Below, piece after piece: positions 1 through 35,010 of a DNA stretch of 35,010 bases. The notes under the pieces are model-generated. The model saw only the letters and a list, made by a program, of their open reading frames with translations. It was not told where the DNA came from and ran no database searches. The translations under genes and the position numbers were made by a program. Origin of the DNA: an uncultured Nitratifractor sp. (GTDB lineage: Bacteria > Campylobacterota > Campylobacteria > Campylobacterales > Sulfurovaceae); assembly GCA_947311565.1 (NCBI GenBank), contig CAMZLH010000004.1, positions 1 to 35,010 on the forward strand, read 5' to 3'. Each line of letters opens with the position of its first letter. Position 1 is the first letter of the stretch.

Positions 1-429
1 CCCATTGTTGACTTTCCTCTTTTGGCTATTCCTTTAAAAGTCTTATTGTTATTAATCCTCTTATTATGACATACTCTTATTTTTGTTGAGTCTATAAATG
101 TTATTGAGTTAGATTTAACTAACCTTTTTAGTTTTAAAAAGGCTATTAATGGTATTAAAACTATTGGTATTAATTCTACAAATCTGTTATACGAAACTAA
201 TTTTGGAAAGTATCCTTTTAAATGTTTTGAAACACTTTTTAAATAAAAATCTTTAAATGTTCTATTCCCATAATTGTGATAATATACAACTATTGTCATT
301 ACTTCACTCATTGTTAACCTTGAACCATACTTTATTTTCTTATCTTTATTCTCTAGTAACCTTTTTTTTATATTTATCTTCAAATTCTTTCATAAAGTCA
401 TCTATCTCACAGAATATTTTTGTTAACAT
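1..429 (-). pseudogene. IS982-family transposase, frameshifted and cut by the window edge
   Basis: Read on the minus strand from an ATG at 429 (AGGA-type ribosome site upstream), the sequence gives MLTKIFCEIDDFMKEFEDKY. After a run of eight A the frame must shift by one to continue as YGSRLTMSEVMTIVVYYHNYGN and then LVSYNRFVELIPIVLIPLIAFLK. A second one-base shift near 130-140 is needed to reach FIDSTKIRVCHNKRI and FKGIAKRGKSTMG. These segments match the order of IS982-type DDE transposases, in which FIDST carries the first catalytic Asp and the KRGK-S-MGW block follows. Both shifts act like single-base insertions, and in-frame stops follow each, so the gene looks inactive. The C-terminal half lies beyond the left edge. 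Family assignment comes from remembered motifs. Confidence 0.8.
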
Positions 430-433
430 TTCT

Positions 434-480
434 TAGTCATCCTTTTTTGTTTTTACTTGATTGAAATTATAGGATGACTA
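434..480. repeat. 9-bp perfect inverted repeat at the 5' flank of the IS982 remnant
   Basis: TAGTCATCC (434-442) is exactly complementary to GGATGACTA (472-480), with 29 bp between. The left arm lies just upstream of the transposase start codon and the right arm about 50 bp upstream of the HTH-like gene. It may mark the insertion sequence end or be an operator; the other end of the element is outside the window, so this cannot be decided. Confidence 0.45.
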
Positions 481-530
481 CTCTTTTAATACTCTTTTTT
501 TTATCGAACTCAGGTTAAAGGGGGTTTATA

Positions 531-800
531 GTGACATTTATTGAATTTAAAAAAGCACTATTAGATGCAGAGATTTCGTTGCCAAAATTTAGCAAATTGA
601 TAAAAGTTAGTGAAAAGAATATTCAATCATATAAGAAAAAGGGTGAAGTTCCAAATGCTATTGCTGCTTTGATTACCTGTTTTGTGGTGATGAAGCAAAA
701 TGGAATTGATTATAAAGAGGCAATTGAGAAGCTTGATTTAAAGCACAAAAAGAAAAAAGGTGCAGGATTTGCAAGTAAAAAGAGCAAAAAAGAGGAGTGA
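531..800 (+). CDS. Small HTH-like DNA-binding protein
   Basis: 89-residue basic protein starting with GTG, preceded by a strong AAAGGGGG ribosome site (517-524) six bases upstream. Residues about 17-40 (LPKFSKLIKVSEKNIQSYKK) look like a Cro/XRE-type helix-turn-helix, with the second helix KNIQSYKK as the likely recognition helix. The C-terminus is a lysine-rich tail (KHKKKK, KKSKKEE). It resembles small conserved proteins of unknown function in Campylobacterota. It stands alone: an IS remnant lies upstream and a convergent gene ends 26 bp downstream. A role in DNA binding or transcription is inferred from the fold only; the target is unknown. Confidence 0.7.
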   Translation: MTFIEFKKALLDAEISLPKFSKLIKVSEKNIQSYKKKGEVPNAIAALITCFVVMKQNGIDYKEAIEKLDLKHKKKKGAGFASKKSKKEE

Positions 801-826
801 GGCTTAATTGCCCCAAACTCTCTACT

Positions 827-1465
827 TCAATTAAAAATATCTTGGCTCTTTTGCCACGATTTGAAAAGAAGCTTTTGGAAATTGCTATTTTGCAAAAAAC
901 TCTCCCATCTTTGAATATGCTCTTCTAAATCTTTATATCTTGAAAGAAGCTTTAACTCTTTTAGATACTCTCTAAACTCACTCTGCGTTGCTGAGAGATT
1001 ATAGACTCTATTTATAATTTTATTTACAAAAAGCTCTTGATTTTTATCACTAAATAGTATCGATAAAAGAACTTTTGAAATCTCTTGACTTTGGATAGAC
1101 TCCTTTTTTTTAAAATCATTTAAATTTATAATTGTATAGATATAGATTAACTCATCTCTGTTTATAGAGTTTTTTAGCTTGGCAACACTATCTCCTATAT
1201 ATAGAATATACTGCTCTATTTGGTAATCTTCATACTCTTGCATTAGTGAGTTGTAGTTTTGAAGCATTCTATTGTGTATATTTTTGTAGGGTTTGCTTAC
1301 TATTTTAATATGATAAATTCTCTTTTTATATTTAAAGTAGATATTGTTGTCTCTATGTTGCTTAATGATAAAGTGTTTTATTAGTTTTATATCTTCAAAG
1401 TGCTTTATATTTAAAAAGTGTTGGGCTATATATTTGCTTATATTTTCACAATATACTTTATTCAT
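827..1465 (-). CDS. Rpn/YhgA-like protein, probably nuclease-inactive
   Basis: The frame is open from 1540, but the ATG at 1465 (MNKVYCENISKYIAQHF) has an AAGGA site six bases upstream, whereas the upstream ATG has none; I therefore choose 212 residues. The layout resembles the Rpn (recombination-promoting nuclease, PD-(D/E)XK) group: an N-terminal block, a YHIKIVSK strand at about residues 54-61, then RMLQNY, YILYIGD, IYTIINL and a helical C-terminus. In active family members the strand reads HIEFQ; here the catalytic Glu is Lys and the Gln is Val, and no obvious upstream Asp pairs with it. It is therefore probably a dead or non-nuclease relative. Assignment is by motif order only. A Pho-box-like promoter lies directly upstream. 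Confidence 0.6.
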   Translation of the reverse strand: MNKVYCENISKYIAQHFLNIKHFEDIKLIKHFIIKQHRDNNIYFKYKKRIYHIKIVSKPYKNIHNRMLQNYNSLMQEYEDYQIEQYILYIGDSVAKLKNSINRDELIYIYTIINLNDFKKKESIQSQEISKVLLSILFSDKNQELFVNKIINRVYNLSATQSEFREYLKELKLLSRYKDLEEHIQRWESFLQNSNFQKLLFKSWQKSQDIFN

Positions 1466-1490
1466 AAATTTCCTTAAAAGTATTTTAGAA

Positions 1491-1522
1491 ATTCTATTGC
1501 TCTTGGGTAACAAATTGATAAC
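1491..1522 (-). promoter_or_regulatory. Pho-box-like promoter of the Rpn-like gene
   Basis: On the minus strand GTTATC (1522-1517) is followed after five bases by GTTACC (1511-1506), giving 11-bp periodicity, then nine bases, then a TAGAAT -10 box (1496-1491). The predicted start of transcription is near 1485, 20 bases before the chosen start codon. The spacing matches the pstS promoter exactly. Confidence 0.5.
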
Positions 1523-1550
1523 AATATGACATATTGACATATTATATCTT

Positions 1551-1615
1551 GTTTACAATTTGTTACCAAAATGTAGCTATTTGGTTACCGCTTTGTTACT
1601 AAATGTTAATAAAAT
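1551..1615 (+). promoter_or_regulatory. Pho-box array and promoter of the porin gene
   Basis: Five units start at 1551 (GTTTAC), 1562 (GTTACC), 1573 (GTAGCT), 1584 (GTTACC) and 1595 (GTTACT), exactly 11 bp apart. Nine bases after the last unit is TAAAAT (1610-1615), a plausible -10 box. There is no -35 box, as expected when a PhoB-type activator occupies that position. The start codon is about 40 bases downstream of the expected transcript start. Two further GTTAAT copies at 1605 and 1616 overlap the -10 region. Confidence 0.55.
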
Positions 1616-1662
1616 GTTAATGCTTTTTAGCATTCATTAACAAAACAAAACAAGGAGATTTT

Positions 1663-2844
1663 ATGAAAAGAGGTTTACTATTATCATTAGTTGCAACAAG
1701 TGCAATATTTGCAGGTGGAAATATTGCTCCTGTAGCTCCAGTAGCTCCACAAGTTGCTCCAGCTCCAGCAGCGTGTGATTTTTGGGGACAAATTGGATTT
1801 AGATATGAGTTTAAATCTGGAAAAGATGGTAAAGAGTTATTTAAAAGTGCTCATAATAAGGCTAAATCAACAGTAGTGTTGGGTATTAAAAATAAAGATT
1901 TAGGTAATGGCTTTGGTTTTGGTGCTGAAGTTGCTGGAACTTTTAAACTTGATGGTAAATTAAAGAAAACTGGTGAAGATGCTGAGATTTCTCAACTATA
2001 TTTAACTTACAAGAGTGGTAAAACTAAATTTAAACTTGGTCGTCAAGCTCTATCTAAAAAAATTAGCCCATGGGCATGGAGTGATGATAGTTTAGGAAGA
2101 CTTGACAACACATTTAATGCACTTACTGTAGAAAATAGTGATTTAAGTAAAACTACTTTAGTTGGTGCATGGGTAGCTAGTGTTGCAGATGGAACATCAA
2201 CTACAAAAATTAATGGCTCAAATAAGGGTCTATTTATGTTAGGTTTTGCTAATAAATCTTTTAGTGATACTACACTTAGAGGTAATTTATATTTTATCCC
2301 TTCAAATGGAGCTAATGGTAAGGCATTTTCTGTATGGAGTAGTGTAGATAGTAAAATCAGTGGTATAAAAGTAGGTTTACAATCTGTTTATGCAAAAGCT
2401 GATGCAGGTTCTATTGCACAAGCTGGTAATGGAACAAAAGCAACTTATGGAGTAGCAACATATATTAAGAATAGTTTTAGTGGAGTTGATGCTAAATTAA
2501 CTTTAGCTTATTTAAATGATGGTGATGCAAAACTTAACCTTGGTGGAACAAGTGGTTTCTGGGGTAGTGTTGTAGGTGGAAGCTTTGGTGGTGATGTATC
2601 TAAAGCTGGTAAACAAAAAATTGCAGGGTTGGCTCTTAGCACAAAACTTTATGGTGGTAAAGTATATAGCAATATTGGTATAGATAAGCCAGATACAGGT
2701 AAAACTGCATTTGCAGCTAGAGTTGGATATAAATTTAAAGTATCTAAAGTTAGCTATAAAGTTGAGTATAGATTCCAAAAGAATAAAGACTTTAGCGATA
2801 GAAAAGATCACAGAGTTAGATTGGAAGCTAAATATAAGTTTTAA
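1663..2844 (+). CDS. Outer-membrane porin (Campylobacterota Opr-type)
   Basis: 393 residues: a Sec signal peptide (MKRGLLLSLVATSAIFAGG), a proline/valine/alanine-rich linker (about 20-37), then a beta-barrel rich in alternating hydrophobic strands and Gly/Ser/Asn turns. It ends in Phe (KYKF), the C-terminal aromatic recognised by the BAM machinery. FWGQIGFRYEF near residue 40 starts the barrel. AGGAG lies eight bases before the ATG. It resembles the major porins of this phylum and should form a trimeric diffusion pore, probably weakly selective. The upstream Pho-type operator suggests induction by phosphate starvation, so it may favour anions such as phosphate, comparable in role to PhoE or OprP without being their homologue. 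The monocistronic unit ends at the hairpin at 2850. Confidence 0.85.
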   Translation: MKRGLLLSLVATSAIFAGGNIAPVAPVAPQVAPAPAACDFWGQIGFRYEFKSGKDGKELFKSAHNKAKSTVVLGIKNKDLGNGFGFGAEVAGTFKLDGKLKKTGEDAEISQLYLTYKSGKTKFKLGRQALSKKISPWAWSDDSLGRLDNTFNALTVENSDLSKTTLVGAWVASVADGTSTTKINGSNKGLFMLGFANKSFSDTTLRGNLYFIPSNGANGKAFSVWSSVDSKISGIKVGLQSVYAKADAGSIAQAGNGTKATYGVATYIKNSFSGVDAKLTLAYLNDGDAKLNLGGTSGFWGSVVGGSFGGDVSKAGKQKIAGLALSTKLYGGKVYSNIGIDKPDTGKTAFAARVGYKFKVSKVSYKVEYRFQKNKDFSDRKDHRVRLEAKYKF

Positions 2845-2849
2845 TCTAT

Positions 2850-2875
2850 CAAAGAGAGTAATATCGCTCTCTTTG
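2850..2875 (+). terminator. Terminator hairpin after the porin gene
   Basis: CAAAGAGAG (2850-2858) and CTCTCTTTG (2867-2875) form a perfect 9-bp stem with an 8-base loop, six bases after the porin stop codon. The following GATTTTG is a weak U tract, so termination may be partial. Confidence 0.7.
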
Positions 2876-2882
2876 GATTTTG

Positions 2883-2946
2883 AAGACCCCAGAATCTACC
2901 ACAGATAGTAATAGATGTAACTCTCCTTAAACTTACATGGGGTCTT
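2883..2946. repeat. 64-bp element with terminal and internal inverted repeats
   Basis: AAGACCCC (2883-2890) pairs with GGGGTCTT (2939-2946). Inside it, ATGTAA (2915-2920) pairs with TTACAT (2933-2938), directly abutting the outer arm. It is clearly more GC-rich at its ends than its surroundings. It could be a short structured RNA, a miniature inverted-repeat element or an insertion-sequence end remnant. Confidence 0.4.
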
Positions 2947-3490
2947 TAAAGTTTTTATTGACTTTCCTTAACTTTAACACCTAATTTTAAATCAAATAGT
3001 GATATTGCAGGATCTTTGAAAAATTGTCATATATACGGAGAAGAACTATTTATTTTTTAAATCCCTACAAATAGGTTATTTAGAATTTTCAATATACAAT
3101 ATCATAGGTATAATAACTTTTGTATTAAATATAGACAATATCTTGCTAGCACCATAAAATTATACTTTAAGTGCAAAAGTTAAATTTACAATCTAAGTAA
3201 TAAAACAAATTTTAAATAATATGGATACACGAATTCATTCGCGTCTATTTGGGTTAAAAAATTAATTTAAGCTATTGCCTCGCGCTCAGGTTACTATCAC
3301 TAATTTTTGTAATTTAATTACTAAGTTTTGCTTTGTAATATTTATCTTATTAATTGATACTGCAAAACTTTAAGAGTAGCAGTTGGCGCGGTAATTGCTT
3401 AATTACAATATGTAATAATAGTAGATAGAATATTTTTACAAGTATCAATAAATGGGATACTGCAATTGATTTTGTGACTTTAAAATATGT
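2947..3490. other. Non-coding gap between porin and pstS
   Basis: About 540 bp of AT-rich DNA with no open frame of useful length and no protein remnant I could recognise on either strand. It has isolated short palindromes such as GTAATTTAATTAC and two loosely similar GATACTGCAA copies near 3356 and 3459. No tRNA, terminator or promoter could be supported here. Confidence 0.5.
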
Positions 3491-3503
3491 AAAAAAAATA
3501 TCT

Positions 3504-3547
3504 GTTACCGTTTTTGTTACCATTTGGTTACCGTTATTTTGTATAAT
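3504..3547 (+). promoter_or_regulatory. Pho-box array and promoter of the pst operon
   Basis: Three perfect GTTACC copies start at 3504, 3516 and 3527 (12 and 11 bp apart). Nine bases after the last is a perfect TATAAT (3542-3547), and no -35 hexamer is present. Direct repeats at 11-bp intervals placed over the -35 position are the standard architecture of PhoB-activated promoters. The hexamer differs from the E. coli CTGTCAT unit, so identity as the site of the regulator at 7844-8503 is inferred. Confidence 0.7.
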
Positions 3548-3581
3548 TTAATTGTAAAACAACAACAATAAAAGGATGAAA

Positions 3582-4577
3582 ATGAAAAAATTACTATTAG
3601 GGTCAGTAGTAGCTTTAGCAGTAGCAACTTCAGCAAATGCAGAGGCATTAAAAGGTAGAGGTGCATCTTTCCCTGCTCCGGTTTATAAAGCATGGACAAG
3701 TGCATATAATAAAGCAACAGGTGTTCAAGTAAACTATACTCCAACTGGTTCAGGTGATGGTATTAAATCTATCAAAAAAAGAATTGTAGATTTTGCAGGT
3801 TCTGATAAGCCACTTAAGCCAGAAGTATTAAAAGAGAACAAACTTTATATGTTCCCAACAGTTGTTGGTTCAATCGTTCTTGCATACAATATTGATGGTG
3901 TTAAAGATGGTGAATTGAAACTATCAAGAGAAGCAATTGCTGCAATCTTTAGTGGTAAAGCAAAAATGTGGGATGATGAAGTAATTAAAAAAGAGAACAA
4001 AGATGTTAAACTTCCACACGAGCCTATTACAGTTGCTGTAAGAGCTGACAAATCTGGAACAACTTTTAACTTTACTTACTTCTTAAACAAAATTAATCCA
4101 GAGTTTAAAGTAAGTAAAAAACCAGAGTGGAAAGCTGAAAAAGTAGTTGCTGGTAAATCAAACTCAGGTGTAACTGCTAACATTAAGCAAATTAAAAACT
4201 CTATTGGTTACATTGAGTACTCTTATAAATTAAAAGAGAACCTACCAGCTGCGAAAGTTCAAAACAAAGCAGGTAAGTTTATTAATCCAACTGTTAAATC
4301 TTTCCAAGATGCTGCTAAATATGCAAGTTGGACAAAAGAGAAAGATTTCTATGCTATAATTGGTGATCCAGATGGTGAGACTTCTTATCCAATCGTAGCT
4401 GCTACATTTATTCTTTTACCAGCTGAAAAAGCTGAAAAGAATAAAGAGGTAGTTAAATTCTTTGAGTGGGCATACAAAAATGGCGACAAAGTTGCTGCTG
4501 ATTTAGGTTATGTTCCACTACCAGCATCTACAAAAGATGAGATTGCTAAATACTGGGCAGAGAAGAAAATTAAGTAA
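3582..4577 (+). CDS. pstS: Periplasmic phosphate-binding protein PstS
   Basis: Binds inorganic phosphate in the periplasm and delivers it to PstCA. Two ATGs lie six bases apart (3576 and 3582). AAAGG abuts the first, so the second, giving MKKLLLGSVVALAVATSANA as signal peptide, is preferred (331 residues). Phosphate-binding loops typical of PstS are visible: GASFPAPVY, TGSGDG, AGSDKPL and the RADKSGTTFNFTYF block, followed by SGVT. First gene of pstSCAB-phoU and the two-component pair, expressed from the Pho-type promoter at 3504-3547. Two hairpins separate it from pstC, consistent with higher expression of the binding protein. Length is normal for the family. Confidence 0.96.
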   Translation: MKKLLLGSVVALAVATSANAEALKGRGASFPAPVYKAWTSAYNKATGVQVNYTPTGSGDGIKSIKKRIVDFAGSDKPLKPEVLKENKLYMFPTVVGSIVLAYNIDGVKDGELKLSREAIAAIFSGKAKMWDDEVIKKENKDVKLPHEPITVAVRADKSGTTFNFTYFLNKINPEFKVSKKPEWKAEKVVAGKSNSGVTANIKQIKNSIGYIEYSYKLKENLPAAKVQNKAGKFINPTVKSFQDAAKYASWTKEKDFYAIIGDPDGETSYPIVAATFILLPAEKAEKNKEVVKFFEWAYKNGDKVAADLGYVPLPASTKDEIAKYWAEKKIK

Positions 4578-4578
4578 C

Positions 4579-4628
4579 TATTTGGGCTTTTGCCCGAATA
4601 ACTTGTATAAAATTTTTTAATTTTATAC
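4579..4628 (+). terminator. Tandem hairpins between pstS and pstC
   Basis: First hairpin: TATTTGGGC (4579-4587), TTTT loop, GCCCGAATA (4592-4600), nine pairs with one G-U. Second hairpin: GTATAAAATT (4605-4614), TTTT loop, AATTTTATAC (4619-4628), a perfect 10-bp stem. Neither is followed by a long U tract. They probably cause partial termination or protect the 3' end of a processed pstS message. Confidence 0.6.
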
Positions 4629-4685
4629 TTCTTTACAAGCTCTAAAATATAACTTAAACAATAAAAGAGAAAAAGGCATTAACTG

Positions 4686-5537
4686 ATGGTTGGTAAAATA
4701 TTTAAAGATTTTTCACTTCTTTCTGCTATCTTAATCCTAGTAATATTAGTCGCAATTTTTGGTATTCTTTACTCTTATGCTAGTGATGCAATACATACAT
4801 TTGGTTGGGACTTTTTAACTACAACAACTTGGCAGCCAGGGGAAGATGATGATGGTGGTATATTTGGTGGATATATACCAATTGTTGGGACACTTTTAGC
4901 AACACTTATAGCAATGCTTATTGCGGTTCCTATTGCTATGGGTATTGCGATATTCTTAACAGAAGTTGCACATCCTCTATTGATAAAGCCTGTATCTATT
5001 GCTATTGAACTTCTTGCTGCAATTCCTAGTATTATCTATGGAATGTGGGGGCTTTTCTATTTTGCTCCCATAATTCAGCAAAGTTTTGGTGGCAGTGGTG
5101 TTGGGCTATTAACTGCTGGTATTGTTTTGGCTATTATGATTGTTCCATTTATGTCGGCAATTACAAAAGATGCTATGAATACAACACCAGGTGTGTTAAA
5201 AGAGAGTGCATATGCTATGGGTGCTACAAAGTTTGAAGTAATCAAAGATGTAATTATGCCATACTCAAAAACAGCTATTATTGGCTCTGTTATATTGGCA
5301 CTTGGTCGTGCACTTGGTGAGACGATGGCAGTTGCATTCTTGATTGGATCTATTGTGAAGTTGCCTTCAAAAGTTACAGACCCAACAACCTCTATTCCTG
5401 TACTTTTAGCAAATAACTTTGCAGAAGCACAAGATTTGGAGCTTTCAAGTATGTTCTATTTAGCACTGATTTTGTTTGCAGTTAGCTTTATAATTATATC
5501 GTTTGCCAAATTTTACTTTTTAGGGAGAAAAAGATGA
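4686..5537 (+). CDS. pstC: Phosphate ABC transporter permease PstC
   Basis: Inner-membrane permease subunit that forms the phosphate channel with PstA. 283 residues with about six membrane segments; the first is at residues 10-31 and the next starts near 64. IPSIIYGMW (113-121) is a family signature. The EAA coupling loop is around 173-192 (ESAYAMGATKFEVI), ending in a permease-type GRALGETMAV segment that fits PstC/PstA. It is shorter than E. coli PstC (319 residues), mainly in the first periplasmic loop, which has an acidic GEDDDGG turn. The stop codon overlaps the pstA start by four bases. Confidence 0.95.
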   Translation: MVGKIFKDFSLLSAILILVILVAIFGILYSYASDAIHTFGWDFLTTTTWQPGEDDDGGIFGGYIPIVGTLLATLIAMLIAVPIAMGIAIFLTEVAHPLLIKPVSIAIELLAAIPSIIYGMWGLFYFAPIIQQSFGGSGVGLLTAGIVLAIMIVPFMSAITKDAMNTTPGVLKESAYAMGATKFEVIKDVIMPYSKTAIIGSVILALGRALGETMAVAFLIGSIVKLPSKVTDPTTSIPVLLANNFAEAQDLELSSMFYLALILFAVSFIIISFAKFYFLGRKR

Positions 5538-6349
5538 AAAAAAGATTTCTTTTAAACAAGATTATTTTAACTCTCTCTACTCTTTCGGCAATAATTGGGC
5601 TTGGGTTCTTGTTTTGGATACTTGGCACTCTTTTAATAAAGGGGTTGGCTACAATGAACTTATCTATTTTTACACACGATTTGGTAGATGGCGGAATTAG
5701 AAACCTGCTTGTAGGGCAGTTTGTAATGGCATTAATTGCTACATTTTTTGCTGTTCCTATTGGTGTAATGGCTGGAATTTACCTAAGAGAGTATAGCAAC
5801 AATGGCAAAATTGCATTTGTTATTAGAAACTTGAGTGATATTATGATGAGTGCACCATCTATAATTATTGGTGTATTTGTATATGCAATATATATAGACA
5901 AAGTAAACCACTTTACAGGCTGGGGTGGTGTATTGGCTCTTGCTATTATGATGATACCAATTATTGTTAGCACAACTGATAATATGCTATCACTTGTTCC
6001 AAAAGAGCTTAGAGAAGCTGGCATTGCACTTGGCGGAAGCAAACATAAAATTATTTTGCAAATTGTCTTAAAAGCTGCAAAAGTTGGGTTAATGACGGGT
6101 ATTTTGCTATCATTTGCAAGAATAGTTGGCGAAACAGCACCTCTGCTTTTCACATCGGCAAATAGTCAGTTCTTTACATTTAACTTAAATGATCAGTTTC
6201 CATCTTTAACAGTAAGTATCTATAACTTGGCAACATATCCAGACCAAGAGAGTAAAGATTTAGCATGGGCAGCATCGTTTGTATTAACAGCTGTTGTATT
6301 GGTAATTAATTTAGGTGGTAGATACCTAACAAGAAGTAAACACAAATAA
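5534..6349 (+). CDS. pstA: Phosphate ABC transporter permease PstA
   Basis: Second membrane subunit of the Pst importer; 271 residues with about six hydrophobic segments. SAPSIIIGVFVYA (107-119) parallels the PstC signature, and the EAA loop (about 158-177, ELREAGIALGGSKHKII) docks with PstB. ARIVGETAPLLFTS follows, as usual in PstA. It starts inside the end of pstC (ATGA overlap), implying translational coupling, and ends 12 bases before pstB. Membrane topology is a by-eye estimate. Confidence 0.95.
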   Translation: MKKRFLLNKIILTLSTLSAIIGLGFLFWILGTLLIKGLATMNLSIFTHDLVDGGIRNLLVGQFVMALIATFFAVPIGVMAGIYLREYSNNGKIAFVIRNLSDIMMSAPSIIIGVFVYAIYIDKVNHFTGWGGVLALAIMMIPIIVSTTDNMLSLVPKELREAGIALGGSKHKIILQIVLKAAKVGLMTGILLSFARIVGETAPLLFTSANSQFFTFNLNDQFPSLTVSIYNLATYPDQESKDLAWAASFVLTAVVLVINLGGRYLTRSKHK

Positions 6350-6361
6350 TAAGGAAAATTA

Positions 6362-7150
6362 ATGGAAAACAAAGATGTAATGAGAGCAGAGGATTTATGT
6401 TTTACATACCCTAATGCTCCCAAACCAACACTGAAATCTATAAATTTACCAATAGAGAAGAATAAGATTACTGCTCTTATTGGACCTAGTGGATGCGGTA
6501 AGTCAACTCTACTTAGAGCATTTAATAGAATACACGACCTATATCCTGGCTTGAAGTATGAGGGTAAAATATTACTTCAAAATGAAAATGGTAATATGGA
6601 TAATATTTTGGAGTTAAAAAAAGAGACAGATTTGGTTAAGCTTCGCCAAAGAGTTGGTATGATTTTTCAAAAACCAACGCCATTCCCAATGTCTATTTAC
6701 GACAATGTAGCTTATGGATTAAGACTTGCAGGAGTTAGTAATAAAGATGAGCTTGATGGTAAAATAGAGAAAGCTCTGCAAGGTGCTGCAATTTGGAACG
6801 AAGTTAAAGATAGACTCAGAAGTAGTGCAATGGGGCTAAGTGGAGGTCAGCAGCAACGTCTTTGTATTGCAAGAGCAGTTGCACTAAAGCCAGATGTTCT
6901 GCTCTTTGATGAGCCAACAAGTGCATTGGATCCAATCTCAACAGGTGCAATCGAAGAGTTAATTGCAGAGTTAAGAAGCGAAGTCTCAATTGCAATTGTA
7001 ACACACAATATGCAACAGGCAAGTCGTCTTAGCGACTACACAGCATTTATGTATTTGGGTGATTTAATAGAGTTTAATAAGACTAAAAAAATATTTACAA
7101 ACCCAAGTGAAAAGATGACAGAAGACTACATTACAGGGAGGTTTGGATAG
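6362..7150 (+). CDS. pstB: Phosphate ABC transporter ATPase PstB
   Basis: Cytoplasmic ATPase powering phosphate import. 262 residues with Walker A GPSGCGKS (41-48), Q loop [10 protein letters not shown] (102-111), signature LSGGQQQR (159-166), Walker B LLFDEP (180-185) and switch His in VTHNMQQA (His215). The FQKPTPFP motif is typical of PstB among ABC ATPases. AAGGA lies shortly before the ATG. The stop codon overlaps the GTG start of phoU by one base. Confidence 0.97.
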
Positions 7151-7812
7151 TGTTAAGTAAGTATCAAGAGGATTTAGAGAAGCTTTATAGTAGAAGTTAT
7201 GATTTTGCAAAAAATATAGAAGTGGCTTTTGCTTTAGTCGTAGGTGCTTTAGAGAGTAAAAATTTAGATAGCCTAAAAGAGGCAAAAAATATGCTTAAAG
7301 GTAGCTCTAAAGAGGAGTCTAATATAGATATGAAAATAATAGAAGTCTTAGCACTTTATGCGCCAGAGGCAAAAGATTTAAGAAGAGTTGTAACTTTGAT
7401 GAAAATAACAAGTGAATTTAGTAGAATTAGTGATTATGTTACAGCTCAAATTAAGACACTAACTCAAGAGATTATAGAAGAAGAGGAGTTAAAAGGTGAT
7501 GGTACAAGAGAGTCATTTTATCAAAGTACTCTAGCAGCTTTAAAAGCTTCTGTAGAGATTATAAAAGTTAAAGATGAAGCTATATTAAATGAGCTTATTA
7601 GAGTGGTATCTATAGAGGAGAGCAAATGTGATGATTTTGTATCTATAATAGAAAAAGGTATAATAAGCGAAATTTGTAATAATAAAAATGATATCTCATA
7701 TTTTACCAAAAGATTAAATTCTGTAAGAAAAATGGAGAGAATTTCAGATAGATGTGTAAATATTGCAAAATTAAGAAAGTATGCAATAGAGGGTGGTAAA
7801 TTAAAACTGTAA
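7150..7812 (+). CDS. phoU: Phosphate signalling protein PhoU
   Basis: 220-residue all-helical protein with two PhoU-type three-helix repeats. The second includes an acidic segment near SIEESKCDD and the C-terminal KRLNSVRKMERISDRCVNIAK block, which resembles the metal-binding E/D-rich motif of PhoU. It starts with GTG, overlapping the pstB stop, with AGGGAGG upstream. In known systems PhoU couples the Pst transporter to the sensor kinase and keeps the Pho regulon off when phosphate is plentiful. Its position between pstB and the two-component genes supports this. Shorter and more divergent than E. coli PhoU (241 residues). Confidence 0.88.
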   Translation: MLSKYQEDLEKLYSRSYDFAKNIEVAFALVVGALESKNLDSLKEAKNMLKGSSKEESNIDMKIIEVLALYAPEAKDLRRVVTLMKITSEFSRISDYVTAQIKTLTQEIIEEEELKGDGTRESFYQSTLAALKASVEIIKVKDEAILNELIRVVSIEESKCDDFVSIIEKGIISEICNNKNDISYFTKRLNSVRKMERISDRCVNIAKLRKYAIEGGKLKL

Positions 7813-7843
7813 ATTTAAATTAAATATACCTTTAGGAGCAAAA

Positions 7844-8503
7844 ATGAGTGCTACTGTTTTAATAATAGAAGATAACGAAGATCTATTAGAGTTAGAGGAG
7901 TTTCATTTAACAAATGCTGGTTTTGATGTAATGGGTTTTTTAAACACCAAAGGAGTTGAGCAGGCATTAGAAGAGGAGGATATCTCTCTTTTAATTGTAG
8001 ATAGAAACTTGCCAAATGTTGAGGGTAGCGAATTTGTTAAGCAGTTACGTGAAGTTGGATATAACTTGCCAGTAATCTTTGTAACTGCTAAAAATAGTGA
8101 TAGAGATATAGAAGAGGGTTTTTTAAGTGGTGGAGATGACTATATTACAAAGCCATTTAATATGAACGAACTTGTTTTAAGAGTAAAAGCTAAAATATCT
8201 AGACATCTAGGTGAGACTACTAATAAAATTAAGTATAAAGATATTACAATAGATGAGAAAAAAAATAGTGCAATGCTTAATGCTCTTAGTTTAGATTTAA
8301 CATCATTAGAGTTTACTCTTTTAAACTATTTAATTAAAAATAGAGATAGAGTAGTGAGTAGAGATGAGTTAATAGAAGAGGTATGGCAAGAAGATGTTGG
8401 GTATAAAAGTGTCACAATGGCAGTATCTAGACTAAAGAGTAAAATAGAAAAAGATTATAAATATATAGAATCAGTCAGAGGAGTTGGCTACAAAGTATGC
8501 TAA
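7844..8503 (+). CDS. OmpR/PhoB-type response regulator of the phosphate system
   Basis: 219 residues. The receiver domain (1-120) has acidic pocket residues ED (9-10), phosphoacceptor Asp53 (LIVDRNLP), Thr81 and Lys103 (ITKPF). The winged-helix DNA-binding domain (about 128-219) includes LDLTSLEFTLLNYLI and SVTMAVSRLKSKIE, ending in VRGVGYKVC. This is the OmpR/PhoB architecture. Being in the pst operon it is the natural candidate for binding the GTTACC repeats at 1506-1600 and 3504-3532; it corresponds in role to PhoB, or to PhosR of Campylobacter. The end overlaps the kinase start by seven bases. Confidence 0.9.
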   Translation: MSATVLIIEDNEDLLELEEFHLTNAGFDVMGFLNTKGVEQALEEEDISLLIVDRNLPNVEGSEFVKQLREVGYNLPVIFVTAKNSDRDIEEGFLSGGDDYITKPFNMNELVLRVKAKISRHLGETTNKIKYKDITIDEKKNSAMLNALSLDLTSLEFTLLNYLIKNRDRVVSRDELIEEVWQEDVGYKSVTMAVSRLKSKIEKDYKYIESVRGVGYKVC

Positions 8504-9870
8504 AACTACATCAATACTTTTTAAGAACATCTATAATTTTTAGTATTGCATCTTTTGTTGTTGCACTTCTTTTTAGTTACTATTTTGTTAAAAAATCAAA
8601 ATTAGATAGTGCATTAACTAAGCTTAACTCGGCAATAGTAGTAACAACTTTAAGCAGGGACTTAAACAGCAGTTATCTGAAAAAAATATCAAAAGAGTTA
8701 AATATAAGAGCGACTCTTATTAATAGAAGAGGTGTAGTGCAGTACGATACACTTTATAATAAAGAGAAGATGGAAAACCACCTAAACAGACCAGAGATAT
8801 TAGAGGCAAAAAGAGTTGGGTATGGTAGCTCTGTAAGGTACTCTACTACACTAAAAAGAGATTCAATATATATTGCAAAAAAGATACCACAAGGCTATTT
8901 AAGATTTGCTACATATTTAGAGTCTGTAACCTCTTCTGTCTATCAAATAATGTATAAAATAACACTTTTTATTTTGACTTTGATATTTATAATTTTTTAT
9001 TTAAGTAGCAAAATAAATAGTAAAATTGCTAATGGAAGCAGCGAGATAAAAGATGCTTTAGAGTCTATGTTAAATAAAGATTATACAATCTCTTTATCAA
9101 ATTTAGATTGCTGTAAAGAGTTTAACACAATAGGTAAAAGAGTCGAAAAAGTTGCTAAAAAGTTAAAAAAGAGAGAACGACAAAAGAGTAGATATACAAA
9201 GAGACTTAAAGAGATTACTAAAAGACAAGGTGATATAATATCTGCAATTAGTCATGAGTTTAAAAACCCTGTTGCTGCAATCGTAGGCTATTCGCAAACA
9301 ATTAAAGATACACCAAATTTAAATGATACTTTAAAGAGTAAATTTTTAACAAAAATAGAGAATAATGCATCTAAAATTTCTAATATGATAGATACTTTAG
9401 CACTCTCTATTAATTTAGAAAATAACTCTATAGCAGTTACATATAGTGAGTTTAACTTAAGTGATGTAGCTAAGTCTGCAAAAGATATACTTCAACAAAA
9501 GTATAGAGATAGAGAGATTATTTTAGAGTGCAAAGATATTTTTGTTAAAGCAGATAAAAATATGTTTGAAAATATTTTTATAAATTTAACAGAGAATGCA
9601 CTCAAATATTCTGAAGATGAAGTAACAATAAAGTGCAACAAAGATTGTGTAGAGATTATAGATTGTGGTATAGGTATTGATAGTGAAGATATAAATAAGA
9701 TAAAAGATAAATTCTATAGAGTAGATGGTATTAGCTGGAATAACTCTATAGGTGTTGGACTCTTTATTGTTGATTATATCTTAAAAATACACAACCTTGA
9801 GCTAGATATTCAAAGTGATAAAAAAGAGACAAATTTTAGTTTTAATATAGATAAGATTTTGATTTATTAA
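8497..9870 (+). CDS. Phosphate-responsive sensor histidine kinase (PhoR/PhosS-type)
   Basis: 457 residues: membrane segment 1 (about 12-31), an extracytoplasmic sensor region of about 120 residues, membrane segment 2 (about 154-171), a charged HAMP-like/coiled-coil linker (to about 240), a phosphorylation motif ISHEFKNPVAAIVGYS with His253, and a HATPase domain with N box Asn367 (NLTENALKYS), G1 DCGIGI (389-394) and G2 GVGLFIV (419-425). It begins inside the response-regulator gene, so the two are translationally coupled. The periplasmic loop is larger than in E. coli PhoR and resembles the PhosS arrangement of Campylobacter; whether phosphate is sensed directly or through Pst/PhoU is not visible. 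Confidence 0.88.
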   Translation: MLKLHQYFLRTSIIFSIASFVVALLFSYYFVKKSKLDSALTKLNSAIVVTTLSRDLNSSYLKKISKELNIRATLINRRGVVQYDTLYNKEKMENHLNRPEILEAKRVGYGSSVRYSTTLKRDSIYIAKKIPQGYLRFATYLESVTSSVYQIMYKITLFILTLIFIIFYLSSKINSKIANGSSEIKDALESMLNKDYTISLSNLDCCKEFNTIGKRVEKVAKKLKKRERQKSRYTKRLKEITKRQGDIISAISHEFKNPVAAIVGYSQTIKDTPNLNDTLKSKFLTKIENNASKISNMIDTLALSINLENNSIAVTYSEFNLSDVAKSAKDILQQKYRDREIILECKDIFVKADKNMFENIFINLTENALKYSEDEVTIKCNKDCVEIIDCGIGIDSEDINKIKDKFYRVDGISWNNSIGVGLFIVDYILKIHNLELDIQSDKKETNFSFNIDKILIY

Positions 9871-10095
9871 ATTTTATAGAAGTAGATAGAGTCATATTTG
9901 ATAGTAAATTTTTTGGATAACTCTATATTTTTATTTATATAGTTATGAAAGAGGTTTAGTATATATTTTTACTTTAATTTGCTATGAATAGTTACAATTT
10001 ACCATATAATTATAAAACTTTTAGTAGATAAATTAAAATAAAACTTAAAAATTATGATAGAATAGTAGTGTTAATTAATACCTTAAGGAGAACAA

Positions 10096-11172
10096 ATGAA
10101 TAAACTACTAAAGATTGCATTAAGTACAGTAGCAGTCTCTGCACTACTAGCTTCGCCAGCAGTTGCAAAGAAAATTAAATGGAAATTGGCTATGACTTGG
10201 CCTTCAACTCTTACACCTCTTGCTTCGCCTCCAATTAAGTTAGCAGAACTTATTAAGAAGATGAGTGATGGTGAGTTTATTATCAAAGTTGAGGGTAAAG
10301 AGAAGCACAAAGCTGCACTTGGAATTTTGGATATGGTTAAGGGTGGTCAGTATCAGATGGGTCACAGTGGTTCTTACTACTGGAAGGGTAAAGATATTAA
10401 CACTGTTTGGTTTACAACAGTTCCATTCGGTATGACACCATCAGAGCAGTATGCTTGGTTCTACTATGGTAATGGTAAAAAGTATATGAAAGAGGTTTAC
10501 GATAAATTTGGAGTATATAATTATCCAGGTGGAAATACAGGCAACCAGATGGGTGGTTGGTTTAAAAAAGAGATTAAGAGCGTTGAGGATCTTAAAGGTC
10601 TTAAGATGAGAATTCCAGGACTTGCAGGTGAAGTTATGGCAAAAGTTGGGGTAAATGTTACAAATATCCCTGCAGGTGAGCTATATACGGCGTTAGATAG
10701 AGGAACTATCGATGCTTTAGAGTGGGTAGGACCTGGAATGGATATAAAGATGGGCTTTAACAAAGTTGCAAAATACTACTATACAGGTTGGCATGAACCT
10801 GCAAGTGAGATGCAGTTTATGATTAATAAAAAAGCATTCGATAAGCTACCTCCAAAATACCAAACAATGCTAGAGACTGCAATGAAAGCGGTATCTATGG
10901 ATATGTATATCGAAAACTTTGCAGCAAGTGCTGATGCATGGGCTAAGATGAAAAAAGATTACCCAGGTATTCAAGTAAAAACATTCCCAAAACCGGTTAT
11001 GGAAGCACTTAAAAAAGCAAGTGACGAAGTTTACGAAGGCTATGCAGCCAAAAATCCTAAATTCAAAGAGATTTTAGCAGACTATAAAGCTTATATGAAA
11101 AAGGGCAGAGATTGGTCTATGATGAGCCAATACTACTATCTGCAAACATCAAAAGAGTTGGAGAGTAAGTAG
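10096..11172 (+). CDS. dctP: TRAP transporter solute-binding protein (DctP family, TakP-like)
   Basis: 358 residues with a Sec signal peptide (MNKLLKIALSTVAVSALLASPAVA) and a strong AAGGAG site. DctP-family features: GGWFKKEI (153-160), LKGLKMRIPGLAGEV with the ligand-contacting Arg172, then EWVGP (209-213) and YYTGWHEPASEMQF. The EWVGP plus GWHEP combination is that of the TakP/lactate-binding branch, which binds 2-oxoacids or lactate together with a metal ion, rather than the classical C4-dicarboxylate DctP. Substrate is therefore inferred as a monocarboxylate such as pyruvate or lactate. Followed by hairpins and then dctQ and dctM. A TAGAAT -10-like sequence lies at 10058-10063; no Pho-type repeat was seen. 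Confidence 0.9.
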   Translation: MNKLLKIALSTVAVSALLASPAVAKKIKWKLAMTWPSTLTPLASPPIKLAELIKKMSDGEFIIKVEGKEKHKAALGILDMVKGGQYQMGHSGSYYWKGKDINTVWFTTVPFGMTPSEQYAWFYYGNGKKYMKEVYDKFGVYNYPGGNTGNQMGGWFKKEIKSVEDLKGLKMRIPGLAGEVMAKVGVNVTNIPAGELYTALDRGTIDALEWVGPGMDIKMGFNKVAKYYYTGWHEPASEMQFMINKKAFDKLPPKYQTMLETAMKAVSMDMYIENFAASADAWAKMKKDYPGIQVKTFPKPVMEALKKASDEVYEGYAAKNPKFKEILADYKAYMKKGRDWSMMSQYYYLQTSKELESK

Positions 11173-11177
11173 ATTTT

Positions 11178-11256
11178 AGCCCCTTTGGGGCTTTGGTTTC
11201 TAGCTATAGTTCTTTAGCCTTGCCTAAAGTTTGAGTTATTTCAAACCTAAGCTAAA
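11178..11256 (+). terminator. Hairpins between dctP and dctQ
   Basis: AGCCCC (11178-11183), TTT loop, GGGGCT (11187-11192), followed by TTGGTTTC, forms a compact terminator-like hairpin six bases after the dctP stop. A second, nested structure follows: TTTAGC (11213-11218) with GCTAAA (11251-11256), enclosing GTTTGA (11229-11234) with TCAAAC (11241-11246). Partial termination would give excess binding protein over the membrane subunits. Confidence 0.6.
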
Positions 11257-11331
11257 ACTTTTGGCGATACTAAAGTCTTACTTCCTAATAGTGAAACACG
11301 AAAACTAATAACTTAAAAATCAAGGATATGA

Positions 11332-11844
11332 ATGTTATTAAAATTAGAGAGAGCGACAGACAAAATTATTGATTTTATAGGATTAATTACCGCCTTTTTA
11401 TTGGTAATAATGATTTTAAATGTTGCTTATGATGTATTTGCACGGTATCTTTTTCACAACAGCTCTATTGCTATGCAAGAGCTTGAATGGCATGAGTTTG
11501 CTGTTATAATGCTCTATGGTACTGGATATGCTTTACGGCACAATGCACATGTGAGGGTTGACTTTATATACGACAGGTTAAGTAGCAACAAACAGGCACT
11601 TATTAATATATTTGGGGCTATCTTTTTCTTACTTCCTTTAGTTTTACTTGTAATTTATAGCTCTAACGATTTTGTTATGGATGCCTATACATCAAACGAG
11701 ATTAGCCAAGACCCAGGTGGTCTACCATATAGATGGTTAATTAAAGCACAAATTCCTTTTGCATTTATATTTTTAATCTTTTGTACGTTTAATTTTTTAC
11801 TGCATAATATAAATATATTCAAAAAAGAAGAGGTAAAAATATGA
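11332..11844 (+). CDS. dctQ: TRAP transporter small membrane subunit DctQ
   Basis: 170 residues with four predicted membrane segments (about 12-34, 50-67, 86-108 and 132-155), the usual DctQ layout. WHEFAVIMLYGTGYALRHNAHVRVD contains the GxxxxxxxHVRVD region conserved in the family. Works with DctM in sodium-driven uptake. ATG preceded by AAGGA; an alternative ATG four bases earlier is in another frame. Ends overlapping the dctM start (ATGA). Confidence 0.9.
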   Translation: MLLKLERATDKIIDFIGLITAFLLVIMILNVAYDVFARYLFHNSSIAMQELEWHEFAVIMLYGTGYALRHNAHVRVDFIYDRLSSNKQALINIFGAIFFLLPLVLLVIYSSNDFVMDAYTSNEISQDPGGLPYRWLIKAQIPFAFIFLIFCTFNFLLHNINIFKKEEVKI

Positions 11845-13181
11845 TTGGATTAGTAATGTTTGGTGCCGCACTAATTTTGTTGACTATGGGTTTTCCGGTG
11901 GCATTTACATTTGGAGCAGTTGCAATATATTTTGGTTTAATAGCAGCATATATAGAAATAGTTCCTGATGGTGGCACACTATTTGAGTGGTGGGATGAGT
12001 TTTTGTCGATGTTTTCTATGATGCCATTTAGAATAGAGTCTATAATGGAGAACAAAATCCTTATGGCTGTGCCTCTGTTTATCTTTATGGGTATTGTTTT
12101 GCAAAGAAGCGAACTTGCAGAAAAACTACTTATGTCAATGGGGACACTCTTTGGTAAAGTTCGTGGTGGCTTGGCGGTATCAACAGTCTTAATTGGGGCT
12201 TTACTTGCAGCTTCGACAGGTGTTGTAGGTGCAAGCGTTGTTGCTATGGGTGTTATATCGTTACCAATTATGTTAAAAAATAACTACAACAAAGCACTAA
12301 GTTGTGGAACAATTTGCGCAAGTGGTACTTTAGGACAAATAATACCACCCTCAATTGTATTAATTATATTAGCTGATGTCTTTCAGTTGCCCGTAGGAGA
12401 TCTATTTAAAGCTGCTTTAATGCCTGGTTTAATACTTGTTGGTGTATATATAATATATATATTAATAGTATCCTATTTAGATCCAAATATTGCACCAGCT
12501 CTAGAGAAGATAGATGACTCTACCTATGGTGCAAATGTTAAAAAAGCTTTAATTGCAATAGTTCCACCACTTACACTTATTATCTTAGTTTTGGGTTCAA
12601 TTTTTGCTGGTGTTGCAACACCTACAGAGTCTGCATCTCTAGGTGCATTTGGTAGTTTAATATTAGCAGCAATTTATGGAAAACTAAATTTTAAGCTACT
12701 TAAAGGATCATCGCTAGAGACAGTTAAGACAACCTCAATGGTATTTGCTATCTTGGTTGGGGCTACTGCCTTTTCTATGGTATTTATCTACTCTGGTGCA
12801 GATGAGATTGTAGAGCAGTTTATGACCAATTTGCCAGGTGAAAAGTGGGGCTTCTTGATTTTGGCAATGCTTATTATTATGTTCCTTGGCTTCTTTATAG
12901 ATTTTATTGAAATATCATATATAGTAGTACCAATTTTACTGCCAATTGCTACTAAGATTGGTTTAGACCCACTATGGTTTGCTATTTTAATTGCCCTAAA
13001 TTTACAAACATCATTCCTAACCCCACCATTTGGATTTAGCCTCTTTTACTTAAAAGGGGTTGCTCCAAGTAGCATAAAAACAACAGATATATACAAAGGT
13101 GTAATACCATTTATTATACTACAAATTTTGGTGTTGGCTTCTATTGTTCTATTTCCTGAATTTTATGGTTTTAAGGGATAA
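11841..13181 (+). CDS. dctM: TRAP transporter large permease DctM
   Basis: 446 residues, almost entirely hydrophobic with 11-12 predicted membrane segments. Family motifs include VPLFIFMGIVLQ, SASTGVVGASVVAMGVISLP and GTICASGTLGQIIPPSIVLII, plus a second half with GVATPTESASLGAFG. These are the repeated hairpin regions of the elevator-type transporter where substrate and sodium bind. Slightly longer than DctM of Rhodobacter, with an inserted acidic loop (EIVPDGGTLFEWWDEF) near residue 40, as in TakP-type systems. Translationally coupled to dctQ. The stop codon lies within a weak AAGGG/CCCTT hairpin before argH. Confidence 0.94.
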   Translation: MIGLVMFGAALILLTMGFPVAFTFGAVAIYFGLIAAYIEIVPDGGTLFEWWDEFLSMFSMMPFRIESIMENKILMAVPLFIFMGIVLQRSELAEKLLMSMGTLFGKVRGGLAVSTVLIGALLAASTGVVGASVVAMGVISLPIMLKNNYNKALSCGTICASGTLGQIIPPSIVLIILADVFQLPVGDLFKAALMPGLILVGVYIIYILIVSYLDPNIAPALEKIDDSTYGANVKKALIAIVPPLTLIILVLGSIFAGVATPTESASLGAFGSLILAAIYGKLNFKLLKGSSLETVKTTSMVFAILVGATAFSMVFIYSGADEIVEQFMTNLPGEKWGFLILAMLIIMFLGFFIDFIEISYIVVPILLPIATKIGLDPLWFAILIALNLQTSFLTPPFGFSLFYLKGVAPSSIKTTDIYKGVIPFIILQILVLASIVLFPEFYGFKG

Positions 13182-13206
13182 CCAAGCCCTTTTAACTCAT
13201 CTTTGC

Positions 13207-13212
13207 TATAAT
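13207..13212 (+). promoter_or_regulatory. argH: Likely -10 box of the argH promoter
   Basis: A perfect TATAAT lies 20 bases before the argH start codon in the 51-bp gap after dctM, within GCTATAATTGC. No clear -35 hexamer is present, which is normal for sigma-70 promoters of this phylum. Confidence 0.5.
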
Positions 13213-13232
13213 TGCAATAAAAAAGGACTTTT

Positions 13233-14624
13233 TTGAAAAAGAATATAGCGAGTGCAAGAATTAATATAGAGAGTTCTCATCTTTTAAAAGTCTTAAACGA
13301 CTCTTTGCCATTTGATAAAGAGCTGTTTAAAGAGGATATAAAAGGCTCTATTGCTCATGCGAGAATGCTTAGCAATAAAGAGATTATATCTAATGATGAT
13401 TTTGCTCTTATAGAGAGTGGGTTAAACGAGCTTTTGAGTGATATTGAGAGTGGTAAAATAGAGCTAAATGAAGGTGATGAAGATATTCATATGGCAATAG
13501 AGAGGCTACTAACTGCTAAAATAGGTGACGCTGCAAAGAGAGTTCACACAGCAAGAAGCCGAAACGACCAAGTTGCAACTGACTTTAGACTATATGTACA
13601 AAACAACACAATAGAGCTAGCAAATCTTTTGATAAGAGTTATTAAGAGCTTTATAAATATTGCAAAAGATAACACAGATACACTATTGCCAGGCATGACA
13701 CACCTACAACACGCACAACCAATTAACTTTGGCTACCACATGTTAGCTTACGCTGTAATGTTTAAAAGAGATTACGAGAGATTTATAAGCTCTTATGATA
13801 GAAACAATATATCACCACTTGGTTGTGCAGCACTTGCAGGAACACCACACCCAATAGATAGAGAACAAACGGCTAAAGAGCTAGGCTTTAAAGAGCCAAG
13901 TATAAACTGCCTAGATACAGTTAGCGATAGAGACTTTGCACTAGAAATTTTGTTTAACATATCAACAATGATGATGCATATTAGCCGACTTAGCGAAGAG
14001 CTTATTTTATGGAGTACAAGCGAGTTTAAGTTTGTAACCCTAAGCGACAAACACGCAACAGGAAGCTCTATAATGCCACAAAAGAAAAACCCAGATATTC
14101 CAGAGCTACTTAGAGGGAAAACAGGAAGAGCTTATGGAAACCTAATATCACTATTGACAGTAATGAAGGGCTTGCCTCTAGCCTATAACAAAGATACTCA
14201 AGAGGATAAAGAGGGAGTTTTCGATAGTGTTCATACTGCTAAAATATCTTTAATGGTTCTAATAGAGATGATAGATGAGATGAAGGTAAATAAAGAGAAT
14301 ATGAAAAAAGCTTGCAAAGTAGGACACCTAAGTGCAACAGATTTAGCAGACTATCTTGTTAAAAATAGAGATATGCCATTTAGAGATGCTTATCACTTAG
14401 TTGGAAATATAGTAAACGAAGCTGAAAAACTTAACAAAGATATAAGTGAACTAAGCTACCAAGAGCTAAAATCGATAGATAATACCTTCGCTCAAGATGT
14501 AATAGAGGTATTAAACATAACAAACTCTATGAATGCTAGAGTATCAAAAGGTGGAACATCAACGAAAAGCACAAAAGAACAGATTGATATTTTAAATAGT
14601 TGGTTAGAGAAAATAGTTAAATAA
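13233..14624 (+). CDS. argH: Argininosuccinate lyase
   Basis: Cytoplasmic enzyme of arginine synthesis that splits argininosuccinate into arginine and fumarate. 463 residues, normal length. Visible motifs: [13 protein letters not shown] (105-117), THLQHAQP (156-163) with the catalytic His160, and the fumarase/aspartase superfamily signature [11 protein letters not shown] (277-287) with its mobile catalytic serine. TTG start with AAAAGGA upstream. The N-terminal WGGRF-type sequence of most ArgH proteins is replaced here by ASARINIES, although the following [26 protein letters not shown] matches well. Probably transcribed alone from the TATAAT at 13207. Confidence 0.95.
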
Positions 14625-15031
14625 AAAAATATACTTTATAACTAAAATATCTACCTTAATAGATCTACAAATTTAGTAACCTAAGTTCAGCAGAGTGCTA
14701 TAGCCTCAGCTTAACGAGGTTAATCTTTAGCTAAATTAAATTATATCTTTACTCCTTTTATCTGACTAAAACATATTTCATTAGTAATATGCAGCTTATT
14801 GATATTTTTAAATAATGTGCAATAACAACACATTTTATGGTAATAAATTAAGTTTAATAAGTAATATATTGAATATATTAAGATATCTAATTATATAATA
14901 GATAAGGAAAACAAATAGTATAAATAGATTAGCATATATTCAAATACTTCATGCATATAGACTGAATTAAAGAGAGCCCTAATTTGGAGTATATTTATAT
15001 TAGGCTATATTCTATAAAATAAGAGGATTTT
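14625..15031. other. Non-coding gap upstream of the 437-residue lipoprotein
   Basis: About 400 bp, strongly AT-rich, without a recognisable gene remnant. CCTC and GAGG near 14703-14720 could make a small hairpin after argH. AGCCCTAAT (14975-14983) and ATTAGGCT (14999-15006) form an imperfect inverted repeat (one bulged C) about 25-55 bases upstream of the next start codon, where a repressor could act or a 5' leader hairpin could form. Confidence 0.4.
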
Positions 15032-16345
15032 ATGAAATTTTTACTCAATCTTATAATAGTAATAGTGCTATCTTCTTGTAGCAGTGATGTAGTTCAAAAG
15101 CCTAAAGTAAAAGCCCCAATAGGTGCTTTTCTTAATGAGTTTAATGTTGGTTTTACAGGATATGCTTGGGAGTTTCAAAGTGTAGAGGGAGGTACAGTTT
15201 GGTTACCATCTATGAGGCTCTTACTTGATAATCATGTCGATACTAGAATCAAAAATATTAACTATTCTAATTTTGATAGACTACGAACAACTATTGATAA
15301 CTCTAAGTTTTTTGTTATGTGGATTACTAAATACTGGAAACCTACATACTTTAATATTAAAGAGATTCAACGTGCTATAGATTATGGAAAAATTCCTATC
15401 TTTTTATACTGGTATTATGGTGATGACTTTGCAACACAGAGCGCTCAAAATGTTATTACTAAGCAAAAAGAGAGTTATGCTAAAATGAATGATAGTGTTA
15501 TAAAGTTTATTAATAAGTTAAATGGTGAAGTTATAATTCTTTTAGAGCCAGAGTTTAATAAACAAAATATTTTAGATAACCCAGCCAATAGTGATCTTTT
15601 TATAACAACTATGAACAACACTTTAGACTACTTTAGAGAGAATATTTCTAGTAACATAAAACTCTATTTAGGTCTATCTATGAATGATAATGGAAGTAGA
15701 TATAAAAATGAAAATAGCTCCATATGTGGCTATGATAATTGTGCACTTGGAGATCGATATACTTGGAATAAAACTATTGATATACTTCAAAACTTTAGAG
15801 ATAAAATAGATATAGTAGCTTTTAGTATTATGCTCTCTCCTCTAACTCGCGATCTAAACAATCCTAATAAACCACATTCATATAGTGATGAGAAGTTAGG
15901 TATTGGTTATTTACCACAACGTATTGTTAATCTTTCCCAAGAACTACATACACAACTAAATAAACCTGTTTTCTTATCTCATTTAGTAATGGCATCTGCT
16001 AAATGGAATGACTTAAACAATAATCAAAAAATAGAGAATAACGAAATTAATGCAACAGCTTGGAATAGGGTTATCTATAATAGTTACTCTAAATTTAATT
16101 ATGAGTTATTTAAAGAGAGTGGTCTAATTGGATTAACTATAATGAATCTATTTGATAATCCAAAACATGATCTAGGTGGATATAACTACTTTCTACATAA
16201 CGAGCACCACCTAGGCTTAATTTCAACTAAAGTTGACCCTGAATCAAAACAAGCTAATGATGGTGCTTTAAAGTTTAAAAGCTTTAATAATATAAAACTA
16301 ATAGATCTTATCTATAAAAATGAATATCTTAATAGATCTAGATAA
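15032..16345 (+). CDS. Exported lipoprotein with glycoside-hydrolase-like TIM-barrel features
   Basis: 437 residues with a lipoprotein signal (LSSC, lipidated Cys16) and no Asp at +2, suggesting the outer membrane. Alternating strands and helices, with strand-end motifs FFVMWITKYW, IPIFLYWYYGDD, VIILLEPEFN (Glu172/Glu174), IKLYLGLSMND, IVAFSIMLSP, PVFLSHLVMAS and GLTIMNLFD, look like a beta/alpha barrel. The Glu at the end of the fourth barrel strand is where clan A glycosidases such as GH26 keep their acid/base. DLNNNQKIENNE (327-338) fits an EF-hand or dockerin-type calcium loop. I cannot name a family; a carbohydrate-acting enzyme is an inference. AAGAGG precedes the ATG. The gene stands alone. 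Confidence 0.6.
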   Translation: MKFLLNLIIVIVLSSCSSDVVQKPKVKAPIGAFLNEFNVGFTGYAWEFQSVEGGTVWLPSMRLLLDNHVDTRIKNINYSNFDRLRTTIDNSKFFVMWITKYWKPTYFNIKEIQRAIDYGKIPIFLYWYYGDDFATQSAQNVITKQKESYAKMNDSVIKFINKLNGEVIILLEPEFNKQNILDNPANSDLFITTMNNTLDYFRENISSNIKLYLGLSMNDNGSRYKNENSSICGYDNCALGDRYTWNKTIDILQNFRDKIDIVAFSIMLSPLTRDLNNPNKPHSYSDEKLGIGYLPQRIVNLSQELHTQLNKPVFLSHLVMASAKWNDLNNNQKIENNEINATAWNRVIYNSYSKFNYELFKESGLIGLTIMNLFDNPKHDLGGYNYFLHNEHHLGLISTKVDPESKQANDGALKFKSFNNIKLIDLIYKNEYLNRSR

Positions 16346-16369
16346 ATTTTTTATCGAATATATGTTTAA

Positions 16370-16864
16370 TTAATCTATATCACAACTAGACATTTTATAC
16401 TCTGCTTTCTCTAACGTTGGTGCAAAATTCCAAGTTCCATCTGTACACTTTAGTGTAATTATATCATCTTCAACACCCACAAAATCACACTCAATTGTTT
16501 TATAGTATTCAATACTTACATGGTAATCTTTTATTATAAATTGCTCAAAAGATATATCTTGCTCTTTATTATTAATAATATTAGCACTTTTTTGTGCACC
16601 TGATTTATCAAAATAGTTACTAAACTTAGTTACATTTGGTTCGTATGGATATGGGTAAACTCTATATAATTTCTTATTTAGTAGTAAATTCTTAAGTTCT
16701 TTTGTTTTATCACTATCGCTACTATCTATTGCTTGAGAGTCATAAAACCTTTTATCAAGTTCTACTCCATCTATTGTTACAAATTCTTGATTACTAGCCA
16801 AATCACAACCCTCATACATAACTATTGACAATAATAATGCAGTAACTTTTATTACACCTTTCAT
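16370..16864 (-). CDS. Small exported protein of unknown function
   Basis: 164 residues with an N-terminal hydrophobic segment (residues 5-16) ending in YEGC. That is a poor lipobox because position -3 is Tyr, so it may be a lipoprotein (Cys20) or a periplasmic protein. The mature part is acidic and polar with no family I recognise; it contains SDSDKTKELKNLLLNKKLYRVY and ends in CTDGTWNF and SSCDID, with Cys pairs that could form disulfides. AAGGAG lies before the ATG, and TATAAT (16896-16891 on the minus strand) provides a good -10 box. It converges on the 437-residue lipoprotein gene with only 24 bases between stops. Confidence 0.6.
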   Translation of the reverse strand: MKGVIKVTALLLSIVMYEGCDLASNQEFVTIDGVELDKRFYDSQAIDSSDSDKTKELKNLLLNKKLYRVYPYPYEPNVTKFSNYFDKSGAQKSANIINNKEQDISFEQFIIKDYHVSIEYYKTIECDFVGVEDDIITLKCTDGTWNFAPTLEKAEYKMSSCDID

Positions 16865-16890
16865 AATGTCTCCTTTTTAAATATATGTTC

Positions 16891-16896
16891 ATTATA
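16891..16896 (-). promoter_or_regulatory. -10 box of the 164-residue exported protein gene
   Basis: Perfect TATAAT on the minus strand, 26 bases upstream of the start codon; no -35 box is visible. Confidence 0.45.
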
Positions 16897-17227
16897 TGGT
16901 ATTAATTCTTAAATATATATTAATCTATATCCATAAAATGGATAATCTATAAATATATCTCTAATTGCAGTTATTTTGATAAAAAAATGTAGACATTAAT
17001 TAGCTACTATTACTTAGAAACTAAATAGATAAAAATAGTAGTATATTAAAAAAACCAACTTCTTAGTTGCTAATCAATATTAAATAGTTATAAAATTATT
17101 TTAAAAAGTAATTGAGTAAAATTTAAATCTATAATCTTAAATTTTTAATAGTTTAACTTTACTCTATTGGGTAATATAGTATTGGATAGTTTATTAGCAA
17201 TAGTTTTATTTTGAATATTATATTAGA
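16897..17227. other. Non-coding gap downstream of livF
   Basis: AT-rich sequence between the livF stop and the promoter of the small exported protein. I see no open frame, no convincing terminator for the liv operon and no repeat. Confidence 0.4.
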
Positions 17228-17917
17228 CTAACCACCTAAATATTTAGCTCTAACATCATCATTTCCAATAAGTTCATCTGCCCTACCCCCTAACTCTATA
17301 GAGCCATTTTCTAATACATATCCATAATCTGCAATTTTCAAGGCTGCAAATGCATTTTGTTCTATTAGTAATATTGGTATCTCTTTTTTTAGTTCAGTTA
17401 CTATTTCGAAAACTTCACCAATTATCTTTGGAGCAAGCCCTAAACTTGGTTCATCTAACATTAACATTTTTGGCTTGCTCATTAAAGCTCGTCCTATTGC
17501 TAACATCTGCTGCTCACCACCACTTAAAGTTCCACCAAGCTGAGACTTTTTTTTCTTTAATCTTGGAAATTTATCATAAACTTCAGATTTAAAATTCTCG
17601 AAACCTTCATTATTAAAAGCACCCATTCTTAAATTCTCATCTACTGTTAAATTTATAAATATCTTTCTGCCCTCTGGAACAAGTGCTAAACCACTCTTTA
17701 TAATATTATGAGTTTTCACTCTAGATATATCTTTATTATTAAAAATTACTTTTCCACTTTTTTTAATAACATTTACAATAGAGTTAAGAGTAGATGTTTT
17801 TCCAGCACCATTAGCACCTATTAAAGTTACTAATTGGCCACTTTGAACATCTAAACTTATATCTCTCACTGCCGAAATAACTCCATAATTAACTTCTAAA
17901 TTCTCTACTCTAAGCAT
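17228..17917 (-). CDS. livF: Branched-chain amino acid ABC transporter ATPase LivF
   Basis: 229 residues. Walker A GANGAGKT (34-41), signature LSGGEQQMLAIGRAL, Walker B MLMLDEPSLGLAP and terminal LIEQNAFAALKIADYGYVLENG, all typical of LivF. Partner of LivG in powering branched-chain amino acid uptake. AGGAG lies nine bases before the ATG, inside the end of livG, with an eight-base overlap. Last gene of the liv operon. Confidence 0.95.
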   Translation of the reverse strand: MLRVENLEVNYGVISAVRDISLDVQSGQLVTLIGANGAGKTSTLNSIVNVIKKSGKVIFNNKDISRVKTHNIIKSGLALVPEGRKIFINLTVDENLRMGAFNNEGFENFKSEVYDKFPRLKKKKSQLGGTLSGGEQQMLAIGRALMSKPKMLMLDEPSLGLAPKIIGEVFEIVTELKKEIPILLIEQNAFAALKIADYGYVLENGSIELGGRADELIGNDDVRAKYLGG

Positions 17918-18680
17918 GGCTAAAGTCTCCTAAATATGCTGATACAACTTTTTTATCAACAATTGCATCAGCTGGTTTACCTTCAAATATTTTCTCTCCG
18001 TAATCAAGTACTGTTAGTTTATCACACATCTTATTTACAAACTTCATATCGTGTTCTATAAGTAAAACTGTTAAGTTAAATTTATCTTTTATTTTAAATA
18101 TAATATCAGCTAGATCACTTGTTTCATTCGAATTCATACCAGCTGCTGGCTCATCTAGAAGTAGTAAAGTTGGATTTGTTGCTAATGCTCTTGCTATTTC
18201 TACTTTTCTTTGAACACCATAGCTAAGATCAGTAGCTTTACTATCAGCAAATTCAGTTAATCCAAAAATTTCTAAAAGCTCTTTAGCTTTCTTATCTATA
18301 AACTTCTCTTGTTTAAAGTATCTAGGTAGTCTAAAAATAGCCTCTAAATAACTATATTTTGCTTGCGCATCAAAACCTATAAGGATGTTATCTAAAACAC
18401 TCATACTCTTAAAGAGTCTAATATTTTGAAAAGTTCTAGCTACTCCTTTGTAGACAATTTTATTGGGTTTTGTGCCAGTTATATTATTACTCTCAAGTAA
18501 AATTTTACCCTCAGTAGGGTATAAATTTCCTGTAATTATATTGAATATTGTAGTCTTTCCAGCACCATTTGGTCCTATAAGACCATATATCATACCTTTT
18601 TCAACCTCAAAACTTAGATTATCTATAGCAGTCACACCACCAAATTGCATAGTTACGCCATCTATTTTTAAAAAACTCAT
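17910..18680 (-). CDS. livG: Branched-chain amino acid ABC transporter ATPase LivG
   Basis: 256 residues. Walker A GPNGAGKT (36-43), VARTFQNIRLF Q loop, the family-specific signature LSYGVQRKVEIARAL in place of LSGGQ, Walker B LLLLDEPAAGMN and LIEHDMKFV with the switch His. LIEHDM and DEPAAGMN are LivG hallmarks that distinguish it from LivF. The start overlaps the livM stop by four bases. Confidence 0.95.
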   Translation of the reverse strand: MSFLKIDGVTMQFGGVTAIDNLSFEVEKGMIYGLIGPNGAGKTTIFNIITGNLYPTEGKILLESNNITGTKPNKIVYKGVARTFQNIRLFKSMSVLDNILIGFDAQAKYSYLEAIFRLPRYFKQEKFIDKKAKELLEIFGLTEFADSKATDLSYGVQRKVEIARALATNPTLLLLDEPAAGMNSNETSDLADIIFKIKDKFNLTVLLIEHDMKFVNKMCDKLTVLDYGEKIFEGKPADAIVDKKVVSAYLGDFSHA

Positions 18681-19690
18681 TTTTTACTCTTTTTAAAGAA
18701 ATCTAAAAGCTCTCTATCACCTAGTAAGCCTCTTCTTGCAAATAGCATTACTACTATTAATATAACTGAAAATATTACCATTCTCAGTCCCGGATGTGCT
18801 TCGTTACCTAAACCTAGAATATTTGGCTCATCTAAAAATCTAAGTGCTTCCATACCAACCATTACTAAAATTGTTGCAATGAGTGTCCCACTCATACTTC
18901 CAAGTCCACCAAGTACAACAATAATTAAGAGTTGGAATGTTAATAAGAAACTAAACTGATCTGGCGTAATTGTTGTAATTAAAACGGCTAAGAGTCCTCC
19001 ACCAATACCTTCAAAAAATGCACTAGTCATAAAAGCCAAAGTCTTAATTTTAAATGTATTTATACCCATAGCTGTCGCTGCATCTTCATCATCTCTAACA
19101 GATTTCATTGCTCTTCCATACTTAGAGTATATTATATTTAACATAACAATAAAGGTTATCAACAGTATTCCACCAACCCAATAAAAGTTGATGCTGCTAC
19201 TAATATCATTTAAACCCATAGCTCCATTTGTAAACTCTGGATTATTAATTGCAAATATTCTAATAATAAATCCAAAGCCAAGAGTTACTATTGCTAAATA
19301 GTCTCCCCTTACTCTAAATACAGGAAGTGATAACAACAAAGCAATTATAGTTGCAGCCACACCACCAACTAAAAGTGCAATTGCTAAAGAGCCAGTATGC
19401 ATACTAAGCACTATAGGAGATGGATCTACAAGTGCATACATATCTATTTTAGACTCTGTTGATAGTAGTAAAATAGCTGTAAAATAAGCTCCAATTGCAA
19501 CAAAGCCATTAGGTTCCAAAGAGAACTGTCCTGTAACTCCATTAATCAAGTTATAACTAAGTGCTAAAATAGCATATATTCCAATTGTATTTATCAAAAA
19601 CATTTTATAAGAGCCAAAAACATCTCCTGCAAAATAGATAAATGCAACTGCCACTGCTATAAATATACTATTTCTTACTAAACTGCCCAT
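18677..19690 (-). CDS. livM: Branched-chain amino acid ABC transporter permease LivM
   Basis: Inner-membrane permease with about eight or nine hydrophobic segments. YNLINGVTGQFSLEPNGFVAIGAY and VRGDYLAIVTLGFGFIIRI are typical LivM sequences, as is the coupling loop GRAMKSVRDDEDAATAMGIN. Two in-frame ATGs occur at 19696 and 19690; AGGAG abuts the first, so the second, six bases away, is preferred (337 residues). The N-terminal residues MGSLVRN lead straight into the first membrane helix. Follows livH with a gap of a few bases. Confidence 0.93.
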   Translation of the reverse strand: MGSLVRNSIFIAVAVAFIYFAGDVFGSYKMFLINTIGIYAILALSYNLINGVTGQFSLEPNGFVAIGAYFTAILLLSTESKIDMYALVDPSPIVLSMHTGSLAIALLVGGVAATIIALLLSLPVFRVRGDYLAIVTLGFGFIIRIFAINNPEFTNGAMGLNDISSSINFYWVGGILLITFIVMLNIIYSKYGRAMKSVRDDEDAATAMGINTFKIKTLAFMTSAFFEGIGGGLLAVLITTITPDQFSFLLTFQLLIIVVLGGLGSMSGTLIATILVMVGMEALRFLDEPNILGLGNEAHPGLRMVIFSVILIVVMLFARRGLLGDRELLDFFKKSKK

Positions 19691-19699
19691 CTGCATCTC

Positions 19700-20593
19700 C
19701 TAAAATCTTGATCGTTCTAAATCTTCACCCATAATTCCAGTTGGTCTAAATAGAAGAACCAAAATTAAGAAGAAGAATGCAAAGGCATCTTTATACCCAC
19801 CAAGTTCAGGGAACATTGCTACTACAAATATCTCTGTAAATCCTAAAATAAATCCACCTAAAACTGCTCCTGTAACACTACCAATTCCACCTAAAACAGC
19901 AGCAGCAAAAGCCTTTAATCCAACTATTATACCCATAAGTGGATCAATAGATGGATAGCTAACTGCATAGAATATACCTCCAATTGCTGCAAGCGAAGAG
20001 CCAATAATAAATACAATCATAATTATTCTATCTGCATCTACACCCATTAACTTAACTGTTGGTATATCAAATGCTAATGCCCTAATTGCCATACCATATT
20101 TAGTTTTGTATAGAATATATAGTATAAATGTCAATATCAATACAGTAACTATTGGAATTATTATTACTGATATGGGTAGGTATATCTCTCCTACATGAAA
20201 AACTTTAGTTAAATACTCAGGAGCATTAAATGCTTTAGGTGTAGCACCAAAAAGAACAATAAATAGATTCTCTAAAAAAAAGCTAATACCAATAGCTGTA
20301 ATTAAAAGTGATATTTTAGGTGCATCACGAAGTGGTTTATAAGCTATCTTATCTGTCATTACACCAATAAAAGCAGATCCAACAATTGCTAATAGCACAG
20401 ATAGCTCAAATGGTATTCCTGCACTATATCCAAATAGAGTCAAGAATGCACCTACCATCATAAAGTCACCATGTGCAAAGTTAATAAGTCGTAAAACTCC
20501 ATACACCATTGTATAACCAATAGCTATTAGAGCATACATACTACCTAAGCTAGCACCATTTACTAACTGTTGTAAAAAGATAGAAAAATCCAT
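19700..20593 (-). CDS. livH: Branched-chain amino acid ABC transporter permease LivH
   Basis: 297 residues with about eight membrane segments. GASLGSMYALIAIGYTMVYGVL followed by INFAHGDFMMVGAF is the classic LivH N-terminus. The EAA-type loop RALAFDIPTVKLMGVDADRI and the glycine-rich AAAVLGGIGSVTGAVLGGF follow. AGGGGG precedes the ATG. A 96-base gap with two hairpins separates it from livJ. Confidence 0.95.
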   Translation of the reverse strand: MDFSIFLQQLVNGASLGSMYALIAIGYTMVYGVLRLINFAHGDFMMVGAFLTLFGYSAGIPFELSVLLAIVGSAFIGVMTDKIAYKPLRDAPKISLLITAIGISFFLENLFIVLFGATPKAFNAPEYLTKVFHVGEIYLPISVIIIPIVTVLILTFILYILYKTKYGMAIRALAFDIPTVKLMGVDADRIIMIVFIIGSSLAAIGGIFYAVSYPSIDPLMGIIVGLKAFAAAVLGGIGSVTGAVLGGFILGFTEIFVVAMFPELGGYKDAFAFFFLILVLLFRPTGIMGEDLERSRF

Positions 20594-20606
20594 AAAATCC
20601 CCCTAA

Positions 20607-20658
20607 AGTAATCTTATATATATTATATCCAGATTAAACTAATATATATAAGATTACT
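20607..20658 (-). repeat. 19-bp perfect inverted repeat in the livJ-livH gap
   Basis: AGTAATCTTATATATATTA (20607-20625) and TAATATATATAAGATTACT (20640-20658) are perfect reverse complements with a 14-base loop. In the minus-strand transcript it lies just upstream of the livH ribosome site. Its upstream arm overlaps the hairpin at 20654-20685 by five bases. Confidence 0.75.
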
Positions 20659-20685
20659 CAAAGGTGCCAAAGCACCAATGAGTAA
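20654..20685 (-). terminator. Hairpin directly after livJ
   Basis: TTACTCA (20654-20660) pairs with TGAGTAA (20679-20685), and inside it GGTGC (20663-20667) pairs with GCACC (20672-20676) around a CAAA loop, with a symmetrical 2x2 internal mismatch. It begins four bases after the livJ stop and is followed in the transcript by TCTTATATAT. It is likely to act as a partial terminator or mRNA stabiliser. Confidence 0.65.
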
Positions 20686-20689
20686 CTAT

Positions 20690-21817
20690 TTATGGATTTA
20701 CAGTCGTTTTATATGCAAACTTTCCATCTTTTACTGCATTTACTACAGCTGATTTTACTGAGTCACCATCTTTATTGATAGTAATAACACCCGTAATACC
20801 TTTATAATCTTTTGTAGATCTTAAGTTAGTATTTATACACTCTTTATCGTCACTTTGCTTTTTATCTGCAATACACTTATTCATTGCAGCTATAATCATG
20901 CCATACGCATCAGCTGCAAGAGCACCCATTGAGTCTGCAGTTTTACCATTAAATTTCTTGTGATATGCTTCAACGTAAGCTTTTGCTTCTGCTGATGCTG
21001 CAGCTGCTTCATTAAAGTGATCTGTATACATAAAACCTTCTGTTGCTTTACCACCAATTTTAACAAGCTCTGGAAATCCAACACCATCAGCACCAATAAA
21101 TGGAGATTTAAGACCCATATTTCTTGCTTGTTTTGCTAAAAGTGCAGCCTCATTATAGTAACCAGTAAATGCAATAATATCAGGGTTAGCAGCTTTAATA
21201 CTTGCAACTTGTGCATTAAAATCTTTATCACCAGAGTTTATTAAAACAGTTTTTACAATTTTACCACCAGATGCTTCATAAGCTTTTTTGAAAGCTTTTG
21301 ATAATCCTACAGAGTAGTCTTGCTTAGCATCTGTTACAACAACTGCTGAATTTAATCTATTGTCTAGTGCATATTTAGCCATAACAGCACCTTGGAATGG
21401 ATCTATAAAACAAGCTCTTGTAACATATTTTTTACCCTTAGTAACTCTTGGGTTAGTAGATGCATGAGTGATCATAGGTGTTTTAGCTTTCTCTGCCACT
21501 GGTGCCATTGCCATAGAGTTAGAGCTAGCAACTTCACCTAAAATTACACTTACTTGATCTTTATCTAAAAGCTTTTTAACTGATGTAGCAGCCTCTACTT
21601 TATCACTTCTATCATCAACAATAATTAACTTTACACTATCACCATTGCTTAGTTTACTATTTTGTTCATGAGCAACTTCTAGTCCTTTTTTACTTGTCTC
21701 TCCAAATGCAGCAACTCCACCGGTAAGTGGTAAAACTACACCTATCTTAACCTCTTTAGCAAAGCTAATTCCACTCATTAATGCAGCAGCTGCCACAAAA
21801 CTTGTTAAACTTTTCAT
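20690..21817 (-). CDS. livJ: Branched-chain amino acid-binding protein LivJ/LivK
   Basis: 375 residues with a Sec signal peptide (MKSLTSFVAAAALMSGISFA). Type I periplasmic binding fold: VKIGVVLPLTGGVAAFGETSKKGLEVAHEQN, VILGEVASSNSMAMAPVAEK, PMITHASTNPRVT, then DAKQDYSVGLSKAFKKAY and AFTGYYNEAALLAKQAR. These are the conserved ligand-pocket regions of leucine/isoleucine/valine-binding proteins; related proteins bind other amides or amino acids, so exact substrate is not certain. First gene of the liv operon; GATAAT (21858-21853) is a possible -10 box and AAGGAG precedes the ATG. Confidence 0.92.
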   Translation of the reverse strand: MKSLTSFVAAAALMSGISFAKEVKIGVVLPLTGGVAAFGETSKKGLEVAHEQNSKLSNGDSVKLIIVDDRSDKVEAATSVKKLLDKDQVSVILGEVASSNSMAMAPVAEKAKTPMITHASTNPRVTKGKKYVTRACFIDPFQGAVMAKYALDNRLNSAVVVTDAKQDYSVGLSKAFKKAYEASGGKIVKTVLINSGDKDFNAQVASIKAANPDIIAFTGYYNEAALLAKQARNMGLKSPFIGADGVGFPELVKIGGKATEGFMYTDHFNEAAAASAEAKAYVEAYHKKFNGKTADSMGALAADAYGMIIAAMNKCIADKKQSDDKECINTNLRSTKDYKGITGVITINKDGDSVKSAVVNAVKDGKFAYKTTVNP

Positions 21818-22285
21818 TAATTCTCCTTAAATAATTAGTTTGTACAGGAATTATTATCTCTAAGTTAACTTAAAATTTATTTAAAAAATTTATTTAAATC
21901 TATTATCTTAATAGTGGAGAGAGTCAATATAATTTATAATTAGATATTTACTAAATAGATTTATCATGTCCAATCTTCTACTACTTTTTTTTAGAAAATA
22001 GAATAAAATAGTTAATATAACTATTATAATAGTTAATATAACCTCCTATTTAGCTACTAAATTGATATTTATTAATCAGTTTAACACTATATCTTTAGAG
22101 CTTTAGGTTAATAAATAAAAAGATATTAATTTACCTATTTTATTCCATTTTATAGATATTTTAATGAAAAATAATTTCAAATATATGTATCTTTTTGTAA
22201 CATTTTATGATATTGAGAGTCAAAGAGTAGAACTTAAGTTGAAGGGTGCAAGATCTATTAAATCTTAATCACCTATTCTATTATA
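21818..22285. other. Regulatory gap upstream of livJ with a 21-bp-spaced direct repeat
   Basis: About 470 bp without a gene. Two identical 14-mers, ATAGTTAATATAAC, start at 22008 and 22029, that is 21 bp (two helical turns) apart, about 200 bp upstream of livJ. A GATAAT -10 candidate lies at 21853-21858. The rest is AT-rich, with small hairpins such as AAGAT/ATCTT near 22250 at the 3' end of the DsbC-like gene. Confidence 0.45.
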
Positions 22286-23062
22286 CTATTTATTACTATT
22301 TTTGGTATCTTTTTTAGCAGATAGTTTTCTTTCGTTTTTTAAAAGAGTTCCCCAATTTATTTTATTAAAATTTTTATCAAAAATTGTTGGTGTACCCCTA
22401 ACTTGCATTAACCTTACTGCTTGACGACCTCTATTTAAAATTTTATTACTCTCTGGAGTATATATTTTACCTTTGTACTCTAAGTACTCTTTAGAGTCAT
22501 GAATCATTAATTTCTCTAAACGCTCATATCTCTCTTTGTCTGTTTTAGCATCTAGTACCCAAGCAGTCATTGCTGGTGCTTTTTTATGAAATCTTAATGG
22601 ATAAAGAATTATATGAATCTTGTATCTACTTAATAATCCCTGAGATAACTTATCAAATTTTCTACAATATGGGCATTCAGGATCTGTAAAAATATATAGA
22701 TCTTCACCCTCTCCGTAGCTAAAAGAGATACCATTTGTTAAGGCTTTTTTTAAATTTTCAACTCTTTTTGGAGACTTAATAAAAACAGACTTAACACCAC
22801 TCTTATCGTACCTACTACCTTTATAAATTGTTCCTGTTTTTTTATCTACATAGCAATTTATACTTTTACCTTTATATTGTAAGTCTAAAAAATAGGTATC
22901 ACCTTCATCTATTCCTTCTATAATTCTTGTATATGTGTTAGATAAAATTTTAGATGATTTTGATAGCTCTCTTATCTCTTGATCGGTTAGATATTTGATT
23001 TTTGCAAATAATTGGTTAAACACCAAAGCCGCTAATATTGTAATAATATAGATAAACTTCAT
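22286..23062 (-). CDS. DsbC/DsbG-like periplasmic thiol-disulfide isomerase
   Basis: 258 residues: a signal peptide (to about residue 20, QLFA), an N-terminal domain of about 90 residues that probably dimerises, and a thioredoxin fold starting near LYIFTDPECPYCRKF. The active-site pair is Cys130-Pro-Tyr-Cys133 and the cis-proline loop is RGTPTIF (Pro225), both as in DsbC/DsbG. FHKKAPAMTAWVLDA fits the helical insert of the family. The lone Cys70 is in the N-terminal domain. The lysine-rich C-terminal tail (KKDTKNSNK) is unusual. It probably repairs wrongly paired disulfides in exported proteins. It lies downstream of tolA but is separated by about 200 bp and a terminator-like hairpin, so it is probably its own unit. 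Confidence 0.85.
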   Translation of the reverse strand: MKFIYIITILAALVFNQLFAKIKYLTDQEIRELSKSSKILSNTYTRIIEGIDEGDTYFLDLQYKGKSINCYVDKKTGTIYKGSRYDKSGVKSVFIKSPKRVENLKKALTNGISFSYGEGEDLYIFTDPECPYCRKFDKLSQGLLSRYKIHIILYPLRFHKKAPAMTAWVLDAKTDKERYERLEKLMIHDSKEYLEYKGKIYTPESNKILNRGRQAVRLMQVRGTPTIFDKNFNKINWGTLLKNERKLSAKKDTKNSNK

Positions 23063-23233
23063 TAATAATCCTTCTTTAATATTGATATTATTAGTATTAA
23101 CTATTTAATATAAAATATATTTAAGTCCATATATTGAATATTATAGTTAGTATATAAGTAAAATAGACTAAGTAAATTATAACTTATTTATCTTAATAAA
23201 AGAGAATAAAATATCTGAAGATATTATAATTGA

Positions 23234-23259
23234 ACCCTCTTCTATAAAAATTAGAGGGT
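23234..23259 (-). terminator. Terminator-like hairpin after tolA
   Basis: ACCCTCT (23234-23240) and AGAGGGT (23253-23259) form a perfect 7-bp stem with a 12-base loop, just after the tolA stop on the minus strand. It is the first GC-rich hairpin after the fmt-to-tolA gene run and is the likely operon end; the U tract is weak. Confidence 0.6.
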
Positions 23260-23265
23260 CTATAT

Positions 23266-24021
23266 TTAATTTGCAATAAACTCAACTACTATATTATATG
23301 GTTTTGGGCTAGAGTGTGAACCAAAACCAAATTTTTTTAGTTGCTCCAAATATCTCTGCAGTGCTCTATTAAATTCTGGATTAAGAGAGTGTGATACTAT
23401 TTTATATTTAAAGAGTCCTGTAGAGTAAACCGTAAGCTTAACCCTAACCCTCTCACCTGCAAAATTACTCTGTGCTGGCCACCCTTTTAGAGTATTTTGT
23501 ATCTTCGCAAAGTAACTATTTACTATACCTCTATTTTTGTTAACTCTCTTAAGGCTTTTGCCACTATTTCCTTTAGGTCTAGATGAACTATCTTTATCAT
23601 CGGATATATTTTTTGGTAAGTTTTTAAATAAAGAGTTTGTATTGACTTTTTTAGGTTTTTGACTTTTACTTTTTTTTACTTTAGTTTTTACAGGTTTTTT
23701 TACAGATTTTTTATGACTCTTATGCTTTATATTTCTAACTTTTTTAATAACTTTCTTTTTTTTAGGTTTGCTTACCTTTTTAATAACTGCTTTTTTAGGC
23801 TTTTTATTACTTTTAACGCTCTTTTTTTTATTTATAGTTTTATAACTTTTACTACTTTGTGGTGAACCTAAAGAGACCTCTATTGTTTCACTCTTTTTTT
23901 CTGTAAAATTTTTTGCTATCTCTTTGTTAGGTGAGTATAAGGCAATAGAGAATATAGAAACTATAATTATAAGATAGATTAATATAGATGAAGCAAGTGC
24001 CTCTAACTTTAACCTACTCAT
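23266..24021 (-). CDS. tolA: TolA/TonB-type energy-transducing protein
   Basis: 251 residues: one N-terminal membrane helix (about 9-28), a very lysine-rich extended region (about 45-130, many KK-V-K repeats) that would cross the periplasm, and a C-terminal globular domain (about 165-251) with YFAKIQNTLKGWPAQSNFAGERV, VYSTGLFKYKIVSHS, EFNRALQRYLEQLKKFGF and NIVVEFIAN. The domain resembles TolA domain III of Campylobacterota. It couples the proton motive force through TolQR to the outer membrane during envelope constriction. Start overlaps the tolR stop. A TonB role in iron uptake is the alternative; the position behind the atp genes favours TolA. Confidence 0.82.
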   Translation of the reverse strand: MSRLKLEALASSILIYLIIIVSIFSIALYSPNKEIAKNFTEKKSETIEVSLGSPQSSKSYKTINKKKSVKSNKKPKKAVIKKVSKPKKKKVIKKVRNIKHKSHKKSVKKPVKTKVKKSKSQKPKKVNTNSLFKNLPKNISDDKDSSSRPKGNSGKSLKRVNKNRGIVNSYFAKIQNTLKGWPAQSNFAGERVRVKLTVYSTGLFKYKIVSHSLNPEFNRALQRYLEQLKKFGFGSHSSPKPYNIVVEFIAN

Positions 24022-24401
24022 TCTGTAATTAAAGAGACTTTATTAAACCCAACATCTTTGACACTCTTTAGTAGAAAGATAACATCACCATAAGCTAGAG
24101 ATTTATCTGCTCTAATAAAGACTGTCGTTGTAGGCTTAAAATTTTTAGATTTTAACATAAAAGAGTCTCTAAAATTAGTTAGCGTAAATCTATCTTTACC
24201 AAAATAGATATTTTTATTAGCATCCATCCGAATAGTAACAGTTGACTCTTTCTCTACCTCTTTACTCTTTGTACCTTGAGGTAGATCTATCTTCTCTTCA
24301 TATGTCATTGTTGGGGCTGTAACCATTAATATAGCCATTAAAACTAACATTACATCAACAAATGGTGTTATATTTAAATCTGGTTCATCATCCCAATTCA
24401 C
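24018..24401 (-). CDS. tolR: TolR/ExbD-type proton-channel subunit
   Basis: 127 residues with one N-terminal membrane helix preceded by DLNITPFVDVMLVLMAILMV; Asp16 is the conserved membrane Asp essential for proton-driven motion. The short periplasmic domain ends with VFIRADKSLAYGDVIFLLKSVKDVGFNKVSLITE, typical of the ExbD/TolR family. Partner of the TolQ-like protein immediately upstream (two-base gap) and of TolA downstream. Confidence 0.9.
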   Translation of the reverse strand: MNWDDEPDLNITPFVDVMLVLMAILMVTAPTMTYEEKIDLPQGTKSKEVEKESTVTIRMDANKNIYFGKDRFTLTNFRDSFMLKSKNFKPTTTVFIRADKSLAYGDVIFLLKSVKDVGFNKVSLITE

Positions 24402-24403
24402 TA

Positions 24404-24967
24404 TTAACTCCTACTAGCTAATATCTCAGCTGAAGACTCTAATGTAGAGTTTAGCTCATAGACTTTTCTCTTCAGTAAAAGGTTAAATGAGTAAGCAAAT
24501 ATAGCAACAAAAATACCTACTGCAGTTGCAATAAGTGCTTCACTTATAGCAGGAGCAACAATTGATAATGAAGCACTCTTTAAATTACCAAGTTTACCAA
24601 AAGCTTCTAAAATCCCAATAACTGTACCAAAAAGACCTATAAAAGGAGAGGTAGATGCCATAATACTAAGTTGTGTAAGCCCCTTTGTTGATACACGAAT
24701 TGTATCACTTATAGCAGCCTTAAAAACTTTATCTAAACTACCTTCATTTCTACTAACATAACCATAAAGTATAGATGATGCATCTGGATTGGACTCTTTA
24801 GATCTATAGAGTGATGATAGTGCATTTTGTTCAACTTTTAATCTTTTAGATATAGATTTATATCGGTAGATAAATATAGAAAGTGTAGATATAAAATAGA
24901 AAGATAGTGTCCCTATAACTAAGTAAGTTATAAAGCCACTCTGTGCAAAATAGTCAGAAATAGACAT
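24404..24967 (-). CDS. tolQ: TolQ/ExbB-type proton-channel subunit
   Basis: 187 residues with three membrane segments (about 13-34, 102-122 and 137-160). [23 protein letters not shown] and [25 protein letters not shown] are the family's conserved pore helices, including the Thr residues lining the channel. It forms the stator with TolR. Starts three bases after atpC, so it is read in the ATP synthase transcript. Confidence 0.9.
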
Positions 24968-24970
24968 AAT

Positions 24971-25351
24971 CTACTTCTTAATGGACTCTACTTTACTAAT
25001 TGCTGTTGCAATTGTAGCATCAGTAGATTGTGCACTCTTAAGAAGTTTTTTAGCGTCCTCTAAGTTGTCACTTAAAACTCCCTCTTCATCTTTAACAACA
25101 ACTGCACCATCTACAATAGCTGTTACTTTCTCTTCTGATACCTTTACATAGCCACTGTTAATTGCAACAGATACCTCTTTATTATTTGCTGTTGTTGCTG
25201 TAATAACACCAGTATCTAGCAAACTAACAACTGCAGCATGACCTGGTAGAACACCAAATTCACCCTCTTTTCCACAAAGTGTTGTAACAGTTACATTGCC
25301 ATCATAGATAGCTCCGTGTGGTGTTACAATCTCTAACTTCATTGTACTCAT
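24971..25351 (-). CDS. atpC: ATP synthase F1 epsilon subunit
   Basis: 126 residues. The N-terminal beta-sandwich starts MKLEIVTPHGAIYDGNV and includes GEFGVLPGHAAVVSLLDTGVI, the epsilon-subunit hallmark. The C-terminal helical part (about 90-126) is shorter than in E. coli (139 residues) and acidic at first. It forms part of the rotating stalk and inhibits the enzyme at rest. Follows atpD by 22 bases. Confidence 0.95.
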   Translation of the reverse strand: MSTMKLEIVTPHGAIYDGNVTVTTLCGKEGEFGVLPGHAAVVSLLDTGVITATTANNKEVSVAINSGYVKVSEEKVTAIVDGAVVVKDEEGVLSDNLEDAKKLLKSAQSTDATIATAISKVESIKK

Positions 25352-25373
25352 TTTAAGCTCCTTAAGGCTCTAA

Positions 25374-26789
<1,416 letters not shown>

Positions 26790-26803
26790 CTATTCTCCTT
26801 AAA

Positions 26804-27685
26804 TTATTTCATCGACTCAACGCCACTGATTATCTCGATTAACTCTGTTGTAATCGCCGCTTGTCTTGCCTTGTTATACTGCACAGATAGTGAATTAACC
26901 ATATCTTTTGCATTGCTTGTTGCTGCATCCATCGCTTGCATTCTAGCACCATGCTCTGCTGCTAAAGAGTCTAACAAATTGTAATACATAACAAACTCAA
27001 TATATCTCTTTACTAATGCCTCTAGTAGTGTATCATCATCTGGTTCCATCTCTAACTCTGAAGTTGCAACTGCACTTGGTGTAAATTCACTTGGGTCTAG
27101 TGGAAGTAGATTATCTACTCTAATCTCTTGAGTAATCATGTTGATATAACCGTTATGAACAATAATTACTCTATCTGTTTTACCATCTAAATAGTCTTGA
27201 GATACTGCATTAATAAACTCTGCTGCTCTATCGTAGCTTGGTGCAGAACTTAAATCATCTATTGAATCTAAAAGCTCTTTACCTGCAAACTTATAGTAAG
27301 CAATAGCTTTTTTTCCAACAACTCTAAGTCTAACCTTAGCACCATTGCTTTCGAACTCTTCTATATATGCATTTACTCTTTTAATTGTTTGAGAGTTAAA
27401 ACCTCCACAAAGTCCTTTATCAGATGTAATTACAACTAAATCTACAACTTTAGGACTCTTAACACTCTTAAAATAAGGATGATCCAACTCTTCATTAGAT
27501 TTTGCTAAGTTAGCAGAAATCTCTTCGATCATCTCTGTAATTTTGGCTGCATACTCTTTAGAGTTTTTAGCAACTTGCTCTGCACGACGGAGCTTTGCAG
27601 AAGATACAAGCTTCATAGCATTTGTAGTCTTCTGTGTGCCTTTTACACTCTTAATTTTTCTTTTAATATCTTTTAAGCTAGCCAT
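26804..27685 (-). CDS. atpG: ATP synthase F1 gamma subunit
   Basis: 293 residues. Rotating central shaft: N-terminal coiled-coil helix MASLKDIKRKIKSVKGTQKTTNAMKLVSSAKLRRA and C-terminal helix with MDAATSNAKDMVNSLSVQYNKARQAAITTELIEIISG, which pair to form the axle. The middle Rossmann-like domain includes ITSDKGLCGGFNSQ. All are standard gamma motifs (quoted in pieces). Placed between atpA and atpD with short gaps of about 15 bases. Confidence 0.97.
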   Translation of the reverse strand: MASLKDIKRKIKSVKGTQKTTNAMKLVSSAKLRRAEQVAKNSKEYAAKITEMIEEISANLAKSNEELDHPYFKSVKSPKVVDLVVITSDKGLCGGFNSQTIKRVNAYIEEFESNGAKVRLRVVGKKAIAYYKFAGKELLDSIDDLSSAPSYDRAAEFINAVSQDYLDGKTDRVIIVHNGYINMITQEIRVDNLLPLDPSEFTPSAVATSELEMEPDDDTLLEALVKRYIEFVMYYNLLDSLAAEHGARMQAMDAATSNAKDMVNSLSVQYNKARQAAITTELIEIISGVESMK

Positions 27686-27699
27686 CTTTTAGCCTTTAA

Positions 27700-29214
27700 T
27701 TATGCTACAAATTGAGATTTGAAATCCTCAATTGCCTTCTTAAGCTCATCTTCAGTTGCATCATCAATTTTTTTACTATCTCTAATAGCTTCTAAAATTT
27801 GTGGATATTTAGACTCAACAAATGTTGTGAACTCAGGTTCAAACTTAGTAATTGACTCAACTGGTAAGTCATCTAAGAAACCTTTTGCTCCTGCATAGAT
27901 TGCAATAACTTGCTTCTCAATAGCGATTGGTGCATATGGTGGTTGCTTAAGAAGCTCAACCATTCTTTGACCTCTCTCTAATTGATTTCTACTAGCTTCA
28001 TCCAAGTCACTAGCAAACTGTGCAAACGCTTGAAGCTCTCTATAAGATGCAAGGTCAAGTCTTAGTGTTCCAGAAACTTGCTTAGTAGCTTTAATCTGAG
28101 CAGCACCACCAACTCTTGATACAGATAGACCAACATTAATAGCAGGTCTGATACCAGAGTTAAATAGGTCAGTTTCAAGGAAAATTTGTCCATCTGTAAT
28201 AGAGATAACATTTGTTGGAATATATGCAGATACATCTCCAGCTTGTGTCTCAATAATTGGGAATGCAGTAATAGAACCAGCACCTAACTCATCATTAACC
28301 TTAGCAGATCTCTCTAGTAGTCTTGAGTGTAGATAGAATACATCACCTGGGTATGCCTCTCTACCTGGAGGTCTTCTTAGGATTAGTGACATCTCTCTAT
28401 ATGCAACTGCATGTTTAGACAGATCATCATAGAAGATTACAGAGTGTCTAGCACTATCTCTAAAGTACTCAGCCATAGTAACACCAGCATATGGAGCCAA
28501 GAACTGCATTGCAGATGGATCAGAAGCACCAGCATTTACAACAATAGTATACTCCATTGCACCAGCTTCTTCAAGCTTTTGTACTAAACCAGCAACAGTT
28601 GATTGTTTTTGACCAATTGCAACATAAACACAAATTACACCATTACCCTTTTGGTTAATGATTGTATCGATTGCTAAAGTTGTTTTACCAGTTTGTCTAT
28701 CACCAATAATAAGCTCTCTTTGCCCACGACCAACAGGTACAAGACAATCTATAGCTTTAATACCAGTTTGTAGTGGCTCATGAACAGATTTTCTCTCCAT
28801 AATACCAGGAGCTTTCTCCTCTACAAATCTTCTCTCTTTTGCATCAATTGGACCTTTGCCATCTAGTGGCTCACCAAGTGGATTTACAACTCTACCTACT
28901 AGCTCTTCTCCAACAGGGATTTTAAGAAGCTCACCAGTTCTCTTAACGCTCATACCTTCTCTGATATCTTCAAACTTACCAAGAACAACGATACCAACAC
29001 TTGACTCTTCAAGGTTAAGAACCATACCCTTAGTTCCATTTTCAAACTCAACCATCTCACCAGCCATAACATTGCTTAAACCATACGCTTTTGCAACACC
29101 ATCACCGATAGATACTACCTTACCAACCTCATTAATATCAACTTGAATCTCAAAATTCTCAATTCTCTCTTTTATTAAAGAACTAATCTCATCTGCTTGC
29201 AGTTTTGTAGCCAC
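27700..29214 (-). CDS. atpA: ATP synthase F1 alpha subunit
   Basis: 504 residues, normal length. Nucleotide-binding but non-catalytic subunit: Walker A GDRQTGKT (171-178), [19 protein letters not shown], and the signature [14 protein letters not shown] with the arginine finger. AAGGAG precedes the ATG (after the TTTTTT run at 29223-29228 in plus-strand terms). Twenty-four bases separate it from atpH. Confidence 0.98.
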
Positions 29215-29238
29215 AAATTCTCCTTTTTTTAATCTAAC

Positions 29239-29772
29239 TTATAGTGCTTTTTGAATATGCTCTAATAGAGCTTTTTTCACACTCTCTTTTGAGAAGTTAA
29301 GCTCTAAACCTAAATCACTAACTTCCGCCTTAATACCATCTATATCACTTTTTTTAGTAATTAACTCAATATCAGAACCACTATATGCACTTAGTTTTTT
29401 CTCTAACTTAGCTTTTAGTGTATCATCTAAATCTTCGTTACTCTCTACTAAACCTATAAATTTATTGCTTCTTACCATAATCTCTTTAGATAATAGAGTA
29501 CTTAGTGTAGGAATTAGAGCAAGACGACCTTTATTAGCCATTAACTCTAAAAGTGATGATACATCTTTATCTAACTTATCTTTTATAGGAGCGATCACTG
29601 CTTCAAACTTTGTACTATTTTTTATTAGTGGAGAGTTTAAAAAATCTTTAATCTCACTATTTGAGTCTATTACATCAGCAATAACTTTAAGTTGACCCTC
29701 TACATCCTCTAACGATATTCCATCAATATCTATTAGTGCTTTAGTATACTTTTTTGCTACTAGAGTTTCCAT
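29239..29772 (-). CDS. atpH: ATP synthase F1 delta subunit
   Basis: 177 residues, all helical in the first 105 residues (AKKYTKALIDIDGISLEDVE onward), then a mixed C-terminal domain containing ELITKKSDIDGIKAEVSDLG in place of the usual sheet/GG-type segment. It joins the top of F1 to the b/b' stator. The start codon overlaps the atpF stop by one base. Sequence is divergent, as delta subunits are; the identification rests on fold and on its place between atpF and atpA. Confidence 0.93.
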   Translation of the reverse strand: METLVAKKYTKALIDIDGISLEDVEGQLKVIADVIDSNSEIKDFLNSPLIKNSTKFEAVIAPIKDKLDKDVSSLLELMANKGRLALIPTLSTLLSKEIMVRSNKFIGLVESNEDLDDTLKAKLEKKLSAYSGSDIELITKKSDIDGIKAEVSDLGLELNFSKESVKKALLEHIQKAL

Positions 29773-30320
29773 TACGCCACCTCTTTAGTTACTATATCTA
29801 CAATTTTATTAGCATCTAGTGGTATATCTTCTCCACTTATGTTCTCATTTAGTAAATTAGATGTTGTCTCTTTAACTACTTTTCTCTGCTCTATTTCCAT
29901 CTTCTCTTTTGCAACTTTGTCTAATGTTGCAAGCTCTTGCTCAGTTTGCTTAGCTAAATTCTCTTTTATTAGAGTTATCTCTGATTTCACATCTTCAGAG
30001 ATAGCTTTCGCTTTAGCTTTTGCAGCTTCTAACTCATTTTGAGCTTCAAGTTTTGCATCTTTAGATGCTTGTCTTTTCTCTTCAATCTCTGCTAATTCAG
30101 ATGCGATAGCATTACTTCTATCTTTTAGAAACTTCTTTAAAGGATCTGCAAGAAGATAATATAATAGTGCAACTAGTAGTGCAAAGTTAAAAACTCTTGG
30201 ACCAATATCTGTAGCTCTACCAGTAAGCTCTAAATATTGTTCTGCCATTTTATTATCTGCATTAGCTAAAAGTAGTGCAGGAACTGCTAAAACTACTATT
30301 AATTTTAAAAATTTACTCAT
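29772..30320 (-). CDS. atpF: ATP synthase Fo b subunit
   Basis: 182 residues from the ATG at 30320; a TTG two codons upstream abuts the AAGGA site, so the ATG six bases from it is preferred. There is an N-terminal signal-like hydrophobic segment (about 4-18), then a second hydrophobic helix (about 45-60, VFNFALLVALLYYLLADPLKKFL), then a long charged coiled coil rich in Glu, Lys and Ala. The extra N-terminal segment is usual for Campylobacterota b subunits. Forms the peripheral stalk with b' encoded just upstream (gap of about 9 bases). Confidence 0.93.
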   Translation of the reverse strand: MSKFLKLIVVLAVPALLLANADNKMAEQYLELTGRATDIGPRVFNFALLVALLYYLLADPLKKFLKDRSNAIASELAEIEEKRQASKDAKLEAQNELEAAKAKAKAISEDVKSEITLIKENLAKQTEQELATLDKVAKEKMEIEQRKVVKETTSNLLNENISGEDIPLDANKIVDIVTKEVA

Positions 30321-30329
30321 ATGCAATCC

Positions 30330-30752
30330 TTATAGTTGAGAGAATTTAGCTTTAAGAGTCTCTTTAATTAGAGGAATTTGAGACAAGATACTATTTTTTA
30401 GCTCCTCTTTCTCAACTTCTAACTTCTTAGTAAACTCTTCGTAAGCTTTCTCTAGCTCAACCTCTTTGCTTTCAAGAAGTTTTGCAGATTCAATTTTACT
30501 CTCTTCTACAGCTTCTTGCTTTAATCTATTAGCCTCTTGCCTAGCGTTGTCAAGAATAGAGTTAGCTTCGTTAATAAGCTCACCGGCATTACCTGTTAGC
30601 TCTTGTGCTTCTTGATTATCTCTAGCAATAGTCATATCTCGTTGATCCATAAAGTTAATGATTGGCTGATATAGAGCTTTATTTAGATAGACAATAAGTC
30701 CAATAAACAAAAGCAGTACAATCAGCATTAACGATGGCGACAGTGTTAGCAT
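30330..30752 (-). CDS. atpF': ATP synthase Fo b' subunit
   Basis: 140 residues. One N-terminal membrane helix (about 6-28, SLMLIVLLLFIGLIVYLNKALYQPI), followed by a coiled coil of about 105 residues with NQEAQELTGNAGELINEANSILDNARQEAN. It pairs with the b subunit. A strong AGGAGGT site lies before the ATG. A 54-base gap after parB contains GGTAAAATCG (a possible weak -10) and TGCGA/TCGCA arms, so a local promoter for the ATP synthase genes is possible. Confidence 0.93.
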   Translation of the reverse strand: MLTLSPSLMLIVLLLFIGLIVYLNKALYQPIINFMDQRDMTIARDNQEAQELTGNAGELINEANSILDNARQEANRLKQEAVEESKIESAKLLESKEVELEKAYEEFTKKLEVEKEELKNSILSQIPLIKETLKAKFSQL

Positions 30753-30806
30753 TTGACCTCCTATAAAAATATGTGCGATTTTACCATTTTCGCATTTAAA
30801 TAGTGG

Positions 30807-31706
30807 TTAATTTTTATCTTGTAGTTTAATAAAGCTTATAAATTTATCTAATTCCTCTATAGAGCCGAGTAGAATCTCTACACTCGCTCTCTTAATCTTG
30901 GTTTCAAAAGGTAACAAGCTATCTATTTCTCTAGATTTCTCATTAGAAATTTTGTAGTTATATGTAACTTTTTTCTTATCTTTATCTATATTTTTATCTT
31001 TAATTCTCTTAACTATTAGCTCCAAGTCTCTAACACTTAATTTTTGATCAATAATAGTATCTACTAATTTTTTCTGCTCATTTTGAGGTATATTAACTAA
31101 AATTTTAGCATGTCCTTGAGATATTTTATTATTAACAATTGCATCTTGCGAGTAGCTATCTAAATTTAATAATCTAAGGGTATTAGTAATTTGAGAGCGA
31201 CTTTTATATACAATAGATGATAGCTCTTCATGTGTTATTTGATGTACTTCTATTAACTCTTTATATGAGTTAGCTAGCTCAATAGAGTTTAAATTTTCTC
31301 TTTGTATATTCTCTATTAGAGCTAACTCTCGTAATCTTATCTCATCTAATTTAATATCTGCAATAATAGCTTTTATTGTAGTTAAATTAGCTAACTTAGA
31401 AGCTCTTAATCTTCGTTCACCAGCTATTAATATATATCCATCATCACGAGATATTACTACTATTGGCTGCAGTAATCCGTGCTTAACAATAGATCTAGAT
31501 AACTCTTGAAGTTTTTGTTTATCGAAATGTTTTCTTGGCTGATATGGATTTGGTTCTATAGTATCTATATCAATCTCTGCAATTATATCCTCTTTATTAT
31601 CTTCAATAGAGGTGTCATTTAACTGCGTTTCGTAGCTAGATCCGATCTCATCTAAAATTGCCCCTAAACCTCTGCCTAAGCCACCTTTTTTAGACTTTTT
31701 AGCCAT
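30807..31706 (-). CDS. parB: Chromosome-partitioning protein ParB
   Basis: 299 residues. N-terminal KGGLGRGLGAILDE (ParA-interacting type), then NPYQPRKHFD (53-62), box II GERRLRASKLA (96-106) which binds and hydrolyses CTP, IENIQRENLNSIELA, and a helix-turn-helix at about 161-180 that reads parS. The C-terminal dimerisation part ends near 299. It begins at the parA stop codon (TAATG). No full parS palindrome was found in this window. Confidence 0.95.
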   Translation of the reverse strand: MAKKSKKGGLGRGLGAILDEIGSSYETQLNDTSIEDNKEDIIAEIDIDTIEPNPYQPRKHFDKQKLQELSRSIVKHGLLQPIVVISRDDGYILIAGERRLRASKLANLTTIKAIIADIKLDEIRLRELALIENIQRENLNSIELANSYKELIEVHQITHEELSSIVYKSRSQITNTLRLLNLDSYSQDAIVNNKISQGHAKILVNIPQNEQKKLVDTIIDQKLSVRDLELIVKRIKDKNIDKDKKKVTYNYKISNEKSREIDSLLPFETKIKRASVEILLGSIEELDKFISFIKLQDKN

Positions 31707-32488
31707 TATCTACTCTTAATTATAGCATTTGCAAGTGCGTTATATGCTAGTGAACCTTTAGAAGATTTTGCATATGTAATTACTGGTTCACCAAAACTTG
31801 GACTCTCTGCCACTTTTACATTTCTAGGCACTACTACAAACTCTTTTTTATTTTTAAACAATTTATCTTTAAAGTGTATCTCTAGATCCTCTAAAACTTG
31901 TTTAGATAGGTTATTTTGTGTAGAGTACATTGTTGGTAAAAAACCTCTAATTTTTAGTTTAGGATTTATAGATTTTTTAATTATACCAATAGTATTTATC
32001 AACTGCGCCACACCCTCTAATGCAAAAAATTCACACTGAATTGGCACTATTACAGAATCAGATGCTCCTAAAGCATTTATAGTAATTGGTCCAAGTGCAG
32101 GAGGTGAGTCTATAATTACATAGTGATAATTTTTCTTAATATCATCTATTTTATTTTTTAAAATTCTCTCTCTATCTCTATTTTTCTTATCATAAAACTC
32201 TTTTTCTATACCAACCAAACCAATATTAGATGGTGCGAGATCTAACTTTTTGATCTCTGTACTAACTATAATGTCAGATATATCTTTATTACCAATTAAT
32301 ACATGGTATATGTTGAACTCAAACTCAGTTCTTTGAAAGCCTAAGTTTGTTGTTGCATTAGCTTGTGGGTCAAGATCTATAAGTAGAACTTTTTTACCCT
32401 TATTAGCTAATGAGGCAGCAAGATTAACAGCAGTAGTTGTCTTACCAACACCACCTTTCTGATTTGCTATGCTTATTACTTCACTCAT
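31706..32488 (-). CDS. parA: Chromosome-partitioning ATPase ParA (Soj)
   Basis: 260 residues with a deviant Walker A KGGVGKTT (11-18), LIDLDPQANATTNLG, VIIDSPPALGPITINAL and VPIQCEFFALEGVAQLI, the standard order for chromosomal ParA/Soj proteins. It forms dynamic dimers on the nucleoid that move ParB-parS complexes. The start overlaps the birA stop (ATGA). Confidence 0.96.
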   Translation of the reverse strand: MSEVISIANQKGGVGKTTTAVNLAASLANKGKKVLLIDLDPQANATTNLGFQRTEFEFNIYHVLIGNKDISDIIVSTEIKKLDLAPSNIGLVGIEKEFYDKKNRDRERILKNKIDDIKKNYHYVIIDSPPALGPITINALGASDSVIVPIQCEFFALEGVAQLINTIGIIKKSINPKLKIRGFLPTMYSTQNNLSKQVLEDLEIHFKDKLFKNKKEFVVVPRNVKVAESPSFGEPVITYAKSSKGSLAYNALANAIIKSR

Positions 32489-33120
32489 CTTAAGCTATAT
32501 ATCCTTTCATTATCTATTATTAGTGTACCATCACTACATAAAGTAGCATTCTCTACACTCTTCTTGACTCCATTAACATGCGTTAAAAAACTCTTTTGAC
32601 TCTCAAATTCTACCCTAAATTTACTAAAAACCTCCTGCCAATTTTTATATTTTTTTAATAGCATAAAATATGAAGTTAACATATTATTCACATTTAAATT
32701 TTTATCTATATACCCATATTTATCATTTTTATTTGTTAAATTCAATCCTATCCCAACAATATAGTAGCTTTTGATTAGTTGTGTTACCACACCACCAATT
32801 TTTTTGTTTTTTTTATAGATATCATTTGGCCATTTTAACCAGCAATCTATACTATTTTTATGTAAAACCTCTTTAAAAATATATGCAAAAAAAATCGATG
32901 CTGAACTTATTGGAAGATCAGAAGGAAGGTTTTCTTCTTTAATTGCAAATGAAAAAGTTAAATCACCTATATTTGATTCCCAAATATTCTCTCTACTACC
33001 TACACCAGATCTTTGAATTTTTGCAACTACTGCTACTTCTCTATCAATTTTAGATTCTCTAACTAAATTAGTTAAATATTTTTGTGTCGAATCTAATATA
33101 TCAAAGTATAGAATCTCCAA
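32485..33120 (-). CDS. birA: Biotin-protein ligase, catalytic domain only
   Basis: 211 residues. Attaches biotin to acceptor proteins such as the acetyl-CoA carboxylase carrier. QRSGVGSREN (36-45) is the biotinyl-AMP loop, with GVGSR replacing the common GRGRRG, as is usual in this phylum. LKWPND (95-100), KKIGGVVTQ and VGIGLNL are diagnostic. There is no N-terminal helix-turn-helix, so it cannot act as the biotin repressor as E. coli BirA does. TTG start with AAAGGA upstream, overlapping the end of fmt by 20 bases. Confidence 0.92.
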   Translation of the reverse strand: MEILYFDILDSTQKYLTNLVRESKIDREVAVVAKIQRSGVGSRENIWESNIGDLTFSFAIKEENLPSDLPISSASIFFAYIFKEVLHKNSIDCWLKWPNDIYKKNKKIGGVVTQLIKSYYIVGIGLNLTNKNDKYGYIDKNLNVNNMLTSYFMLLKKYKNWQEVFSKFRVEFESQKSFLTHVNGVKKSVENATLCSDGTLIIDNERIYSLR

Positions 33121-34009
33121 TATTTATCCTTTTGCCTAAAATATATGATTTTACATCCATTTTTGGTTTTGATGGTGGTTGAAGAGTTTTTATTTTAATT
33201 GAACCTCTTTTACAAGCTACTACAATAGAGTCATCTAAAATATCTAATATATCACCCTCAATATTTTCCCCATTAGTATCTGCAATTTCAATATCTATCA
33301 ACTTTAAACCACTACTTAAATATATACCTGGCCACCCAAAAAAGCCACAAAATTTTCTATAGAGCTCTAGAGCATTTTTTAGCTCAACTTCACCATCACT
33401 TTTTTGAATTTTTTTACAGTGAGATGCAGTTGCATTTAGTTGTGGTATTGGGTTTATTTCATTAAAATTCTTTACTATGGTTGTTGTAAGTTTAGATGCC
33501 TCTATTGCAAGATTTCTCATTGCAATATCAAGCCTCTCTACCTCTTCTCTATTAACAAACCTAAAGCCCAAAATATCTCCGGTATCAAGCCCCTCTTCCA
33601 TAAGCATAGCAGTAACACCTAAATATTCATCTCCATTTAACAAGCCTTGCTGAATTGGCGAAGCACCCCTATACTCTGGTAAAATTGAAGCATGTAGATT
33701 TATACAAGGTGCAATATCTAAAACCTCTTTTGGTAATAACTGTCCAAAAGCTGCAACTATAATCATATCTGGTTTAAACTCTGCAATCTTCTCTTGAATA
33801 TCTGCACCTTTTAAACTATCTGGCTGCAAAACCTCTATATTATTCTCTTGTGCCAAAACCTTAACAGGAGGAGGAGTTAAAACCTTTTTTCTACCAACCG
33901 GACGATCAGGCTGAGTTAAAACTAAATCTACACTACAACTACTATCTTCTATAAGTCCCTCTAAAATAACATTCGCATACTCAGGTGTTCCCATAAATAC
34001 TATATTCAT
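33101..34009 (-). CDS. fmt: Methionyl-tRNA formyltransferase
   Basis: 302 residues. Formylates initiator Met-tRNA using 10-formyl-tetrahydrofolate. MNIVFMGTPEYANVIL at the N-terminus, catalytic NLHASILPEYRGASPI with Asn104 and His106, and the partner Asp142 in GLDTGDIL. The C-terminal tRNA-binding domain (about 205-302) is present and slightly short. AAGGA precedes the ATG, and GATAAT (34035-34030, minus) is a possible -10. First intact gene of the minus-strand run down to tolA. Confidence 0.96.
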   Translation of the reverse strand: MNIVFMGTPEYANVILEGLIEDSSCSVDLVLTQPDRPVGRKKVLTPPPVKVLAQENNIEVLQPDSLKGADIQEKIAEFKPDMIIVAAFGQLLPKEVLDIAPCINLHASILPEYRGASPIQQGLLNGDEYLGVTAMLMEEGLDTGDILGFRFVNREEVERLDIAMRNLAIEASKLTTTIVKNFNEINPIPQLNATASHCKKIQKSDGEVELKNALELYRKFCGFFGWPGIYLSSGLKLIDIEIADTNGENIEGDILDILDDSIVVACKRGSIKIKTLQPPSKPKMDVKSYILGKRINIGDSIL

Positions 34010-34017
34010 ATTTATCC

Positions 34018-34509
34018 TTAAAAATCTAAATTATCAATCAGTTCATTTATGTTGAAGTTAATTATCTTAATATTCAAAAGACTCTGTAGATATTCGCTAA
34101 TTTACAACTCTTCTTTTATTTATAAAATATAAAAATAGTGTATTGAGGCAAACTTTGACAATGTACTTTTTTTGCTTTTTCTATAATCTAATTATTGTTT
34201 AACTTTTGATTTATAATTTTTAAATCTATGATATCTAAATTGATATAAATTTTTTCTAATATTTATCCATCTAGAGAATAAATATAGGTAATATTTTTAT
34301 AATCTATATCTGCTAATTCACTAAGTTTTTCAGGGCATTATCGGTATCAACTCTTTTATTTTATTAGTAGCTTCATCAATTATATCTAATTTTTTCTTAC
34401 CTATTGAAATTATTTCATCTAAATTTAACGATAAAGATAAAAGTGATGTTTTTATAATATCTTTATTACCCCTGTAGCTATGTATATATGATCTTATTTT
34501 GACAATAAA
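34018..34509 (-). pseudogene. Decayed coding stretch upstream of fmt, family unknown
   Basis: Short protein-like segments on the minus strand are broken by stops and shifts. 34509-34330 reads VKIRSYIHSYRGNKDIIK, LSLNLDEIISIGKKKLD and IIDEATNKIKELIPIMP, then stops. The next frame continues PEKLSELADIDYKNITYIYS to 34263. A further open piece, ISEYLQSLLNIKIINF followed by NINELIDNLDF, ends at 34018, eight bases before the fmt start. No start codon heads any of them. They may belong to one lost gene following the DUF4007 remnant. No family could be assigned. Confidence 0.4.
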
Positions 34510-34581
34510 TTATTAGTAGTTACTTTAACTCTATTTTTTAAAATTAGAGTTAAAGTAAAGTTGCATCTATATTATCTTTAA

Positions 34582-35010
34582 TTATTGTGAAATTCCTAAA
34601 AAAGTATTATCGGAGATATTAGATACAGTATAACTGCTGAGTACATATATACCACCAGTTTATTTGGTAATTAATTTTAGTTCTGAAAATAAATTCACAT
34701 TTATATCTTCTTTATTATCACTTTACATACACTCCGACAAATACATCAATATCTGACTTAATGGTTGTAGGAGATAACTTTATACCCTTATGTTTCAACC
34801 ATAAGGTAACCTGATTTAGTATCTCTTCTCTCGTAAATTTGTGCGGATAAATAGTATTGAAAAAAATATTATATAAAATTGCTCTCTCTTGATGTTTTGC
34901 TATATTCCAATGAAGTAACCACAGTGTATCACTGTTTTCAAGGTAAGGATCTCTTTTTAAAGAGTACGCCCTAGTTCTGTTAAATTAAATTTTTCTATTA
35001 GCCCAAGTAC
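34582..35010 (-). pseudogene. DUF4007-like pseudogene, running off the right edge
   Basis: On the minus strand from the window edge: LGLIEKFNLTELGRT, then a one-base shift at an A/T run near 34954-34962 (TAA in the original frame), then KRDPYLENSDTLWLLHWNIA, FTREEILNQVTLWLKHKGI and TTIKSDIDVFVGVYVK, with a TGA at 34718-34720. Another shift leads to DNKEDINVNLFSELKLITK, a stop at 34660-34662, and TGGIYVLSSYTVSNISDNTF. The DPYLEN-TLWLLHW block, FTREE and the late DVDVF-type strand are hallmarks of DUF4007 proteins, whose genes often occur near DNA phosphorothioation-type or similar defence genes. At least two frameshifts and two stops make it non-functional. The 5' end is outside the window. 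Confidence 0.65.

Follow-up and report, generated by a model that had tools for sequence, protein, structure and literature searches.

The window analyzed here, a stretch of 35,010 nt from an uncultured Nitratifractor sp., carries on its minus strand a run of liv genes in which livJ, encoding the branched-chain amino acid binding protein, is followed by livH, livM, livG, and livF (Table 1). The livJ stop (20690) and the livH ATG (20593) are separated on the minus-strand transcript by a 96-nt gap that contains two hairpins, termed hp1 and hp2. A known RNA family or riboswitch is ruled out for this gap by the absence of any Rfam match at gathering score in the window. According to PMC11109978, the published livJ riboswitch candidate precedes LIVBP genes, most of them from Streptomyces, so the element between livJ and livH is something else. 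A mobile or REP-type repeat was likewise ruled out, as a search of the genome of origin with the gap sequence (E ≤ 0.001) matched a single place, apart from the match of the gap to its own palindrome.

Table 1. Features of the livJ-livH region and of two further binding-protein/translocator gaps in the window.
Feature	Position	Strand	Basis
livJ, branched-chain amino acid binding protein (Peripla_BP_6)	20690..21817	-	ORF; Pfam PF13458, E 1.8e-50
livH, permease (BPD_transp_2)	19700..20593	-	ORF; Pfam PF02653, E 1.4e-42
livM	18677-19696	-	ORF; name from gene order and translation
livG	17910-18680	-	ORF; name from gene order and translation
livF	17228-17917	-	ORF; name from gene order and translation
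livMGF block as a whole	17228..19696	-	ORFs
hp1, compact hairpin whose 7 + 5 pairs flank a 2x2 internal loop; proposed livJ 3' guard or weak internal terminator	20654..20685	-	
hp2, hairpin abutting hp1, its 14-nt loop closed by a perfect 19-bp inverted repeat; proposed livHMGF 5' guard or processing signal	20607..20658	-	
Five bases shared by the stems of hp1 and hp2 (branch migration between isoenergetic pairings)	20654..20658	-	
TATAAT, candidate -10 box for a livH promoter inside the gap (rival reading)	20622..20627	-	Sequence; class-level enrichment test
AGGGGGA, likely livH ribosome-binding site	20598..20604	-	Sequence; unpaired in fold
pstS-pstC gap, same layout; hairpins 4579-4600 and 4605-4628	4578..4685	+	Folding, family assignment
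dctP-dctQ (TRAP) gap; predicted hairpins 11178-11192 and 11212-11275, 19 nt apart, weaker (z -2.5)	11173..11331	+	

In the window, hp1 begins 5 nt past the livJ stop and reads TTACTCA-tt-GGTGC-tttg-GCACC-tt-TGAGTAA (20685-20654). The arms of hp2 lie at 20658-20640 and 20625-20607, and its end is 13 nt ahead of the livH ATG. The original prediction had placed both hairpins on the minus strand with five bases in common, coordinates that proved exact, and the perfect 19-bp inverted repeat that it described directly before livH was borne out. Both hairpins coexist in the minimum-energy fold of the gap, which has a free energy of -32.4 kcal/mol (z -6.2, about -6), with no equally good fold among 200 or among 300 dinucleotide shuffles. 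Each hairpin is also significant singly, with z -6.9 for hp1 and z -5.7 for hp2. Among perfect inverted repeats of at least 19 bp with arms no more than 40 nt apart, hp2 is the sole one in the window, and 10 shuffled windows contained none. Near the window end, at 34520-34560, there is another perfect inverted repeat, about 14 bp in length (TTACTTTAACTCTA).

The hairpins had been described as partly exclusive, with their shared bases proposed to switch between termination after livJ and read-through. Exclusivity holds for the five shared base pairs only. Otherwise both cores stay paired, with pairing probabilities of 0.95-0.97 in the GC core of hp1 and of 0.98-1.0 for the inner 13 pairs of hp2, and mutual exclusion of the hairpins was rejected by fixed-register folding and by chimeras. 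The shared bases that such a switch would use do exist, and with each hairpin folded alone an overlap of at least 3 nt was found in 43/57 abutting pairs (window included). However, the six registers that divide the shared bases span -28.9 to -29.7 kcal/mol, i.e. they lie within 0.8 kcal/mol of each other, and an overlap of at least 3 nt also arose in 68% of 1496 chimeras of unrelated hp1 and hp2. The overlap therefore appears to be roughly what abutting hairpins yield anyway. Real gaps slightly exceed chimeras in both the extent and the energetic cost of the overlap (mean cost 4.5 vs 3.3 kcal/mol), an excess that we judged too small to build on. In an attenuator the structures are exclusive and the competitor is made before the terminator, whereas here the hairpins coexist and hp2 is the downstream one; being synthesised after the decision point at hp1, hp2 cannot antiterminate or decide termination there. 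Additionally, no U-tract follows the stem of hp2, and a terminator scan of the window returned nothing at the livJ-livH gap. Taken with the near-equal registers and the chimeras, these results make the proposed switch very improbable.

We assessed the conservation of the element in a start set of 232 loci, drawn from GTDB genomes and further genomes of the order Campylobacterales. Outgroup and secondary-hit loci were skipped, 16 loci were left out because they had no livJ or lay at a contig edge, and livJ was upstream of livH in 187. Setting aside 41 gaps shorter than 40 nt and 45 near-identical ones left 101, and removal of 5 gaps longer than 260 nt gave 96 non-redundant gaps. A hairpin was counted as strong at -6 kcal/mol or better, and two hairpins as abutting when at most 5 nt apart. 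By these measures at least one strong hairpin was present in 94 gaps, at least two in 69, and an abutting pair in 57, compared to 74%, 16%, and 10%, respectively, in shuffled gaps. The corresponding counts were 41, 8, and 3 in 53 control gaps (55 minus the pst and dct gaps of the window itself), a few of which may not be true gaps because they were taken from ORFs of at least 80 aa. Counted per genome, an abutting pair occurs in 50/128 (families f1, f8, and f20) and a pair 6-20 nt apart in 7 more. Campylobacter gastrosuis (L077) is one of the named loci that have the pair. Twelve of the 141 matching genomes are not in the set, ten of them from family f15 and two with livH at a contig edge. Outside the Campylobacterota, the 13 folded gaps all have the first hairpin; three have two hairpins, and none has an abutting pair. 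The comparison of these gaps indicates that the two abutting livJ-livH hairpins are real and are conserved in architecture, not in sequence.

Covariation was assessed in three alignments, A1 (20 of 22 Arcobacter-type sequences, L142 and L146 being left out for their longer loops), A2 (16/16 Sulfurospirillum-type sequences), and A3 (7/7 from the window's own genus). A GC-rich group (7), a second Sulfurovum-like group (5), and 9 further gaps stayed outside the alignments. Absence of covariation in orthologous gaps would have counted against the original prediction, but covariation was strong, for both hairpins in A1 and for hp2 in A2. In A1, 95.4% of the cells are paired and 16/27 pairs changed on both sides, with a score of 0.305 vs 0.157 for shuffled and 0.051-0.081 for slid alignments, with none of 500 shuffles as high. 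The hp2 of A2 covaries in 9/16 pairs with a score of 0.395 (0.178 shuffled, 0.062-0.136 slid; 2/500 shuffles as high). The hp2 of the window is too divergent from that of its nearest relatives, and A3 aligned too poorly for the same treatment, so arm swaps were used in place of direct covariation and the covariation holds for other clades rather than for the window's own hairpin. Across 66 gaps, the hp2 arms of one species paired with each other at a mean of -17.8 kcal/mol, and swapped arms at -5.5 kcal/mol.

The two strands of the gaps were also compared. The sense strand out-folded the antisense strand in 64/96 gaps (p 2.7e-5, a value that overstates independence because the rows are related species). 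Among the 66 gaps with two hairpins, sense out-folded its complement in 53, with controls at 28 vs 27, and for hp2 alone the antisense strand folded better in 17/66; the hp2 regions in these 66-gap tests were picked on the sense fold, which makes the 96-gap test the fairer one. Oppositions in the hp2 arms were G-U in 101 cases vs A-C in 22. Folding thus favours the transcribed strand, so selection acts at the level of RNA, and these comparisons indicate that what it keeps is the RNA shape. A DNA operator palindrome would be a natural reading of a perfect 19-bp inverted repeat in DNA, but no word is conserved across the relatives, and the predominance of G-U over A-C and the better fold of the transcribed strand render an operator at hp2 extremely improbable.

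As a separate observation, the tip of hp1 in the Sulfurospirillum-type gaps carries the exact word TTTACATGTAA in 13/16 sequences of A2 (L143, L152, L156, L170, L177, and others). It is possible that this word is a protein site or a favoured loop. A similar ACATGT word occurs within hp2 of L078, L079, and L140.

The TATAAT within hp2 of the window raises the alternative that livHMGF is served by an internal promoter in the gap, the hairpin being incidental or an operator. At the level of the whole class, TANAAT was found in 35/66 hp2 gaps vs 14.9 ± 2.9, and TATAAT was mildly enriched (10 vs 4.4). The extended -10 motif, however, is not enriched in hp2 gaps (5/66 vs 3.5), and neither covarying arms nor a better fold of the transcribed strand is needed by a promoter. 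We thus regard an internal promoter as a quite improbable account of the element. The gaps without hp2 present a different picture, with an extended -10-like motif in 14/30 vs 1.5 expected, so in some lineages an internal promoter is probably in use at the place that hp2 occupies in others. The gaps without hp2 in L041, L045, L046, L056, L118, and L133 have in common a conserved, promoter-like AATTATG...TTAAGATAT block before livH.

A further alternative is that hp1 is a leaky intrinsic terminator which alone sets a constant livJ:livHMGF ratio, as in the ABC importers of cellulolytic Clostridia, with hp2 being secondary. A strong stem right after the binding-protein gene, as expected of an intrinsic terminator, is present in all but two of the 96 gaps and, as the first hairpin, in every folded gap outside the Campylobacterota. 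In 20 Arcobacter-type gaps the tract beside hp1 contains 6-8 T of 8, and the internal terminators of Clostridia, as presented in the part of PMC9045158 used here, share poor U-tracts and mid-stem unpaired regions with hp1. On the other hand, the tract after hp1 has 5 T of 8 in the window and 1-6 in its near relatives, which does not exceed the T content at random places in those gaps, and hp1 was missed by the terminator scan. An intrinsic terminator would be a single stem-loop with no further structure, whereas hp2 abuts hp1 and is left unexplained by this alternative; the same part of PMC9045158 has single stem-loops only. Termination at hp1 as the sole cause of the ratio is fairly unlikely on this evidence, and hp1 may still contribute weak termination.

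The genome of origin encodes RNase J and RNase Y, and a search of it returned no RNase E/G match. RNase J and Y without RNase E/G are reported for Campylobacter and Helicobacter in the section of PMC8687705 considered here (for background on 5'-to-3' exonucleases, see the portion of PMC4423207 relevant to them). In the cip-cel operon of R. cellulolyticum, pairs of consecutive stem-loops close to where the transcript is cleaved protect both the 3' end upstream of the cut and the 5' end downstream of it, and addition or deletion of the second stem-loop altered the downstream mRNA, according to PMC10311766. The livJ-livH element resembles this system, which has two consecutive stem-loops in several intergenic regions that protect processed ends, but it belongs to another operon and another phylum, and its hairpins abut with 0-5 nt between them. 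Stem-loops in an intergenic region after a gene needed in excess, one mark of an SRPS boundary, are present at livJ-livH, binding proteins being in excess over the translocator in the account drawn from PMC9045158.

The single internal terminators by which Clostridia fix the proportion of binding protein to translocator (PMC9045158) occupy the same place 3' of the binding-protein gene, and their type IV resembles hp1 in its mid-stem unpaired bases and poor U-tract. They differ in being single stem-loops of ABC importers only, whereas a longer, AT-rich second hairpin is present here and TRAP operons are involved as well. In five ABC operons of E. coli, including malEFG, the binding-protein segment of the mRNA is the longer-lived one, and the structure between the binding-protein and permease genes malE and malF stabilises the upstream segment; the malE-malF mechanism is RNase E based, with no second abutting hairpin in the part of PMC5927463 used here, and the window comes from a genome without an RNase E/G match. 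The open-access literature, to which the search was confined, contained no report of this two-hairpin element in Campylobacterota. A structured RNA between binding-protein and permease genes, as at livJ-livH, is also found in the SroC / gltI-gltJ region; it differs in that a small RNA is released there, while the livJ-livH structures are predicted hairpins.

We lean, if only slightly, towards the explanation that the two hairpins are a segmentation element, placed in the mRNA where the binding-protein gene meets the translocator genes, and set the ratio by processing and stability. The precedents in R. cellulolyticum, Clostridia, and E. coli, together with a genome of the RNase J/Y type, lead us to read hp1 as a 3' guard and hp2 as a 5' guard or processing site. 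Under this segmentation model hp1 would mark the place where a monocistronic livJ mRNA ends and guard that 3' end as a block to 3'-to-5' exonucleases, perhaps with some weak termination, and hp2, on the 5' side of livHMGF, would shield the processed 5' end from RNase J or itself be a double-stranded processing site for RNase III. As a result, livJ mRNA would exceed livHMGF mRNA to a degree that the structures fix and that branched-chain amino acids would not switch. The ratio-setting idea of the original prediction (livJ vs livHMGF) fits these observations, as far as folds and comparisons can carry it. The part of hp1 as livJ 3' guard is better supported than that of hp2, whose exact role as given here is doubtful, and the acting nuclease and its site are ones that we infer. 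Counting against segmentation, the 0-nt spacing between the hairpins leaves little single strand for RNase Y to cut, and many relatives do without hp2, 24/128 genomes having one hairpin and 38/128 a gap shorter than 40 nt (including 20/20 genomes of genus g34, family f10).

If hp2 were a double-stranded RNase III site, cleavage would start the decay of livHMGF, with livJ being trimmed back to hp1. The stems of hp2 have 10-26 pairs (median 18), and RNase III, as stated in PMC8687705, takes duplexes of 11-20 bp and in Campylobacter jejuni has an intramolecular duplex among its substrates, but several hp2 stems contain internal mismatches. We consider this version unlikely.

Other borders of the same kind also have the layout. 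Two hairpins were found in relatives in 13/21 dctP-dctQ gaps (p 1.3e-4) and in 7/16 pstS-pstC gaps (p 0.033), compared to 8/53 controls, after 4/30 dct loci and 12/30 pst loci had been left out for want of a recognisable downstream gene. Taken alone the pstS-pstC result is weak (abutting pair in 3/16, p 0.13), and the threshold of -6 kcal/mol misses the second hairpin of the window's own pstS-pstC gap. Tentatively, and short of thinking it probable, we propose a general two-hairpin boundary module at the binding-protein/translocator junctions of Campylobacterota (LIV, Pst, TRAP, and an SBP_bac_8-type ABC operon). Such a module would be under selection for structure only and would have arisen repeatedly with unrelated sequences; RNases Y, J, and III would do the job of E. 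coli RNase E and REP-like structures, and in some lineages the module would have been swapped for an internal promoter or lost.

How one operon can yield binding protein in large excess over membrane translocator is a general question that is still open, and the answers known so far are single internal terminators or protective structures linked to RNase E. In the gaps compared here, a phylum with RNase Y and J retains a specific two-hairpin element where binding protein meets translocator, in both ABC and TRAP operons. With its fast sequence turnover and constant shape, the element would offer a natural panel of variants relating hairpin strength to protein ratio.

Hairpins are not present at every border, as other binding-protein genes of the genome of origin overlap the next gene or have a short or unstructured gap. 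At a fourth border with two hairpins in this genome (L236, G000:C20), an SBP_bac_8 gene is followed by a 178-nt gap with hairpins of 9 bp and about 27 bp and then by an ABC ATPase gene. Among the dctP-dctQ relatives, very strong hairpin pairs were seen in, e.g., L318 and L321, and the gaps of L298 and L299 are filled with mutually pairing repeats of a CATTAGTCATTGG-like word.
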